Shown piece by piece: positions 1 through 64,000 of a DNA stretch of 64,000 nt. The stretch's first letter is position 1. Each line of letters starts with the position of its first letter. Origin of the DNA: Bradyrhizobiaceae bacterium (lineage in GTDB: Bacteria > Pseudomonadota > Alphaproteobacteria > Rhizobiales > Xanthobacteraceae); contig CP078014.1 in the NCBI GenBank assembly GCA_020544565.1, positions 2,854,016-2,918,015 on the forward strand, given 5' to 3'. A model generated the notes under the pieces. It saw only the letters and a list, made by a program, of their open reading frames with translations, made no database searches and was not told the DNA's origin. A program made the translations under genes and the position numbers.

Positions 1-248
1 TCGCTGTTCGGCGCGAGTTCTGGCTGCCCTTCGCGGATCGCCTCGATGGCCGCCACCGCTGCTTCCTGCTTGCTATTCGTCGCCTCACCGACAACGAAAG
101 TCTGCAGGCCAGCGGCACTCCGCACAGGCGCAACATCCCCCTCGCTCACCAAAGAGTTCGAATATCGCGAGGAGCGAGCGGTTTTGCCTCGCACCCGCGA
201 CTTTGGCTTGCCGGCGACACTCCCCTTCGGCCCGACTTTCTGACGCAC
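1..248 (-). CDS. Hypothetical protein, N-terminal part, cut by the window edge
   Basis: A reading frame opens with GTG at 248-246 and stays open to base 1, giving at least 82 residues. A GGGAG ribosome-binding site lies about 6 bases before the GTG. The codons are GC-rich at position 3, as in the neighbouring genes. The first 40 residues are basic (Lys/Arg/Ser rich); the rest looks like an ordinary globular segment with a predicted helix (the stretch NSKQEAAVAAIEAIREG). No family is recognised. The stop lies outside the window, so length and role are unknown. It could also be a chance open frame. Confidence 0.4.
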   Translation of the reverse strand, partial: MRQKVGPKGSVAGKPKSRVRGKTARSSRYSNSLVSEGDVAPVRSAAGLQTFVVGEATNSKQEAAVAAIEAIREGQPELAPNS

Positions 249-707
249 GAGATGCTCCCTCTCTGACTGCAATATCGCGCCTCATGTGCATCGAGCGCGC
301 ATTGACGCATCTCAAACACGGGCGGAAAAAGAATGCCTCCCGCGAGAGCTGGAGCAGGCGAAATTTGGCGAGCGCATGTGATCGAAGGACTGAGCCGGCG
401 AGGCACCATGATCATCGCGAACCGCCACGTCCCGCAGTCCGCTATCGGCGCCCCAATCACGTCGAGCGCGAAAAATATTTTATTTTCAACAACGTATTCG
501 CTGCCATAACGTATTCGCAGCCATGGCTTGCAGCACAACCGTCCGTCCGGCGGCCCGACGCCGTCCGTCGCCGACATGCACGATCATGTCATCGTCGGCA
601 GGAGCGGCCACGCCAGCCTCAAGGACGTGAAGCTGATTTAGAGCGGTTTGCTTAGAGGGAATCGCCCGATGGCCTGCGCTTTCGATGGTCGTCCCGACGC
701 AGGATCA
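249..707. other. Intergenic stretch, no convincing gene
   Basis: About 460 bases without a supported gene. It holds a 17-bp tandem repeat (491-524). A short plus-strand frame ending in TAG at 639-641 reads like the tail of a protein ([20 protein letters not shown]) but has no start or ribosome-binding site, so it may be a gene relic. Promoters for the partial gene to the left would lie near 260-330, but none stands out. Confidence 0.5.
491..524. repeat. 17-bp tandem direct repeat, two copies
   Basis: The unit AACGTATTCGCTGCCAT (491-507) is followed directly by a second copy (508-524) that differs only by A for T at its twelfth base. It lies in an otherwise empty intergenic stretch. Function unknown; it could be a replication slippage product or a paired protein-binding site. 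Confidence 0.7.
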
Positions 708-1400
708 CTACTGCCGCATCAGGATCAGCGGATCGGCACTGTCGGGCACGCGCCGCCACTGGGCGTTGTCGTCGGCCTCGAAGCGCCAGATATCTCCCTT
801 GGCCGACTGCAGCAGCAGCTCGCCGCGCTCGATGCGCCATAGCGTCGGCGCGAACGCCGTCACCGCCGGATCGCAGCGCGGCTTGAGATACACCGCGAAA
901 TTCTCCGGCGTCGCCGTCTCGGTGTTGGTGAGCGTGAGGCCGCACAGCGTCTTGCCGCTTTCGCGCATCAAGGCCCAGTCGCCGATCAACTGATCGGTCG
1001 ATTTCGACAACGCCCGCGCGGCCGCGAGATTTTGCAGAAGATAGATGCCCTCGCCCTCGCGGCGGCCCTCGAAGATGCCGCTTTCGACCTCGGTGACGTC
1101 GATCACCGGCTGGCCCTTGGCATCCTGCAGGCGGACAATGTCGAGCCCCTTCACGCTCCAGGCCGCGATGGCCCTGGTGAAGGGCAGCGCATCGCCGCAA
1201 CCCTTGTCGAGTTCGAGCTTCATTCCCTGCGCCGCCGCATCGCCCTTGAGCGTCACGACGCAGGTCTTGTCGCGGCCGGCGGTGGACAATTCCCACTGGC
1301 CGATCATGTCATTCGCGAGCGAGCGCGAATCCTGCGCCCGCGCAGCCGGGCCGGTCGCCGCCACGGCGAGCATCCACGCCATCGCCGCGACGACGCGCAT
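708..1400 (-). CDS. Exported protein with two tandem AprI/Inh-like protease-inhibitor domains
   Basis: A 230-residue protein. Residues 1-22 form a signal peptide (hydrophobic core, then ARA-Q), so it should act in the periplasm. The mature part has two similar halves, about 33-123 and 138-230. Each opens with IGxW, has one Cys about 14 residues later and a second Cys about 21-23 residues further on (Cys47/Cys68 and Cys153/Cys176), and ends in a W/I-x-F/L beta segment. This layout fits the AprI/Inh beta-barrel inhibitors of serralysin-type metalloproteases, which normally have one such domain. It starts 2 bases after the dehydrogenase gene stops, so it is the last gene of the transporter operon. 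No serralysin is seen nearby; protease inhibition is therefore only inferred from the family. Confidence 0.75.
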   Translation of the reverse strand: MRVVAAMAWMLAVAATGPAARAQDSRSLANDMIGQWELSTAGRDKTCVVTLKGDAAAQGMKLELDKGCGDALPFTRAIAAWSVKGLDIVRLQDAKGQPVIDVTEVESGIFEGRREGEGIYLLQNLAAARALSKSTDQLIGDWALMRESGKTLCGLTLTNTETATPENFAVYLKPRCDPAVTAFAPTLWRIERGELLLQSAKGDIWRFEADDNAQWRRVPDSADPLILMRQ

Positions 1401-1402
1401 GG

Positions 1403-2386
1403 TCAGCGGCCCTTCACCGGGGTCTCGGCGACGGGGGTCAGCGGCGCCTTGCCATCGAACCAGAGCTTGAGATTGTCCACCACCAGTTGATCCATCGCGG
1501 TGCGGGTCGTCACCGAGGCGGAGGCGATGTGCGGCAGCAGCACCACGTTCTGCAACGCGCGCAGCTCTTCCGGAATATGCGGCTCGTTTGCGAACACGTC
1601 GAGGCCGGCCGCCTGAATGGTGCCGTCCTTCAGCGCCGCGATCAGCGCCGGCTCGTCCACCACCGAGCCGCGCGCGACGTTGATGACGATGCCGCGCGGC
1701 CCAAGCGCCTTCAGCACCTCGGCGTTGACGATCTTCGCGGTCGAGGGGCCGCCCGGCGTGATCAGGATCAGGGTATCGACGTCCTTCGCCATCTCGATCA
1801 GGCTCGGATAGTGCTGATAACTGACGCCCTTGGCCGGATTGCGCGAATGATAGACCACCGGCACCAGCGACGCCTCGAGGCGGCGGGCGATAGCCTGGCC
1901 GATGCGGCCCATGCCGACCATGCCGACCTTGCGGTCGCGCAGCGACGCCCGGCTCAGCGGAAACGGCTGCGTGGCCCATTTCCCGGCGCGCGCGAAAGCC
2001 TCGGCCTTGATGAAATCGCGCGCAGTGGCGATCAGGAGACCGAGCGCCACGTCGGCCACTTCCTCCGTCAGCACGTCCGGCGTGTTGGTCACCATGATGT
2101 CGTGCGCGGCGGCGTATTTGGCGTCGACATGGTCGTAGCCGACGCCGAAGGTCGACACGATTTCGATCTTGGGGAAACGCGCCAGCATCGCCGCATCGGC
2201 GGCCACGAGGCCGGTGACCGCGACGCCGCGAATGCGCGCCGCGACATCGGCAGCGATGCGGCCGAGGTCGCGCTGGTTCTCGAATTTGTGCAGCGCGAAT
2301 TTATCGGGAAAGCCGCCTTCGATCACCGGCTTGGTCGGGCCATAGATCAGCAGGTCGATTTTATCCTGTGCAGCGTTCGCAGCCAT
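1403..2386 (-). CDS. D-2-hydroxyacid dehydrogenase (NAD(P)-dependent)
   Basis: A 327-residue cytoplasmic oxidoreductase that should interconvert a 2-keto acid and its D-2-hydroxy acid. The Rossmann motif GMVGMGRIGQA lies near residues 155-165. The family's catalytic residues are visible: Arg239 in NVARGSVVDE, Glu268 in ANEP and His286 in LLPHIAS. Length is normal for the glyoxylate/hydroxypyruvate reductase-like group. Its ATG overlaps the stop codon of the permease gene by one base, so it is translationally coupled to an ABC importer. This suggests that its substrate comes from, or feeds into, the imported compound. The precise substrate cannot be read from the sequence. Confidence 0.9.
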   Translation of the reverse strand: MAANAAQDKIDLLIYGPTKPVIEGGFPDKFALHKFENQRDLGRIAADVAARIRGVAVTGLVAADAAMLARFPKIEIVSTFGVGYDHVDAKYAAAHDIMVTNTPDVLTEEVADVALGLLIATARDFIKAEAFARAGKWATQPFPLSRASLRDRKVGMVGMGRIGQAIARRLEASLVPVVYHSRNPAKGVSYQHYPSLIEMAKDVDTLILITPGGPSTAKIVNAEVLKALGPRGIVINVARGSVVDEPALIAALKDGTIQAAGLDVFANEPHIPEELRALQNVVLLPHIASASVTTRTAMDQLVVDNLKLWFDGKAPLTPVAETPVKGR

Positions 2387-3189
2387 CAGTCTTCCTTTCC
2401 CAGCGCGCTTTCGTGCCAGCGTCGTAGCACGAGATGCGACACCAGCGAGAGAGCCAAATAGATCACAATTCCTGCAACCGCCAAAAGCAACAGCGCCGCG
2501 AACATCCGCGGAATGTTGAGCCGGTAGCCGGATTCTGCGATGCGGTAGGCAAGGCCCGAGCCGGCTCCGGCGGAGCCGGCGGCGATTTCCGCCACCACCG
2601 CGCCGATCAGCGACAGCCCGCCGGCGATCCGCAGGCCGCCGAGAATGTGCGGCAGCGCCGAGGGCCATTGCAGCCGATGGAGCGTCTGCCAGCCGGACGC
2701 GCCGTAGAGCTGGAACAGCCCGGCCAGATTGCGGTCCACCGATTTCAGGCCCAGCGCGGTGTTGGACAGCACCGGGAAGAACGCCACGATAAAGGCGCAC
2801 ACCACCACGGCGACGTGCTGCGGCAGATAGATCAGCAGCAGCGGCGCGATCGCGATCACCGGCATCACCTGCAGGATCAGCGCATAGGGCAACAGCGCAT
2901 ATTCCAGCCATCTCGAGCGGTTGAACAGCAGCGCCAGCGCGATGCCGCCGATCGCGGCGGCGGCGAAGCCCTGCACCGTGGTCGCGAGCGTCACCCACAG
3001 CGAGGCCGACAGCACCGGCCAGTCCTCGACGACGGTGGACAGCACCACGCTCGGCGCCGGCAGCACATAGGCGGGAATATCGTTGAGCCGCACCGCGGCT
3101 TCCCACAGCGCGACGCCGGCGGCGAGCGTCGCCAGCGGCAGCGCGATCCGCACAGCCCGGGCGAGGTCTTTGTCGGCGCACGGCGTCAT
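2386..3189 (-). CDS. ABC transporter permease, SsuC/ThiX/TauC type
   Basis: A 267-residue inner-membrane protein with about six hydrophobic segments, beginning near residues 15-30 (LPLATLAAGVALWEAAV). It is a single-domain permease of the nitrate/sulfonate/taurine/hydroxymethylpyrimidine class. The coupling loop that contacts the ATPase is visible as LFQLYGASGWQTLHRLQWPSALPHI cut around residues 170-195. Its ATG shares an ATGA overlap with the stop of the ATPase gene (3186-3189). Together with the upstream ATPase and binding protein it forms one complete importer. Confidence 0.9.
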   Translation of the reverse strand: MTPCADKDLARAVRIALPLATLAAGVALWEAAVRLNDIPAYVLPAPSVVLSTVVEDWPVLSASLWVTLATTVQGFAAAAIGGIALALLFNRSRWLEYALLPYALILQVMPVIAIAPLLLIYLPQHVAVVVCAFIVAFFPVLSNTALGLKSVDRNLAGLFQLYGASGWQTLHRLQWPSALPHILGGLRIAGGLSLIGAVVAEIAAGSAGAGSGLAYRIAESGYRLNIPRMFAALLLLAVAGIVIYLALSLVSHLVLRRWHESALGKED

Positions 3190-4013
3190 CGGCCCGTCTC
3201 CCCGTCGCTCGCCCGCGCCAGCGCGGCGGAGACATCGCGACAGTAACCAGCATAGTCCGGCGCGGTGCGGAACGCCTCGCCGCGCGGCTCCGCCGCCGCG
3301 ATCCGGAATTCGCGCGCGACGCGGCCCGGCCGCGCGGTCATCACCAGTACGCGCTGCGACAGATACACCGACTCGAACACCGAATGGGTCACGAACACGA
3401 CGGTCATGCGCAGGCCGCGCCACAGGTCCAGCAGATCGTTGTTGAGCCGGAAACGGGTGATCTCGTCGAGAGCGGCGAACGGCTCGTCGAGCAGCAGGAT
3501 ATCGGGACCGGTCGCCAGCGCGCGGGCCAGCGACACCCGCATCTTCATGCCGCCGGACAATTCGCGCGGATAGGCGCGCGCGAAATCGGCGAGCCCGACT
3601 TGCGCCAATGCCTGATCGACCCGCGCGGCGACATCGCCCCGCGCCGCCTCCGCCAGATCGAACGGCAGCCGGACATTGTCGCGCACCGTGGCCCACGGCA
3701 TCAGCGTCGGCTCCTGAAACACGAAGCCGATTTTGTGGCGCGACGTTTCGCGGTCCTCGCGCGCCGCGACACGGACGCTGCCGGAGGTGGGCGCGGCGAG
3801 CCCGGCGATGAGGCGCAGCGCGGTGGACTTACCGCAGCCGGATGGCCCCAGCAGTGACACAAACTCGCCGCGGGCAACATCCATCGTGAGCGGACCGAGC
3901 GCGGTGACGCCGTTGTCATAGACCTTGACGACGTCGCGCAGTGCGATCGCCGCCTCGTCCGGCACGCCGCCTTGCAGGCTCTCCTGCGTATCGCCGCTCT
4001 GGGACAGGGACAT
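3186..4013 (-). CDS. ABC transporter ATP-binding protein, SsuB/TauB/ThiZ type
   Basis: A 275-residue ATPase that energises the importer. Walker A GPSGCGKS is at residues 56-63, the Q-loop Gln at 100, the signature LSGGM at 152-156, Walker B LLLDEP around 173-178 and the switch His at 210. The ATG at 4013 is chosen over a TTG three codons upstream. The gene begins 18 bases after the binding-protein gene stops and overlaps the permease gene by 4 bases (ATGA). The RHKIGFVFQEPTLMPWATV stretch is typical of the nitrate/sulfonate/taurine family. Confidence 0.92.
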   Translation of the reverse strand: MSLSQSGDTQESLQGGVPDEAAIALRDVVKVYDNGVTALGPLTMDVARGEFVSLLGPSGCGKSTALRLIAGLAAPTSGSVRVAAREDRETSRHKIGFVFQEPTLMPWATVRDNVRLPFDLAEAARGDVAARVDQALAQVGLADFARAYPRELSGGMKMRVSLARALATGPDILLLDEPFAALDEITRFRLNNDLLDLWRGLRMTVVFVTHSVFESVYLSQRVLVMTARPGRVAREFRIAAAEPRGEAFRTAPDYAGYCRDVSAALARASDGETGR

Positions 4014-4031
4014 GCCGGGCAACCGCCGCGC

Positions 4032-5057
4032 TCAGTTCTTGGGCCGCAGCTCGACGCCGACGGCCTTGTTGACGAAGCGTAGCGTATAGGCGCGGCGATA
4101 ATCGACGTCGCGCTTGACCACGCCCGCGCGCACCATCTTGTCGAAGAAATCCGCCATGCGGGCGTCGCTCATCGCGCCGATGCCGTCCTTAATGGCGTCG
4201 CCCGAATCGACGATGCCATGCTGCTTCATCTTCGCCACCGAATAGGCCAGGAGATCGTCGGTCATCTCGGGATTGGCCTTCTTGATGAGCTCGTTGGCAG
4301 CGCGGTTGTCGCCATAGAGATAGCGATACCAGCCGATGATCGAGGCATCGACAAAGCGCTGCACCAGATCGGGGTTCTTCTCCGCGAAGGCGCTGCGGGT
4401 TTCGATCAGGGTCGAATAGCTGCTGAACCCGTAATCCGCCAGCGGGATGACGGTGGGCACGAACTTCGCCCGCCGCTCTACCGCGAACGGCTCGGAAGTG
4501 ACGTATCCCTCCATGGCGCTGTTCTTGTCGACCAGAAACGGCTGCGGATTGGAGGTGTAGGGCTTGACCTTGTTCTCGCTGAAGCCGAACTCCGCTTTCA
4601 GCCACTGGAAATAGGTCGGCATGCCTTCCTTGGAGACGAACAGCGTCAGCGGCTTGAGATCCGCGAGCGTTGAGACCTTCGCTTCCGGATGGGCGAGGAA
4701 AACCTGCGGGTCCTTCTGGAAGATCGCGGCGACCGCGACCACCGGCACCTTGTTGGCGGCCGCGTCGAAGGTCTGCAGCGAATTCGCGCTCATGAAGAAA
4801 TCGAGCTTGCCGGCGACCATCTGGATGCGGTTGTTGACGTTGGGGCCGCCCGGCACGATGGTGACATCGAGGCCGTAGCTCTTGTAGGTGCCGTCGGCCA
4901 GCGCCTGATAGAATCCGCCGTGCTCGGCCTGCGCCACCCAGTTGGTGCCGAACGACACCTTGTCCAGCTCCATCGCGCCCGCCGGCATCAACGGCATCGC
5001 CGCCCACGCCAGCACGCCCGCCATCAATGCCCGGATCGAAAACCTCGCTTGCACCAT
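4032..5057 (-). CDS. ABC transporter substrate-binding protein, NMT1/THI5-like (ThiY/SsuA family)
   Basis: A 341-residue periplasmic binding protein. The start at 5057 has a GGAG site about 8 bases upstream and yields a signal peptide (residues 1-27, basic n-region, cut after PAGA). Mature residues begin MELDKVSFGTNWVAQAEHGG, then FYQALADGTYKSYGLDVTIV, the NMT1 fold signature of binding proteins for thiamine pyrimidine precursors, nitrate, sulfonates and similar small ligands. It is the first gene of the minus-strand operon and faces a creatininase-family gene across 93 bases. The ligand is unknown; a pyrimidine, amide or formamide-like compound is a reasonable guess from the neighbouring hydrolase. 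Confidence 0.88.
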   Translation of the reverse strand: MVQARFSIRALMAGVLAWAAMPLMPAGAMELDKVSFGTNWVAQAEHGGFYQALADGTYKSYGLDVTIVPGGPNVNNRIQMVAGKLDFFMSANSLQTFDAAANKVPVVAVAAIFQKDPQVFLAHPEAKVSTLADLKPLTLFVSKEGMPTYFQWLKAEFGFSENKVKPYTSNPQPFLVDKNSAMEGYVTSEPFAVERRAKFVPTVIPLADYGFSSYSTLIETRSAFAEKNPDLVQRFVDASIIGWYRYLYGDNRAANELIKKANPEMTDDLLAYSVAKMKQHGIVDSGDAIKDGIGAMSDARMADFFDKMVRAGVVKRDVDYRRAYTLRFVNKAVGVELRPKN

Positions 5058-5150
5058 TGGACTCCGCAGATCGTTTTGCCCATGATGGGCGTGCAGCAAA
5101 CTACCCTGCAAATCACCTCAAAGAAACCTGTTCACGGACGCAGCCGCGCG
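5058..5150. promoter_or_regulatory. Divergent promoter region between importer operon and creatininase gene
   Basis: This 93-base gap separates two genes transcribed away from each other, so both promoters, and any shared operator, should lie here or just inside the genes. No clear -35/-10 pair, riboswitch or regulator box was recognised. It is too short for a TPP riboswitch, which argues against classical thiamine control. Confidence 0.5.
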
Positions 5151-5969
5151 ATGATGACTGATCCCCCGCATGACTGGAGCGCGATCCGCTGGCCAGAGGT
5201 GAGCGAGGCCACCGCGCGGAACTGGATCGCGGTGCTGCCGCTCGCGGCCACCGAACAGCACGGGCCGCATCTGCCGCTTGAGACCGACGTGCGGATCGCG
5301 GAGGCTTATCTCGCGCGCGTGCGCGCGATCCTGCCGCGCGACCTGCCCGCCACGTTCCTGCCCATCGAGCCGGTCGGCATCTCCACCGAGCACATCGCTT
5401 TTCCCGGCACGCAGACCCTGTCGACGCGGGACGCCCTCGACCGATGGATGGCGCTCGGCGAGAACGTGGCGCGCCACGGACTGCGCAAGCTCGTCATCAT
5501 CAGCAGCCATGGCGGCAACAGCGCGGCCATGGCCCTGATTGCGCAGGACCTGCGCGCGCGTCACGACATGCTGGCGGTGACCACCGGCTGGAGCCGGTTC
5601 GGCGCGCCGGCGGGACTGTTCGCGGCGGATGAGTTGCGCTTCGGCATCCACGGCGGCGCGGTCGAGACCTCGATCATGCTGGCCGCGTTCCCGGACACGG
5701 TGCGGCGCGCCCATGTCGCCAATTTCGAATCCGCCGACCGGCAGATGACGCGGGAGTTCCGCTGGCTGTCGGCGGCCCGGCCCGCGCCGTTCGCATGGGC
5801 GGCGCAGGACCTCAATCCCGCCGGAGTGGTCGGCGACGCGACGCAGGCCAGCGCCGACAAGGGCCATGCCCTGATCGATCACGGCGCCCGCGCCTTCGTC
5901 GAACTGCTCGCTGATGTGCACCGCTTCGACCTGGCACGGCTTGCGAACCGGCCAATCATCGCCCCCTGA
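5151..5969 (+). CDS. Creatininase-family amidohydrolase
   Basis: A 272-residue protein of the creatininase/ArfB/MftE family, metal-dependent hydrolases that open cyclic amides or remove formyl groups. The metal motif TEQHGPHLPLETD (Glu35, His37, Asp46) and the later HGGN and HGGAVETS motifs are all present, so it should be active. Two ATG codons (5151, 5154) could serve as start; no strong ribosome-binding site is visible. It is divergent from the ABC importer operon, which suggests it acts on the imported compound. Creatinine itself is only one of several known substrates for this family, so the reaction stays open. Confidence 0.88.
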   Translation: MMTDPPHDWSAIRWPEVSEATARNWIAVLPLAATEQHGPHLPLETDVRIAEAYLARVRAILPRDLPATFLPIEPVGISTEHIAFPGTQTLSTRDALDRWMALGENVARHGLRKLVIISSHGGNSAAMALIAQDLRARHDMLAVTTGWSRFGAPAGLFAADELRFGIHGGAVETSIMLAAFPDTVRRAHVANFESADRQMTREFRWLSAARPAPFAWAAQDLNPAGVVGDATQASADKGHALIDHGARAFVELLADVHRFDLARLANRPIIAP

Positions 5970-6094
5970 TCGTCAGACTTCGCGCCATCCGTCCCGCGCG
6001 AATTTCTTTGAAGCCGATCGAACCTATCGGCCTTGAGGCTCCACCAATGGATATGCGGCCCACACGGCCCGCCCCAACCAGGATGGAGAGTTTC

Positions 6095-6364
6095 ATGTCG
6101 ATCAAGACCCGCATTGCCGCCGTTGCCATCGCCGCCCTGACCGCGACCGCGGGCATCGCCGCTACGACCCAGCAGGCCGAGGCCGGCCACAGGGGCGTGG
6201 GCCTCGGGATCGGTCTCGCCGCCGGCGCGCTGGTGGGCGCGGCCATCGCCAGCAACGCCTATGCCGCGCCGGTCTACGGCTACGGTTATCGCCGCTGCGG
6301 CTATGTCCGCCAGTTCGATGTCTACGGCAACTATATCGGCCGCGTGCGCACCTGCGCCTATTGA
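6095..6364 (+). CDS. Small exported protein, Gly/Ala/Tyr-rich
   Basis: An 89-residue protein with a signal peptide (MSIKTRIAAVAIAALTATAG, cut after AEA near residue 30). The mature part begins with GHRGVGLGIGLAAGALVGAA, a Gly/Ala hydrophobic stretch that may insert in a membrane or glycine-zipper fold. It ends with a Tyr-rich segment containing two Cys. GGAGAG lies about 7 bases before the ATG. A strong terminator follows at 6421. Similar small exported proteins are common in Bradyrhizobium relatives, but no function is known to me. Confidence 0.75.
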   Translation: MSIKTRIAAVAIAALTATAGIAATTQQAEAGHRGVGLGIGLAAGALVGAAIASNAYAAPVYGYGYRRCGYVRQFDVYGNYIGRVRTCAY

Positions 6365-6420
6365 AGCCCGTTCGCGCTGAGGTTCGGCGCGACGCCTCAT
6401 CCACGCCGCGCCAACACCAG

Positions 6421-6456
6421 ACCCGCCCGGACGTCCCCCGGGCGGGTCGCCTTTTG
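6421..6456 (+). terminator. Rho-independent terminator
   Basis: A perfect 10-bp stem (6421-6430 with 6438-6447, ACCCGCCCGG and its complement) with a 7-base loop is followed by GCCTTTTG. It lies 57 bases after the stop of the small exported protein gene. Confidence 0.85.
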
Positions 6457-6629
6457 CGTCGCAAGGTGGCTTGCTCCGCCGGCCGGTCGCCGTCGCCGCG
6501 CACGCCTTTGCCACCTCGAAAATGTAGCCAATGCCGGGAATGCCGCCGTGTCATGCGGCTGTCACCGATCGATGGCACGGCTTCGCGGGCCGAGTTATCA
6601 ATCACAAAATGCACTTGCGAAGCATTTGC

Positions 6630-6643
6630 ATCTAAGGTTAGAT
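6630..6643. promoter_or_regulatory. Perfect 14-bp palindrome upstream of the porin gene
   Basis: ATCTAAGGTTAGAT reads as two 6-base arms around GG. It sits about 80 bases before the porin ATG, where an operator would be expected. No regulator with this consensus is known to me, and a chance palindrome cannot be excluded. Confidence 0.35.
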
Positions 6644-6721
6644 GACGGTCGCAACGTTCCGGTTGCTCCCGCTGGCGTCCTGCCGTCCTTTGATCCGATC
6701 ACCCTGCGAATCAGCCCGCCC

Positions 6722-8716
6722 ATGACCCACGTCTCGCGTTTCCCGGCACATTTGAACGGCCTCGTCGCCGTCGCTGTGCTGTGGGCGCTGCCGTCCGGGT
6801 GGGCGCTGGCGGCCGACAAGCCGCTTGCGCCGCCGCCCCAGGCCGTTTCCGGCTTCGACTGGAGCGGCGCCTATCTCGGCGCCCATATGGGCTATGGCAG
6901 GGGCCGCGCCGCCGTCACCCTGTTCGATCCGGCCGCCACCGCGGGATCGCACGGCTTTTCCGCCATCAACGGCGGCGTGCAGGCGGGCTACAACATGGTG
7001 CTGCCGTCGCGCCTGCTGCTCGGCGTCGAAGCCGACGTCACCTTCCCGGGCTATCTCGACTCCGATCCGGTGATGTCGTTTGTGCAAGGCGCCGGATTCG
7101 GCGTCACCGAACAGATGGACTATGTCGGCTCGCTCCGCGCCCGCATCGGCTACGCCGCGCCGGCGTGGATGATCTACGCCACCGGCGGCTTCGCCTTCGA
7201 GGGCGCGCGCTTCGTCACCACCCTGCCCTCCGGCATCGACAACAACACCCTGCGGCTGCGGACCGGCTGGGCCGCGGGCGCGGGCGTCGAATACGCCATC
7301 GCGCCGTTGTGGAGCGCGCGGCTCGAATATCTCTATCGCGAGTTCGGCACGGCCGATGTCGCGCTGCCGGCGGGCGCGCGCACTGCCTCCCGCCATGATT
7401 TCCAGACCCTGCGGATCGGCCTCAACCGCAAGATCGACTGGCCCGGCGCGGCGGCGACGCCCGCGTCCACAGCACGCGACGACGGCCCCGGCATCTGGGA
7501 GGTACACGGCCAGATCACCTATCTGCCGCAGGGCTATCCGCGCTTCGCCGCGCCCTATTCCGGCCCCAACAGCCTCACCCCCGCGCCGCAGGCCCAGGCG
7601 ACATGGAGCAACAGCCTCTATCTCAACGCGCGGCTGTGGGAGGGCGGCGAGGTCTATTTCAATCCCGAACTGCTGCAGGGCTTCGGGCTGAGCAACACCT
7701 ATGGCGTGGCCGGGTTTCCCAACGGCGAGGCGCAGAAATCGAACTTCGCCTATCCGCGCTTTAATCCGTCGCGGTTCTACCTGCGCCAGACATTCGGCTT
7801 CGGCGGCGAGCAGGAGACGCTGGACAGCGGCCCCGGTCAGCTCGGCCAGAAGCTCGATATCTCGCGCCTGACCATACAGGCCGGAAAGTTCGCCGTGCTC
7901 GACGTGTTCGACGGCAACGCCTACGCCAAGGACACCCGCAAGGATTTCATGAACTGGTCGATCTGGGCTCCCGGCGCGTTCGACTACGCCGCCGACAGGC
8001 TCGGGCTCACCTATGGCGTCACCGCCGAATTGAACCAGAAGACGTGGGCGCTGCGGGCCGGCTACTTCCTGATGGACGCGGAGTCGAACTCGAACAATTT
8101 CGACATGAAGCTGTTCCAGCGCGGCAGCTACGTGCTCGAACTGGAGACCCGCTATTCGCTGTTTTCGCAGCCGGGAAAACTCCGCGCCATCGCCTGGCTC
8201 AACAGCGCCTATTCCGGCAGCTACCGCGCGGTGCTGGACAATCCCGCCCTCGACCTCGACATCAGCCGCACCCGCCAGGGCCGCATCAAATACGGCTACG
8301 TCTTCAACATCGAGCAGGCGGTCACCGACGACATCGGGCTGTTCGGCCGCTGGAGCTGGAACGACGGCAAGACCGAGATCATGGCCTTCACCGACATCGA
8401 CGCCAGCCTGTCGTTCGGCACCTCGCTGAAGGGCCGGCTGTGGGGACGGCCCGACGACGTGATCGGCATCGGCGGCGCGTTCAACGCGCTGTCGCGTGAC
8501 CATCGCGACTTCATCGCCGCCGGCGGCCTCGGCGTGCTGATCGGCGACGGCCGGCTCAACTACCGCCGGGAAAAAATCCTCGAAACCTATTATTCGCTGC
8601 CGCTCTCAAGCCAGCTCACGGCGACGGCGGATTATCAGTTCATCGCCAATCCCGGCTACAACGCCGATCGTGGACCGGTGTCGGTGTTCTCCGGTCGCCT
8701 GCGCGCGGAATTCTAG
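6722..8716 (+). CDS. Outer-membrane fusion protein: Omp25/31-type barrel plus OprB-type carbohydrate porin
   Basis: A 664-residue exported protein. Residues 1-31 form a signal peptide (cut after LAA). Residues about 40-240 match the Omp25/31 / RopB-like 8-strand barrel: FDWSGAYLGAHMGYG at the front, the GVEADV strand, and LRIGLNRKIDW at the end. After a short Ala/Pro linker, residues about 255-664 match the OprB carbohydrate-selective porin family (VHGQITYLPQGYPRFAAPY, LTYGVTAELNQKTWALRAGY, a C-terminal RLRAEF with final Phe as a BAM signal). Two complete barrels in one chain is unusual in general, although similar annotated porins occur in this family of bacteria. The ATG at 6722 has only a weak ribosome-binding site. 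Confidence 0.85.
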   Translation: MTHVSRFPAHLNGLVAVAVLWALPSGWALAADKPLAPPPQAVSGFDWSGAYLGAHMGYGRGRAAVTLFDPAATAGSHGFSAINGGVQAGYNMVLPSRLLLGVEADVTFPGYLDSDPVMSFVQGAGFGVTEQMDYVGSLRARIGYAAPAWMIYATGGFAFEGARFVTTLPSGIDNNTLRLRTGWAAGAGVEYAIAPLWSARLEYLYREFGTADVALPAGARTASRHDFQTLRIGLNRKIDWPGAAATPASTARDDGPGIWEVHGQITYLPQGYPRFAAPYSGPNSLTPAPQAQATWSNSLYLNARLWEGGEVYFNPELLQGFGLSNTYGVAGFPNGEAQKSNFAYPRFNPSRFYLRQTFGFGGEQETLDSGPGQLGQKLDISRLTIQAGKFAVLDVFDGNAYAKDTRKDFMNWSIWAPGAFDYAADRLGLTYGVTAELNQKTWALRAGYFLMDAESNSNNFDMKLFQRGSYVLELETRYSLFSQPGKLRAIAWLNSAYSGSYRAVLDNPALDLDISRTRQGRIKYGYVFNIEQAVTDDIGLFGRWSWNDGKTEIMAFTDIDASLSFGTSLKGRLWGRPDDVIGIGGAFNALSRDHRDFIAAGGLGVLIGDGRLNYRREKILETYYSLPLSSQLTATADYQFIANPGYNADRGPVSVFSGRLRAEF

Positions 8717-8753
8717 CGCGGGGTTTTGTTGAGATGGAAATCACCCGATCTGC

Positions 8754-10412
8754 TCATGCCCGCGCGCCCATCACATCGAGCGCGGCCGCGACCGGCGCGA
8801 ACGATTCCGCCTGCGCCAGCGCCCAGGCGCGGGCGAACCGCCGATCCCTGATCTCACCGTCCAGCAATTCGCCGGGCTGTAGCTGCGGGTAAAGCCGCGC
8901 GAACGACAGCACCTCGGTTTCCGAAATGCGGCGCGAGAAATGGATCGGGCGAATGTCCTGCGGATGGCCGAGACCGGCTGCTGCGATCAGCTCCGCCAGC
9001 GCATGCAGGGTGGCGCGATGATAGTTGAAGACCCGCAGGGTCTTGTCCGGCACCACCAGCGCGCGGCTGCGGGTGGGGTCCTGCGTCGCGACGCCGGTCG
9101 GGCAAAGATCGGTGTGGCAGCTCAGCGACTGGATGCAGCCCAGCGCAAACATGAAGCCACGCGCCGAATTGCACCAGTCGGCGCCGAGCGCCATGGCGCG
9201 GGCGAGATCGAAGCCGGTGGCGATCTTGCCCGAGGCGCCGACCCGGATGCGATCGCGGGCGTTGATGCCGATCAGCGCGTTGTGGACGAAATTGACGCCC
9301 TCGCGCATCGGCATGCCGAGATGGTCCATGAACTCGGCGGGGGCCGCGCCGGTGCCGCCCTCGCTGCCGTCGACCACGATGAAATCGGGATAGATGCCGG
9401 TTTCCACCATCGCCTTGCAGATGGCGAGAAACTCCCAGCGGTGGCCGATGCAGAGCTTGAAGCCCGCCGGCTTGCCGCCCGACAGCCGCCGCATCTCGGC
9501 GACGAACTGCATCATCTCCACCGGCGTCGAGAACGCGCGGTGATAGGCCGGCGAAATGCAGTCCTCGCCCATGGCGACGCCGCGGATGCGCGAGATTTCC
9601 TCCGACACCTTCGCCGCCGGCAGCACGCCGCCATGGCCCGGCTTGGCGCCCTGGCTGATTTTCAGTTCGACCATCCTGATCTGGTCGTCGCTTGCCACCT
9701 TGGCGAACAGCTCCGGATTGAAGGTGCCATCGGGATTGCGGCAGCCGAAATAGCCCGAGCCGATTTCCCAGATCAGATCACCGCCGTTCTCGCGATGATA
9801 GGGACTGACGCCGCCCTCGCCGGTGTCGTGGGCGAAATTGCCCTTGCGCGCGCCGGCATTCAGCGCCCGCACCGCGCTGGGGCTGAGCGCGCCGAAGCTC
9901 ATGGCGGAAATGTTGAGCACCGACGCCGAATACGGCTTGTCGCAATCAGGCCCGCCGATGGTGATGCGGAAGTGCTCGTCCGTGAGCGGCTTCGGCGCGA
10001 TGGAATGGTGCATCCATTCATAGCCTTCGGCGTAGACGTCCTCCTGGGTGCCGAACGGCCGCTTGTCGAGCTGCATCTTGGCGCGCTGATACACCACCGC
10101 GCGGGTGTCGCGGCTGAACGGCTTGCCGTCCTTCTCGCTCTCGAAGAAATACTGCCGCATCTCGGGCCGGATGTCCTCGAGCAGAAACCGCAGATGCGCG
10201 GTGATCGGATAGTTGCGCAGGATCGCGTGGCTCTTCTGGGTGAGATCGGAGATGCCGAGCACTGACAGCGCACCGAACAGGGCCAGCGGAATCACCAGCA
10301 GAAGTCCGTCCTCGGGATCGAACGCCAGCGCGGCGAGCAGCAACACGCTCAGCACGATGCACAGCGAGAGAACGACGTAGCGCGGCGAGAATATCAGCGC
10401 GAGTATTGGCAT
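8754..10412 (-). CDS. Membrane-anchored FMN-binding glutamate synthase-family protein
   Basis: A 552-residue protein. The N-terminus has two or three hydrophobic segments (about residues 10-60), after which the chain matches the central/FMN domain of the glutamate synthase large subunit. The 3Fe-4S motif C-x5-C-x4-C is present as CIQSLSCHTDLC, and FMN-binding segments GSEGGTGAAP and GASGKIATGFD are clear. There is no glutamine amidotransferase domain and no alpha-subunit GXGXG domain, so it is not classical GltB. These stand-alone GltS-like proteins have no firmly known reaction. GAGG lies about 8 bases before the ATG at 10412. It converges with the porin gene, with only 37 bases between them. 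Confidence 0.88.
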   Translation of the reverse strand: MPILALIFSPRYVVLSLCIVLSVLLLAALAFDPEDGLLLVIPLALFGALSVLGISDLTQKSHAILRNYPITAHLRFLLEDIRPEMRQYFFESEKDGKPFSRDTRAVVYQRAKMQLDKRPFGTQEDVYAEGYEWMHHSIAPKPLTDEHFRITIGGPDCDKPYSASVLNISAMSFGALSPSAVRALNAGARKGNFAHDTGEGGVSPYHRENGGDLIWEIGSGYFGCRNPDGTFNPELFAKVASDDQIRMVELKISQGAKPGHGGVLPAAKVSEEISRIRGVAMGEDCISPAYHRAFSTPVEMMQFVAEMRRLSGGKPAGFKLCIGHRWEFLAICKAMVETGIYPDFIVVDGSEGGTGAAPAEFMDHLGMPMREGVNFVHNALIGINARDRIRVGASGKIATGFDLARAMALGADWCNSARGFMFALGCIQSLSCHTDLCPTGVATQDPTRSRALVVPDKTLRVFNYHRATLHALAELIAAAGLGHPQDIRPIHFSRRISETEVLSFARLYPQLQPGELLDGEIRDRRFARAWALAQAESFAPVAAALDVMGARA

Positions 10413-10540
10413 GGAGACCTCGAAAGACCGGTCGGCGCACACACCATACACGAAATCATCCGCACCAGGAGGTGGCGCACACACCAGCGATCTCTGGCTT
10501 AACCGCGTCGCGTGACAGTTCGCCGTTCAATGGCCGCCGC

Positions 10541-11437
10541 TCAGTGGCTGTGGGGACGCAATTCGGAGGGAATGCCGCCGGTCTCGAGGCCGCCCCGGGC
10601 GATCCATGCTTCCGTGCTGCGGATCGCGCGGGAGATGTGCTCGTCGCTGCGGGTGAAATCGTAGGGCGATCCCACCAGCGGGCACAGCGGCGGCACCACG
10701 CAATAGTCGACCGCCTGTTCGAGATATTCCAGCTCCGCCGTCATCTGCCGCGAGATCAGCAGGGTCAGCGCATGCAGCGCGGTCGCCACCGCCCCGACCG
10801 GCGGATCCCCCCCGGCGCAGGCGAAGCCTGTCGGCAGAATGATCAGGCGCTGCGCGCCCTTCGCGATGGCGACACGGATCGGCGTGTTGCTGGAGATCGC
10901 GCCGTCCGCGAGATAGCGCCCGCCATGCTTCACCGGAGCGAACGCCCCCGGGATCGCGGTGCTCGCCACGATGGCTTCAACCGCAGAGCCGTGCGACAGC
11001 ACCACGGTGTCGCCGGTGACGATATCGGTGGTGACGATGTGAATGGGAATGACGGCATCTTCCAGATTCCGATACGGCAGGTGATCTTTGATCAACCGAC
11101 GGATACCATCATGGGGGATCAGGAAGTCCTTGTGCCACAGGAAGCCGATGAAGGCATGCACCGACACCGGGAACACATCCTGCCGGCGCAGGCCGCGCCA
11201 GATGGCGGCGAGGGCCTTGACGCCTTCGAGAGTCGGCACGCCGGCGTAATAGGCGCCGTTCATTGCGCCGACGCTGGAGCCGACCACGAAATCGGGCCGC
11301 ACGCCATGGGCGGCCAGCGCCTGCATCATCCCGACCTGGATCGCGCCGAAGGAGCCGCCACCGGCGAACACAAACGCGGTGTTCTGTTTCGTCCGTCCGG
11401 CGCCATCAGGCGCCGATAAAGTGGCTCTCGTATCCAT
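10541..11437 (-). CDS. Patatin-like phospholipase
   Basis: A 298-residue predicted lipid acyl hydrolase. It has the patatin oxyanion motif GGGSFG (residues 26-31), the nucleophile elbow GSSVG with Ser55, and the catalytic DGA with Asp178, so it should be active. No signal peptide is seen with the ATG at 11437, which points to the cytoplasm. A GTG at 11551 would add a 38-residue extension that looks partly hydrophobic; neither start has a clear ribosome-binding site. The gene lies on the same strand as the nickel-type transporter upstream, but 153 bases apart. Confidence 0.85.
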   Translation of the reverse strand: MDTRATLSAPDGAGRTKQNTAFVFAGGGSFGAIQVGMMQALAAHGVRPDFVVGSSVGAMNGAYYAGVPTLEGVKALAAIWRGLRRQDVFPVSVHAFIGFLWHKDFLIPHDGIRRLIKDHLPYRNLEDAVIPIHIVTTDIVTGDTVVLSHGSAVEAIVASTAIPGAFAPVKHGGRYLADGAISSNTPIRVAIAKGAQRLIILPTGFACAGGDPPVGAVATALHALTLLISRQMTAELEYLEQAVDYCVVPPLCPLVGSPYDFTRSDEHISRAIRSTEAWIARGGLETGGIPSELRPHSH

Positions 11438-11590
11438 GTTCGCGACCACAGCTTCGCGACGGGCCGGCAGCGACCGGCAATCCAGCGTCGCCGGCGCTGT
11501 CAGAAGACATAGGGTGATGAGGTCGCCCCGTCCACATCGGGCGTCGCTCACGCAGGTCAGCCCTGCGCGCCGCGCCGGTAACCGCCGCCC

Positions 11591-12286
11591 TCAGGCAAGC
11601 GCCGTGGCATAGATCGTGGTCGCCCCGATCACCACGGTGACCACGCCGACGGCGACCTGGATGATGCGGTTGGCCCAGGTCAGCCGGCGCGCGGACATCA
11701 CCAGCGGCACGGCGATCACGCCCGACAGCGCCCCCATGCCCAGCATCGACCCGACGCCGAACAGCAGGATGTAGAGCAGGCCATAGACCGGCTGCGTCAC
11801 CTGCGTCGCCGCCAGCACCAGCAGCGCGCCCGAGCCGGCCATGCCGTGCATCAGCCCCACCAGCAGCGAGCGCCAGCGGAAGCCATGAGCATGGGCGTGA
11901 GCGCTTCGCTCATGCGGCACGGCCTCTCTGGCGTGGCTGTGGAGATGGAGATGCTCGACGCCGGCGCCATGGCGGTGGCGGTGGAAGTGGACGCGGTCGC
12001 GCCACACCCGCCACAGCACATGCGCGCCGAGGCCGACCAGCATGACGCCCACCGCCGTCTCCAGCGGTTGCGACAGATGCTCGGGCACCGCGCGGCCCAG
12101 CAAAATCGCCGCCCCCGCAAACACGAACAGGGTGATGGTGTGGCCGAGCCCCCAGGTCAGCCCGTGGCGGATGATGTCGCCGGTATTGGTGCGCCGCGCG
12201 GCGATGCTGGACACCGCGGCGATATGATCGGCTTCAAGGGCGTGCTGCATCCCGAGCAGAAAGCCGAGCCCCAGAATCCCGAACAT
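11591..12286 (-). CDS. HupE/NiCoT-like metal permease with His-rich loop (probable nickel transporter)
   Basis: A 231-residue inner-membrane protein with about six hydrophobic segments. Residues 15-21 are HALEADH, the H-x4-D-H signature of nickel/cobalt permeases (NiCoT and UreH/RcnA-like families). A cytoplasmic or periplasmic loop at about 100-134 carries 12 His residues, which could bind metal. The gene begins 64 bases after the TonB receptor stops, on the same strand, so the two form an operon. An exact NikR-type operator precedes that operon, which makes nickel the best-supported substrate over cobalt. Direction of transport (uptake rather than efflux) is inferred from pairing with an outer-membrane receptor. 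The ATG at 12286 is preferred over a GTG three codons upstream. Confidence 0.82.
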   Translation of the reverse strand: MFGILGLGFLLGMQHALEADHIAAVSSIAARRTNTGDIIRHGLTWGLGHTITLFVFAGAAILLGRAVPEHLSQPLETAVGVMLVGLGAHVLWRVWRDRVHFHRHRHGAGVEHLHLHSHAREAVPHERSAHAHAHGFRWRSLLVGLMHGMAGSGALLVLAATQVTQPVYGLLYILLFGVGSMLGMGALSGVIAVPLVMSARRLTWANRIIQVAVGVVTVVIGATTIYATALA

Positions 12287-12350
12287 GCGTCCCACACTTT
12301 CGTTTGCGGCCCGGATATTATCCGACGGAACGCGGTTGCAAAGGGCCTTG

Positions 12351-14480
12351 TCAGAACCGGCCCATCAGGGTCAGGCGCACCGCGAACGGCTCGACGGGAT
12401 GGAGCACGCGGTCCATCACCCCGGTCTCGCACACCGGGCTCGGCGGCGGGCTTGGGGAATTGCATTTCGCGAACAGCGCATCGGTCTTCAGCAGCGAGCC
12501 ATAGGCGTAAGTGATCTGGTCAGACTTGCTGTCGGTCAGGTTGAAGCCTTCGAGCTGGATGCGCCATCCGTTGGCGAAATTGTAACCGACCTGCCCGTTG
12601 AGCAGGCCGGTCGCCGGCGACACGAAGGCGCCGTCCTCGGTCAGCGGCCGCGGCCCGAAATAGCGATAGCGCAGCGCGCCGAACCAGCCGGTCTTTTCGC
12701 CGATCCGGATTCCCGCCGAGGCGATCACGTTCGGCGCCCCCGGGATGCGGTTGCCGGGCGCGTTGCCGATCTGGGCTTCGGGAAAGCCCGCCAGCTCCGC
12801 ATACGCCGCCGCCTGCGCAAAATCGGTGCCGCGAAAGCGCGCATGGGTCACCGCGATATCGCCGTCGAAGCTGAGCCACGAATAGGGGCGGTAGTGATTG
12901 GACCACTCGACGCCGTAGCGGCGGCTCGGCCGGCTCGGCTCGGTGTCGCCGGCATCGCCGACAAACAGGATCTCGGATTCCGAATCGAGCAGGAACAGCG
13001 AAAGCGTGCTTTCGAGATGCGGAATCACCCGCGTCCGGATGCCGATCTCCGCGCCGCGCGTCTTGACCAGGAACGGCGAGGCGTCCGCCGACGTGTCGGG
13101 ATCGGTCGGCGATACCTTGATGGTGACGCCGCGCGCGTCGTTGCTGTGAAAGCCCTCGCCGGCGTTGAAGAAGAATTCGGTCTTGTTGAACGGGCCGACC
13201 ACGAGGCCGAATTTCGGGCTGCCGATCGAGGCCGTCGCGTTGCCTGAATTGGCCGGCGTCAGAAACGAATTCACGCTCGCGGTGTAGAAGTCGCCACGAT
13301 AGCCGACGGTGGTGCGCAGCCACTCGGTCCAGTGCAGGGTGTTTTGGACATAGAGGCCGACGCTGCCCTCCTTCACCTTGTCGGCGCGGGTGCCGGACAG
13401 AAACTGCCGCCGGTAGGTGTTCGACAGCGACACGTTGATGTCGTCGTAGCGGCTCTGGACGCCGATCTCCGTCTGCATCGGCAGGCCGGCGAACGTGCTG
13501 TTGAAGGTGTGCGACGCATTGAGGCCGGCGACGACGCGGTCGTCGTGCTGGTGGAACTGGTCGCCATAGACCGGATCGCTGAGGAAGAAGGTGAAGTTGT
13601 TGTAGAGATCGAGCGAACTCTTGATCGCGTAGAAATTCACCTTCGACGATCCGTCGCGGTCGGTCCGCGCCCACTGGCCCGAAATGGAGAAGCGGTCGGA
13701 GCGGCCGCCGTCGGTGGAATCGAGCGCGCCAAAGCGGCCGACCAGCCCGGAAGTGATAGCGCGCAACGGAATCTGGTCGGTGGAATTCCAGCGGTTGGAA
13801 TAGGCCATGCCGGTCAGCGAGAAGCCGTTGGCGGCGGTGCCTTCCGAGTAACGCACCACGGCGTTGAGCTTGCGCAGATTGTCGGGATTGTCCCACGGCC
13901 CGTTATAGCCGTTGACCTCGCCGGCCACGAGCAAATGGCCGTTGCCGACCTTCGTCGAGGTGATGCCGAGGCCCCTGACATAGCCGAAGCTGCCGACCGT
14001 CATCAGCGCCATGGATTTCTCGATGGTGTCGATCAGGCCGATATGGGCGACGCCAACCGAAGAGAAGTCGCCCTCGTCGGCGAAATACGGACCCTTGCGC
14101 ACGTTGATCGACGAAATCAGTTCCGGAATCAGGAAGTTGAGATCGGCGTAGCCCTGGCCGTGCCCGTGGGTGCGCATGTTGACCGGCATGCCGTCCACGG
14201 TGATGGCGAAATCGGTGCCGTGATCGAGATTAAAGCCGCGCAGAAAATACTGGTTGGCCTTGCCGTCGCCGCTGTGCTGCGTGACCATCAGGCCGGGCAC
14301 CACCTCCAGCGCCTCGGCGGGCCGCGAGAACGGCCGCGCATTGACCTCCGCGCCCGACACGTTGCGCTCGCTGGCGGCGCTCACCGGCACATCAGTGGCC
14401 TCATCCGGCGCGGACGCGGGGACCGCCTGCACCGTGCGCGGCCGGTCGCCGGACCGCGGGCGCGGCGCCACCACGTTCAC
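12351..14480 (-). CDS. TonB-dependent outer-membrane receptor, probably for a nickel complex
   Basis: A receptor of at least 709 residues. The plug domain contains LMVTQHSGDGKANQYFLRGF, then the typical DGMPVN and PELISSINVRKGPYFADEG segments; the barrel ends in RLTLMGRF with the final Phe. The GTG at 14480 is the most upstream legal start in frame, yet the same frame runs open back past 14582 and there reads WPLLGLAVTGWIAVATEATA-QS, a clear signal peptide, with no ATG, GTG or TTG before it. Two ATGs (14596, 14637) lie in the other two frames. Thus the true start needs a one- or two-base change, a rare start codon, or a sequence error. A NikR-type box lies upstream at 14709-14736. The HupE/NiCoT-like permease follows. 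Confidence 0.82.
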   Translation of the reverse strand: MNVVAPRPRSGDRPRTVQAVPASAPDEATDVPVSAASERNVSGAEVNARPFSRPAEALEVVPGLMVTQHSGDGKANQYFLRGFNLDHGTDFAITVDGMPVNMRTHGHGQGYADLNFLIPELISSINVRKGPYFADEGDFSSVGVAHIGLIDTIEKSMALMTVGSFGYVRGLGITSTKVGNGHLLVAGEVNGYNGPWDNPDNLRKLNAVVRYSEGTAANGFSLTGMAYSNRWNSTDQIPLRAITSGLVGRFGALDSTDGGRSDRFSISGQWARTDRDGSSKVNFYAIKSSLDLYNNFTFFLSDPVYGDQFHQHDDRVVAGLNASHTFNSTFAGLPMQTEIGVQSRYDDINVSLSNTYRRQFLSGTRADKVKEGSVGLYVQNTLHWTEWLRTTVGYRGDFYTASVNSFLTPANSGNATASIGSPKFGLVVGPFNKTEFFFNAGEGFHSNDARGVTIKVSPTDPDTSADASPFLVKTRGAEIGIRTRVIPHLESTLSLFLLDSESEILFVGDAGDTEPSRPSRRYGVEWSNHYRPYSWLSFDGDIAVTHARFRGTDFAQAAAYAELAGFPEAQIGNAPGNRIPGAPNVIASAGIRIGEKTGWFGALRYRYFGPRPLTEDGAFVSPATGLLNGQVGYNFANGWRIQLEGFNLTDSKSDQITYAYGSLLKTDALFAKCNSPSPPPSPVCETGVMDRVLHPVEPFAVRLTLMGRF

Positions 14481-14708
14481 CGTGGGCAGCGCGGTGGCTT
14501 CATCCGGCGCGGCGCTTTGCGCCGTCGCCTCCGTTGCGACCGCGATCCAGCCGGTGACGGCGAGGCCCAGGAGCGGCCATACGCGGCACGCGCCATCCGT
14601 CCGCGCAGGGCGACCCCGTGCCGCCGCTGCGCGACATGCCGATCCGATCCGTGAAATTTCTACGCCCCTGCGTGCTCATCCTGCCCGGGGCGGACGCTCG
14701 CACGCAGA

Positions 14709-14736
14709 GTATGATATTGTCAATAATTCATCATAC
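14709..14736 (-). promoter_or_regulatory. NikR-type nickel operator before the TonB receptor
   Basis: The sequence is GTATGA, 16 bases, TCATAC: exactly the consensus half-sites and spacing of the E. coli NikR operator. The arms extend to 7 bp (GTATGAT / ATCATAC). On the minus strand a TTGACA (14719-14724) lies within it, a possible -35 element, so bound NikR would block transcription when nickel is plentiful. It sits between the carbonic anhydrase stop and the receptor start region. No nikR gene is in the window. Confidence 0.85.
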
Positions 14737-14780
14737 ACGCAGCTTCGCCCGCCCGAGCCGGGCGCGACGATGGGCCGGCG

Positions 14781-15542
14781 TCAACCGCGCCGATCGTGAT
14801 CCTGGGTGCAACAGCCCCGCGCCTCCAGCGTCGCCACATCGATCGCGCCGAACGCCGCAATCGCCTGCTGCCGCATGGAGCTCTGGGGCTCGACCGGCTG
14901 GAACACCCGCTGGTCGATGGACGGCAACCGGTCGCGCATCTCGACCGACGACAGATGCGGGCCGAGATCGCGCATCAACCCGTCGTGGATGGCGTAGATC
15001 CAGCCGTGCAGATGGAGCGGCTGCCCCCGCGCCCAGGCATTCTCCACGATCGGGGTAGCGGCCAGCCGGCGCACCTGCATCTCGACATTGATCTCGCACA
15101 TGCGGTTGATGCGCTCGGCCGGATCCTCGATCGCGTCGAAGGTCGCGCGATGCTTGCGGTAGAACATGGAGATCGGCAACAGCCAGTGATCGAGCATCGC
15201 GCTGTGCTCGCCGGCGATGGCGCGGTTGACGCCGCTGCATCCGTAGTGGCCGCAGACGATGACGTGTTCGATCCTGAGCTGATCCACCGCGAATTCCAGC
15301 ACCGACAGAATGTTCATGTCGCTGGTGTGAACGACATTGGCGATGTTGCGGTGGACGAAGATCTCGCCGGGGTCGAGGCCGAGCACGCTGTTGGCGGTCA
15401 CCCGGCTGTCGGAGCAGCCGATCCACAGGTAATGCGGGGTCTGCTGTTCGGCCATGCGGCGGAAATAGTGCGGGTCTTCTCTGGTCTGCCGGTTCGCCCA
15501 GGCGACGTTCTGGTCGAAAAGGTGATCAAGCGTGGCCGACAT
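14781..15542 (-). CDS. Beta-class carbonic anhydrase
   Basis: A 253-residue enzyme interconverting CO2 and bicarbonate. The beta-class zinc site is complete: CSDSR (Cys plus the Asp/Arg dyad) and H-x2-C in CGHYGCSG. The segment HRNIANVV is also typical. Length is a little above the usual 210-230 residues owing to a C-terminal tail ending in CCTQDHDRRG. The ATG at 15542 has GGGAG about 10 bases upstream; an upstream in-frame extension to 15599 is not needed. It is a single gene and may supply bicarbonate for carboxylases. Confidence 0.93.
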   Translation of the reverse strand: MSATLDHLFDQNVAWANRQTREDPHYFRRMAEQQTPHYLWIGCSDSRVTANSVLGLDPGEIFVHRNIANVVHTSDMNILSVLEFAVDQLRIEHVIVCGHYGCSGVNRAIAGEHSAMLDHWLLPISMFYRKHRATFDAIEDPAERINRMCEINVEMQVRRLAATPIVENAWARGQPLHLHGWIYAIHDGLMRDLGPHLSSVEMRDRLPSIDQRVFQPVEPQSSMRQQAIAAFGAIDVATLEARGCCTQDHDRRG

Positions 15543-15769
15543 GACAGGCTCCCGGCAAACGGCCGGCACAGCGTGCCTCAGCGGCAGCCCTTCCGGCAAA
15601 CATCAAAATTCTTACAATTATAGAGGGCGCGCCGCACGCGGCTTTGAACCGGATCAAATGCGAGCGGATCAAAGACTGTCATAGCCGGGCCGGCCCGCCG
15701 GGTCGCGGCACAACGGAGCGCGCGGCGCGAGGATCGCATGGCGCGGCAACGGTATCTGCGGCTGGAGAC

Positions 15770-15846
15770 TGGCGATCCCGGGAAGACTCGAACTTCCGAC
15801 CTACGGTTTAGGAAACCGTCGCTCTATCCGGCTGAGCTACGGGACC
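15770..15846 (-). tRNA. tRNA-Arg (anticodon CCT)
   Basis: Read on the minus strand, the acceptor stem GGTCCCG pairs with CGGGATC (one G-T pair), the D-arm GCTCAGC-CGGATA-GAGC is normal, the anticodon stem ACGGT/ACCGT holds loop TTCCTAA with anticodon CCT, and the T-arm contains GTTCGAGTC. Discriminator G and an encoded CCA complete the 77 bases. It decodes AGG, a rare codon in such GC-rich genomes. Confidence 0.95.
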
Positions 15847-16023
15847 GGTCGCATGTACGCAGCTACCTTCGGCAATGGAGCCACGCGTGACACGTCCATA
15901 GCAGAGCCGATCCCGCGCCGCTAGGTTCCGCGCGCGCGTCCATGCGAAATGCCGCGCCTGATCCGGCTGGCGTTTTCAATCCAGCCGATCCGGTCCCGCG
16001 CTGGGAGACAATCCGCGCCGCCG

Positions 16024-16683
16024 TCAGGCGTGGCCGGCCTCGTTCGACAGCATGGCGAGGTCGATGCCGATCTTTTCCAGCGCGCGCGCGTATTTCCCTT
16101 CCGCGTTGCGTCCGAACACCAGGTCGGAATCCGCCGGACAGTGCAGCCAGCCGTTGTGCTGGATTTCGTTTTCCAGTTGCCCCGGCGCCCAGCCGGCATA
16201 GCCGAGCGCCAGCATGGCGTGCTTCGGCCCGGCGCCGGCGGCGATCGCCTTGAGGATGTCCAGCGTCGCGGTGAGGCAGATGCCGTCGTCGATCGGCAGC
16301 GTGGCGTCCTCGATGAAGAAATCGCTCGAATGCAGCACGAAACCGCGCCCGGTTTCCACCGGCCCGCCCTTCATCACCTTCATGGCTTCCGCGGCCCGCG
16401 GCAGTTTGATCGGCTCGGACTTGTCGATGATGTCGAGCTGCCGCAGCAGTTGCGGGAAGTCGATGCTGCCCGCCGGGCGGTTGACGATGATGCCCATCGC
16501 CCCCTCGGCGGAATGTGCGCACAGATAGATCACCGAGCGTGCGAAACGCTCATCGTCCATCACCGGCATCGCGATCAGCAACTGGCCATCGAGATAACCG
16601 GAGCCCACGGCATCGGAGACAGAGCCGGTGGCGGTCGGCCGGCCCGTCGCGGGCTTTGCTGTCTTGGGGCGCGGTGTGGTCAT
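16024..16683 (-). CDS. YqgE/AlgH family protein
   Basis: A 219-residue protein of the YqgE (DUF179) family. The core begins [20 protein letters not shown], followed by [21 protein letters not shown], both highly conserved in the family, and ends with [11 protein letters not shown]. About 40 extra N-terminal residues are Lys/Pro/Thr rich. The family fold is known, but its molecular role is not; in Pseudomonas AlgH it has been linked to exopolysaccharide regulation. The ATG at 16683 follows GGGGAGAG and is preferred over an upstream start at 16740. Confidence 0.92.
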
Positions 16684-16878
16684 GCGCAACGACTCTCCCC
16701 TTGATATCACTATCCTGATATTGGTGGTTTGTTCTGTCAATCAAGCCATCGTCCGCGCCGATCGCCGCAATTGCCTGCGGATGACGCATGGCCTGTCGCG
16801 AAAAAGGCTGGATCGCAGGCCATGCAACCGTCATCACCAATCCGTCCCGCTCCGGGATCCCGCCTGCGAGGGCCTTCG

Positions 16879-17721
16879 ATGACACTGCCGGTTCCCTTTC
16901 GCGCCGCCGCCCTTGCCGTGGCCGCCGCCTGCCTGATTGCGGGCAGCGCGCGAGCGGACGACGCCTCGCCATGGATCAAGGACACCTATTCGCAGGTCCG
17001 GCTGATCGCGGGCTCGCGCAGCGGCACGGCGTTTCTCGGCGGCATCGCGCTCCAGCTTCAGCCCGGCTGGAAAACCTATTGGCGTACACCGGGGGATTCG
17101 GGCGTGCCGCCGCGGTTTGATTTCAGCAAGTCCGAGAACGTCGAGAGCGTCACCATCCTGTGGCCCGCGCCGATGAGATTCCCCGATGGCGCCGGCGGCG
17201 TCTCACTCGGCTACAGCAAGCAGGTGCTGCTGCCGCTGCGCATCGTCGCCAAACACGCCGACAAGCCGGTGACGCTGCGCGCCGCGATCAACTACGCGGT
17301 GTGCGACAAGCTGTGCGTGCCGGTGGAAGCCTCGGCCGAACTGACGTTCACCAGCGTGGCCAGCACCGAGGACAGCGCCATCGCGGCAGCGCTCGACACC
17401 GTGCCGAAGCCGGCCAGGATCGGCGACGCCACGCCGCTCGCGATCCGCGACGTGCGGCGCGAAGGTGCGAACACCGTCGTGGTGGATGTCATCGCGCCCA
17501 GAGAGGCCGGCGGCAAGGAAGTCGACCTGTTCGTCGAAGGACCGACCCCGGACTGGGCGCTGCCGGTGCCGAAGCTGGTCAAGCGCGAGGCCAACGGGCT
17601 GCGCCGCTTCAGCTTCAACCTCGAAGGGCTGCCGCCCGGCGCGAGCGCCACCGGCGCGGTGTTGAAATTCACGCTCACGGGGCCGTCCGCTGCCTACGAA
17701 TACACCGCCGCGTTGCCGTAA
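16879..17721 (+). CDS. Exported DsbD N-terminal-domain protein
   Basis: A 280-residue periplasmic protein with a signal peptide (cut after ARA near residue 25). The rest matches the DsbD/ScsB N-terminal immunoglobulin-like domain (PF11412 type): ALQLQPGWKTYWRTPGDSG, and a Cys pair in NYAVCDKLCVPVEA, which would be the thiol relay site. It lacks the DsbD transmembrane and thioredoxin parts, so electron input must come from another protein, not seen nearby. It is followed 71 bases later by a peroxiredoxin gene on the same strand, suggesting a common link to thiol redox or peroxide defence. Confidence 0.85.
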   Translation: MTLPVPFRAAALAVAAACLIAGSARADDASPWIKDTYSQVRLIAGSRSGTAFLGGIALQLQPGWKTYWRTPGDSGVPPRFDFSKSENVESVTILWPAPMRFPDGAGGVSLGYSKQVLLPLRIVAKHADKPVTLRAAINYAVCDKLCVPVEASAELTFTSVASTEDSAIAAALDTVPKPARIGDATPLAIRDVRREGANTVVVDVIAPREAGGKEVDLFVEGPTPDWALPVPKLVKREANGLRRFSFNLEGLPPGASATGAVLKFTLTGPSAAYEYTAALP

Positions 17722-17792
17722 GGCGCGGCGAAACGCGTTCCCCTGCCGCTCCGGACGCGCTATGACAGCGTCCCCGAAGCAGGAGAGCAAGA

Positions 17793-18278
17793 ATGACGAT
17801 CAAGGTTGGCGACAAACTGCCCGCAGCCACGTTTCGCGTGATGACCGCAGACGGCGTTCAGACCAAAACCACCGACGACATTTTCAAAGGCAGGAAGGTG
17901 GCGCTGTTCGCCGTGCCCGGCGCCTATACCGGCACCTGCCACAAGATGCATCTGCCGAGCATTTTCCTCAACGCCTCGGCGCTCAAGGCCAAGGGCGTCG
18001 ACGCCATCGCCGTGGTGTCGGTCAACGACGCTTTCGTGATGAACGCCTGGAAGCGCGACACCGACCAGCGCGACGAGGCGATCTTCCTCGCCGACGGCAA
18101 CGCGGAGTTCGCCAAGGCCATCGGCCTCGAACTCGACGCTTCCGGCAATGGCCTCGGCATCCGCTCCAAGCGCTATGCGATGCTGGTGGAGGACGGCGCG
18201 GTGAAAATTCTCAACCTCGAGGCCAACCCCGGCAAGGTCGAAGTCTCCGGCGGCGACACGCTGCTCGGGCAGCTTTAA
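17793..18278 (+). CDS. Peroxiredoxin, Prx5/AHP-type
   Basis: A 161-residue thiol peroxidase of the human Prx5/plant type II group. The peroxidatic Cys49 lies in PGAYTGTCHKMHLP, where most homologues have PGAFTPTC; the Pro-to-Gly change beside the active site is a mild variation. It should reduce hydrogen and alkyl peroxides with glutaredoxin, glutathione or thioredoxin as donor. A purine-rich AGGAG lies about 8 bases before the ATG. A REP-like inverted repeat separates its end from the convergent rnhA gene. Confidence 0.93.
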   Translation: MTIKVGDKLPAATFRVMTADGVQTKTTDDIFKGRKVALFAVPGAYTGTCHKMHLPSIFLNASALKAKGVDAIAVVSVNDAFVMNAWKRDTDQRDEAIFLADGNAEFAKAIGLELDASGNGLGIRSKRYAMLVEDGAVKILNLEANPGKVEVSGGDTLLGQL

Positions 18279-18284
18279 TATCTT

Positions 18285-18363
18285 CGTCATTGCGAGCAAA
18301 GCGAAGCAATCCACTGTTCAAATAACTTGGATTGCTTCGTCGCTCACGCTCCTCGCAATGACG
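18285..18363. repeat. REP-like inverted repeat, family 1 copy A
   Basis: The element opens with CGTCATTGCGAG and ends with CTCGCAATGACG, with internal GAAGCAATCCA and TGGATTGCTTC arms. It lies between convergent genes (peroxiredoxin and rnhA), where it could form a long hairpin in either transcript. A closely related copy lies at 45466-45554, and a shrunken one at 27797-27820. Such elements are scattered in Bradyrhizobium-type genomes. Confidence 0.85.
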
Positions 18364-18371
18364 AGAAGACC

Positions 18372-18821
18372 CTACCTGTTCTCCGCCAATCCCTCCCGCG
18401 CGAGCTGGTCGGCGCGCTCGTTTTCGGGATGGCCGGCATGGCCCTTAATCCAGTGCCAGCGGATGTGGTGCGGCTTGAGTGCGGTTTCGAGCCGCTGCCA
18501 CAGGTCGGCGTTCTTCACCGGCTTGCGGTCGGCGGTCTTCCAGCCGTTGCGTTTCCAGTTGTGAATCCAGGCGGTGATGCCCTGGCGCACATACTGGCTG
18601 TCGGTGGTGAGATCGACCACGGCGGGGCGCTTCAGCGCCTCCAGCGCCGAGATCGCCGCCATCAATTCCATGCGGTTGTTGGTGGACGGATTTTCGCCAC
18701 CCTTCAATTCCTTCTCGACGTCGCCGAAGCGCAGGATCGCGCCCCAGCCGCCGGGCCCCGGATTTCCAGAACAGGCGCCGTCGGTGAAGATCGTGACATG
18801 CGGGCGGTTGTCGGCGCTCAC
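18372..18821 (-). CDS. rnhA: Ribonuclease HI
   Basis: A 149-residue enzyme that removes the RNA strand of RNA-DNA hybrids. The four catalytic acids are present: Asp14 (FTDGACSGN), Glu52 (NNRMEL), Asp74 (TDSQYV) and Asp138 (NERADQL). The start is GTG at 18821, which overlaps the thrB stop in a GTGA, so the gene is translationally coupled. It is the third gene of ispH-thrB-rnhA, an order shared by many alphaproteobacteria. Confidence 0.95.
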
Positions 18822-19798
18822 GCAGCGAAGCCCTCGCCGTCGATGCCGTAGTCGGTGATGCTGGTGACGCCCTGATGGAAGCGCAGCTTGCGGACGTATT
18901 CCAGCGGGTCCTTCGGCTTCACCAGCGCGCCGGGCGGCACGTTGAGCCAGTCCACCAGCCGTGTCAGCAGGAAGCGGATCGCCGCCCCGCGCGCCAGGAG
19001 CGGCAACGCGGCGCGCTCCGCAGCGGACAACGCGCGCGCGCGTCCATAGGCGTTGAGAAACGCCCGCGCCTTGGTGACGTTGAAGGCATGATCGCTCTCG
19101 AAGCACCACGCATTGAGACAGATCGCGACGTCGTAGGCGAACATGTCGTTGCAGGCGAAGTAGAAGTCGATCAGGCCGGACAGCCTGTCGCCGAGAAACA
19201 GCGCATTGTCCGGAAACAGGTCAGCATGGATCACGCCGCGCGGCAGCGCCGACGGCCAGTGCGCCTCCAGATGATCGAGCTCCGCGGCCAGCAGCGCGGT
19301 GAGACCAGCCTGCACGCTGTCGGCGCGCGCGGCGGCCTGATCGAACAGCGGCCGCCAACCGGCAACCGACAGGGCGTTGGCGCGCGTCATGGCGAAATCG
19401 GCCCCGGCCAGATGCATCTTCGCCAGCGCCTCGCCGATGGCGGCGCAATGGGCGACGCTCGGCCGGCGCGGCCACACCCCTTCGAGAAAATCGATGATGG
19501 CGGCGGGCCGTCCCGCCAGTGTGCCGAGCGCCACGCCGGCGCAATTGGCCACCGGCTGCGGACAGGTGATGCCGCGCGCGGCGAGATGCGCCATCAGCCC
19601 GAGAAAGAACGGCAGGTCGCCTGCCGCGACGCGCTTCTCGTACAGCGTCAGGAAGAAGTAGCCGCGACTCGTGTGCAGCAGATAGTTGGAATTCTCCACG
19701 CCCTCGGCGATGCCCTTGTAGGACAGCAGATCGCCGATTCCGTAGCCGGCGAGAAACTCGGCGAGCTGCTCGGCGCTGACGTCGGTATAAACCGCCAT
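18818..19798 (-). CDS. thrB: Homoserine kinase, aminoglycoside-phosphotransferase type
   Basis: A 326-residue cytoplasmic kinase that phosphorylates homoserine for threonine synthesis. It belongs to the APH-fold ThrB class of alphaproteobacteria rather than the GHMP class. The catalytic loop [11 protein letters not shown] and the metal motif [14 protein letters not shown] are clear, as is the N-terminal [12 protein letters not shown]. It begins a single base after ispH ends and shares a GTGA overlap with rnhA. Confidence 0.95.
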
Positions 19799-19799
19799 C

Positions 19800-20771
19800 T
19801 CACTCCGCCGCGTCGTTGCGCAGCGGGCGCGGCAGCGGGAAGAATTCGTTCTCGTGGGCGGCGGAAACCGTCTCCACCCGCAGCGTGTAGTGCGCGGCGA
19901 AGGCGTCCATGATTTCCTCGACGATCACCTCCGGCGCCGACGCGCCCGCGGTGATGCCGAGCGTCTTGATGCCGGCGAACTTCGACCAATCGAGTTCGGA
20001 GGCGCGCTGCACCAGCACCGAGACCTTGCAGCCCTCGCGCTCGGCGACCTCGCGCAGGCGCTGGGAGTTCGACGAATTGGGCGAGCCGACCACGATCATG
20101 GCCTCGACCTGCGGCGCGACCTTCTTCACCGCGAGCTGGCGGTTGGTGGTGGCGTAGCAGATGTCTTCCTTGTGCGGGCCGTCGATATTCGGGAAGCGCT
20201 CCTTGAGCACGGCGACGATTTCCTTGGTGTCGTCGATGGAGAGGGTGGTCTGGGTGACGAAGGCGAGCTTGGTGGCGTCCTTGGGCTGGAAGGTGCGCGC
20301 TTCCTCCATGGTCTCGATCAGCACCACCGCGCCCTTGGGCAGTTGCCCCAGGGTGCCGACCACCTCCGGATGCCCGGCGTGGCCGATCAGGAGAATCTCC
20401 CGGCCGCGCTTGAAATGGATGGCGGCCTCGCGGTGGACCTTGGTCACCAGCGGGCAGGTCGCGTCCAGGGTGAAGAAATTGCGCCGGCCGGCCTCGTTGG
20501 GAATGGCCTTCGGCACGCCATGGGCGGAAAACACCACCGGGGCGTCGGTCTCGGGGATTTCGTCCAGTTCCGCGACGAAAATGGCGCCCTTTTCGCGCAG
20601 GCTCTCCACCACATAGCGGTTATGCACGATTTCGTGACGGACGTAGACCGGGGCGCCGTAGAGTTTCAGCGCGCGTTCCACCGTGTCGATGGCCCGGACC
20701 ACGCCGGCGCAAAATCCCCGCGGGGAACACAGCACGATGGAAAGCGGCGGTTTTTGAGCGTCTAAGGTCAT
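19800..20771 (-). CDS. ispH: 4-hydroxy-3-methylbut-2-enyl diphosphate reductase
   Basis: A 323-residue [4Fe-4S] enzyme that performs the last step of the MEP isoprenoid pathway, forming IPP and DMAPP. Cluster ligands are visible in PRGFCAGV (Cys21), DATCPLV and DICYATTN; the active-site segments [10 protein letters not shown] and [11 protein letters not shown] are conserved. The ATG at 20771 fits the usual IspH N-terminus; a TTG 6 codons upstream is less likely. First gene of ispH-thrB-rnhA. Confidence 0.96.
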
Positions 20772-20880
20772 TTTCTGAGCCGGAATCAAGCAGTTTGGGG
20801 CCGACGGACGGGCGCTGAAGCAGGAAGCCGAACAGGACTTGGGGCCGCGTTCAACCGTCTGTCAAGGGCGATCCGGACCA

Positions 20881-20910
20881 TTGCACGGTCCGCCCCCGGC
20901 AGACTATATA
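20881..20910 (+). promoter_or_regulatory. Probable sigma-70 promoter of trcR
   Basis: TTGCAC (20881-20886) and TATATA (20905-20910) are 18 bases apart. A start near 20917 would leave an untranslated leader of about 75 bases before the trcR ATG. The leader contains a small inverted repeat, CATCACCGATG, near 20924-20934. Confidence 0.5.
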
Positions 20911-20990
20911 GGGCTTATTCCCGTCATCACCGATGACTAGACGGCTTTACCCCCAAAAACCCGGCGGGCGAAGCGCAAAGGAGACTCGCC

Positions 20991-21692
20991 ATGAGCAATG
21001 CACCGCTGATGCCGAAGGCGACGGCCGTGTGGCTGGTTGACAATACCGCGCTCACCTTCGACCAGGTCGCCGAATTCACCAAGATGCATCCGCTGGAAGT
21101 CCGCGCCATCGCCGACGGCGACGCCGCCCAGGGCATCAAGGGCATGGACCCGATCTCGACCGGGCAGCTCACCCGCGAGGAGATCGAGCGCGGCGAGGCC
21201 GACCCCGACTACCGGCTCAAGCTCGGCGAATCCAAGGTGATCCTGCCCGAGGCCAAGAAGAAGAAGGGCCCGCGTTATACCCCGGTGTCGCGCCGCCACG
21301 AGCGCCCGAGCGCGATCCTCTGGCTGGTACGCAACCATCCGGAGCTGAAAGACAGCCAGATCATGCGCCTCGTCGGCACCACCAAGACCACCATCGCCTC
21401 GATCCGCGACCGCACCCACTGGAACGCGCAGACGCTGACGCCGATGGACCCGGTGACGCTCGGCCTGTGCTCGCAGATCGAACTCGATTTCGAGGTGCAG
21501 CGCGCGGCCAAGGAAAAGCCGGCCACCCAGCAATATGGCGGCGCGACGCTGCTGCCGGCCGCGGAAACCACCCGCAAGGAGGCCGAGCACGAAGCCGGCG
21601 CGACTTCCGCCAGAAGCGACGACGATATCAATGTCGACGCGGTGTTCGCAAAGCTCAAGACCATCGGCGGCAAGAAAGCCGACGACGAATAA
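20991..21692 (+). CDS. trcR: Cell-cycle transcriptional regulator TrcR (DUF1013)
   Basis: A 233-residue protein of the DUF1013 family, limited to alphaproteobacteria and named TrcR as a cell-cycle regulator. The conserved front MPKATAVWLVDNTALTFDQV, the YTPVSRRHERPSAILWLVRN core, and a helix-turn-helix-like DSQIMRLVGTTKTTIASIRD near residues 118-140 are present. The C-terminal 50 residues are charged and variable. AAGGAG lies about 8 bases before the ATG. It is a single-gene unit with a good promoter upstream and a terminator hairpin at 21828. Confidence 0.92.
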   Translation: MSNAPLMPKATAVWLVDNTALTFDQVAEFTKMHPLEVRAIADGDAAQGIKGMDPISTGQLTREEIERGEADPDYRLKLGESKVILPEAKKKKGPRYTPVSRRHERPSAILWLVRNHPELKDSQIMRLVGTTKTTIASIRDRTHWNAQTLTPMDPVTLGLCSQIELDFEVQRAAKEKPATQQYGGATLLPAAETTRKEAEHEAGATSARSDDDINVDAVFAKLKTIGGKKADDE

Positions 21693-21717
21693 GCGTTACG
21701 GACATTCCCGCAGGTTC

Positions 21718-21821
21718 GAGCCTTTTCCGCTTTGATGGAATCAAAGCGGACGCTCTAAGTTTTTGTTTGGTCGCATTTTCTTCACGCGAACCGGTCTCCA
21801 CTTCGCTCGAAAATGCTCTCA
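21718..21821. repeat. Dispersed repeat, family 2 copy A
   Basis: The segment contains a perfect 10-bp hairpin (21727-21736 with 21740-21749, CCGCTTTGAT/ATCAAAGCGG) followed by a TTTTCTTC-ACGCGAA and CCACTTCGCTCGAAAA tail. The same composite occurs, reversed, at 31406-31510. It begins 25 bases after the trcR stop. Confidence 0.75.
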
Positions 21822-21827
21822 TACGGC

Positions 21828-21855
21828 AAAGGCCGCGCTTTGGGCGCGGCCTTTT
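21828..21855. terminator. Bidirectional rho-independent terminator (trcR / ompW)
   Basis: AAAGGCCGCGC, TTTGG, GCGCGGCC and TTTT form an 8-bp GC-rich stem flanked by A and T runs (stem 21831-21838 with 21844-21851). It can serve the trcR transcript on the plus strand and the OmpW transcript on the minus strand. Confidence 0.85.
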
Positions 21856-21883
21856 CGTTTCTGCGAGCTTATTTCTTCAAGTC

Positions 21884-22594
21884 TCAGAACTTGTAGGTGA
21901 TGCCGGTGCCAATCAGCCACGGATCGAGATTGACCTTGCCGGAAACGGGCGTCACGCCGTTGATGGTGCCTTCCCAGTTCGGACGCAGCCAGATTTTCTT
22001 GACGTCGACGTTCCATCCCCAGTGCTTGTCGATCATGTAGTCGAAACCGAACTGCGCGACGGGAGCGAAACTATCTTTCAGGTGGCTGTTCGTCACCGCC
22101 ACGCCCGCGCCGTTGGCCACATTGCCTGCGGACTGGCTGAAGAAGAACGTGTAGTTCACACCGCCGCCGACATAGGGTTTGAACGCGCCAAAATCGGTGA
22201 AGTGATATTGCAGGGTCAGTGTGGGCGGCAGCAACCACGCCTTGCCGACGTCAAGGCCATTGGTGGCCGGAACGCCCGTGCCGGTGACATGATGCCTGGT
22301 CACGCCGAGGATCAGCTCCGCAGCGATATTCTTCGTAAAGAAGTAGGAGATATCGAACTCAGGCACCACTGTATCGGACGTGCTCAGTCCCGAACCGAGG
22401 ACTTGATCCACGTATCCGGAATCACGGGTAATCACGCCAAGCGCACGCAGGCGGAACATCCACGGATTCCACGGCTCGTATACCGGCGCCTTGTACACGG
22501 GCGCGGCGGGAAGATCAGCAGCCTGTGCTGACGTTGCAGCCCCGACAAGTGCCGTCGCCAAGACCAGCGACGACGCGGCAAGAAAGTTCTTCAT
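21884..22594 (-). CDS. ompW: OmpW-family outer-membrane protein
   Basis: A 236-residue outer-membrane protein with a signal peptide (cut after AQA near residue 25). OmpW features are clear: WMFRLRALGVI after the signal, LTLQYHF, FKPYVGGGVNYTFFF, and a C-terminal LIGTGITYKF ending in Phe. The family forms a narrow 8-strand barrel with a hydrophobic channel for small compounds. GGGGT lies upstream of the ATG. A FixK/FNR-type box lies 83 bases before the ATG; E. coli ompW is also FNR-controlled, so induction at low oxygen is likely. Confidence 0.92.
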   Translation of the reverse strand: MKNFLAASSLVLATALVGAATSAQAADLPAAPVYKAPVYEPWNPWMFRLRALGVITRDSGYVDQVLGSGLSTSDTVVPEFDISYFFTKNIAAELILGVTRHHVTGTGVPATNGLDVGKAWLLPPTLTLQYHFTDFGAFKPYVGGGVNYTFFFSQSAGNVANGAGVAVTNSHLKDSFAPVAQFGFDYMIDKHWGWNVDVKKIWLRPNWEGTINGVTPVSGKVNLDPWLIGTGITYKF

Positions 22595-23017
22595 GATAGA
22601 CCCCATAAACGATCGCCAGCGAAAGATTTTCTGACGACATCCATAGGCACCGAGCCGGAATTGCCGGGATTTGATGTACGTCAAAATGGAAGGCAATAAC
22701 GATCAAGTTGATGACGGCCGTGGCAATGATGACACAGAGGTCATCGGATCTCGTCGATCCCAACACCGCCACGCTGGAATCTCGCGACGGCACGGAGAGG
22801 CGCCGCACTGAACAGATCAAGCTTATCGAACGCGACAATGCGGCCAGGATTGCCAAGATCGCGCCGCGACAGGCCGCAACACGTGGCCGAACGTTTCGAC
22901 ACGTGAATTTGTGAAGGTCGGCCTCGCCGGATTTTTCAACCGGCTCTCGAGCTTCATCAGCGATGCCGGCAAACCGAATTGAATTCCATCCCGCAGGATT
23001 GCATCGGGCGCAAGACC
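22595..23017. other. Intergenic stretch with the ompW promoter region
   Basis: About 420 bases without a convincing gene. The left third holds the ompW leader and the FixK/FNR-type box. A 68-codon plus-strand frame (22708-22914) has no ribosome-binding site and an unusual composition, so it is not called. Nothing else is recognised in 22700-23017. Confidence 0.5.
22671..22684 (-). promoter_or_regulatory. FixK/FNR-type box upstream of ompW
   Basis: TTGATGTACGTCAA has the arms TTGA and TCAA separated by 6 bases, the consensus of FNR, Anr and FixK proteins; the central GTAC is itself palindromic. Its centre is 83 bases before the ompW ATG, consistent with a site at about -41.5 and a leader of about 40 bases. 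Evidence is the motif plus the known FNR control of ompW in enterobacteria. Confidence 0.7.
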
Positions 23018-23707
23018 CTACTTCCCTTTCGCTCCGCCCTGCTTCGCGGCCTTGCGCGCATCGGCGATGGCGAGCTTGAACTGCTCGGCGGTCAGCCCGC
23101 CCGGCACGCGAAAGGTGCCGACCACGAATGCGGGCGTGCCGCGGAACCCGAAGGCTTCCGCCTGATCGTTGTTGCGCTTGAGCAGCGCCTCGATGGCGGG
23201 CTTGTTGGCTGCGAGATCGGCCTTGAGCCGGGCGACATCGAGGCCCGCGCCCGCCAGCGCCTGCTCGATCACGGCCTCGGTCAGCCGCCCGCTGTGGCCG
23301 ATCAGGGCCCGGTGCGCCGCTTCATACTTGTCCTGATATTTCGCGGCCTGCACCAGCCGCGCCGCATATCCCGACGGATCGCCGAGGATCGGCCAGTCCT
23401 TGAGCACGAGGCGCACCTTGGCGTCGTCCTTGAGCACCTGATCGAGCACCGGCGAGATCTTCTTGCAGTAGGGGCAGCGGTAATCGAAATACTCGACGAT
23501 GGTGATGTCGCCGTCAGGGTTGCCGAGCGCGGGAATCTCCGGATCGCGCAGCACGCGCTCCTTGCTCAGGATATTGTCCGCGGACGCCGCATTGTCCGTG
23601 GCCGAGGCACTGTCCTGCGCCGCACGCGCAGGCGCGGCAACGAGCACCAGCGCGGCGAGCGCCACGGCCACGAGGCCGCAATATGTCTGTCGCAGGTTGA
23701 AGGTCAT
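23018..23707 (-). CDS. DsbA-family thiol oxidoreductase
   Basis: A 229-residue periplasmic protein with a signal peptide (cut after ARA near residue 29). The thioredoxin fold holds the active site CPYC in YFDYRCPYCKKISPVL, and the cis-Pro loop FRGTPAFVVG is present. A helical insertion lies between. It resembles the BdbD/ScsC/Com1-like DsbA group that makes or isomerises disulfides. A single gene about 57 bases after the PhnA-domain gene on the same strand. Confidence 0.9.
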   Translation of the reverse strand: MTFNLRQTYCGLVAVALAALVLVAAPARAAQDSASATDNAASADNILSKERVLRDPEIPALGNPDGDITIVEYFDYRCPYCKKISPVLDQVLKDDAKVRLVLKDWPILGDPSGYAARLVQAAKYQDKYEAAHRALIGHSGRLTEAVIEQALAGAGLDVARLKADLAANKPAIEALLKRNNDQAEAFGFRGTPAFVVGTFRVPGGLTAEQFKLAIADARKAAKQGGAKGK

Positions 23708-23763
23708 ATCACCGCACTTTCAGCAGGGTTCTTATCAGGGCTTTTGGCCAGCCGCCGCGAGGC

Positions 23764-23976
23764 TCACGCCTTTTTCAGGAATTCCGTGCGCAGGACAAGG
23801 CCCTTGATCTTGTCGGTGCGGCCCTCGATCTCGTCTTCATCGTCGGTGAGGCGGATGTTCTTCACCACCGTGCCGCGCTTCAGCCCGCTGGACGAGCCCT
23901 TGACCTTGAGATCCTTGATGACGACGACGGTGTCGCCGTCTTTCAACTCGTTGCCGTTGCTGTCCCTGACCGCCAT
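23764..23976 (-). CDS. YjdM/PhnA C-terminal-domain protein
   Basis: A 70-residue protein matching the C-terminal domain of YjdM (formerly PhnA): VRDSNGNELKDGDTVVVIKD, then LKVKGSS and KRGTVVKNIRLTDD. The zinc-ribbon N-terminal half of longer YjdM proteins is absent, which is common in alphaproteobacteria. Despite the old name, a role in phosphonate use is not established. AAGGA lies about 6 bases before the ATG at 23976. Confidence 0.9.
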   Translation of the reverse strand: MAVRDSNGNELKDGDTVVVIKDLKVKGSSSGLKRGTVVKNIRLTDDEDEIEGRTDKIKGLVLRTEFLKKA

Positions 23977-24005
23977 GTTCTGTTCCTTGTGATCCACGGA
24001 CCGCA

Positions 24006-24266
24006 CTAATACCGATGGTTGAGCATGTCTTCCGCCATGTTGCGGTGGGCGCGCTCAATGCGCTCGTTGCCCGACATGCGGCTGTTGGCCACGTCGCGGT
24101 CCTTGCGGCAGGCGACATAAGCCGGCGAACCCGGCTGTCCCTGGGCGCGGCAGAGGGCGTCGTCATCGACCCTGTCGGCCACCGGGTTGCGCTCGAACTG
24201 CGCGCAGGCCGACACCATCAGGGCCGTGGCCGCCATCGCCACCATCCGCCATCGATTCTGCTGCAC
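24006..24266 (-). CDS. Small lipoprotein
   Basis: An 86-residue protein when started at GTG 24266: the n-region QQNRWR, a hydrophobic core and the lipobox VSAC give a lipoprotein signal with Cys near residue 21. An ATG at 24245 would leave no positive n-region. The mature part is polar with two further Cys (ALCRAQG and VACRKDRD) and ends in AEDMLNHRY. No family is recognised. It lies 135 bases after the propionyl-CoA synthetase gene and 29 before the PhnA-domain gene. Confidence 0.7.
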   Translation of the reverse strand: MQQNRWRMVAMAATALMVSACAQFERNPVADRVDDDALCRAQGQPGSPAYVACRKDRDVANSRMSGNERIERAHRNMAEDMLNHRY

Positions 24267-24401
24267 CGGTCCGCGCCCCGCTGTCTCGCCACGCCATCCG
24301 CCGGCAGGCGCCGGCGGCGCCCGTCTTTGAACCCGGCCAGCGGGCAAAAGCAAGGCGCGCCGACGCCGCAATCCTGCCCGGCGCGGGAGAAGGGCCGCGA
24401 A

Positions 24402-26312
24402 CTATGCGGTGTGGCCGGTCAGCGCCGTCTTGATCTCGTCGAGCACGGCAGGATCCTCGATGGTGGCGGGCATGGTCCAGCTCTCGCCGTCGGCGATCTT
24501 CTTCATGGTGCCGCGCAGGATCTTGCCGGAGCGCGTCTTGGGCAGGCGCGGCACGGTGATCGCCAGCTTGAAGGCCGCGACGGGACCGATCTTGTCGCGC
24601 ACCAGCGCGACGATTTCCTTCTCGATCTCGGCCACCGGACGCGTCACCCCGGCCTTGAGCACGAGGAAGCCGCACGGCACCTCGCCCTTCACCGCATCCT
24701 TGACGCCGAGCACGGCGCATTCGGCGACATCCGGGTGCGAGGCCAGCACCTCCTCCATGCCGCCGGTGGAGAGACGATGGCCGGCGACGTTGATGATATC
24801 GTCGGTGCGGCCCATGACGAAGACATAGCCGTCCTCGTCCTTGTAGCCGGCGTCGGAGGTTTTGTAGTAGCCGGGGAACTCGTTGAAATAGGCTTCGCGG
24901 CAGCGTTCGTCCTGCTGCCACAGCGTCGGCAGGTTGCCGGGCGGCAGCGGCAGCTTGATGACGATCGAGCCCATGGTGTTCGGCGGCAGCGGCTTGGCTG
25001 CTTCATCCACGATATCCACCTGATAACCGGGCATCGGCACCGTGGGCGAGCCGTGCTTGACCGGCAGCATGCCGAGACCGACCGGATTGCCGGCGATGCA
25101 CCAGCCGGTTTCCGTCTGCCACCAGTGATCGACCACCGGCTTCTTGAGCTGCTGCTCGGCCCATTCCACCGTCGGCGGATCGGCGCGCTCGCCGGCAAGA
25201 AACAGCGTACGCAGGCCCGACAGGTCGTATTTGCGGATGAAATCGCCGTTCGGGTCTTCCTTCTTGATGGCACGGAATGCGGTCGGCGCGGTGAAGAACG
25301 CCACCGCCTTGTGCTGCGCGATCACCCGCCAGAACGCGCCGGCGTCCGGCGTGCCGACCGGCTTGCCCTCGTACATGACCGAGGTGGCGCCGTGAATCAG
25401 CGGGCCGTAGATGATGTAGCTGTGGCCGACCACCCAGCCGATGTCCGAGCCGCACCACCACACCTCGCCCGGCTTGACGCCGTAGAGATTGAACATCGAC
25501 CATTTCAGCGCGACGAGATGGCCGCCATTGTCGCGCACCACGCCCTTGGGCTTTCCGGTGGTGCCGGAGGTGTAGAGCACATACAGCGGATCGGTCGCCA
25601 GCACCGGCACGCAGGGCGCGGCTTTGCCGGCCTTGAGCGCGGCCTCGCGCAATTCGTTCCAGTCGTGATCGCGGCCCTTGACGAGATCGCAGACATGCTG
25701 CGGCCGCTGCAGGACGATGCACGCCTGCGGCTTGACGCTGGACAGGCTGATCGCCTCGTCGAGCAGCGGCTTGTACCGCACGATGCGGCCCGGTTCGAGG
25801 CCGCAGCTTGCCGACAGAATGAGCTTCGGCTCGGCGTCCTCGATGCGGGTGGCGAGTTCCTTCGCCGCGAAACCGCCGAACACCACCGAATGGATCGCAC
25901 CGATGCGCGCGCAGGCGAGCATAGCCACCATCGCCTGCGGCACCATCGGCATGTAGAGGATGACGCGATCGCCCTTGACGACGCCGAAATCCTGCATCAC
26001 GGCGGCGAGCGCCTGCACCTCGCGCAGCATCTCGGCATAAGTGAGCCTGGTGATGGTGTCGGTCAGCGGCGAATCGTGGATCAGCGCCAGTTGATCGCCG
26101 CGCCCGCCCGCGACATGACGGTCGAGCGCATTGTAGCAGGTGTTGACCACCCCGCCCGCGAACCAGCGCCCGTAAAGCCCCTGCGACGGATCGAACACCT
26201 TCTTCGGCGGTTCGATCCAGTCGATCTCGCGCGCGGCCTCGCCCCAGAAACCTTCGGGATCGCGCAGCGAGCGCGCATGGACCTCGGCATAGCGGCTGGC
26301 AGTGTGGTTCAT
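24402..26312 (-). CDS. prpE: Propionyl-CoA synthetase (acyl-CoA synthetase, PrpE-type)
   Basis: A 636-residue AMP-forming ligase that activates propionate (possibly acetate) to its CoA thioester. Adenylation motifs YTSGTTGKPKG and WQTETG are clear, the hinge region is GRTDDIINVAGHRLSTG, and the catalytic Lys lies in TRSGKILRG near the end. Length and sequence fit PrpE rather than acetyl-CoA synthetase (about 650 residues, different N-terminus), but substrate choice is not certain. GAGAGGGA lies about 7 bases before the ATG. Confidence 0.88.
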   Translation of the reverse strand: MNHTASRYAEVHARSLRDPEGFWGEAAREIDWIEPPKKVFDPSQGLYGRWFAGGVVNTCYNALDRHVAGGRGDQLALIHDSPLTDTITRLTYAEMLREVQALAAVMQDFGVVKGDRVILYMPMVPQAMVAMLACARIGAIHSVVFGGFAAKELATRIEDAEPKLILSASCGLEPGRIVRYKPLLDEAISLSSVKPQACIVLQRPQHVCDLVKGRDHDWNELREAALKAGKAAPCVPVLATDPLYVLYTSGTTGKPKGVVRDNGGHLVALKWSMFNLYGVKPGEVWWCGSDIGWVVGHSYIIYGPLIHGATSVMYEGKPVGTPDAGAFWRVIAQHKAVAFFTAPTAFRAIKKEDPNGDFIRKYDLSGLRTLFLAGERADPPTVEWAEQQLKKPVVDHWWQTETGWCIAGNPVGLGMLPVKHGSPTVPMPGYQVDIVDEAAKPLPPNTMGSIVIKLPLPPGNLPTLWQQDERCREAYFNEFPGYYKTSDAGYKDEDGYVFVMGRTDDIINVAGHRLSTGGMEEVLASHPDVAECAVLGVKDAVKGEVPCGFLVLKAGVTRPVAEIEKEIVALVRDKIGPVAAFKLAITVPRLPKTRSGKILRGTMKKIADGESWTMPATIEDPAVLDEIKTALTGHTA

Positions 26313-26640
26313 GACGTCCCTCTCTCCCGACAGGCGATTGTTCGCCACCGGCCTCCATCGGCGGGAGAGGCGGGCGCGACAACTTTCAAATTAAGCATAC
26401 AGGTATTTGCCGCGTCTTGAGGTGCGTCAATCCCGTCTTTCGGTCAGCGGCCATCGGTGCCCGGCTCCCATGATCGCGCCGGACAGGGCCTTGCCATCGC
26501 CCCGCGCTGACCGGCCGTCCCGCCCCCTTTTGCATCGCAATGGCCAAACGGCCGAGGGTGCTCTAAAATGGTTCTATCGACGCGCCAATGTCGATCACAG
26601 ACAAACACCCGCCAAGCGGGAGAACCCGGGAGTTTCCTTG
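26313..26640. other. Intergenic region between divergent prpE and Bug-protein genes
   Basis: About 330 bases that must carry both promoters. An AT-rich patch (AACTTTCAAATTAAGCATACAG) near 26382-26402 could hold the prpE promoter. No operator or small gene was recognised. Confidence 0.45.
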
Positions 26641-27669
26641 ATGTCCAAGCGACCTTCGTCCGCGCCCCCCGTTTCCACCGCACGGCCCACCCGCCGCTCC
26701 GTTCTCGCCGGCAGCGCCGCCGCCATCGGCGCGATGCCGTTCCTGATCCGCGATGCCAAGGCCGCCGAGTCGTGGCCGACGCGGCCGGTCAAGTTCGTGG
26801 TGCCGTTCGCCGCGGGCGGAACCACCGACATTCTCGGCCGCCTGGTGGCGCAGAAACTGTCGGAGGAATACGGCCAGCAGTTCGTGGTCGAGAACAAGCC
26901 GGGCGCGGGCGGCAACATCGCCGCCGAGTTCGTCGCCAAGGCCGAGCCCGACGGCTACACCTTCATCGTCGGAACCCCGGGCACCCACGCGATCAACCAG
27001 TTCGTCCAGAAGTATATGCCCTACGATCCGATCAAGGACATTCAGCCGGTCACCATCATCGCGCAGGTGCCGAACCTGATGTCGGTCAATCCGGAGGTGC
27101 CGGCGAAGTCGGTGGCCGAATTCATCGCGCTGGCGAAAAGCAAGCCCGGCCAGTTGCTCTATGGCACGCCGGGTCTCGGCACCACCGCGCACCTCGCCAC
27201 CGAACTGCTGAAGTCGATGACCGGCATCGACATCGTCCATGTTCCCTACAAGGGCAGCGCCCCCGCACTGACCGATCTGGTGGCCGGCCGCGTCCATGTG
27301 ATGATCGACAACCTGCCGGCGGTGCTGCCCTTCGCCGAGAACGGCAACGTGCGGCCGCTTGCCGTCAGCACCGCGAAGCGCTGGCCGCTGCTGCAAAATC
27401 TTCCGACCGTCGCCGAAGCCGCCGTGCCCGGCTACGACGCCTCGGCGTGGTTCACGGTCGCAGCCCCCGCCAAGGTGTCGAAGGACATCGTCATGAAGCT
27501 CAATGCGAGCATCATCAAATACATCAAGTCGGAGGAGGGCACCGCACGCATCCGCAAGCTCGGCGGTGAGCCGATCGGCGGCACGCCGGCCGAAATGCTG
27601 GCGTTCGTCCTCGCCGAGACGGAGAAGTGGCGCAAGGTCGCCGAGTTCGCCAAGATCACGCCGCAATAG
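26641..27669 (+). CDS. Bug-family (TctC-like) periplasmic binding protein
   Basis: A 342-residue exported binding protein. The signal peptide contains RRSVLAGSAAAIGAM, a twin-arginine-like pattern, and is cut after AKA near residue 40. The mature part has family motifs WPTRPVKFVVPFAAGGTTDI, NKPGAGGNIAAE, GTPG-HAIN and HVPYKGSAPALTDLVAGR. Bug proteins bind carboxylates or amides for tripartite tricarboxylate transporters, yet no tctA or tctB is present here, so it is an orphan receptor as most of this family are. A small terminator hairpin follows at 27797. Confidence 0.92.
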   Translation: MSKRPSSAPPVSTARPTRRSVLAGSAAAIGAMPFLIRDAKAAESWPTRPVKFVVPFAAGGTTDILGRLVAQKLSEEYGQQFVVENKPGAGGNIAAEFVAKAEPDGYTFIVGTPGTHAINQFVQKYMPYDPIKDIQPVTIIAQVPNLMSVNPEVPAKSVAEFIALAKSKPGQLLYGTPGLGTTAHLATELLKSMTGIDIVHVPYKGSAPALTDLVAGRVHVMIDNLPAVLPFAENGNVRPLAVSTAKRWPLLQNLPTVAEAAVPGYDASAWFTVAAPAKVSKDIVMKLNASIIKYIKSEEGTARIRKLGGEPIGGTPAEMLAFVLAETEKWRKVAEFAKITPQ

Positions 27670-27796
27670 CGCCGGCGACCACGCCATCACCATCGGCTCC
27701 GCCGGACGTCCGCGTCCGGCGGCATGCCACGCAGGCGGGGCCGCCCGACATCCGGCCGCCAGCCTCCGGAACCGGGTATCTCCCGATCCGTCGCGG

Positions 27797-27826
27797 GCGT
27801 CATTGCGCGAGCAATGACGCTCTTTT
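27797..27826 (+). terminator. Terminator hairpin made of a shortened family 1 REP arm
   Basis: GCGTCATTGC, GCGA and GCAATGACGC form a perfect 10-bp stem (27797-27806 with 27811-27820), followed by TCTTTT. The arms match the outer ends of the family 1 repeats at 18285 and 45466. It lies 128 bases after the Bug-protein stop. A second GC-rich hairpin without T-run lies at 27699-27722. Confidence 0.7.
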
Positions 27827-27907
27827 CAGCCGGGCTTAGTTGGAACACATTGCGGCTTCATAGCGCTCCGATTCTCGCAAGCGCCGCCATTTCCAAGGAT
27901 CCCCGTC

Positions 27908-29608
27908 GTGACCGCGACGACTGACAAGCCCGGCAAGCCCCCGTTTTTCCGAGCCGGCGGCGTCGCCGCACCATTGCAGCATGCCGTCTTCCGTCGCATC
28001 TGGCTCGCCAGCCTGCTCTCCAATCTGGGCCTGATGATCAACGGCGTCGGCGCCGCCTGGGCCATGACCCAGATGACCTCCTCCGCCGACATGGTGGCGC
28101 TGGTGCAGACCGCGCTGATGCTCCCGATCATGCTGCTGTCGCTGGCGGCGGGCGCCATCGCCGACATGTACGACCGGCGCATCGTCGGCATCGCCGCGCT
28201 GACGCTCGGCCTGATCGGCGCGGTGACGCTCGCCACCCTCGCCCATTTCGGCGCGATCACGCCCAACAGCCTGCTGGTGTTCTGCTTCATGATCGGCAGC
28301 GGCATGGCCCTGTTCGGCCCCGCCTGGCAGGCGTCGGTCAGCGAGCAGGTGCCCGCCGACACCCTGCCCGCGGCGGTGGCGCTGAACGGCATCAGCTACA
28401 ACATCGCCCGCTCGTTCGGTCCGGCGCTGGGCGGCATCATCGTGGCGACGGCGGGGGCGGAAGCCGCTTTCGTCTCCAACGTGCTGCTGTATGTTCCACT
28501 GCTGGTGGTGCTCTATCTCTGGCGCCGCGCGCTTGAGCCGTCGCGGCTGCCGCCCGAGCGCCTGCGCCGCGCCATGGTCTCCGGCGTGCGCTACATCGTC
28601 CACTCGCCGTCGATCCGCATCGTGCTGTACCGGACGCTGGTGACCGGGATCGCCGGCGGCTCGGTGCTGGCGCTGCTGCCGCTGGTGGCGCGCGACATCC
28701 TGCACGGCAGCGCCCAGACCTACGGCATCATGCTGGGCTGTTTCGGCATGGGCGGCGTGCTCGGCGCGGTCAGCATCTCCTCGGTGCGCGCCCATCTCAC
28801 CGGCGAGCGCGCGGTGCGGCTGTGCGCACTGGCCATGGGCATCGCCATCGGCGTGCTCGCGCTCAGCCACTCGGCGGTGCTGACCGGCGCGGCGCTGATC
28901 GTCGCCGGCATCTGCTGGATGATGTCGGTGACGCTGTTCAACATCGGCGTGCAGCTTGCAACCCCGCGCTGGGTGGCGGGCCGCGCGCTGGCGGCCTATC
29001 AGGCCGCGATCGCCGGCGGCGTCGCCATCGGAAGCTGGCTGTGGGGCCGCCTCGCCAACGACATCGGCGTGGATCACGCGCTCTTGGTGGCGGGCGCAGT
29101 GATGTTCGTCTCGCCGGTGCTGGCGATCTGGCTGCGCATGCCCACCACCGACGGCCTCAACCTCGACGCCATCGACGCGCTGGCCGAGCCGGAAGTGAAC
29201 CTGCTGATCTCGCCGCGCAGCGGTCCCATCGTGGTGGAGGTGGAATACCGCGTGAACCCGACCAAGGCGCGCGCGTTCTACACCGTGATGCTGCACGTGC
29301 AGGCGACGCGTCAGCGCAACGGCGCCTATGGCTGGTCGATCGCGCGCGACATCGCCGATCCGGAACTGTGGATCGAGCGCTACCATTGTCCGACATGGCT
29401 GGACTATCTGCGCCAGCGCAACCGCTCGACCCAATCGGAGCGCGACCTGCATCTGAGGGCCATGTCGTTCCATATCGGGCCGGAACCGGTGAAGATTCAC
29501 CGCATGCTGGAACGGCCGCTCGGATCGGTGCGCTGGAAGGACAACACGCCGGACCACGGCCAAGCCAGCGAAGTGGCCGTCCCCACGCCGGCCAGCGGCG
29601 CCGTCTGA
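27908..29608 (+). CDS. MFS transporter (EntS/DHA3-like) with C-terminal soluble domain
   Basis: A 566-residue inner-membrane protein. About 12 hydrophobic segments run from residue 30 to about 415, with the MFS loop DMYDRR between segments 2 and 3, as in the MFS_3 (enterobactin exporter-like) family. Residues about 435-560 are soluble and contain VEVEYRVNPTKARAFY and RDIADPELWIERYHCPTW, a ferredoxin-like pattern resembling antibiotic-monooxygenase (ABM) domains. The start is GTG with AAGGA about 9 bases before it. The substrate is unknown; a siderophore or drug-like exporter is possible. Confidence 0.85.
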   Translation: MTATTDKPGKPPFFRAGGVAAPLQHAVFRRIWLASLLSNLGLMINGVGAAWAMTQMTSSADMVALVQTALMLPIMLLSLAAGAIADMYDRRIVGIAALTLGLIGAVTLATLAHFGAITPNSLLVFCFMIGSGMALFGPAWQASVSEQVPADTLPAAVALNGISYNIARSFGPALGGIIVATAGAEAAFVSNVLLYVPLLVVLYLWRRALEPSRLPPERLRRAMVSGVRYIVHSPSIRIVLYRTLVTGIAGGSVLALLPLVARDILHGSAQTYGIMLGCFGMGGVLGAVSISSVRAHLTGERAVRLCALAMGIAIGVLALSHSAVLTGAALIVAGICWMMSVTLFNIGVQLATPRWVAGRALAAYQAAIAGGVAIGSWLWGRLANDIGVDHALLVAGAVMFVSPVLAIWLRMPTTDGLNLDAIDALAEPEVNLLISPRSGPIVVEVEYRVNPTKARAFYTVMLHVQATRQRNGAYGWSIARDIADPELWIERYHCPTWLDYLRQRNRSTQSERDLHLRAMSFHIGPEPVKIHRMLERPLGSVRWKDNTPDHGQASEVAVPTPASGAV

Positions 29609-29624
29609 TCGCGGCAGGCGCGGC

Positions 29625-29849
29625 TCAGTTTTTGCCGGCGGAGGTCTTGTTCGGCTCGTACCAGCGGTTCGCCCGCTCGTACAGGCGCCAGTGGACTTTC
29701 TCGGTCTCGGCGAATTTTTCCGGGCTGAGCCACGGCTTGAGCGCCTTGAGCGTTTTTTCCCAGGCCGCCCGATCCGGTTGAGGCAATTCGTCAAACAGCG
29801 TTGACGACGTGTTGGAAACGAGCCCCTTCGGCGAAACAATTTTATTCAT
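29625..29849 (-). CDS. Small conserved-type hypothetical protein
   Basis: A 74-residue soluble protein, Trp/Lys/Glu-rich (AAWEKTLKALKPWLSPEKFA, VHWRLYERANRWYEP). No signal peptide or known motif is seen; predicted mostly helical. The ATG at 29849 gives a normal N-terminus. It converges with the MFS gene, 16 bases apart. No function can be assigned. Confidence 0.6.
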   Translation of the reverse strand: MNKIVSPKGLVSNTSSTLFDELPQPDRAAWEKTLKALKPWLSPEKFAETEKVHWRLYERANRWYEPNKTSAGKN

Positions 29850-30126
29850 GATCACCGCCCTGCACGCGAACACAACAGGTCACGCAAGCGTCACATTTGA
29901 CGCCATCCGTTAACGCGGCGCGACAGTGATTCGATAGAGTCCTGCAAATGATTGTTGATAACTGGTGCAGGACAACGACCCCGAAGAATCGCGCTGCGCT
30001 GCAGCGTCATCATGGCAAAGAAAGCGAGTCGTTTTGACGCATTGCAGCGACGCGAAGCGACCCCCGCTTTCTCCGACACGCTCTATACATAGGAGACAAC
30101 GAATCATCAGGAGCCGGTTCGACAGC

Positions 30127-31323
30127 ATGACGGACTTCAGCACGCTGATGCGAGGCGCCAGACGGGTGCGGGACGGAAGTCGGCCAACGGCGTGGGCGAC
30201 CGTATTCCTCGCGGCAATGCTGGCGCAGGCCCCGCTTGCACCGGACGCGCGCGCGCAGACCGCGACGCCGGCGCAGATGGCGGAGTATCAGCGCAAGCTG
30301 GCGGACTACACCGCCATCCGCGCGCAATTCGACGCGGAGGCGTCCGCCTACTGGAGCACGATCAGCGACCAGCGGCGCGTGCGCAATGCCAAGCGGCGCA
30401 GCGGCGAAGCCATCGCGCTGGAAGACTACGTGCTAACCCATCCGCCGATCTACAGCGGACCGCCCCGGCCGGTCGATCCGTCGACCCCGCCGACGCCGCC
30501 CAGGGAACGCAGGCCGATCCCGGTGGTGGCGGACTTCCTGCACCACGCGCAGGAGCAGTTTCAGTTCAGCCCGCGCAAGCCGGCGAGCGAGATCGACTAC
30601 AAGCGCGCCTACGCCCGGGTCGCGTCCAGCTTCGGCCTGACCAGGGATCAGGCGGTGCGGATCTACAGCTTCGAATCCGGCGGCAACGGCGGCTACGACG
30701 TGCAGGCCGGCCTCGAACGCGCCAACGGCCGCGCCATCTCCACCGCGCTCGGCTACAACCAGTTGCTCACCACCAACACCATCGACCTGCTGGCGGAACA
30801 TGGCGACCTCATCGTGAAGGCGCTCCATGACAAAGCGCGCGGTACGAGTGGCGCGCAAAAGGCCGCACTGGAGCGCAAGGCCGCCGCGGTCCAGCACATG
30901 GTCGCCTTCACCCGCACCGTGCCCAACACATGGAGCGCACACGAGAAGCTCGGCGTCACCCCGCGCGGCATCGCGGTGCACGCGCTCAACCTCGATGTCG
31001 ATGTCGGGCCGCTGCTGCAGACGCTGAAGCTGATGGACTCGGTCAATTTCGCCCGGCGCAAGGGCATCGCCCGGCCGCTGACCGCCGCCGAACTTGAGAT
31101 GATGAACCTCACCGGCGACGGCAACGGTTTCGACATGGTGTCGATGCCGCAGGCGATGCGCACCCGCGTGCCGACCTCGAACTTCTTCCAGCGCAACGGC
31201 TACGAGCGCAATCCGGTGGCAATCCGCAACAACACCGTGGCCAAGCTGCTGGCGGCGACCGACGCGCGCATGGACAATCAGACCACCCTGCAGGGCGCGC
31301 GGGACCTCGCGGCGGCGTTCTGA
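30127..31323 (+). CDS. Exported hypothetical protein, possibly lysozyme-like
   Basis: A 398-residue protein with an N-terminal hydrophobic segment (about residues 22-44, ending ARAQ) that looks like a signal peptide with a long n-region. A Pro-rich stretch near 115-135 (PPRPVDPSTPPTPPRERRP) separates a helical N-part from a larger domain. The latter contains RIYSFESGGNGGYDVQAG and STALGYNQLLTTNTIDLLAEHG, reminiscent of the catalytic Glu and substrate loops of lytic transglycosylases. That resemblance is weak and only suggests peptidoglycan work. Single gene; no partner nearby. Confidence 0.7.
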   Translation: MTDFSTLMRGARRVRDGSRPTAWATVFLAAMLAQAPLAPDARAQTATPAQMAEYQRKLADYTAIRAQFDAEASAYWSTISDQRRVRNAKRRSGEAIALEDYVLTHPPIYSGPPRPVDPSTPPTPPRERRPIPVVADFLHHAQEQFQFSPRKPASEIDYKRAYARVASSFGLTRDQAVRIYSFESGGNGGYDVQAGLERANGRAISTALGYNQLLTTNTIDLLAEHGDLIVKALHDKARGTSGAQKAALERKAAAVQHMVAFTRTVPNTWSAHEKLGVTPRGIAVHALNLDVDVGPLLQTLKLMDSVNFARRKGIARPLTAAELEMMNLTGDGNGFDMVSMPQAMRTRVPTSNFFQRNGYERNPVAIRNNTVAKLLAATDARMDNQTTLQGARDLAAAF

Positions 31324-31405
31324 GCCCAGACGGCAAATCCCGAGCGGAGGCAGGCGATGCGCCGACCACCCCGCGCCATCCTTATGCGCGCCGGCGCGGC
31401 TGCCC

Positions 31406-31510
31406 TATCGCGTTTTCAAGCGAAGTGGACCCCGCTTCGCGCGAAGAAAACGAGTCAAACCATTAGGATAGAGCCCCGCTTCTGATTCCATCAGAAGCGG
31501 AAAGGCTCTA
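31406..31510. repeat. Dispersed repeat, family 2 copy B
   Basis: The reverse complement of this stretch resembles 21718-21821 throughout. It holds a perfect 10-bp hairpin (31476-31485 with 31491-31500, CCGCTTCTGA/TCAGAAGCGG) and the flanking GCGTTTTCAAGCGAAGTGG and GCGAAGAAAACG parts. It sits between the exported hypothetical gene and the DUF1508 gene. Confidence 0.75.
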
Positions 31511-31554
31511 GGCTCGCACCCGATCGGGGTTTCAAAACGGGGGAGTGATCATCG

Positions 31555-31887
31555 ATGGCTGGCAAGTTCGTGCTGAGCAAGGGCGCAACCGGAAAATTTC
31601 ACTTCGTTCTCAAGGCCGGCAATGGCGAGACGATCCTCATGAGCGAACACTACGAGGCCAAGGCCTCGGCCGAGAACGGCATCGCCTCGGTCAAGGAGAA
31701 TGCGCCGAAGGACGAGCGCTATGAGCGCAAGACCGCCAAGAACGGCAGCCCGATGTTCAACCTCAAGGCCGCCAACGGCCAGGTGATCGGCACCAGCGAG
31801 ACCTATTCATCGGAAAGCGCGCGGGAGAACGGCATCGCCTCGGTGAAGGCGAACGCGCCTGCCGCAAGCATCGAAGACAAGACCTGA
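31555..31887 (+). CDS. DUF1508 (YegP-family) protein
   Basis: A 110-residue protein made of two DUF1508 repeats: residues about 3-50 (KFVLSKGATGKFHFVLKAGN, then ILMSEHYEAKASAENGIASV) and about 55-103 (FNLKAANGQVIGTSETYSS). Each repeat ends with ENGIASVK. YegP proteins form beta-beta-alpha dimers of unknown role. GGGGGAG precedes the ATG. With YidB and GlsB downstream it makes a run of small, possibly stress-related genes on one strand. Confidence 0.92.
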   Translation: MAGKFVLSKGATGKFHFVLKAGNGETILMSEHYEAKASAENGIASVKENAPKDERYERKTAKNGSPMFNLKAANGQVIGTSETYSSESARENGIASVKANAPAASIEDKT

Positions 31888-32142
31888 GCGCACGGGACCA
31901 ACCGGTCTCTCAAACGAGGGAATGACCGGCCAACCGCGTGGCCGCATCGCGCGGCGGCGGACTCGTCGAAATGCCACGGGAACCCGATCGGGCTCTCCGC
32001 CGTTCTCACGTCGGCGGGACGTTCTCGCGCCGGCGGGGCATGGCCGCACCCGGTGCGCCCGCGCCTCACGCCGCTCGCCTTGTAACCGTCATAACGAGCC
32101 ACTAATCTCAAAGGTCAAACGGACCTGCGACAGGAGAAAGCC

Positions 32143-32775
32143 ATGGGTTTGCTCGACGTTCTCAACGGAATGCAGAATGGGCCGCGCGGCCCGAGCGATA
32201 CCGCGACAACCGGCGATAGCGGCAGCAGCAGCGGCGGCGGCATGTCGCCGATGACCATGGCGATCCTCGGCCTGCTCGCCTTCAAGGCCTTCAAGCATCT
32301 GACCGGCGGCAGCCAGCCAAGCGCCGCGCCGGCCGGTCATGCGCCCGCCCCCGCGCCGAAATCCCTGCCCGACGCCAGCGTTGCGCAGGGCGGCGGCCTT
32401 CAAGGCGGATTGGGCGACCTGCTGAGCGGTGGCCTTGGCAACCTGATGAAGGGTCCATTGGGTGGCCTCCTGGCCGGCGGCGCGGCCGGCAGCGTGCTCA
32501 GCGGCGGGCTCGGCGATCTGGTCAAGCAGTTGCAGGACAAGGGCCACTCCGACGTGGCCAATTCATGGGTCGGCAACGGACCGAACAAGCAGATTTCCTC
32601 CGACGATCTCGCCTCCGCCCTCGGCGCCGACCAGATCAACGCGCTGGTGTCGCAGACCGGGCTGTCGCGCAACGAACTGCTGGAAGGACTGGCCCAGCAG
32701 CTGCCCGACGTGGTCCATCATCTGACGCCGGACGGCCGCCTGCCGACCGAACACGAAGCCTCACGCTGGCTGTAG
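32143..32775 (+). CDS. YidB-family (DUF937) protein
   Basis: A 210-residue protein. The N-terminus MGLLDVLNGMQNGPRG is followed by a hydrophobic stretch (MSPMTMAILGLLAFKAF), then a Gly-rich middle (GGLQGGLGDLLSGGLGN and GPLGGLLAGGAAGSVLSGGL) and a C-terminal domain with WVGNGPNKQISSDDLASALG, ELLEGLAQQLPDVVHHLTPD, the conserved YidB core. The function of the family is unknown. Upstream bases 31888-32142 hold nothing recognised apart from an AGGAG before the ATG. Confidence 0.9.
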   Translation: MGLLDVLNGMQNGPRGPSDTATTGDSGSSSGGGMSPMTMAILGLLAFKAFKHLTGGSQPSAAPAGHAPAPAPKSLPDASVAQGGGLQGGLGDLLSGGLGNLMKGPLGGLLAGGAAGSVLSGGLGDLVKQLQDKGHSDVANSWVGNGPNKQISSDDLASALGADQINALVSQTGLSRNELLEGLAQQLPDVVHHLTPDGRLPTEHEASRWL

Positions 32776-32830
32776 CGTCGCCCTCGCGCGGCGGATACCA
32801 CGCCGGCGACAACAGACGACGACAACAGAA

Positions 32831-32854
32831 ATGGAGCGGCCGGCGCCGCTCCAT
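32831..32854. terminator. Hairpin after the YidB gene, possible weak terminator
   Basis: ATGGAGCGGC and GCCGCTCCAT form a perfect 10-bp stem with loop CGGC, followed by GTTTCC. The T-run is poor, so termination is uncertain. It lies 56 bases after the yidB stop. Confidence 0.45.
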
Positions 32855-32917
32855 GTTTCCGGTCCGCCGGACACGGGATATTTCAATCATACGGACTTCT
32901 GAAAAGGGATCGCGGCC

Positions 32918-33199
32918 ATGAGCGGCATTATCTGGATCATCGTTGTCGGCTTTGTCGCCGGAATCATCGCACGCATGATCTCACCCGGACCGAACAATCC
33001 GTCCGGCTTCATTCTCACCACCGTGCTCGGCATCGCGGGCGCGTTCCTCGCCACCTTCGTCGGCCAGTCGATCGGCCACTACGGCTCCAATCAGGGCGCG
33101 GGGTTCATCACCGCCACCATCGGCGCGCTGGTGGTGCTGTTCATCTGGAACCGGCTGGTCGCCCACGGGGTCATCTCCGATCAGGGCCGCCGGCGCTGA
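32918..33199 (+). CDS. GlsB/YeaQ/YmgE-family membrane protein
   Basis: A 93-residue inner-membrane protein with three hydrophobic segments (residues 3-20, 30-50, 63-82) of the transglycosylase-associated protein family (PF04226). Conserved pieces are GFVAGIIARMISPGP, TTVLGIAGAFLATFVG and FITATIGALVVLFIW. Members are often induced by stress or stationary phase, but the biochemical role is unknown. AAGGGA lies about 10 bases before the ATG. A strong hairpin follows. Confidence 0.92.
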   Translation: MSGIIWIIVVGFVAGIIARMISPGPNNPSGFILTTVLGIAGAFLATFVGQSIGHYGSNQGAGFITATIGALVVLFIWNRLVAHGVISDQGRRR

Positions 33200-33220
33200 C
33201 ACTCTCAACACCGTGACAGG

Positions 33221-33260
33221 AAACGGCCGGCGCGATCGCAAACGATCGCGCCGGCCGTTT
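33221..33260. terminator. Strong bidirectional terminator
   Basis: A perfect 18-bp stem (33221-33238 with 33243-33260) around loop CAAA begins with AAACGG and ends with CCGTTT, then CGTTTCG. It lies between the convergent GlsB-type and SDR genes and can serve both. Confidence 0.9.
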
Positions 33261-33274
33261 CGTTTCGCTGACGA

Positions 33275-34051
33275 TCACAGATGCGCGCCCGCATCGACCC
33301 GCACGATCTCTCCGGTCATGTTGCGCGACTGCGGCCCGGCGAGGAAACACACCACCTCGGCGACGTCCTCGGCGGTGGAGGCGAGCTTGAGCGCCGAGCC
33401 CTTGGCCACGTGATCGCGAATCCGCGCCGCCTGATCGGCGCCGCGCCCCTTGGTGAACCACGGCGTATCGATATAGCCGGGACAGACGGCATTGACGCGG
33501 ATCAGCGGCGCCAGTCCCCGCGCCAGCGCCAATGTCATGGCATTGAGCGCGCCCTTGCTGCCGACATAGGCCACCGACGAACCGATGCCGGAGACGCCGG
33601 CGATCGACGACACGTTCACCACCGACGATGCGCGGCCCGCGTGCTTCGCACCGGCTTCGAGCAGGGCGCGCGCGGCGCGCACCATCTGATAGGGGCCGAT
33701 GGCGTTGACGGCATAGATGCGCTGGAAATCGTCCGTCGACAGGCCATCGAGATTGCCGTGATCGACATGCTTGGTGGTGCCGGCATTGTTGATGAGCGCA
33801 TCGAGCCGGCCCCATGGCGCGGCAGCGGCGACGATCGCCTTGCAATCGGCATCGCGGGACACGTCGCCCTGCACCACCACGATCTCGCCCCCCGCGCTGC
33901 GGCACCGGTCGGCGGTTTCCTCCGCCTCCTTCTTGCTCGACGCATAATTGACCACGAGCCGCGCGCCCTGCTTGGCGAGAAGCATGGCGGCCGCGGCCCC
34001 CAGCCCCGATGCCGACCCCGTGATGATGGCCGTGAAACCGTCCTTTGACAT
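33275..34051 (-). CDS. Short-chain dehydrogenase/reductase
   Basis: A 258-residue SDR. The cofactor motif TGSASGLGAAAA (TGxxxGxG) is near residues 11-22, NNAG at about 89-92, and the catalytic Ser-Tyr-Lys appears as NVSSIAG and YVGSK. A C-terminal GEIVRVDAGAHL is typical of FabG-like enzymes. The NYASSKKEAEE segment after beta-2 suggests NADP preference. Substrate unknown. The ATG at 34051 has a purine-rich site upstream. It lies 135 bases after the binding-protein gene on the same strand; an operon is possible but not shown. Confidence 0.9.
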   Translation of the reverse strand: MSKDGFTAIITGSASGLGAAAAMLLAKQGARLVVNYASSKKEAEETADRCRSAGGEIVVVQGDVSRDADCKAIVAAAAPWGRLDALINNAGTTKHVDHGNLDGLSTDDFQRIYAVNAIGPYQMVRAARALLEAGAKHAGRASSVVNVSSIAGVSGIGSSVAYVGSKGALNAMTLALARGLAPLIRVNAVCPGYIDTPWFTKGRGADQAARIRDHVAKGSALKLASTAEDVAEVVCFLAGPQSRNMTGEIVRVDAGAHL

Positions 34052-34185
34052 GCGTTGCTTTCCCTGACTTCCACCGGCCTTGCGGACACACATCCGCAGC
34101 CGGAACCACAATCATGATGACGGCCGCGACGCGCTCTCACGCATACGCAACCGGTCTTCGCAGCGGGCTTCCCGCCGCCGCGCGT

Positions 34186-35403
34186 TTACTTCTTGATGAA
34201 CGGGCAGCGCGAGGCTTCCAGCGGCTGGAACGCCTGATCGCCGGGGATGGTCGCGAGCAGCTTGTAGATATCCCAGCGCGCCTTGGACTCGGCGGGTTTC
34301 TTCACCTCGAACAGATACATGTCGTGAACCATTCGGCCGTCCTCGCGGATGCGGCCATTCTTGGCGAACATGTCGTTGATCGGCGTCGCCTTCATAATCT
34401 TCATCACCGCAGCGGAGTCGGTGGTGCCGGCCGCCTTGACCGCCTTGAGATAGTGCAGGACGGATGAGTAGATTCCCGCCTGCGCCGAGGTCGGCACCCG
34501 CTTCATGCGCTCCATGAAGCGCCTGGTGAAAGCGCGGGTGTCGTCATTCATATCCCAGTAGAACGCCTCCGCCAGCACGAGGCCCTGCGCCGTCTCCAGC
34601 CCGATGCTGTCGATGTCGGTGATGAAGGCGAGCAGCGGCGACATCTTCTGCCCGCCCTTCATGATGCCGAATTCCGCCGCCTGCTTGATGGCGTTGATGG
34701 TGTCGCCGCCGGCATTGGCGAGGCCGATGACCTTGGCCTTCGATCCCTGCGCCTGCAGCAGGAACGAGGAGAAGTCCGAGGTGTTGAGCGGATGCTTGAC
34801 GGTGCCGAGCACCTTGCCGCCCATCCGCGTCACAACGTTGCTGGTGTCCTTCTCCAGATCCTGCCCGAAGGCGTAATCGGCCTGCAGGAAGAACCAGGTG
34901 TCGAGGCCGGTCTTGACCGCGGCGAGACCGGTCGAATTCGCCTGTCCGAAGGTGTCGAACACGTAATGCACCGTGTACGGCCCGCAGGCTTCGTTGGTCA
35001 GGCGGATCGAGCCCGGGCCGTTGAACATGATGATCCTGTTGCGCGCCCTGGCGATCTCGTTGGCGGCCAGCGCCGTCGCCGACGCGGCGACGTCCACGAT
35101 GGCCTCGACGCCCTGATTGTCGAACATGTCGCGGGCGATGGTGGAGGCGAGATCGGCCTTGTTGAGATGATCGGCAGCGACGATCTCGATCTTGCGGCCG
35201 AGCACCTCGCCGCCGAAATCCTCCGCCGCCATCTTGGCCGCGGTCTGGCTGCCGACGCCGGTGATATCCGCATAGAGACCGGACATATCGAGGATCGCGC
35301 CGAGCTTCAGCGGCGGCTTGGCCGGTGCCGGACTCTGCGCCGACGCCGCGCCCGCGCCGAACAGCAGCACCGACGACATCACCCCGGCGAGAATCGTTTT
35401 CAT
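34186..35403 (-). CDS. ABC transporter substrate-binding protein, branched-chain amino acid/LivK type
   Basis: A 405-residue periplasmic binding protein (signal peptide residues 1-22, cut after ASA). The type I fold opens with LKLGAILDMSGLYADITGVG and continues with IEIVAADHLNKADLAST and the EAIVDVAASATALA segments. Six Cys-poor domains are not seen; one Cys pair (EACGPY, SRCPF) could bridge. No permease or ATPase genes lie nearby, so it is an orphan receptor. GGAGG lies about 6 bases before the ATG. The ligand may be an aromatic acid or amide, as for many paralogues in this bacterial group. Confidence 0.9.
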   Translation of the reverse strand: MKTILAGVMSSVLLFGAGAASAQSPAPAKPPLKLGAILDMSGLYADITGVGSQTAAKMAAEDFGGEVLGRKIEIVAADHLNKADLASTIARDMFDNQGVEAIVDVAASATALAANEIARARNRIIMFNGPGSIRLTNEACGPYTVHYVFDTFGQANSTGLAAVKTGLDTWFFLQADYAFGQDLEKDTSNVVTRMGGKVLGTVKHPLNTSDFSSFLLQAQGSKAKVIGLANAGGDTINAIKQAAEFGIMKGGQKMSPLLAFITDIDSIGLETAQGLVLAEAFYWDMNDDTRAFTRRFMERMKRVPTSAQAGIYSSVLHYLKAVKAAGTTDSAAVMKIMKATPINDMFAKNGRIREDGRMVHDMYLFEVKKPAESKARWDIYKLLATIPGDQAFQPLEASRCPFIKK

Positions 35404-35604
35404 GGGACCTCCGCTGTGAACGCGCCGACCGCTGCAGCATCTTGCCCGGACGCGCGTTTCGTTGTGAGGATCATGCCGCACGCTCCCGGCCGCGGCAAGC
35501 AGCCGCCGCCCGACCGAGGTTCGATCATCGTGATCAGCGCCCGCCGCAGGCCACCGATTTCGCAGGTCGGAATATTTCCGCGGAGGCGCGCGGTCAGGAC
35601 GATC

Positions 35605-36426
35605 ATGAATCGTCTTGGCGTCGTTATCCTCCGTTGCGGAGCGATGCTGTGTTGCGCAGCGCTGCTGCTCGCCGCGAGCCATGCGCGCGCCGCCTGCACA
35701 CTCCCGCCGCAAGGCGAGGGACAGGTCAGCGATCTCATTGACGCGCGAACCTTCCGCCTCAACGACGGGCGCGAGATCCGGCTGGCCGGCATCGAAATCC
35801 CGCCGAAGGATCTGGCGCGCACCGATGCGCTGGCGACCCTGATCGGCGGCCGTGCCGTCACCCTGCACGGCGCGGACGACGCGCCGGACCGCTATGGCCG
35901 CCAGCCGGCCCTGGTGACGGCGCAGGGCGCGCGCGATCCGGTCCAGATGGAACTGGTGGCGCAGGGCCGCGCCATGGTGGCGGGCACGATCGCCGATGAG
36001 GCTTGCTCCAGCGCCCTGCTGGCTGCCGAGGCGGCGGCGCGGGCGGCAAGACGGGGCCTGTGGGCCGATCCCGCTGCCTTAAAAAACGCTGAAAGGCCGG
36101 ACGATATTATGGCCGCAAGGGGACGGTTTGCCGTGGTGGAGGGCAAGGTTGTTTCGGCCCGGCTGTCGGGAGCGACATTTTACGTCAATTTCAGCCGGCG
36201 CTGGACGCAGGGCTTTGCCGTGACCATTTCAAGGCGCATGATGGCGGCCTTTGCGGCGGCGGGCATCGACCTCAAGTCCCTGGAGAACAGGACAATCCGG
36301 GTGCGGGGCTGGATCGAGGACCGCAGCGGGCCGCGGATCGAGGCAACCCGCGCCGGACAGATCGAGCTGATGGATGCGGCCGCAACGGCCGCGAAGGATG
36401 GAACGCCTGAGCACGAAGGCAAATAG
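35605..36426 (+). CDS. Exported thermonuclease-like protein
   Basis: A 273-residue protein with a signal peptide (cut after ARA near residue 29). Residues about 37-155 match a staphylococcal-nuclease (SNase) fold: GQVSDLIDARTFRLNDGREIRLAGIEIP, then DRYGRQPALV, and AARRGLWADP at the end. Of the canonical catalytic residues the first Arg and Asp are present in modified form, so activity is unsure. A second segment, about 170-250, contains an OB-like GKVVSARLSGATFYVNFSRR. It ends 4 bases before the GTG of the M48 protease gene, so the two are likely co-transcribed. Confidence 0.82.
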   Translation: MNRLGVVILRCGAMLCCAALLLAASHARAACTLPPQGEGQVSDLIDARTFRLNDGREIRLAGIEIPPKDLARTDALATLIGGRAVTLHGADDAPDRYGRQPALVTAQGARDPVQMELVAQGRAMVAGTIADEACSSALLAAEAAARAARRGLWADPAALKNAERPDDIMAARGRFAVVEGKVVSARLSGATFYVNFSRRWTQGFAVTISRRMMAAFAAAGIDLKSLENRTIRVRGWIEDRSGPRIEATRAGQIELMDAAATAAKDGTPEHEGK

Positions 36427-36430
36427 CGCC

Positions 36431-37930
36431 GTGACGAGACCGACGGGCAGACGTGACCGGGCCGGCCCCGCTCGCCTGCTGGCGGGCGCCGTGGTGCTGG
36501 CGGCGCTGGCGCTTGGCGGATGCGGCGACATGGGGCGCTTCCAGTCCGCCTCGTCGGCGCCCGGATCGGGCTTCGTCCCGCTCAAGCCGAACAAGCCGGC
36601 CGCGCAAACCCCGGCGACTGCGCGCGAGCACGAGCGCATCCTGTCGTCCTATGGCGGCGCCTATGACGATCCCAGGCTGGAAGCGCTGATTTCCAAGACC
36701 GTCGACCGTCTGGTCGCGGCCTCCGATCGGCCCGACCTCGCCTACAAGGTGACCATCCTGAATTCGGGGGCGGTGAACGCCTTCGCGCTGCCGACCGGGC
36801 AGCTCTACGTCACGCGCGGACTGATCGCGTTGGCCAGCGACACCTCGGAACTGTCATCGGTGCTGGCGCATGAAATGGCGCACGTGCTCGCCAAGCACGC
36901 CGCCATCCGCGAGGATCAGGCGCGGCAGGCGGCTGTGGTGACGCGCGTAGTCGCCGACATGGGCAACGATCCCGACATGAACGCGCTGGCGCTGGCCAAG
37001 ACCAAGCTGACGCTGGCGGGATTCTCGCGGGCGCAGGAGTTCGAGGCCGACGGCATCGGCGTCGGCATTTCCGCGCGCGCCAAGTTCGACCCCTACGGCG
37101 CGTCGCGTTTCCTCACCGCGATGGAGCGCAACGCCGCGCTGAAGGCCGGCCGCGCCGCGACCGGCGATCCGCGATCGATGGACTTCCTGTCGTCGCATCC
37201 GGCGACGCCGGACCGGGTGCAGAACGCGCAGGCGAGCGCGCGCCAGTACAACGCCTCCGACAGCAACGAACGCGACCGCGACGCCTATCTCTCCGCCATC
37301 GACAATCTGGTCTATGGCGAAGACCCGAGCGAAGGCTTCGTGCGCGGCCGCCGCTTCCTGCATCCGAGCCTCGGCTTCACCTTCAAGGCCCCGGACGGCT
37401 TCGTGCTCGAAAACACCGCCCAGGCCGTGGTCGGCGTGCGCGAAGGCGGCACCCAGGCCATGCGCTTCGACGTGGTGCGGGTGCCGTCCGAACAGACGCT
37501 CGGCGATTATCTCAATTCCGGCTGGATGGAGAATGTCGACAAGTCCTCGACGCAGGACATCACCGTCAACGGCTTCCCCGCCGCCACCGCAACCGCCGGC
37601 GGCGACCAGTGGCAGTTCAGGATCTACGCCCTGCGCTTCGGCAGCGACGTCTATCGCTTCATCTTCGCGACACGGGCCCGCACGCCCGAGAGCGACCGCA
37701 GCTTCCGCGAAACGGTGAACACGTTCCGGCGGCTGACGCTCGCGGAAATCCAGGCGGCGCGGCCGCTGCGGATCAAGATCCTCACGGTGCAGCCCGGCGA
37801 CACCGTGGAATCGCTGGCGCTGCGGATGCAGGGCGTGGACCGGCCGCTCGAGCGCTTCCGCGTGCTGAACGGGCTCGACGCCCGCGCGACGGTGAAACCG
37901 CGCGACCGCGTCAAGATCGTGGTGGACTGA
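36431..37930 (+). CDS. M48-family lipoprotein metalloprotease with LysM-like tail
   Basis: A 499-residue protein when started at GTG 36431 (an ATG at 36398 would overlap the nuclease gene and add 11 residues). The lipobox LGGC puts it on a membrane in the periplasm. The zinc motif HEMAH with a later EFEAD third ligand lies in an M48 (BepA/LoiP-like) domain, about residues 60-265. The middle part (about 290-430) holds FLHPSLGFTFKAPDGF. The C-terminus RIKILTVQPGDTVESLALRM resembles a LysM domain and may bind peptidoglycan. It probably handles misfolded outer-membrane proteins, by analogy with BepA. Confidence 0.88.
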   Translation: MTRPTGRRDRAGPARLLAGAVVLAALALGGCGDMGRFQSASSAPGSGFVPLKPNKPAAQTPATAREHERILSSYGGAYDDPRLEALISKTVDRLVAASDRPDLAYKVTILNSGAVNAFALPTGQLYVTRGLIALASDTSELSSVLAHEMAHVLAKHAAIREDQARQAAVVTRVVADMGNDPDMNALALAKTKLTLAGFSRAQEFEADGIGVGISARAKFDPYGASRFLTAMERNAALKAGRAATGDPRSMDFLSSHPATPDRVQNAQASARQYNASDSNERDRDAYLSAIDNLVYGEDPSEGFVRGRRFLHPSLGFTFKAPDGFVLENTAQAVVGVREGGTQAMRFDVVRVPSEQTLGDYLNSGWMENVDKSSTQDITVNGFPAATATAGGDQWQFRIYALRFGSDVYRFIFATRARTPESDRSFRETVNTFRRLTLAEIQAARPLRIKILTVQPGDTVESLALRMQGVDRPLERFRVLNGLDARATVKPRDRVKIVVD

Positions 37931-38034
37931 CGCGCCGTCGCCTTGCCCGGCGACGCGACCGGCATCGCTTCAACGCATGCCGTTCGAACGCATGTGGTTC
38001 GCCTCAGTCGGCCCCCAAAAAACAGCCGCAACGA

Positions 38035-38062
38035 AAAAGCCCGGCCAGACGGCCGGGCTTTT
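38035..38062. terminator. Bidirectional terminator (M48 protease / carD)
   Basis: AAAAGCCCGGCC, AGAC and GGCCGGGCTTTT form a perfect 12-bp stem with A/T ends, the layout expected between two converging genes. Confidence 0.9.
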
Positions 38063-38091
38063 CATCATCACATGAAAGGCGGGCGGAGCGC

Positions 38092-38988
38092 TTACGCCGC
38101 TTCGTCGGCGGACAGCGTGTCCTCGCCGTCGCCGTCCTCACCATCCTCGCTGGCGCCGTCGGCGGCATCGGCGTCGGCCTTGGCGCTGCTGCGGCGCGGG
38201 CTCTTGGCGAGATTGGCCTCGATCTCCTTCACCGCCTCGGTCTCGGTGACGTGCTGGACCACTGCGATCTCACGCGACAGGCGATCGAGCGCCGCCTCAT
38301 AGAGCTGGCGTTCGCTGTAGGACTGCTCGGGCTGCGACTCGGAACGGAACAGGTCGCGCACCACTTCCGCGATGGCGACGATGTCGCCGGAGTTGATCTT
38401 GGCTTCGTATTCCTGGGCACGGCGCGACCACATGGTGCGCTTGATGCGGGCGCGGCCCTTCAGCGTCTCCAGCGCGCGCTTGACCAGCGCGGGATCGGAC
38501 AGCTTGCGCATGCCGACATTGGCGACCTTCGCCGTCGGCACCCGCAGCGTCATCTTGTCCTTGATGAAATTGATGACGAACAGTTCGAGCCGCGCGCCCG
38601 CGATCTCCTGCTCCTCGATGGCGAGGATCTGGCCGACGCCGTGCGCCGGGTACACCACGAATTCGTTGGTCTTGAAACCCTGGCGCTGGGTCAGAGGCTT
38701 TTTCGGCTCCTCGGGACGCGGGGTCGCGGCCTTCGCCGGCGCGCTCTTGACCGGAGCCTTGGCTGCGGGAGCTTTGGTTACGGGAGCCTTCGCCACGGGG
38801 GCCTTGGAAACGGGAGCTTTGGCCGCAGGCGCGGCGGTCACGGGAGCCTTTGCCGCCGGAGCTTTGGCCACAGGCGCTTTCGCGGGAGCTGCTTTCACGG
38901 GAGTTTTCGCGGCAGGCTTCGCCGCCGGCTTGGTCGCGGCCTTGGCGGCCGGCTTCACCGGCGTCTTTGCAGTTTTTTTGGTGGGCAT
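38092..38988 (-). CDS. carD: CarD-family transcription factor with long Lys/Ala/Pro N-terminal tail
   Basis: A 298-residue protein when started at ATG 38988. Residues about 110-265 are the CarD/CdnL/TRCF RNA-polymerase-binding domain: GFKTNEFVVYPAHGVGQILA at its front, then MTLRVPTAKVANVGMRKLSD and TMWSRRAQEYEAKINSGD. The first 100 residues repeat AKAPV-type units, like histone H1 tails, and the C-terminus is acidic. An in-frame GTG at 39141 with AAGG upstream would add 51 more Lys-rich residues; it is closer to the predicted promoter at 39246-39273. It lies in the common order S4 protein-fdxA-carD. Confidence 0.9.
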   Translation of the reverse strand: MPTKKTAKTPVKPAAKAATKPAAKPAAKTPVKAAPAKAPVAKAPAAKAPVTAAPAAKAPVSKAPVAKAPVTKAPAAKAPVKSAPAKAATPRPEEPKKPLTQRQGFKTNEFVVYPAHGVGQILAIEEQEIAGARLELFVINFIKDKMTLRVPTAKVANVGMRKLSDPALVKRALETLKGRARIKRTMWSRRAQEYEAKINSGDIVAIAEVVRDLFRSESQPEQSYSERQLYEAALDRLSREIAVVQHVTETEAVKEIEANLAKSPRRSSAKADADAADGASEDGEDGDGEDTLSADEAA

Positions 38989-39238
38989 CGTGCTTCTTTT
39001 GTTTTTTGAGGATCGGGCGGATGCGCGAACATCCGTTTTCGACGCACCGCGACTGGTGGCAGGCGCCTTTTTGGTGCCCTTTTCCTTGGAACCCTTGTCT
39101 TTTATCTTGGAGGTCTTTTTATGACGCGAACTGACTGACACTGCGCCTTGCGTGGAACCGCCACGTCCCTGTTCAACTGGTTTCTGGGGAACCGAACAGG
39201 ACCCGTTGGTCGGGAAAAAGCAGGCCCTGCTTCTTGAA

Positions 39239-39256
39239 TGTGCTTATAATAGCACA
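39239..39256. promoter_or_regulatory. Inverted repeat over the carD -10 element
   Basis: TGTGCT, TATAAT and AGCACA form two perfect 6-bp arms around an AT-rich centre that coincides with the predicted -10 hexamer. A protein bound here would block the promoter. No matching regulator consensus is known to me. Confidence 0.45.
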
Positions 39257-39273
39257 TTTCCCGCAAAAATCAA
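39246..39273 (-). promoter_or_regulatory. Probable sigma-70 promoter of carD
   Basis: On the minus strand TTGATT (39268-39273) and TATTAT (39246-39251) are 16 bases apart. Transcription would start near 39239, leaving a leader of about 100 bases to GTG 39141 or about 250 to ATG 38988. Confidence 0.6.
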
Positions 39274-39389
39274 TGATTTATGCCCCCTTTCCGCCTTACC
39301 GGCATCCAGAGGAGGGTGTCGTTGACGGTAAGGTTAAAAAGCCAGCCGGTTCTCCGGCACCGCGAACAGGCCTTCCGCCCCGGCTCCGA

Positions 39390-39728
39390 TCAGTCGCCGG
39401 CGCCGGGACTGGGGGAAAAGTACTGATCGAACTTGCCGGGCACGCCGTCGAATTCCTTGGCGTCGTCGGGCGGCTCCCTCTTCTGGGTGATGTTGGGCCA
39501 CGCCTTGGCATGCTCCGCGTTCAACTCCAGCCATTTCTCGAGCCCGGGCTCGGTGTCCGGCTTGATGGCGTCCGCCGGACATTCCGGCTCGCACACGCCG
39601 CAATCGATACATTCGTCCGGATGAATCACGAGCATGTTCTCGCCCTCGTAGAAACAATCCACGGGGCACACTTCCACGCAATCCATGTACTTGCACTTGA
39701 TGCAATTTTCAGTGACGACGTAAGTCAT
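39390..39728 (-). CDS. fdxA: Ferredoxin, 7Fe type (3Fe-4S / 4Fe-4S)
   Basis: A 112-residue ferredoxin of the FdxA family. The first cluster motif is [21 protein letters not shown]; the second is [12 protein letters not shown]. The spacing C-x2-C-x4-C-x3-CP marks the N-terminal site typical of 7Fe ferredoxins. The C-terminal 40 residues are a family-specific helical tail ([20 protein letters not shown]). It carries electrons in the cytoplasm. Located between the S4-protein gene and carD, all minus strand, as in most alphaproteobacteria. Confidence 0.95.
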
Positions 39729-39820
39729 CCCACACTCCGGCAAGCCTGAAATTTAGAGTTTGGCGTAGCGCAGGATGTGCAGCGCCGCAAGAGACGTCAT
39801 GGCTGCCATTCAGGCACTGG

Positions 39821-40090
39821 CTAGCTTTCGGGCACCTGCAGATCGGCGTAGATCGCCCGTGCAGCGTCAGCATCGCCCCTGCGATCGGCAAAACCCTTGA
39901 TCTCCATCAAGCGGATGCGGCGATCGAGGGTGACGGTGAGCACATCGCCTGCCTTCACCGCATGGCCCGGGGCCGTCTGGCGCATGCCATTGACGCGGAC
40001 TCGGCCCGCGGCGACCAGCGCCGCGGCGTCGGCGCGGGTCCTGACCACCCGCGCGTGCCACAGCCACTTGTCGATGCGCTGACGATCCAA
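39821..40090 (-). CDS. S4-domain RNA-binding protein (Hsp15-like)
   Basis: An 89-residue protein whose S4 domain covers residues 4-55: RIDKWLWHARVVRTRADAAA, then GRVRVNG and VKAGDVLTVTL. Hsp15-type proteins bind stalled 50S subunits. The only suitable start is TTG at 40090, with GGAG about 11 bases upstream, since no ATG or GTG lies in frame after the helicase stop at 40118. It follows the helicase gene by 27 bases and is probably in its operon. Confidence 0.88.
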   Translation of the reverse strand: MDRQRIDKWLWHARVVRTRADAAALVAAGRVRVNGMRQTAPGHAVKAGDVLTVTLDRRIRLMEIKGFADRRGDADAARAIYADLQVPES

Positions 40091-40117
40091 TGCGCGCGCG
40101 GGCTCCGGATGCGATGC

Positions 40118-43100
40118 TCAGTCCTTGCGGTTGCCGGCCAGTTGGTCCTTGAGCGCCGCCAGCTTCGCAAAGGGAGAATTCGGATCGGCGGGACGATCGC
40201 GTTCGCGAGGCGCCGCGCTGGTCGCGTAAGTGCGCAACGCGGCACCGCCACCACGCTCGTCCTTGCGGCCGTCACGTCCGCGCTTGTCGAACTTGCCGCG
40301 CTCCTGATTGCGGTCCCTGCCCTTGAAATTGTTGTCGCGAGGCGGACGGCCGCCCTTGTCACCGCGTTCGTCACGGCGAGGCGGGCGTGCCTGCGCGGCC
40401 TCTCCGCCTTCCGCAGCAACGGCCGGCGCGTCGCCGCGCGGGCCGCGATGATCGTCCTTGCGATGCGGACGATGGCGGCCGTGACGTTCGCGCCGCTCGC
40501 CGTTGGCGGGAGCCTCGCCCTCCGCCGGCTTGGCCGGACCGCGATGACGATGGCGGTCATGACGCGGACGGCGCTCGTCGGAGCGGCCGCCGGGACGCCA
40601 CACCTCGACCAGTTCCGGTTCGGCTGCCTCGGCTGCGGCAGTGGCTGGCTCTGCGGCGACAGCCGCGGCTTCGACGGCCACAGCGTCGACCGGCTCCGAT
40701 GCGACCGCCTCCGCTTCGACCGTATCAGTCTCGATAGCCGCCGGCGCATCTTCGTTCGCCGGTTCGGCAGCAGCCTCGACAACGGTCGGCTCAGCCGCAA
40801 CGCTCGCGGTGATCTCGGCGTCGGACTGGGGCGCGACCGCTTCCGCGGGCGCGACGTCGGGCGTTTCGACCGCGACCGCCTCGGCGGCGACCTCCTCGGC
40901 GTCGACCGGCGTATCCGTCACGGTATCGACGACAACCGCTTCCGAGTCACCCGCCGCTTCCGGCGCGGCCTCGGTGGCGACCGCGTCAGTCTCGGCAACC
41001 TGCTCGGCGACCGGTGGCGCAGGCTCGGCCGGCAAAGGCGGCCGCTTCTCCATGCGATAGCCGAGCGCCTTGAGGACCGCGGCAAAATCATCGCCCGCCG
41101 ATCCGGTCAGCGATGTCATCGCCTGGGTCACGGTGAAGGAGCGGCCATCGAAGGCGCCGGCGGGCTTCTCGCCCGACGTTCCCGGACGCCACGCCAGCGC
41201 AGGACGGATCAGATCGGCCAGACGCTCCAGAATATCGACCCGCACGGCGCGCTCGCCGGCGAGTTTGTAGCCGAGGGTGCGGTAGGTGTCGTGATCGAGC
41301 GCCTTGTCGGCCGGGAACGAGGTGCGCCCGCTCGATGCCAGATGCTGCGCGCCGGTCAGCGCCGACCAGTCGGTGTTGTCGTTCTTCAGGCCCCGCAGCA
41401 GCGTGGCGAGGCCGCGCGCGGCGGGCTTGAGCAGCGCCGGCAGGAAGACGTGATAGGCGCCGAAGCGCACGCCGTATTTGCGCAGGCTGGCGCGCGACGG
41501 CTGATCGAGATCCTTCATCTCGGCGGCGATCCTGCTGCGCTCGAGCACGCCGAGCGCCTCGACGAGCTGGAACGCGATGCCGCGCGCGATGCCGGTGATG
41601 TCCTCGGCCTTCGACAGTTCGAACAGCCCCGCCAGCACCTTCTCGACATGGGTCTTGAACCACAGATCGAGCCGGGCCTGCACCGCGTCGCGCGGCGCGC
41701 CGGTGAGGCGCTCGTCGGCGATGATGCGGATGCGCGGATGCAGCACATCGTCGGCGGCGACCAGCCGCGCCACGGCATCGCCGGTCCAGCGCAGTGTGCC
41801 GTCCGAGGTGAGCACGAACTGATCGTCCGGCGCATTCGCCAGCTTCTCGGCGCGCGCGTCGATCTCGCCGGCCAGCGCCTTGAGCGCGGCCGCCTGCAAA
41901 GCCTTGGCGTCGGAGCCGGCTTCGGCAGCTTCAGGCGCGAACATGAATCCGTCGAGGCGGCCGATGGTGTGGCCCTCGACGATCACTTCGCCGGTCTTTC
42001 CAATCTCTGTGTTCAGCATCGTGTTTTCCCGCAAGCGCCGCATCAATACACTGGTCCGGCGATCAACGAAACGCTCAGTTAGCCGTTCATGCAGGGCATC
42101 CGACAATTTATCCTCGACGGCGCGGGCGATTCCCTGCCAGTGCTCGGGGTCGCGGAGCCAATCGGGACGGTTTGCCGCGAAGGTCCAGGTCCGGATCTGG
42201 GCGATCCGGGCCGATAAAGTGTCGATATCGCCGTCGGTGCGGTCGGCCTGGGCGATCTGGAGGGCGAACCAGTTGTCCGGAATGCAGCCCTTGCGCATCA
42301 GGAAACCAAACAAAGTGGTGACCAGTTCGGCGTGGGCGGCCGGCGACAGCTTGCGGTAATCGGGAACGAGGCAGGCGTCCCACAGCCGCTCGACGGCGGC
42401 GGCCCCCTGCGCCATGTCGCGGACCTCGGCGTCGCGCGCGGCATGATCGAGCACGCGGATGTCCTCGGCCACCGGGGCACGGGTCAAGGCGTCGTGGTTC
42501 GGGGCCAGCGCCAGCGACACCTGCAGCGCGCCGATGGAGGAGAAATCGAGCCTGGCGTTGCGCCATTGCAGCGTCTTGACGCTGTCGAAGGTGTGGTTCT
42601 GCAGCGCGTTGACCAGTTCCGGCTCGAACGGTTCGCAGCGTCCCGTGGTGCCGAAAGTGCCGTCGCGGGTGGCGCGCCCGGCGCGGCCGGCGATCTGGGC
42701 GAATTCCGACGGATTGAGCCGGCGGAACTGATAGCCGTCATATTTGCGGTCGGAGGCGAAGGCGACGTGATCGACATCGAGATTGAGGCCCATGCCGACG
42801 GCGTCGGTGGCGACCAGATAATCGACGTCGCCGGACTGGAACAGCTCGACCTGGGCGTTGCGGGTGCGCGGTGACAGCGAGCCCAGCACCACCGCCGCGC
42901 CACCATGCTGACGGCGGATCAGCTCGGCGATGGCGTAGACCTCGTCGGCGGAGAAGGCGACGATGGCGGTGCGCCGCGGCTGGCGCGTGATCTTGCGATC
43001 GCCGGCGAAAGTGAGCTGCGAGAGGCGCGGCCGCGTCAAAATATTCGCGCCGGGCAAGAGCCGCTCGACGATCGGGCGCATGGTGGCGGCGCCGAGCAGC

Positions 43101-43504
43101 AGGGTTTCGTCGCGCCCGCGCCGGTTGAGAATGCGGTCGGTGAAGACATGGCCGCGTTCGAGATCGGTCGCGATCTGGATCTCGTCCACCGCCAGAAACG
43201 ACACGTCGAGATCGCGCGGCATCGCCTCCACGGTGGAGACCCAGAAGCGCGGCCGCGGCGGCTTGATCTTCTCCTCGCCGGTGACGAGCGCCACCGCGTC
43301 CGCGCCCGCGCGCGCGACGATCTTGTTGTAGACCTCACGCGCCAACAGGCGCAGCGGCAGGCCGATGATGCCGGAGGGATGCGCCAGCATCCGCTCGATG
43401 GCGAGATGGGTCTTGCCGGTATTGGTCGGGCCGAGCACGGCGGTGACGCCGGCGCCGGGCGCGCGCTCATGGGTCGACAGCGAGGCAGAAAACGGCAGGG
43501 GCAT
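40118..43504 (-). CDS. SUV3-like DEAD/DEAH-box RNA helicase with long low-complexity C-terminus
   Basis: A 1128-residue protein. Walker A GPTNTGKT lies at residues 25-32, motif II DEIQ at 107-110 and motif VI QIAGRAGRATRDG further on, the pattern of mitochondrial SUV3-type helicases of alphaproteobacteria. Residues about 340-800 are the helical and C-domain part. About 815-990 is an Ala/Val/Glu-rich acidic segment, and about 990-1100 is an Arg/Asp/His/Gly-rich basic segment, probably disordered and RNA-binding. The ATG at 43504 is the likely start; 43519 is possible. It likely unwinds RNA for decay or ribosome work. Confidence 0.9.
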   Translation of the reverse strand: MPLPFSASLSTHERAPGAGVTAVLGPTNTGKTHLAIERMLAHPSGIIGLPLRLLAREVYNKIVARAGADAVALVTGEEKIKPPRPRFWVSTVEAMPRDLDVSFLAVDEIQIATDLERGHVFTDRILNRRGRDETLLLGAATMRPIVERLLPGANILTRPRLSQLTFAGDRKITRQPRRTAIVAFSADEVYAIAELIRRQHGGAAVVLGSLSPRTRNAQVELFQSGDVDYLVATDAVGMGLNLDVDHVAFASDRKYDGYQFRRLNPSEFAQIAGRAGRATRDGTFGTTGRCEPFEPELVNALQNHTFDSVKTLQWRNARLDFSSIGALQVSLALAPNHDALTRAPVAEDIRVLDHAARDAEVRDMAQGAAAVERLWDACLVPDYRKLSPAAHAELVTTLFGFLMRKGCIPDNWFALQIAQADRTDGDIDTLSARIAQIRTWTFAANRPDWLRDPEHWQGIARAVEDKLSDALHERLTERFVDRRTSVLMRRLRENTMLNTEIGKTGEVIVEGHTIGRLDGFMFAPEAAEAGSDAKALQAAALKALAGEIDARAEKLANAPDDQFVLTSDGTLRWTGDAVARLVAADDVLHPRIRIIADERLTGAPRDAVQARLDLWFKTHVEKVLAGLFELSKAEDITGIARGIAFQLVEALGVLERSRIAAEMKDLDQPSRASLRKYGVRFGAYHVFLPALLKPAARGLATLLRGLKNDNTDWSALTGAQHLASSGRTSFPADKALDHDTYRTLGYKLAGERAVRVDILERLADLIRPALAWRPGTSGEKPAGAFDGRSFTVTQAMTSLTGSAGDDFAAVLKALGYRMEKRPPLPAEPAPPVAEQVAETDAVATEAAPEAAGDSEAVVVDTVTDTPVDAEEVAAEAVAVETPDVAPAEAVAPQSDAEITASVAAEPTVVEAAAEPANEDAPAAIETDTVEAEAVASEPVDAVAVEAAAVAAEPATAAAEAAEPELVEVWRPGGRSDERRPRHDRHRHRGPAKPAEGEAPANGERRERHGRHRPHRKDDHRGPRGDAPAVAAEGGEAAQARPPRRDERGDKGGRPPRDNNFKGRDRNQERGKFDKRGRDGRKDERGGGAALRTYATSAAPRERDRPADPNSPFAKLAALKDQLAGNRKD

Positions 43505-43880
43505 AATCAGGGTCCGCATGACGCACACGACGCGGACGCCGCAGCAAAGGTCTGAAAGTGTCTCACATTGTAACGCTTTTGGCGCTGCGACTTAAGAGTT
43601 GGAACGACTCCGGAACGAAAGCGGCCCGAATCGCTGACACCGCCTCCACCCGTTCCGACCGCCGCAACATATCGCGCAATTCGCGAGCCTAGGCCACTAC
43701 ATGAAGTCGGATACCGCGCGGCCGCCGTCAAGACGGCGACGATTTCGTTAACGGCGGAGTCGAATTAGATCGGCCGCAGAGTCAACATGATTCCGTCGAC
43801 ATGAGTCCCAGCCGGCGCCAATCGTGCCTGCGACCGGCGCGAGGGCGAACCAGCCCGCGGCTTTCCGCCAATCGCGTGGT
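43505..43880. other. Intergenic stretch, no gene seen
   Basis: About 375 bases between the helicase start and the end of the DUF3108 gene, both on the minus strand. The first 150 bases before the helicase gene should hold its promoter, but no clear hexamer pair was recognised. No hairpin terminator with a T-run was found for the DUF3108 gene. Confidence 0.5.
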
Positions 43881-44729
43881 TCAGTTGGATTTGGCGGCGG
43901 CCTGGGTGGGCGCCGACACGAATTCCGTCGCCTCGATCACGCCGGTGCCGAGCGGGGTCGGGATCGAAATCCGGAAGGGCGCCAGCACCCGCGTGCCCGC
44001 CACCGGCGCAAACCAGATTTCCATGTCGCGCTGGGCGGCGACGTATTTGATCGAGTAGCGGTCCGGCACATAACCGGCGATGGGGGTGAAATAGACCGAA
44101 CAGACCAGCACCGGTCCGTGGTAGCCCTTGGCGACCTTGACGGCCCCCATCCGCTTGAAATCGAGACGCAGGTCGTAGCGCATGCGGCCGTCGAACACCG
44201 AGATCGTCTTGTTGCGGCAGGCGTCGGGACCGAGCGGATCGCCATTGCCACTGACTTTCAGCAGCGCGCCGGTCATCGGATCGAGGACGTTGCGGCGATG
44301 GGCGTCGGTCACCGGAATGCGGCCCGGCGTCGGCGGCGGCTCGGGCTCGATCGCGGCGTCCTTCACATTGCCGCCGGCCAGCGCGATACGGATGGTTTCA
44401 GCCTTCTTGCCGTAATTGACGGTGGAGACGTAGCTCTGCGGCACCAGTTGGCCGGCCACGATCCGCCCCTGCGACGTGCCGGAGCCATTGCCGCCGCCGA
44501 TGGATTTCATCAGGCCGGTGGCGGCGCCGCTCACCGTGGTGGAAAACTGGTCGTCGGCGATCTCGACCACCCACGCCCCCTTGCCGATCGGCAGACCCGC
44601 CAGCGACGCCTCATATTTCGCGTCGAGCCGGCCCTGCGCGGACGCCGGCGCGGCCCCCAGCGCGAGGCCGCAGGCCAGCATCGAGCCGCCGAACATCCGG
44701 AAAAGGCTGGAAAACCGGGAAATCGCCAC
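43881..44729 (-). CDS. Exported DUF3108-family protein
   Basis: A 282-residue periplasmic protein. GTG 44729 is chosen because AGGA lies 9 bases before it (a TTG/GTG cluster at 44738-44732 is also possible). A signal peptide runs to ASAQ near residue 32. The mature part starts DAKYEASLAGLPIGKGAWVVEI and includes MRYDLRLDFKRM and DRYSIKYVAAQRDMEIWFAP, typical of DUF3108 beta-rich proteins. The function is unknown; a link to the envelope is likely from the signal peptide alone. Confidence 0.88.
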   Translation of the reverse strand: MAISRFSSLFRMFGGSMLACGLALGAAPASAQGRLDAKYEASLAGLPIGKGAWVVEIADDQFSTTVSGAATGLMKSIGGGNGSGTSQGRIVAGQLVPQSYVSTVNYGKKAETIRIALAGGNVKDAAIEPEPPPTPGRIPVTDAHRRNVLDPMTGALLKVSGNGDPLGPDACRNKTISVFDGRMRYDLRLDFKRMGAVKVAKGYHGPVLVCSVYFTPIAGYVPDRYSIKYVAAQRDMEIWFAPVAGTRVLAPFRISIPTPLGTGVIEATEFVSAPTQAAAKSN

Positions 44730-45082
44730 CAACACCAATCCTGTTGCCCGCCGACCTGACGGAACCGGCGCTCGACCTCTCGCCCCGAGTCCCGCAGAAA
44801 AACCATCCCGCGCGGCCGCAAAGCCGACGTCGCCTGTCTGGAAGGCGAATACGTCGATTATATGTTAGGAAGCAACTGTATTGACGGGAGAAATTCCTGT
44901 TTCGAACTCCTCCGCCCCCGACCCCGCCGGGCGCAAAAAGGCCGTCGATCCGGCGGCTCAACCTTGACGCTGGGCGACGGGACCCTTATAGGTCCGGCGT
45001 TCCTGAAATGGACGGTTGCAACCCGCCCCGTGCGGGCCCCCTGTCGTGATGGCGGGTCCCGGGGAGATACAAGGATTTCGCC
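44730..45082. other. Divergent intergenic region between DUF3108 gene and rpmB
   Basis: About 350 bases. The right part carries a good rpmB promoter (44964-44992). An AT-rich patch near 44850-44885 (CGATTATATGTTAGGAAG) may belong to the DUF3108 promoter. No small gene is evident. Confidence 0.5.
44964..44992 (+). promoter_or_regulatory. Probable sigma-70 promoter of rpmB
   Basis: TTGACG (44964-44969) and TATAGG (44987-44992) are 17 bases apart, close to the alphaproteobacterial housekeeping consensus. Transcription would start near 44999, with a leader of about 84 bases. Confidence 0.7.
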
Positions 45083-45376
45083 ATGTCGCGGCGCTGTGAA
45101 TTGACGGCCAAGGGGCCCCAGGTCGGCCACAAGGTCAGCCACTCGAACCACAAGAACAAGCGCCGGTTCCTGCCGAACCTGTGCAACGTGACGCTGGTTT
45201 CCGACACGCTCGGCCGCGCGGTGCGCCTTCGCATCTCCACCAACGCGCTGAAGTCGGTCGATCACAACGGCGGCCTCGACGCCTTTCTGCTCAAGGCCAA
45301 GGCCGACAACCTGTCGCCGCGCGCCGTCGATCTCAAGCGTCAGATCGAGAAGAAGAAGCTCGCCGCCGCGAGCTGA
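45083..45376 (+). CDS. rpmB: 50S ribosomal protein L28
   Basis: A 97-residue ribosomal protein. It opens [21 protein letters not shown] and continues [20 protein letters not shown], both L28 hallmarks; the C-terminus is Lys-rich. GGAG and AAGGA both lie in the 20 bases before the ATG. A good promoter precedes it and a terminator follows, so it is a single-gene unit. Confidence 0.97.
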
Positions 45377-45402
45377 GCCTTCGCTCCGCATCATCGAATT
45401 TG

Positions 45403-45430
45403 AAAAGCCGGGCTTTGTCCCGGCCTTTTT
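45403..45430 (+). terminator. Rho-independent terminator of rpmB
   Basis: GAAAAGCCGGG, a short loop and CCCGGCCTTTTT form a GC-rich stem (core 45407-45412 with 45419-45424) with a five-T run, 30 bases after the rpmB stop. Confidence 0.85.
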
Positions 45431-45465
45431 GTTGTCGCCCGTTACGACACGCCACCGTTCCATGC

Positions 45466-45554
45466 CGTCATTGCGAGGCGCATCGCGCCGAAGCAATCCA
45501 GTTTCCGCCCGCCGCAAGTCCGGCCTGGATTGCTTCGCTGCGCTCGCAATGACG
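45466..45554. repeat. REP-like inverted repeat, family 1 copy B
   Basis: It begins CGTCATTGCGAGGCGC and ends CGCTCGCAATGACG, with the internal GAAGCAATCCAG and CTGGATTGCTTC arms, and thus matches the copy at 18285-18363 at both ends. It lies between convergent rpmB and the esterase-like gene. Confidence 0.85.
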
Positions 45555-45586
45555 ATGGAGAGAGATCGCCGCCTGCGGCCGCTCCC

Positions 45587-46636
45587 TCACTCCGCCACCA
45601 GCGCGAACTGCAGCAGCATCGTGCGCTGGATCATCGAGAAATTGTCGTCGGACACCATGGTGAGGATGGTCTCGCCGCCGGGCGACACGTGACTGTCGAT
45701 GCCTTCCATGTTGTCGATCTCATAGCCGAGATCGACGTCGAAGATCACCGGCCCGTCCACCACCGCGCCGGGCACGACGGCGGACAACGGCACGCGGCGA
45801 AGGCGGATGCCGAGCCCTTCGAGCAGCGAGAACTTGCGCTCCAGCAGCAGCAGGTCGCCGGACGGCAGCAGCGTCGCGTCGCTGATGTCGAAATTGCCAC
45901 TCCGCGCCACCGCGAACGCCCCCGGCGACGGCCCGCCGATGAGAAAGCCCTGGATGTTACCGGCGGCGTCCAGCCCCGCCTCCGAGAGCGCGATCAGCGT
46001 GCCGGCGAGTGGCAGCCCCTTCGGCACGACGACGAGGGCTTCGAGACCGCGATTGAAGGGCAGCGTGTCCACGCCCGCGGGCGCCGCCACCACCTGACCG
46101 CGCGCCAGCAGGCCGCCCTTGGCGAAATCAAACCGCAGGATCTTGTTGACCCGCTCAAAGCCGACATAGACCGTCGCACCATCGCGGGCGAGGGATTCGC
46201 TATCGAACCAGCCGCGCTGGGTGAGCTTGCGACCGTCGGGACCGAGCATCGGCGCGGTCGTCACGTCGGTGAGACCGGCCAGGCGGCCGCCATCATGGAC
46301 CAGCCGCCCGGTGAACCAGCGTCCCCTGTCGCTAAGCGCGAGGAAGGTCTCGCCCGTCCTGTCGAGCCGGAAGCCGGACAACCCGCCGAAGCCGCGAAAG
46401 GACGAGGTCAGCACCAGGCCGCCGCGGAATTCCAGCGTGCCGAAACGCGTCTGCGACGGATCGCGGGGATTGAACGCGGCGATCCGGCGGGCGTTGACCT
46501 CGATCGCCACCGGCGCATCCTGCGCGACGGCGGGCGACGTGGACAACACGCCAGCGCTGGCACCGGCCAGCATCGCCGCCGCCTGCGCCAGAAGCCGCCG
46601 GCGGTCGATGCGCACCGCCATGTCGCCCGGCATCAT
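45587..46636 (-). CDS. Exported esterase-like / phytase-like beta-propeller protein
   Basis: A 349-residue protein of the phytase-like esterase family (PF13449 type): FRGGLVLTSSFRGFGGLSGF, DRGRWFTGRLVHD, GFERVNKILRFD and EIDNMEGIDSHV are conserved. The N-terminus has DRRRLLAQAAAMLAG, which may be a twin-arginine signal, cut after AVAQ. AAGGA lies just before the tandem ATGs at 46636/46633. It starts 5 bases after the cobT stop and so is probably in the same transcript, although no link to cobalamin is known. Activity is unproven for this family. Confidence 0.85.
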   Translation of the reverse strand: MMPGDMAVRIDRRRLLAQAAAMLAGASAGVLSTSPAVAQDAPVAIEVNARRIAAFNPRDPSQTRFGTLEFRGGLVLTSSFRGFGGLSGFRLDRTGETFLALSDRGRWFTGRLVHDGGRLAGLTDVTTAPMLGPDGRKLTQRGWFDSESLARDGATVYVGFERVNKILRFDFAKGGLLARGQVVAAPAGVDTLPFNRGLEALVVVPKGLPLAGTLIALSEAGLDAAGNIQGFLIGGPSPGAFAVARSGNFDISDATLLPSGDLLLLERKFSLLEGLGIRLRRVPLSAVVPGAVVDGPVIFDVDLGYEIDNMEGIDSHVSPGGETILTMVSDDNFSMIQRTMLLQFALVAE

Positions 46637-46640
46637 GTCC

Positions 46641-48542
46641 TTACGAATGCAGCCTGCGCCCGCGCGACGGCGCAGGCGCGCCGTGGGTCTCGCTGAACAG
46701 TTCGGCGAGCTTCTCGGTAATGGCGCCGCCGAGTTCTTCGGCGTCGACGATGGTCACCGCGCGGCGATAATAGCGCGTGACGTCGTGGCCGATGCCGATG
46801 GCGATCAGTTCGACCGGCGAGCGGGTCTCGATCTCCTCGATGACGTGGCGCAGGTGGCGCTCGAGATAGTTGCCGGGATTCACCGACAGCGTCGAATCGT
46901 CCACCGGCGCACCGTCGGAGATCATCATCAGGATCTTGCGCTGCTCGGAGCGGCCGAGCAGGCGCTTGTGCGCCCAGTCGAGCGCCTCGCCGTCGATGTT
47001 TTCCTTGAGCAGACCCTCGCGCATCATCAAACCGAGATTCTTGCGCGCGCGCCGCCACGGCGCGTCCGCCGACTTGTAGATGATGTGGCGCAGATCGTTG
47101 AGGCGGCCGGGATTGGCCGGCTTTCCGGCAGCGAGCCACGCCTCGCGCGACTGCCCGCCCTTCCAGGCGCGGGTGGTGAAACCGAGAATCTCGACCTTGA
47201 CGCCGCAACGCTCCAGCGTGCGCGCGAGAATGTCAGCGCAGGTCGCGGCCACGGTAATGGGGCGCCCGCGCATCGAGCCGGAATTGTCGAGCAACAACGT
47301 CACCACGGTGTCGCGGAAGGTCGCTTCCTTCTCGTGCATGAAGGACAGCGGGTGGTAGGGATCGGTGACCACGCGCGACAGCCGCGCCGGATCGAGGATG
47401 CCTTCCTCCAGATCAAAATCCCAGGCGCGGTTCTGCTGCGCCATCAGCTTGCGCTGCAGCCGGTTGGCGAGCCGCGCCACGATGTGCTGGAGATGGGCGA
47501 GCTGCTTGTCGAGATAGCCGCGCAGCCGCTCCAGTTCGTCGTGCTCGCACAGGTCCTCGGCCGAGACCACCTCGTCGAACTTGGGCGCGAAGGCGTGATA
47601 TTCCGGCCCGCGCGGCTCGTTGGCGCCGCGATTGTGCGGGCGCTGGGCCTCGCCGGGCGCCTCGTCCTCGCCGAGCTCGCTGTCGTCGAACGCATCGCTG
47701 GCGGACGCCTGCGCGCTTTCCATGGCGCTCTCGGACATCTCCTCGGTGGAGGACTCGGCCTGGTCGGCGCTCATCTCGTCGGCGGATTCGCTGTCCGGAT
47801 TGCCGTCCGAGCCGGACTGGTCCTTCTCACCCTCGCGGTTGTCGTCCTGGTTGTCGTCCTCATCCTGATCGGCGTTCTGCTCGTCGCCCAGTTCAAGCGC
47901 GTCGAGCAGGTCGTGCACCGCATCGGCGAAGCGCGACTGATCCTCGGTGAAATCCTTCAGCAGATCGAGACGCGGCCCGATCTTGTCTTCCAGCACCGGC
48001 CGCCACAGATCGACCATCTTGCGCGCGGCCGCCGGCGGAGCGAGCCCGGTCAGCCGCTCGCGCACCATCATCGCCAGCGCATCGGCCAGCGGCGCGTCGG
48101 CGCGGTCGGTGATCTCGTCGAACTTGCCGCGATGGAAATGGTCGTCCAGCATCGCGGTGAGATTCTTGGCGACGCCGGCCATGCGCCGCGCGCCGATGGC
48201 TTCGACCCGCGCCTGCTCGACCGCATCGAACACGCCGCGCGCCTGCGGATTGCCGGGCGCGAGCTTGCGATGCACCTTGGCATCGTGACAGGCGATGCGC
48301 AGCGCGATGGAATCGGCGTGGCCGCGCACGATGGCGGCGTCCTTGCGGGTCAATTTGCGCGCGGGCTCCGGCAGCCGCGCCTTGCCGGGCGCAAGCCCCG
48401 GCCGCTCGGCCGCGAAGGTCACTTCAAGTTCGGGCTGTCTGGCGATGGCGCGCAACGCCGAGGTCACCGCGCGCTTGAACGGCTCGGTGGGCGATTCCTT
48501 GGACCCGGTGCGAAATTTGTTGCTCGTAGGCGCGCTGCTCAT
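46641..48542 (-). CDS. cobT: Cobaltochelatase subunit CobT
   Basis: A 633-residue cytoplasmic subunit of the aerobic cobaltochelatase, which inserts cobalt into hydrogenobyrinic acid a,c-diamide with CobN and CobS. Residues about 225-290 are very acidic (Asp/Glu/Ser), as in all CobT proteins. The C-terminal von Willebrand A domain has the MIDAS motif DNSGSM and later SDGAPVDD. Its gene follows cobS on the same strand, with a REP-type inverted repeat pair between them. cobN is not in the window. Confidence 0.96.
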
Positions 48543-48555
48543 GAAAACCTGACTG

Positions 48556-48688
48556 GTCGTCCCCGCGAAGGCGGGGACCCATAACCCCTGACCGTGATTT
48601 TAGTCGCGACGCTCGTCGTCACCTGTTTCAACCCCGACTTTCACCTACAGCTTCCGGGAGTATGGGTCCCCGCCTTCGCGGGGACGAC
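48556..48688. repeat. Inverted repeat pair with perfect 28-bp arms between cobS and cobT
   Basis: The left arm (48556-48583) and right arm (48661-48688) are exact reverse complements over 28 bases, and each arm holds its own hairpin CCCCGCGAAGGCGGGG. They frame 77 bases of unrelated sequence. This looks like a REP doublet (BIME-like) or a small non-autonomous element. It lies within the cobS-cobT intergenic space, where the transcript must pass through it. Confidence 0.9.
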
Positions 48689-48735
48689 GCTGCAAATGTC
48701 AAAGCATTCCCACCATAAGGTACGGAAGGATGTCC

Positions 48736-49731
48736 TCAGCTCAGCGCCACGTTGACGGCGCTCTCCGGCAGCTCCGCGTTGAAGCAGCGCTGATAGAACT
48801 CCGCCACCAGCGGCCGCTCGAGTTCGTCGCACTTGTTGAGGAAGGTGACGCGGAAGGCGAAGCCGAGATCGCCGAAGATCTCGGCGTTCTCCGCCCAGGT
48901 GATGACCGTGCGCGGGCTCATCACCGTGGACAGGTCGCCGTTGGCGAAGGCGTTGCGCGTCAGATCGGCGAGGCGCACCATCTTGTTGACGATGTCGCGG
49001 CCCTGCTCGGTGCGATAGTGCTTGGCCTTGGCCAGCACGATCTCGACCTCCTCGTCATGGGGCAGGTAGTTCAGCGTGGTGACGATCGACCAGCGGTCCA
49101 TCTGGCCCTGGTTGATCTGCTGGGTGCCGTGATAGAGGCCCGAGGTGTCGCCGAGACCGATGGTGTTGGCGGTGGCGAACAGGCGGAACGCCGGATGCGG
49201 CTTGATGACCTTGTTCTGGTCGAGCAGCGTCAGGCGGCCGGACACTTCCAGCACGCGCTGGATCACGAACATCACGTCGGGACGACCAGCGTCGTATTCG
49301 TCGAACACCAGCGCGACATTGTGCTGGAGCGCCCACGGCAGGATGCCGTCGCGGAATTCGGTGACCTGCTTGCCGTCGCGCACCACGATGGCGTCCTTGC
49401 CGACGAGATCGATGCGGCTGATGTGACTGTCGAGATTGACACGCACGCAGGGCCAGTTCAGGCGCGAGGCGACCTGCTCGATATGGGTGGATTTGCCGGT
49501 GCCATGATAGCCGGTCACCATGACGCGGCGGTTTCGGGCGAAACCGGCGAGAATGGCCAGCGTGGTGGCGCGGTCGAAACGGTAATCCGGATCCACGTCC
49601 GGCACATGCGGATCGGTGGTCGAATAGGCAGGAACTTCGAGATCGGTATCGATGCCGAAAACCTGACGGACCGACACTTTCATGTCGGGCAGATTGGCGG
49701 GTTCCTGCGATGCGGTCGTGGCGGCGGTCAT
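48736..49731 (-). CDS. cobS: Cobaltochelatase subunit CobS
   Basis: A 331-residue AAA+ ATPase of the CobS/MoxR class that powers cobalt insertion. Walker [10 protein letters not shown] is near residues 75-83, Walker [10 protein letters not shown] near 140-148, and sensor [13 protein letters not shown] follows. The N-terminal [21 protein letters not shown] is typical of alphaproteobacterial CobS. GGAGG lies about 5 bases before the ATG at 49731. It precedes cobT by about 190 bases on the same strand. Confidence 0.97.
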
Positions 49732-49959
49732 CAATCCTCCGTGGCCCGGGGCGCTCCCGAAACCGGACGTGCTTGCTGCGGGTGGGTTGCGGCTTTCAGC
49801 CTAGCAGACAGACGCGGCGCGCAGAAGCCCGCCAGGCGATGAAAGTTCCACTGCACAATCATCAACATAAGCCCTTTTCGCCGGTTTGGTAGGTCTGCCC
49901 TGCGGCAGACGGGCAGCAGACCTGCGCAGACGGCGCCCGCCAGGGCCGATGATGCCCTG

Positions 49960-50607
49960 TCAGGACGCGCCGGGCACCACCGTCTTGAGATAATTGTACG
50001 CCTTGATGATCTCGATCAGCCGGTCCTCGGTGGAGCGGTCGCCGCCGTTGGCGTCGGGATGATGCTGCTTCACCAGCAGCTTGTACTTGGCCTTGACCGA
50101 CTCCAGCGTCGCGTCCGGACCGAGCCCCATCACCTGCAGCGCCTTGCGCTCGGCGTTGAACACCTTGCGCGTCTCGGTCTTGGCCTCGGCACCCGCTCCC
50201 GGGCCGGGACGCCACCGCCCGCGCCCGTTCATTTCGGAGAACACGCTGAACGGATCGATCGCACTTTCGAGATCGATTTCGGCCTTGCTCTTCTTGCCCT
50301 TGGTGGCGCCGTTCGCGCCCATCTTCCAGGTCGGTCGGTGGCCGGTCAGCGCGTCCTTCTGGTAGCTCGCGACCGCTTCCGGAGCCATGCCCTGGAAGAA
50401 ATTGTACGACTGGTTGTATTCGCGCACGTGGTTCAGGCAGAAGTGCCAGTATTCGCGCTCGCGGCCGCGGCCTTTCGGCGCGCGGTGCGGCGCGGTGCTG
50501 TTGCACTCGGGCCACTCGCACAGCACCGCCTCTTCCTTCACGCGCGGCTTGGCCTGCTTCGTGGGCTTGATGCGGATCTTGTCGAAGTATTTCGATTCGA
50601 AGGACAT
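49960..50607 (-). CDS. DnaJ-like protein with N-terminal Cys/His motif
   Basis: A 215-residue protein. The C-terminal J domain (about 155-210) holds the HPD motif in LLVKQHHPDANGGD, so it can stimulate DnaK. The N-terminal part contains CEWPECNSTAPHRAPKG, then WHFCLNHVREYN, a C-x4-C ... C-x2-H pattern that could bind zinc. This architecture is common in alphaproteobacteria next to bolA and cobS, but the client is unknown. It is divergent from bolA across 168 bases. Confidence 0.9.
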   Translation of the reverse strand: MSFESKYFDKIRIKPTKQAKPRVKEEAVLCEWPECNSTAPHRAPKGRGREREYWHFCLNHVREYNQSYNFFQGMAPEAVASYQKDALTGHRPTWKMGANGATKGKKSKAEIDLESAIDPFSVFSEMNGRGRWRPGPGAGAEAKTETRKVFNAERKALQVMGLGPDATLESVKAKYKLLVKQHHPDANGGDRSTEDRLIEIIKAYNYLKTVVPGAS

Positions 50608-50775
50608 GACTGACTATGACGACGCCTGACGGAAAGCTTCAAGCCTTGACACGGATTTTTCGCGAACGCGCATCATACACCGCGACGCGACCGCACCGCA
50701 ATTGACGCGGCCGACATCCAGCCTGCCGGAAGCAGATGTTGACCTTTCCGTCTAACGCACGATATTGCGCAGATC

Positions 50776-51081
50776 ATGACCGCCCGTGACGCCATCGCAA
50801 ACAAACTGAAACAGGCTTTCGCGCCCGAAAGCCTCGAGGTGATCGACGAGTCGAGCCTCCATGAAGGCCATGGCGGCTCCCGGCCCGGCGGCGAAACCCA
50901 TTTCCGCATCTATATCGTGGCGCAGGCGTTCGCAGGGAAGACCCGGATCGACCGCCATCGCATGGTCAATGAGCTATTGGCGGCCGAGCTGGACAGCACG
51001 GTCCACGCGCTCGCCATCCACGCCCACGCGCCGGGCGAAGGCGCGCGTCGGCCACCGCCGGCGGACGCCTGCAAGCACTGA
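50776..51081 (+). CDS. bolA: BolA-family protein
   Basis: A 101-residue protein of the BolA family, with the class 2 helix-turn-like core: SSLHEGHGGSRPGGETHFRI, then DRHRMVNELLAAEL and VHALAIHAHAPGE. BolA proteins act with monothiol glutaredoxins in iron-sulfur handling and stress morphology. The conserved invariant His and the RHRMV motif are present. Located beside the dnaJ-like gene and cobS, an alphaproteobacterial neighbourhood. Confidence 0.95.
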   Translation: MTARDAIANKLKQAFAPESLEVIDESSLHEGHGGSRPGGETHFRIYIVAQAFAGKTRIDRHRMVNELLAAELDSTVHALAIHAHAPGEGARRPPPADACKH

Positions 51082-51158
51082 CACCAAGCACTGACGCTTC
51101 GCGTCCCGCATAAAACCCGCGCGCTAGAGCTGATTTGGTTCAGATGGAATGATCAACT

Positions 51159-51247
51159 CGTCATGCCCGGCTTTAGGCCGGGCATCTACGTCTTTGGCAT
51201 TTCAGCAAAATAAGACGTGGATGGCCGGGACAAGCCCGGCCATGACG
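51159..51247. repeat. REP-like inverted repeat, family 3 copy A
   Basis: CGTCATGCCCGGC...GCCGGGCATCTACGTCTT at the left and AAGACGTGGATGGCCGGG...CCCGGCCATGACG at the right form a two-part element. The same plan occurs at 62882-62976. It lies between the convergent bolA and CorC-type genes. Confidence 0.85.
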
Positions 51248-51280
51248 GATGAGTATGTTTCCATCAAAACATGAAATCCT

Positions 51281-52630
51281 CTAGAATGCCGTGCCGGCCC
51301 GCGTCCGTTTGCCCGGCGGTGCAATTTCGCGCGGCAGCGGCGTGATACGCAGCGCGGTGATGCGGTTGCGCTCGCGCCGCAGCACCCGGAAACGGAAATC
51401 GTGGAAGGTAAACACCTGACCGCGGTCGGGGATCGAGCGCGCCTCGTGGATGACGAGGCCGGCGATGGTGGTGGCCTCCTCGTCGGGCAGATGCCAGTCC
51501 ATGGCGCGGTTGAGATCGCGGATCGGCACCGAGCCGTCCACCACCACCGAGCCGTCTGGCTGCGGACGCACGCCGGCGACCACCACGTCGTGCTCATCGG
51601 AGATGTCGCCGACGATCTCCTCCAGAATGTCCTCCAGCGTGACGAGACCCTCGACCTCGCCATACTCGTCGACCACGAGGGCGAAGTGGGTCTTGCGACG
51701 GCGGAACGCCTTGAGCTGCTCCGACAGCGACCGCATCTCGGGCACGAACCACGGCGGCAGGGCGATGGCGGCGACATCGATCTTGGACATGTCGCCGTCG
51801 GCGGCGCGGATGGCGCGCAGCAGATCCTTGGCGTGCAGCACGCCGATGATGTTCTCGGGCTTCTCCCGCCACAACGGGATACGGGTGTATTCCGCCTCCA
51901 GGATCGACTGGATGACCGCCTCCGGCGGCCCATCGACATTGATGCTGACCATCTTGGTGCGATGGACCATCACATCGGACACGGCGAGATCGCCGAAACG
52001 GAACACGTTCTGGATGTATTCGGCCTCGCCGATCTCCATCTTGCCGTGCTCGGCAGATTCGCCGACCAGCCCCTCGATCTCGGAGTCGGACAGGATGTCG
52101 CTCTGCGAGGATTCCGCGACACGGAGCAGCCGCAGCACGCCGCGCGAGGCGGCGTTGAGCAGCCAGTTGAGCGGATAGAACAGCAGATAGGACGCATAGA
52201 GCGGATAGGCGATCCATTGCGACACCGGCACCGGCTGACGGATCGCCAGCGTCTTCGGCACCTGCTCGCCGATGACGATGTGCAGCGAGGAGAACACCAG
52301 AAAGCCGGTCACGAAAGCGGTGAAGTGCAGCGCGGGCGCCGGCATGCCGAGCGGCGCCAGCACCGGCTGCAGCAGCGCCGCCACCGTCGGCTCGCCGACC
52401 CAGCCGAGACCCAGCGAGGCCATGGTGATGCCGAGTTGGCAGCAGGCGAGATAGGCTTCGATATCGCCCATCATCTTCTGCAGCAGGCTGGCGCCGAACC
52501 GGTTCTGTTCGGCCATGGCCTTGACCCGGAAGCCGCGGCTTTTCACCAGCGCGAATTCCGCCGCCACATAGAACGCGTTGGCGGCGAGCAGGAGAACGGC
52601 GATGAGCAGATTGAGAGCGGCTGAATTCAT
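51281..52630 (-). CDS. HlyC/CorC-type transporter-associated CBS protein
   Basis: A 449-residue inner-membrane protein. An N-terminal DUF21/CNNM membrane domain (residues about 1-200, four hydrophobic segments, with the motif GEQVPKTLAI) is followed by a CBS pair (about 215-335: DVMVHRTKMVSINVD, FALVVDEYGEVEGLVTLEDI) and the CorC_HlyC domain at the C-terminus (DFRFRVLRRERNRITALRI). Such proteins take part in magnesium or cobalt export. Gene starts 55 bases after the aroB stop, so it is likely third in aroK-aroB-corC. Confidence 0.92.
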   Translation of the reverse strand: MNSAALNLLIAVLLLAANAFYVAAEFALVKSRGFRVKAMAEQNRFGASLLQKMMGDIEAYLACCQLGITMASLGLGWVGEPTVAALLQPVLAPLGMPAPALHFTAFVTGFLVFSSLHIVIGEQVPKTLAIRQPVPVSQWIAYPLYASYLLFYPLNWLLNAASRGVLRLLRVAESSQSDILSDSEIEGLVGESAEHGKMEIGEAEYIQNVFRFGDLAVSDVMVHRTKMVSINVDGPPEAVIQSILEAEYTRIPLWREKPENIIGVLHAKDLLRAIRAADGDMSKIDVAAIALPPWFVPEMRSLSEQLKAFRRRKTHFALVVDEYGEVEGLVTLEDILEEIVGDISDEHDVVVAGVRPQPDGSVVVDGSVPIRDLNRAMDWHLPDEEATTIAGLVIHEARSIPDRGQVFTFHDFRFRVLRRERNRITALRITPLPREIAPPGKRTRAGTAF

Positions 52631-52685
52631 GGCTGTCCTGCGACGGCAGCGTCGTTCAATGTCCTTCTAACGGCGTAAGCGCGCC

Positions 52686-53828
52686 TCATTCTGCGAGCTT
52701 GTCCTGCAGGAAGCCGCGCACCGCCGCCGCATCGACGTCCTTGGCGATCACCGCCTTGCCGATCTGCTCCAGCAGGATGAAGGTCAGCCGCCCGCGTGAC
52801 ACCTTCTTGTCCTGCGCCATCAGCGTCATCAGCGCGTCGGCCTCGGGCAGCCCCTCCTGCCGGAAACCGGCGATCTCCTGCAACCGCGTCGGCAGCCCGA
52901 CCGCAGCCAGATGCCGCGCCACGCGCGCCGCGTCCGCGGGCGCGATCATGTTCAGCCGCGCGGAGAATTCCGCCGCCAGCACCATGCCAACCGCCACGCC
53001 TTCGCCGTGGAACAGCCGGTCGGAAAATCCGGTCGCGGCTTCGAGCGCGTGGCCGAAGGTGTGGCCGAGATTGAGCAGCGCGCGGTCGCCGGTCTCGCGC
53101 TCATCGCGGGCCACGATCGCCGCCTTGGCGCGGCAACTGGTGGCGATGGCGTGCTCGCGCGCAGCGCCGCCGGCGAACACGTCGCCATGGTTGGCTTCGA
53201 GCCAGGCGAAGAACGCGGCATCGCCGAGCACGCCGTATTTGGCAACCTCGGCATAGCCGGCGCGGAACTGGCGCGGCGCGAGTGTATCCAGTACCGCGGT
53301 ATCGGCCACTACCAGCACCGGCTGGTGAAACGCGCCGATCAGGTTCTTGCCGTGCGGCGAATTGATGCCGGTCTTGCCGCCCACCGAGGAATCGACCTGC
53401 GCCAACAGCGACGTCGGCACCTGCACGAAATCGACGCCGCGGCGCACGATGGCGGCGGCGAAGCCGGCGAGATCGCCGATCACCCCGCCGCCCAGCGCCA
53501 CCACGAGATCGTTGCGCTCGATCTTCGCCGCGATCAGCGCCTCGCACACCTCCTGCAACACCGCGTAGCTCTTGGACGCCTCGCCCTCGCCGACCACGAT
53601 GCGCGAGGACGGCACGCCGGCCGACGCCAGCGCAGCCTCCGCCGGCTCCAGCCAGTATTTCGCGACGGTGCGGTCCGTGACGATGGCGGTGCGCGCGCCG
53701 GGGCGCAGCGCCGCGATGCGCTGGCCGAGCGTCGGCAGCACGTCGCGGCCGATGACGATGTCATAGGCGCGTTCGCCGAGGGCGACATCGACGGTCACCG
53801 CAGCGGAAGTCTTGATCGGAGCGGTCAT
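52686..53828 (-). CDS. aroB: 3-dehydroquinate synthase
   Basis: A 380-residue enzyme of the shikimate pathway that converts DAHP to 3-dehydroquinate using NAD and zinc. Motifs GGGVIGDLAGFAA, QVPTSLLAQVDSSVGGKTGIN, the zinc-binding Glu (GYAEVAKYG) and two His segments (NLGHTFGHALEA and LFHGEGVAVGM) are all present. Its ATG overlaps the aroK stop in ATGA. Length is normal. Confidence 0.97.
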   Translation of the reverse strand: MTAPIKTSAAVTVDVALGERAYDIVIGRDVLPTLGQRIAALRPGARTAIVTDRTVAKYWLEPAEAALASAGVPSSRIVVGEGEASKSYAVLQEVCEALIAAKIERNDLVVALGGGVIGDLAGFAAAIVRRGVDFVQVPTSLLAQVDSSVGGKTGINSPHGKNLIGAFHQPVLVVADTAVLDTLAPRQFRAGYAEVAKYGVLGDAAFFAWLEANHGDVFAGGAAREHAIATSCRAKAAIVARDERETGDRALLNLGHTFGHALEAATGFSDRLFHGEGVAVGMVLAAEFSARLNMIAPADAARVARHLAAVGLPTRLQEIAGFRQEGLPEADALMTLMAQDKKVSRGRLTFILLEQIGKAVIAKDVDAAAVRGFLQDKLAE

Positions 53829-54451
53829 TGCGTCTCGCCTGATGAAGATGAAGCTGCGCCATGCGACAGCAGATGGGCGTGGAGGGCATCGACGCACTCC
53901 TCGACCACCTTCTCGTGGGGCACGTCGCGCGAGGCGACGGTGAGATCGGCCAGACGGTAGGTCGGGCTGCGCTCGGCGATCAGTCGTTCGATGGTCGCGG
54001 CCGGATCGGCGGTCTGCAACAGGGGCCGGTCGGCACGGCGCTTGACCCGCCGGAAGATCACGTCGCCGTCGGCCTGCAGCCACAGCGACACCGCCTTGTC
54101 GCGGATCCGATCGCGGGTCTCCTCGCGCATGAAGGCGCCGCCGCCGGTGGCCAGCACGCAGGGGCCGCCGTCGAGCAGCCGCGCGATCACCCGCGCCTCG
54201 CCGTCGCGAAAATACGGCTCGCCATAGCCGGCGAAAATCTCCGGAATGGTCATGCCGGCATGGGCGGCCTCGATCTCGTGATCGGCATCGAGGAACGGAA
54301 TCTGCAGCCGCGCCGCCAACCGGCGGCCGACGGTGGATTTGCCCACCCCCATCATGCCCACCAGCACGATGCAGCGCCGCCCCAGCGCCGCGACGATCGC
54401 GGCTTCCGGGGGCGTCGGGGCATCGTGCTGCCTGGCCGCCGTCTCGGTCAT
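53825..54451 (-). CDS. aroK: Shikimate kinase
   Basis: A 208-residue kinase that phosphorylates shikimate. Walker A GMMGVGKSTVG is near residues 32-42, DADHEIE near 55-61, the shikimate-binding FRDGEARVI, and ATGGGAFM near 100-107. The lid Arg lies in RRADRPLL. About 25 extra N-terminal residues precede the core. It overlaps aroB by 4 bases, and the pair forms the usual alphaproteobacterial operon. Confidence 0.96.
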   Translation of the reverse strand: MTETAARQHDAPTPPEAAIVAALGRRCIVLVGMMGVGKSTVGRRLAARLQIPFLDADHEIEAAHAGMTIPEIFAGYGEPYFRDGEARVIARLLDGGPCVLATGGGAFMREETRDRIRDKAVSLWLQADGDVIFRRVKRRADRPLLQTADPAATIERLIAERSPTYRLADLTVASRDVPHEKVVEECVDALHAHLLSHGAASSSSGETQ

Positions 54452-54648
54452 GTCGAATCCTTAAGGGCCACCATGGCGGCCGTGAGGGTCACCTATACTA
54501 CTCCTGCCGCAGCCGCCGCTAGTCCGGGGCCGGACGCCGCACGCGGCCGGATTCCCCATTGCTTGCCCTTGCCGAAATCGCGCGAACATGGTGGGTGGGG
54601 AGTGGACCCGTCCGCCACGCGCCGGCGGACCGACGACGAGACGATGCG

Positions 54649-54795
54649 ATGCCCAGCCTGTTCCGGTTCCTGACCGTGGTCGCCGTGATCGGCGGCGTGA
54701 TTTATGGCGCCGTGTTCGCCCTCGCCAATTTCGTCAATCCGAAACCGCGCGAGATGACCGTGACCATCCAGCCCGACAAATTCCTCAAGAAGTGA
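54649..54795 (+). CDS. Small single-pass membrane protein
   Basis: A 48-residue protein with one hydrophobic helix (residues 7-30, FLTVVAVIGGVIYGAVFALA) and a charged tail NPKPREMTVTIQPDKFLKK. The ATG at 54649 ends 10 bases before the xerD start, so the two are co-transcribed. Tiny membrane proteins of this form occur before xerD in related bacteria; no role is known. An upstream in-frame start at 54559 gives a less likely N-terminus. Confidence 0.75.
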   Translation: MPSLFRFLTVVAVIGGVIYGAVFALANFVNPKPREMTVTIQPDKFLKK

Positions 54796-54805
54796 GCGGA
54801 GCGGC

Positions 54806-55768
54806 ATGACCCGGCCGGACACTTCATCCGACGCCCGGCTGATCGGCCTGTTCCTCGACATGCTCGCCGCCGAGCAGGGTGCCGGCGACAACACCCTCGA
54901 TGCCTATCGCGGCGACCTCGAAGACCTCGCCCAGTTCCTCGCCCGCGACAAATCGACCTTTCTCACCGCCGACACCGACCGTCTGCGCGACTATCTCGAC
55001 GACCTCGATGGACGCGGCTTCAAGTCGTCGAGCGTGGCGCGGCGGCTGTCGTCGACGCGGCACCTGTTCCGCTTCCTGCTCGGCGAGCGGCTGCGCGGCG
55101 ACGATCCCGCCGCCATCCTGTCGGGGCCGAAGCGCGGCCGCAGCCTGCCCAAAGTGCTGTCCATCGCCGACGTCGACCGGCTGCTGGCGGAGGCCAAGGC
55201 GCGCGCCACGGCACCGGAGCAATCGCCATCGCAGCGGCTGCGCGCGCTGCGACTGTCGTGCCTGCTGGAAATTCTCTACGCCACCGGCCTCCGCGTCTCC
55301 GAACTGGTGGCGCTGCCGCTGTCGGCGGCGCGGCGCGACGCCCGCATGATCGTGGTGCGCGGCAAGGGCAACAAGGAGCGCCTCGTGCCGCTCAACCAGT
55401 CCTCCAAGCAGGCGATGGCGGACTATCTCGCCGCACTCGACGCCGCGCGGCAGGAGCGGAAGTCCGCGGTAGGGGCGTCGAAATGGCTGTTCCCGTCATC
55501 AGGGGAGAGCGGCCATCTGACGCGGCAGCATTTCGCCCGCGACCTCAAGGAGCTTGCGGCCGCCGCCGGCATCCCGGCGCGGCTGATCAGCCCCCACGTG
55601 CTGCGCCACGCCTTCGCCAGCCATCTGCTGCACAATGGCGCGGACCTGCGCATCGTGCAGACCCTGCTCGGCCACACCGACATCTCCACCACCCAGATTT
55701 ACACCCATATCGTCGAGGAACGGCTGAAAAGCCTGGTCCGCGACCTGCACCCGCTGGCGGATAGCTGA
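54806..55768 (+). CDS. xerD: Site-specific tyrosine recombinase XerD
   Basis: A 320-residue recombinase that resolves chromosome dimers at dif with XerC and FtsK. The N-terminal SAM-like core-binding domain covers residues about 8-100. Catalytic residues are visible: Arg in TGLRVSELV, Lys in GKGNKERLVP, His-x2-Arg in HVLRHAFASH, His in LLGHTDIST and Tyr in QIYTHI. No mobile-element context is seen; adjacency to aroK and accA argues for the housekeeping XerD. It starts 10 bases after the small membrane protein. Confidence 0.96.
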   Translation: MTRPDTSSDARLIGLFLDMLAAEQGAGDNTLDAYRGDLEDLAQFLARDKSTFLTADTDRLRDYLDDLDGRGFKSSSVARRLSSTRHLFRFLLGERLRGDDPAAILSGPKRGRSLPKVLSIADVDRLLAEAKARATAPEQSPSQRLRALRLSCLLEILYATGLRVSELVALPLSAARRDARMIVVRGKGNKERLVPLNQSSKQAMADYLAALDAARQERKSAVGASKWLFPSSGESGHLTRQHFARDLKELAAAAGIPARLISPHVLRHAFASHLLHNGADLRIVQTLLGHTDISTTQIYTHIVEERLKSLVRDLHPLADS

Positions 55769-55924
55769 GCCCGCCAGAAGGCGGGGATATCAGGGGTTTG
55801 CACCGCCCCGCTTGACTTGGGCGCACTTCTTGACTTGAAAGACGCACCAGCCGCCGCCCCGTGGCGCAAATCACCGCTCCGGACGCCCTTCGCCTGAGTG
55901 CCTGAGCCTGTATATACTCCCGCC

Positions 55925-56887
55925 ATGCCGGACCCGATGCGCAGCTACCTCGATTTTGAAAAGCCTGTCGCCGAACTCGACTCGAAGATCGACGAGTTGC
56001 GCGCGCTTGCCGCCGGCGGCAGCAATATCGGCGAGGAAGTGGCGCGCATCGAGGAGAAGGCGACGCAGGCGCTAACCGACCTCTATGCCAATCTGACGCC
56101 GTGGCAGAAGACGCAGGTGGCGCGCCATCCGATGCGGCCGCATTGCATGGACTATATCGCCGGGCTGATCACCGAATTCACGCCCTTGGCCGGCGACCGC
56201 AAATTCGCCGACGACGAAGCGCTGGTCGGCGGCTTCGGCCGTTTCCGCGGCGAAAGCATCTGCGTGATCGGCCAGGAAAAGGGCTCCACCACCGAGACCC
56301 GCCTCAAGCACAATTTCGGCATGGCCAAGCCCGAAGGCTACCGCAAGGCGGTGCGACTGATGGAAATGGCCGACCGCTTCGGCATTCCGGTGCTGTCGCT
56401 GGTGGACACCGCCGGCGCCTACCCCGGCATCGGCGCGGAGGAACGCGGCCAGGCCGAAGCGATCGCGCGCTCCACCGATGCCTGTCTCGGCCTCGGCGTA
56501 CCCAATGTCGCCGTCGTCATCGGCGAGGGCGGCTCGGGCGGCGCCATCGCCATCGCCACCGCCAACCGCGTGCTGATGCTGGAGCACGCGGTCTACAGCG
56601 TGATCTCGCCGGAGGGCGCGGCCTCGATCCTGTGGCGCGATTCGAGCAAGGCTCAGGAAGCCGCGATCAACATGAAGATCACCGCGCAGGATCTGGCGCG
56701 CTTCGGGGTGATCGACACCATTCTGAAAGAGCCGCCGGGCGGCGCCCATCGCGATCCGCAGGACATGATCGCGCGCACCGGCGACGCCATCACCCAGGCG
56801 TTCAACGACCTGCGCAGCCTCGACCCCGCCGAGGTGCGCAACCAGCGCCGGCAGAAATTCCTCGATATCGGCCGCCGTCTCGGCTGA
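55925..56887 (+). CDS. accA: Acetyl-CoA carboxylase, carboxyltransferase subunit alpha
   Basis: A 320-residue subunit that, with AccD, transfers CO2 from biotin to acetyl-CoA in fatty-acid synthesis. It begins [20 protein letters not shown], a family hallmark, then [31 protein letters not shown] and [20 protein letters not shown], followed by [10 protein letters not shown]. The ATG at 55925 has an unusual upstream: TATATACT ends about 7 bases before it, so a leaderless transcript is possible. Otherwise typical. Confidence 0.97.
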
Positions 56888-57296
56888 GCCCGCGCGGTAC
56901 ATCCCCGTCCGCACCAGGCGCTGGCGCCTGAAAAGCCGCCTGCGGCCAAGGACTTCGCCGGCGTCGGCCAATCATGGCTTTTTCGCGGCGCGTGACAACC
57001 GCGGGTTCCCCGGCGTCTTTACCCGGCATTGACCATCGCCACCATGAAGCCGCCCGCCGCGCGCCCCGCCAGCTTGCGACCGCGGGGCCTTAAGGATAAT
57101 ATTTGTTCAATCGTACCAGCGTGTTTTTAGCTAAAAAGCGCACGCCGCCTTGACGATGAAAGCATCCGGTGCGGGCGACGTGAACAGCGTGTTCCGGCGG
57201 ACACCACAGCGCCTTTTTGTGGGGCCAGATGTGCGTGACGGGATGCCGTGCCAGCCGGAGTGATGGGGAATTGCCGATGGGCCGCGGAGATTTGCA
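56888..57296. other. Intergenic stretch before the L,D-transpeptidase gene
   Basis: About 410 bases without a convincing gene. A short hairpin CAGGCG-CTGG-CGCCTG (56915-56930) after accA lacks a T-run. An AT-rich patch (AAGGATAATATTTGTTCAATCG, cut near 57092-57112) and a 14-bp palindrome at 57124-57137 lie where the next gene's promoter should be. Confidence 0.5.
57124..57137. promoter_or_regulatory. Perfect 14-bp AT-rich palindrome
   Basis: TTTTTAGCTAAAAA is a perfect palindrome about 160 bases before the transpeptidase start. It might be an operator, but AT-rich palindromes of this kind can arise by chance. Confidence 0.3.
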
Positions 57297-58727
57297 TTGA
57301 CCGCCCGCACGCATGTTCGCGCGCTGGTCACGTCGGCTGCGCTCGCGGCCGGGATCGCGCTCGCCGGATGCAACAACGAGGGCCTGTCCACCAACGGCAA
57401 GGCCACCCGTCCGATCCCGGACAAGCTGCTGTCCGAGATGGAAACCAAGAACATGGACAAGGCGTCGCCGATCCTTGTCCGCCTGTTCAAGCAGGAAGCC
57501 GAACTCGAAGTCTGGAAGCAGGACCGCAGCGGCAAATTCGCGCTGCTGAAGACCTATCCGATCTGCCGCTGGTCGGGCGACCTCGGCCCCAAGATCAGGG
57601 AAGGCGACCGCCAGGCGCCGGAAGGCTTCTATTCGATCACGCCGGCGCAGATGAACCCGACCTCGGCCTACTATCTGTCGTTCAACATGGGCTATCCCAA
57701 CGCCTATGACCGGGCGTGGGGCCGCACCGGCTCGCAACTGATGGTGCATGGCGACTGCTCGTCGCGCGGCTGCTACGCCATGACCGACGAACAGATTTCG
57801 GAAATCTACGCGCTCGGCCGCGAATCCTTCTTCGGCGGCCAGAATGCATTCCAGGTGCAGGCCTATCCGTTCCGCATGACGGCGCAGAACATGGCCAAGC
57901 ATCGCAACAATCCGAACATGCCGTTCTGGAAGATGATCAAGGAAGGCAACGATCACTTCGAAGTCACGCGGCAGGAGCCGAAGGTTGATTTCTGCGAGCG
58001 GAAATACGTGTTCGACGCCGAGCGACCGCCGAACGCGACCCGTCCGCTGGCGTTCAACGCCTCGGCGGCGTGCCCGGCCTATCAGGTTTCGCCCGAGATC
58101 GCCGAGGCCGTACAGGCCAAGCAGCGCCAGGACGAACTGAAAGCGGCGCAACTGGCGACGCGCGGCACGCCGCTGGCGCGGTCGCGCGCCGGCATCGACG
58201 GCGGCATGCATCCGGTGTTCGCCTCCAAGCTGCCCGAAGGCGCTGCCGCCATCGACAAGGACGTGGATGACTACGCCGTCTCGGCCTCCGGCCCCGCGCC
58301 GGGCACCATTCCGGCCCACGCCACCGTTCCGGTGGCGCCGGAGCCCGCGCCTGCCTTCGCCTCGGTGACCGAGACGCCGGTGGTGGCGAGCGCGGCCTCC
58401 GCGAAGTCCGAGGGGAAGTCCGAAGGCTTCTTCAGCCGCCTGTCGCGCACCGTCGGCCTGCGCCGCGACGAGCCGCAACCCGCCGCCGCGCCGGCCAAGC
58501 CGGCGGTGACCACCACCGCGAAGGCAAAGTCGGCGAGCGCCGCGCGGGAGAGCGCCAAGAGCGCCGCGCCACGGGTCATCCCCCTCGCCCGCGCCCAGAC
58601 GCAAAGTTCGCAGCCGGCAGCGGCAGAACCCGCGGCCACCTCGTCCGCCGCCTCGCAGCCGCTGGCGGGAGCCCAGCCGACCGTGTCAGCAAATTCCTTC
58701 GACGGCCGCTTCTCGGTAGCGCGATAG
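57297..58727 (+). CDS. YafK-type L,D-transpeptidase-family lipoprotein
   Basis: A 476-residue protein starting at TTG 57297, with GGAG about 8 bases upstream. The lipobox ALAGC (Cys near residue 25) anchors it in the periplasm. The YkuD domain (about 50-230) has the catalytic motif HGDCSSRGCYAM with the active Cys, as in YafK/DpaA, which cut Lpp from peptidoglycan in E. coli. Residues about 300-476 form an Ala/Pro/Ser-rich tail with no fold. It may modify or cleave peptidoglycan crosslinks. It converges with secA. Confidence 0.9.
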   Translation: MTARTHVRALVTSAALAAGIALAGCNNEGLSTNGKATRPIPDKLLSEMETKNMDKASPILVRLFKQEAELEVWKQDRSGKFALLKTYPICRWSGDLGPKIREGDRQAPEGFYSITPAQMNPTSAYYLSFNMGYPNAYDRAWGRTGSQLMVHGDCSSRGCYAMTDEQISEIYALGRESFFGGQNAFQVQAYPFRMTAQNMAKHRNNPNMPFWKMIKEGNDHFEVTRQEPKVDFCERKYVFDAERPPNATRPLAFNASAACPAYQVSPEIAEAVQAKQRQDELKAAQLATRGTPLARSRAGIDGGMHPVFASKLPEGAAAIDKDVDDYAVSASGPAPGTIPAHATVPVAPEPAPAFASVTETPVVASAASAKSEGKSEGFFSRLSRTVGLRRDEPQPAAAPAKPAVTTTAKAKSASAARESAKSAAPRVIPLARAQTQSSQPAAAEPAATSSAASQPLAGAQPTVSANSFDGRFSVAR

Positions 58728-58753
58728 CGAGGCCGACCGCTTCACCGTTCACG

Positions 58754-58783
58754 AAAAACGCCGGTCGAAAGACCGGCGTTTTT
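58754..58783. terminator. Bidirectional terminator (transpeptidase / secA)
   Basis: AAAAACGCCGGTC, loop GAAA and GACCGGCGTTTTT give a perfect 13-bp stem with a GNRA-type loop and runs of A and T on the two sides. Confidence 0.92.
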
Positions 58784-58815
58784 GATTGCGAATGAGGGAA
58801 GAAACCGCGGCGCGC

Positions 58816-61647
58816 TCAGACGTAGCGGCCGTGGCAGTGCTTGAACTTCTTGCCGGAGCCGCAGGGACAATCCTCGTTGCGGCCGATCTTGCCCCAGGTG
58901 GCGGGGTTCTCCGGATCGCGCTGCGCGGCCGGGACCGGAGCCAGCGCCGCCTGCGCGAATGCCATCTCGTCCTCGCCGGTGTTCGGATCGAGCTTGTGCG
59001 CCTCCATCTGCGGCAATTGCAGCGCCTGCTCCTGCTGCGACACCACCTCGACGCGCATCATCTGCGCGGTCACCGCCTCGCGCAGCCGCGCGATCAGCGA
59101 TTCGAACAGGTTGAAAGCCTCCGCCTTGTACTCCTGCAGCGGATCGCGCTGGCCGTAGCCGCGCAGGCCGATGACCTGACGCAGGTGATCGAGCATCACC
59201 AGATGCTCGCGCCACAGATGATCCAGCGTCTGCAGCAGGATCGACTTCTCGACATAGCGCATGACGTCTGGACCCCACTGGGCCACCTTGCGCGCCATCC
59301 ACTCGTCGGCCTGGCGGGTGATGCGCTCGCGCACCTCCTCGTCGGCGATGCCCTCTTCCTTGGCCCACTCCATCACCGGCGGATCGATGGTGAGAATCTC
59401 GGCGATCTCCTTTTCGAGCCCGACCACATCCCACTGCTCCGGATAGGCCTGCGGCGGAATGTGCTTGGAGACAAGATCGTCGACCACGCCGTGGCGCATG
59501 TCGGCGACGGTCTCCTCCACGTTCTCGTCGCGCATCAGCTCGATGCGCTGGTCGAAGATCGCCTTGCGCTGATCGTTCTGCACGTCGTCGAACTTGAGCA
59601 GGTTCTTGCGGATGTCGAAGTTGCGGGCTTCGACCTTCTGCTGGGCCTTCTCCAGCGCCTTGTTGATCCAGGGGTGGATGATGGCCTCGCCTTCCTTGAG
59701 GCCGAGACGGGTCAGCATGCTGTCGAGCCGGTCGGACCCGAAGATGCGCATCAGGTCGTCTTCCAGCGACAGATAGAATTTGGTGCGGCCGGGGTCGCCC
59801 TGGCGTCCGGCGCGGCCGCGCAACTGGTTGTCGATACGCCGCGATTCATGGCGCTCCGAACCGATGATATAGAGGCCGCCGGGCTTGACCACCGTGCGGG
59901 TGCCGGGCTTGTCCGGATTGAGATCGACGGTCTCCTCGGCCTTGAGCACGATCTCCTTGAACTTCTCGATATCGGCCTTGATGCCGTCGATGATGCGCTG
60001 CTTCTCGGCCTCGTCCTCGATGCCGGCGGTGGCGGCCTCGGCGCGCATTTCCAGCGAGCCGCCGAGCTTGATGTCGGTGCCGCGGCCGGCCATGTTGGTG
60101 GCGATGGTGATCGCGCCCGGCACGCCGGCTTCGGCGACGATGTAGGCTTCCTGCTCGTGGAAGCGCGCGTTGAGCACCGCGAACAGCTTGGCGGGCTTGC
60201 TCGCGCGCGCGGCCGCGTAAAGCTTGTCCATCGCCTTCGGATTGCCGAAGTCGATCTGCTTGTAGCCGTTCTTCTTCAGATACTCGGCGAGCACCTCGGA
60301 CTTCTCGATCGAGGCCGTGCCGACCAGCACCGGCTGCATGCGCGCATTGGCGCGCTCGATCTCGGCTAGAATGGCGCGGTGCTTCTCCTCCGCCGTGCGA
60401 TAGACCTCGTCGTCCTCGTCGAGGCGCGCGATCGGCAGGTTGGTCGGCACCTCGATGACTTCCAGCTTGTAGATGTCGAACAGTTCGTCCGCTTCCGTCG
60501 CCGCCGTGCCGGTCATGCCGGCGAGCTTGTCGTACATGCGGAAATAGTTCTGGAAGGTGATCGAGGCCAGCGTCTGGTTTTCCGGCTGGACCGTCTGGTG
60601 CTCTTTCGCTTCGAGCGCCTGGTGCAGGCCCTCCGAATAGCGCCGGCCCGGCATCATGCGGCCGGTGAATTCGTCGATGATCACCACCTCGTCGTCGCGG
60701 ACGATGTAGTCCTTGTCGCGGGTGAACAGCGTATGGGCGCGCAGCGCCTGGTTGATGTGATGAACGACGGAGACGTTCTCGACATCGTAGAGAGAGTCGC
60801 CCTTGAGCTGGCCGGCCTCCTGCAGGAGATTCTCGATCTTCTCCATGCCCGCCTCGGTCAGGGTGACCGTGCGCTGCTTCTCGTCGACTTCGAAGTCGGT
60901 GGCCTTCTCCAGCTTCGGGATGTAGGTGTCGATGGTGTTGTAGAACTCCGAGCGGTCGTCGAGCGGGCCGGAGATAATCAGCGGCGTGCGCGCCTCGTCG
61001 ATCAGGATCGAGTCCACTTCGTCGACGATGGCGAAGGAATGGCCGCGCTGGACCATGTCCTCCAGCCGGTACTTCATGTTGTCGCGCAGATAGTCGAAGC
61101 CGTATTCGTTGTTGGTGCCGTAGGTGATGTCGCAGGCATAGGCCGCCTGCCGCTCGGCGTCGTCGAGGCCGTGGACGATGACGCCCGTGGTCATGCCGAG
61201 GAAGCTGTAGACCCGGCCCATCCAGTCGGAGTCGCGCTTGGCGAGGTAATCGTTGACGGTGACGACATGGACGCCCTTGCCGGCGAGCGCGTTGAGATAG
61301 ACCGCGAGCGTCGCCACCAGCGTCTTGCCTTCGCCGGTCTTCATCTCGGCGATGTCACCTTCGTGCAGCACAATGCCGCCGATCAGCTGCACATCGAAAT
61401 GGCGCTGGCCGAGGGTACGCTTGGCGGCCTCGCGCACGGTGGCGAAAGCCGGCACCAGGAGGTCGTCGAGGGTCTTGCCCGCCGCGAGCTGCGCCCTGAA
61501 CTCGTCGGTGCGCGCCTTCAGCGCCTCGTCGGAGAGGGCGGCGACCTCGGGCTCCAGCTTGTTGATGGCATCGACGCGGGACTGGTATCCCTTGATCCGC
61601 CGGTCATTGGCGGAGCCGAAAAGCTTGCGGGCGAGCGCGCCGAGCAT
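58816..61647 (-). CDS. secA: Preprotein translocase ATPase SecA
   Basis: A 943-residue motor that pushes unfolded preproteins through SecYEG. Walker A is in [13 protein letters not shown]-like [20 protein letters not shown] follows, and the C-terminal zinc tail [17 protein letters not shown], which binds SecB and lipid, is complete. AGGAA lies about 9 bases before the ATG at 61647. A good promoter lies at 61748-61776. It is divergent from the parvulin isomerase gene, which is a sensible pairing since both serve secreted proteins. Confidence 0.98.
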
Positions 61648-61747
61648 GAAACATTCCTGTCTTGCAGTTTGGCCGGCCCCGGCTGTCTGCCGCGACGGCG
61701 ATGCGGCCGCGGACAAGCCCCGCGGCGGCCAAGAAAACCCGCGGGGA

Positions 61748-61776
61748 GAGATATGGGCGGCCCCATGCCTTGTCAA
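61748..61776 (-). promoter_or_regulatory. Probable sigma-70 promoter of secA
   Basis: On the minus strand TTGACA (61771-61776) and TATCTC (61748-61753) are 17 bases apart. Transcription would begin near 61741, leaving about 95 leader bases. A second TTGACA copy (61787-61792) lies just upstream. Confidence 0.65.
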
Positions 61777-61892
61777 CGCGCGAACCTGTCAAGGATTTCA
61801 TGATTTTGGCGGCTTTTCGCGTTGCTTATGACGCAAGCTTGGGCGAGTGTCCGCCGTCCCGAACAGCGGACGTTGATCGATAAGGATTTTCC

Positions 61893-62849
61893 ATGACCGT
61901 TTCCTCCCCCCGCAGGGCCCGCCTGGACGGGCAAACCGCGCAGCCCGCCGTCACGGCAAGACTGGGCCTTTTCGCGTCGGCCGCGGCAACTTGTCTCGTA
62001 CTCGTCCTCGCCGCCGGCCAGCCGGTCCGGGCGCAGGACGCCAACCCGGTGATCGCCAAGGTCAACGGCACGGAAATCCGCCAGAGCGACCTCGCCGTGG
62101 CCGAGGAGGAGCTCGGGCCGAGCCTGCAGCAGATGGACCCGGCGACCCGGCGCGAGAACCTGATCTCGTTCCTGATCGACATGAACATCGTCGCCAAGGC
62201 CGCCGAGGACAAGAAGGTCGGTGACAGCCCGGAATTCAAGCAGCGGCTCGCCTTCGCCCGCAACCGGCTTCTGATGGACACCCTGCTCGCCAACGAGGGC
62301 AAGGCCGCCATCACCGACGAGGCCATGAAGAAGGTCTATGAGGACGCCATCAAGCAGGTGTCCGGCGAGCAGGAAGTCCACGCCCGCCACATCCTGGTGC
62401 CGACCGAGGAGGAAGCCAAGGCGATCAAGGCCGAACTCGACAAGGGCGCCGATTTCGCCAAGCTCGCCAAGGAGAAGTCGAAGGACCCCGGCGCGGCCGA
62501 CGGCGGCGACCTCGGCTTCTTCACCAAGGAGCAGATGGTGCCGGAATTCTCCGCCGCCGCCTTCGCGCTCGCACCGGGCAAGATCTCCGATCCGGTGAAG
62601 TCGCAATTCGGCTGGCACGTCATCAAGGTTGAGGAAAAGCGCGACCGCAAGCCGCCGACCTTCGAGCAGGTCAAGGCCCAGATCGAAACCTTCGTCACCC
62701 GCAAGGCGCAGGCCGACTACGTGACCAAGCTGCGCGCCGCCGCCAAGGTCGAGCGCATGGACAAGCCGGCGGAGCCGGCCAAGTCCGACGCGAAGTCCGA
62801 TGCCAAGCCGGACGCGAAGGCCGCGCCGGCCGCACCCGCGAAGAAGTAA
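61893..62849 (+). CDS. Periplasmic peptidylprolyl isomerase, parvulin type
   Basis: A 318-residue exported folding factor. The signal peptide is long (about 48 residues, ending VRAQ). The N-terminal chaperone part (SurA-N-like: NGTEIRQSDLAVAEEELG) precedes a parvulin domain (about 165-265) with HARHILVPTEEEA, GGDLGFFTKEQMVPEF and the FGWHVIKVEE segment. The C-terminus is Lys/Ala/Asp/Pro rich and repeats KSDAK units. It resembles PrsA/PpiC-type proteins of the alphaproteobacteria. It should help outer-membrane or secreted proteins fold. Confidence 0.93.
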   Translation: MTVSSPRRARLDGQTAQPAVTARLGLFASAAATCLVLVLAAGQPVRAQDANPVIAKVNGTEIRQSDLAVAEEELGPSLQQMDPATRRENLISFLIDMNIVAKAAEDKKVGDSPEFKQRLAFARNRLLMDTLLANEGKAAITDEAMKKVYEDAIKQVSGEQEVHARHILVPTEEEAKAIKAELDKGADFAKLAKEKSKDPGAADGGDLGFFTKEQMVPEFSAAAFALAPGKISDPVKSQFGWHVIKVEEKRDRKPPTFEQVKAQIETFVTRKAQADYVTKLRAAAKVERMDKPAEPAKSDAKSDAKPDAKAAPAAPAKK

Positions 62850-62881
62850 ATCGACTTCTCGTCACGAGTTCTCTAGTTTGA

Positions 62882-62976
62882 CGTCATGCCCGGGCTTGTC
62901 CCGGGCATCCACGTCTTGGGGCTTTCATCGACAAGGCAGTAAGACGTGGATGGCCGGAATAAATCCGGCCACGACG
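62882..62976. repeat. REP-like inverted repeat, family 3 copy B
   Basis: CGTCATGCCCGGGCTTGTCC...GGCATCCACGTCTT at the left and AAGACGTGGATGGCCGGA...CCGGCCACGACG at the right match the plan of 51159-51247. It lies between the parvulin gene and argJ, both on the plus strand, so read-through transcripts would fold here. Confidence 0.85.
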
Positions 62977-63008
62977 CCCGATAGTCCTCGATCCAAGGCC
63001 CTGATCCC

Positions 63009-64000
63009 ATGTCCACCGCCGTCTCTCCGCTCGCCCCCACCGACGTCCCCGACATGCCGCCGGTCGCGGGCGTGCGTCTGGCCACCGCCGCCGCCGGCAT
63101 CCGCTACAAGAACCGCACCGACGTGCTGCTGGCGCTGCTCGACAAGGGCACCACCGTCGCCGGCGTGTTCACCACATCGAAATGCCCGAGCGCCGCGGTG
63201 GACTGGTGCCGCGCCAAATTGAAGGGCGGCGAGGCCCGCGCCCTGGTGGTCAATTCCGGCAACGCCAACGCCTTCACCGGCAAGACCGGCAAACAGGCGA
63301 CCGCGCTGACCGCATCGATCGCGGCCAAGGCTACCGCCAGCGCGCCCGGCAAGATCTTTCTCGCCTCGACCGGCGTGATCGGCGAGCCGCTCGACGCCAC
63401 CAAATTCGACGGCGTGATGGACGATCTCGTGGCGCATGCCGGCCCCGGCGGGTGGATGGATGCGGCCAAAGCGATCATGACCACCGACACCTTCCCGAAA
63501 GTCGCCACCGCCACGGTGAAGCTCGGCAAGACGAAGGTCACCATCAACGGCATGGCCAAGGGCGCCGGCATGATCGCCCCCGACATGGCGACGATGCTGG
63601 CCTTCGTCTTCACCGACGCGCCGCTGTCGGCGGCGGTGCTGCAATCGCTGCTCAAGACCGGCGTCGCCAGCACCTTCAACGCGGTGACCATCGACGGCGA
63701 CACCTCGACCTCCGACACCCTGCTCGCCTTCGCCACCGGCGCGGCCGCCGCAAATGGCGCACCGAAAATCTCGCGCGCGTCCGATCCGCGCCTCAAGGCG
63801 TTCGCCAAGGCGTTCCAGAACGTGCTGGCCGACCTCGCCGAACAGGTGGCGCGCGACGGCGAAGGCGCGCGCAAGCTGGTGGAAGTGGTGGTGGACGGCG
63901 CCAAGACCAACGCGTCGGCGCGCCGGATCGCGATGTCGATCGCCAATTCGCCGCTGGTCAAGACCGCCATCGCCGGCGAGGACGCCAACTGGGGCCGCGT
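63009..64000 (+). CDS. argJ: Bifunctional ornithine acetyltransferase / N-acetylglutamate synthase, N-terminal part
   Basis: About 330 residues are visible and the frame runs off the right edge with no stop. ArgJ transfers the acetyl group from N-acetylornithine to glutamate. It begins [20 protein letters not shown], then [19 protein letters not shown] and the [10 protein letters not shown] segment. The self-cleavage site and Thr nucleophile lie in [16 protein letters not shown] (Thr just after Ala). About 80-90 further residues are expected beyond base 64000. A purine-rich site precedes the ATG. Confidence 0.97.

Follow-up and report, generated by a model that had tools for sequence, protein, structure and literature searches.

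A predicted NikR-controlled nickel import unit of a TonB-dependent receptor and a NicO-family permease in a Bradyrhizobiaceae bacterium

The stretch of DNA analysed here (64,000 nucleotides, referred to as the window) contains a TonB-dependent receptor gene and a small permease gene, both on the minus strand, downstream of a NikR-type operator predicted from the sequence. The operator, GTATGATATTGTCAATAATTCATCATAC (14709-14736, strand not assigned), reads directly as GTATGA-N16-TCATAC with 7-bp extended arms, GTATGAT...ATCATAC; the initial annotation had described it in this form upstream of the receptor, and both its position and its arms were confirmed. The receptor gene, as an open frame of 709 aa from an internal GTG (12351-14480, minus strand), encodes a plug and a beta-barrel, and the permease gene (11591-12295, minus strand; 234 aa) begins 55 nt past the receptor stop. 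The receptor frame as listed, with GTG at 14480, excludes the signal peptide, which is encoded in a frame that can be read from an ATT (14520-14657, minus strand), with cleavage between TEATA and Q as judged by eye.

The receptor assignment is based on Pfam matches (Plug, E 1.3e-15; TonB_dep_Rec barrel, E 1.8e-24) and on a structure model of good quality (pLDDT 88.5, pTM 0.89). A search by sequence found no solved relatives at E <= 0.001. The nearest solved folds are those of PqqU/YncD (9c4o and 6v81; VIA Z 34.4 and 33.3, rmsd 2.9 and 3.0, each over 614 residues), with which the receptor shares 18% identity. The fold score of FecA, 33.2, is tied with that of YncD, so the fold of the receptor does not indicate its substrate.

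The permease was assigned to the NicO family by profile and alignment. It matches NicO (PF03824) with a modest score of 36.9 bits against a cut-off of 27.7, and is the sole NicO match in the genome. It had been annotated as HupE/NiCoT-like, with an H-x4-D-H signature and 12 His in about 35 residues. Both features are there, as H18-ALEA-D23-H24 (HALEADH) and as 12 histidines within residues 103-137; all 15 aligned sequences keep the HALEADH motif, with H18, D23 and H24, and the 12 histidines of the loop. The family names did not stand. HupE/UreJ (PF04955) is absent from the Pfam matches of the permease and from the genome, and as a NiCoT proper the protein gave no TIGR00802 match at E <= 0.001 and only 21.9 bits with the NicT model NF052500 (cut-off 450). 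No model named UreH was among its profile matches. The search for solved relatives returned one meaningless match (E 0.47), and the structure model is poor (pLDDT 57.7).

The exact operator pattern occurs once in the 4.13 Mb genome, at 14709-14736, and hence once in the window; the search for further exact sites, proposed earlier as a check, gave none. With up to two mismatches allowed, 15 matches were found in the whole genome (one exact, one with one mismatch and 13 with two). The reversed control pattern yielded the same number, and it is therefore the exact match alone that is distinctive. In a weak control, at least one match with up to two mismatches appeared in 31 of 100 shuffles of the 64 kb window. 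The significance of the operator comes from its conservation in relatives and not from the shuffling. A TTGACA inside the operator, facing the receptor (14718-14723, minus strand), may be a -35 element. Among relatives, TTGAC is directed toward the receptor at 26 of 33 distinct near sites, with no case of the opposite sense, and at none of 21 distinct far sites. A scan of 11400-14800 found no sigma-70 promoter, so the -35 proposal is drawn solely from conservation at the near sites.

By the terms of the initial annotation, a genome devoid of NikR homologues would have refuted it; the genome search gave one intact nikR, located far from the window on the same contig. Its product scores 212.8 bits with the NCBIfam equivalog (cut-off 83) and aligns over the full length to E. 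coli NikR (1q5v, E 5.5e-43), the N-terminal MQRVTITLDDDL being identical. The residues aligned to His76, His87, His89 and Cys95, presumably significant in E. coli NikR, are retained. Autoregulation of nikR was considered and discarded: a scan of 1 kb, covering the nikR start and about 800 bp ahead of it, gave no site with fewer than four mismatches.

Across 198 family genomes, the exact pattern was found in 58 and the reversed control in none. The sites number 64, of which 42 precede a match to the window receptor by at most 1.7 kb, nine adjoin nikR only, and 13 are near neither. Four of these 13 are next to a NiCoT or NicO gene, one is next to a distant TonB receptor (26%) and a HupE-like gene (by eye; without an NCBIfam match), and one is next to a CbiM/NikM-like gene. 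Among the remaining seven is one, in L168, that by eye has a urease alpha frame at a distance of about 1 kb. Receptor genomes, defined by a receptor match at E <= 1e-60, make up 65 of the 198. The exact site is present in 43 of them and in 15 of the 133 others (Fisher 5e-15); the corresponding numbers for nikR are 58 and 33 (1e-18), while nikR accompanies the site in 54 of 58 site genomes and occurs in 37 of the 140 others (4e-19); in all three comparisons the genomes are related and independence is overstated. The exact site is absent genome-wide from 22 and nikR from seven of the 65 receptor genomes; the four site genomes without nikR include one (G075) with sites before both the receptor and a NiCoT gene.

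Counted by locus, 97 distinct cases were testable, and in 72 of them an exact site precedes the receptor or the pair of permease and receptor, at a distance from the receptor of up to 600 bp in 38 and of 900-1600 bp in 34. The examined flank contains nikR at 25 of the 38 near-site loci and at none of the 34 far-site loci. Among the 25 loci without an exact site, ten have a site with one mismatch at the same places and 15 do not. Four permeases are located apart from the receptor and yet under an exact site, a number collected starting from the sites, with detached permeases without a site outside the count. One is an 80% identical NicO protein (L174); the others are NiCoT (L162, L163 and L166), with TIGR00802 above cut-off for L162 and L166.

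Bradyrhizobium-type loci encode the same receptor family, mostly with an upstream gene of a NiCoT-like transporter; two NiCoTs of Bradyrhizobium type match TIGR00802 with 428 and 391.6 bits. Of 43 loci in which a permease precedes the receptor, 38 have a 20-nt overlap between the permease stop and the receptor ATG, the start codon nearest that stop being taken. In the Bradyrhizobium loci of the set, the receptor is mostly under NikR-type sites. The initial annotation had called the pairing one with no assigned function, but parallels exist: these loci join the same receptor family to a NiCoT-like permease, and a Bradyrhizobium nickel TonB receptor, Bll6948, is already in print. Some relatives carry genes related to nickel enzymes nearby: hydrogenase small and large subunit genes follow the receptor in L046, ureG and urease alpha genes adjoin it in L052, and larC lies upstream of the permease and receptor in L071, where the exact operator is absent. 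In the genome studied, urease is present, with an intact alpha subunit of 567 aa, and neither NiFe hydrogenase nor LarC was found. Of the two users proposed initially, hydrogenase or urease, it is thus urease that is the likely one.

Taken together, these comparative data make it very probable that the window carries a two-gene unit for nickel import across both membranes, repressed by NikR and supplying mainly urease. The import role proposed initially is supported by operator conservation, co-occurrence with nikR, the permease-receptor pairing and, in some relatives, the neighbouring nickel-enzyme genes. The receptor would take nickel, probably in chelated form, through the outer membrane, and the permease would move Ni(II) through the inner one; the metal may be held or sensed by the permease's His-rich loop. 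When nickel is sufficient, NikR would bind the 28-bp palindrome and repress both genes, which are probably on a shared transcript. The imported nickel would go mainly to urease.

Import of cobalt for B12, or of cobalt together with nickel, with NikR acting as a brake that senses nickel, is improbable. The NicO superfamily includes, by its family names, both nickel and cobalt carriers, a UreH adjoins B12 genes in Moritella according to PMC2667541, and the gene near the site in L173 exceeds the cut-off of the "cobalt transporter CbiM" model. Against this are the NikR-type sites, the hydrogenase, urease and larC genes adjoining the receptor in L046, L052 and L071, and the urease of the genome itself.

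Decay of the receptor in the window lineage, leaving it without a usable start and not exported, with the permease working alone, appears equally unlikely. In the window frame, none of ATG, GTG and TTG precedes the signal-peptide core, and this gene alone lacks every canonical start, since L037 has a TTG in frame later in the region. The codon-position pattern over the first 28 codons from the ATT shows no third-position excess in five pairs, which leaves an AUU start unsupported. On the other side, the signal peptide shows the excess in its last 19-21 codons, the 709-aa frame is free of stops and its product is 93% identical to the L037 receptor, and the operator is exact. A frameshift or assembly error behind the missing start was rejected, as the spacing between ATT and signal core recurs in L037/L149 (a single other genome), and L008 and L010, read by eye, do not retain the alternative frame.

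An uncertain candidate ribosome site, AGGGG, with a 7-nt spacer and the ATT as a possible AUU start (14655-14669, minus strand), follows a layout common to ten distinct Afipia sequences, a set chosen after the motif was seen. An AUU start acts as a translational throttle in infC. Tentatively, and with considerable doubt, the NikR-controlled receptor of the Afipia group might be translated from AUU behind a fixed G-rich ribosome site, as a second, translational throttle in addition to nickel repression.

An RcnA-like nickel exporter next to an unrelated receptor is a very improbable reading of the permease. RcnA too has a His-rich loop, and the permease shows a weak likeness to the Ni/Co efflux model PRK10019 (30.2 bits, E 2.6e-7, far under the cut-off of 195). 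However, it carries the HX4DH motif of nickel importers, it is under the site of an uptake-gene repressor, in one relative even apart from the receptor (L174), and a NiCoT-like carrier takes its place in Bradyrhizobium-type loci. A chance palindrome or a site of another regulator (Fur, Zur, Irr) can practically be dismissed: two-mismatch matches are not rare per 64 kb window, as the shuffles indicate, but 64 exact sites stand against no reversed-control match in 198 genomes, and 54 of 58 site genomes have nikR.

The comparative evidence clearly places a large group of TonB receptors, of Bradyrhizobium and Afipia type, in nickel import; next to the same receptor, and with no change of operator, two permease types replace each other. 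Tests of which nickel chelate is the substrate thereby become direct, as does giving names to many TonB receptors. The fixed overlap of NiCoT-like and receptor genes in Bradyrhizobium-type loci is useful for work on the supply of hydrogenase and urease in the symbionts of soybean and in bacteria related to them.

The arms of the operator at 14709-14736 are those of the E. coli NikR operator, whose target is the ABC importer nikABCDE, whereas the target in the window is a TonB receptor with a secondary permease. In Helicobacter pylori, the receptors belong to a different group, the NikR operator has a different form and the genes are not paired in one unit. FrpB4 and FecA3 of that species are described as TonB-dependent nickel receptors under NikR repression, as proposed here, and NixA as a nickel permease. 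The window permease shares the HX4DH motif and the NicO superfamily with NiCoT (HoxN/HupN/NixA) and with UreH, predicted to be nickel-specific according to PMC2667541, but differs from NiCoT in having no TIGR00802 match. Bradyrhizobium-type loci mostly have the NiCoT-like gene upstream of the receptor, whereas the small NicO protein of the window is encoded downstream. By published description, a close likeness is with Bll6948 of Bradyrhizobium diazoefficiens, from a related genus: a table of PMC7142613 gives it as a nickel TonB receptor, marked Pr and credited to Rodionov et al. 2006, and PMC11247825 lists it as well. TonB nickel receptors of this general kind have thus already been predicted in related bacteria, and the window is a well-supported new example.

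The NikR-type palindrome of 28 bp, which reads GTATGATGAATTATTGACAATATCATAC in gene orientation, occupies positions 14736-14709 as read on the minus strand. The gene of a TonB-dependent receptor lies to its left, reaching 12351, and that of a 234-residue permease (12295-11591, minus strand) starts 55 nt past the receptor stop codon. Pfam models identified Plug and barrel domains in the receptor, while the permease matched NicO with 36.9 bits versus a cut-off of 27.7; the neighbouring genes carry carbonic anhydrase, patatin and glutamate-synthase domains. The initial annotation had described a NikR-controlled nickel uptake unit, and the H-x4-D-H motif and 12 histidines that it ascribed to the permease were indeed found, the former as HALEADH and the latter within residues 103-137. 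The motif and all 12 histidines are invariant across 15 aligned permeases, the window's own included, which were drawn from 26 loci at identities of at least 69%, a set that includes several same-gene copies or cut-off sequences. The closest named relative of the receptor, with 93% identity, is encoded at locus L037 of an Afipia genome bin.

The site is the sole exact match in the window and in the genome as a whole. Matches with up to two mismatches appeared in 31 of 100 shuffles of the window, so they are not rare in the window alone, and the genome contains 15 of them versus 15 for the reversed control. Whether the site exceeds chance is decided by the relatives: the exact pattern was present in 58 of 198 family genomes (64 sites) versus none of the 198 for the pattern read backwards. 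A receptor match follows 36 of these sites at less than 600 bp and six at 600-1700 bp; nine sites stand beside nikR alone and 13 near neither. The last group comprises four by a NiCoT or NicO gene (by similarity), one by a CbiM/NikM-like gene, one by a distantly related TonB receptor accompanied by a HupE-like gene (judged by eye) and seven others. Among 97 receptor loci of sufficient length, out of 100 distinct ones, the exact site was found at 0-600 bp in 38 and at 900-1600 bp in 34, and was absent from 25, ten of which have a one-mismatch version at the same places. At 70% identity or more, the near site is present in 22 of 27 testable loci.

Two exact sites in relatives lie near other genes. 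At L168, the site at about 2857 is followed some 1 kb downstream by a urease alpha frame (by eye) in a genome possessing nikR, and may mark a NikR-controlled urease operon. At L164, an 801-codon open frame containing a stretch that resembles a signal peptide starts at the site (about 2240); the frame did not match the window receptor at a tblastn threshold of E 1e-4 and possibly encodes another NikR-controlled outer-membrane protein.

The genome holds a single NikR match (NCBIfam, 212.8 bits versus a cut-off of 83), aligning with residues 1-132 of the 133 of E. coli NikR, with an identical N-terminal MQRVTITLDDDL. It retains the residues aligned to His76, His87, His89 and Cys95, to which roles are ascribed in the E. 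coli protein. Many relatives carry nikR a few hundred bp from the receptor and in divergent orientation to it; in the window genome it is 2.6 Mb away on the same contig (locus L005, 1438-2127, minus strand, listed with C1:239906-240133), and no recognisable operator was found at it. The gene is present in 58 of 65 receptor genomes versus 33 of 133 others. Genus g23 (L173, L130) possesses divergent NikR-like genes (E about 1e-14); its exact sites are close to genes of CbiM/NikM-like and, by eye, NikK-like type.

The genes, the operator, the NikR gene, their conservation and their linkage were observed directly, and a mechanism can be proposed upon them. Nickel-loaded NikR would cover the operator and stop transcription, and scarcity of nickel would allow both receptor and permease to be made; TonB energy would drive a nickel chelate through the receptor, and the permease would take Ni(II) inward. 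Of 33 distinct near sites, 26 contain a TTGAC directed toward the receptor within the operator and none has it in the opposite sense; it is present in none of 21 distinct far sites. This motif would fit a promoter -35 element beneath the repressor; no sigma-70 promoter was scored in the scan.

The signal-peptide frame of the window receptor has no ATG, GTG or TTG. Among 22 rows from the same genus, which include several copies, 13 have an ATT exactly 7 nt past a G-rich run (14655-14669 in the window, minus strand), corresponding to ten distinct sequences (the window gene, L037, L150, L008, L151, L009, L039, L010, L153 and L011) grouped after the motif had been seen. Several of the ten have a canonical in-frame codon nearby, at positions not common to all, for example ATG in L011 and L039, TTG in L009, L150 and L008, and a later TTG in L037. 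Canonical starts are available in further genes of this genus that carry the site: ATG (L154, L013, L157), GTG (L012) or either (L022). Codon positions were compared in five pairs made from seven sequences, with members shared among three of the pairs. The first 28 codons past ATT had no third-position excess (differences at positions 1, 2 and 3 summing to 26, 29 and 23), and the next 19-21 codons did (14, 13 and 32). These data do not support the n-region after ATT as coding, and AUU is the leading but unproven candidate for the receptor start codon.

The receptor model (pLDDT 88.5, pTM 0.89) has an ordinary TonB-receptor fold. Its nearest structure is PqqU (18% identity), and YncD and FecA score equally, about 1 Z below; therefore, it is silent on the substrate. 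His69, His87, His105, His107 and His445, invariant in 48 aligned receptors picked for diversity from 109 locus rows, are candidate metal or chelate contacts.

A small NicO permease gene is located downstream of the receptor in part of the genus and upstream of it at L071 and L030. At 41 Bradyrhizobium-type loci the gene ahead of the receptor is a larger, NiCoT-like one, and the site, if found, lies ahead of that gene. In 38 of these 43 upstream-permease loci (all except L034, L069, L093, L071 and L030), a few of which are copies, the receptor ATG, chosen by script as the start codon closest to the stop, overlaps the permease gene by 20 nt, counted to the end of its stop codon, as in L055 (3725-4792; ATG at 4773, stop ending at 4792). 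The overlap appears real because the identical offset and a signal-like start recur in each of the 38, and it suggests coupled translation. Detached permeases were reached by starting from sites, so that the count covers those with a site: in G168 a permease (80% identical) and the receptor each have a separate exact site, and in genomes G024 and G075 NiCoT and receptor are apart, each under an exact site; nikR was not found in G075.

In three relatives, nickel-enzyme genes also adjoin the receptor. At L046 hydrogenase small and large subunits are encoded downstream, the large one matched at E 8e-272, yet under its models' cut-offs; at L052 ureG and urease alpha are adjacent and convergent. 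In Afipia sp. 1NLS2 (L071), larC, a gene of nickel-pincer cofactor biosynthesis, is located at 1848-3155, upstream of the permease and receptor, and the exact site is absent from this locus. The window genome has intact urease gamma, beta and alpha subunits, and neither NiFe hydrogenase nor LarC was found in it; urease is the likely nickel user of this organism.

In PMC7142613, a table credits Rodionov et al. 2006 with the nickel entries for Bll6948 of Bradyrhizobium diazoefficiens and Daro_3944, which carry the mark Pr. PMC2771747 shows a cluster of receptors predicted for Ni and Co, and PMC11247825 counts Bll6948 with the TonB receptors whose known substrate is nickel. PMC2667541 notes that NikR controls NiCoT and others and that UreH carries nickel. 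With Bll6948, Daro_3944 and the predicted Ni/Co receptors published, this kind of system is therefore already in print; the window unit differs from that kind, as it appears in these entries, in its permease and gene order.
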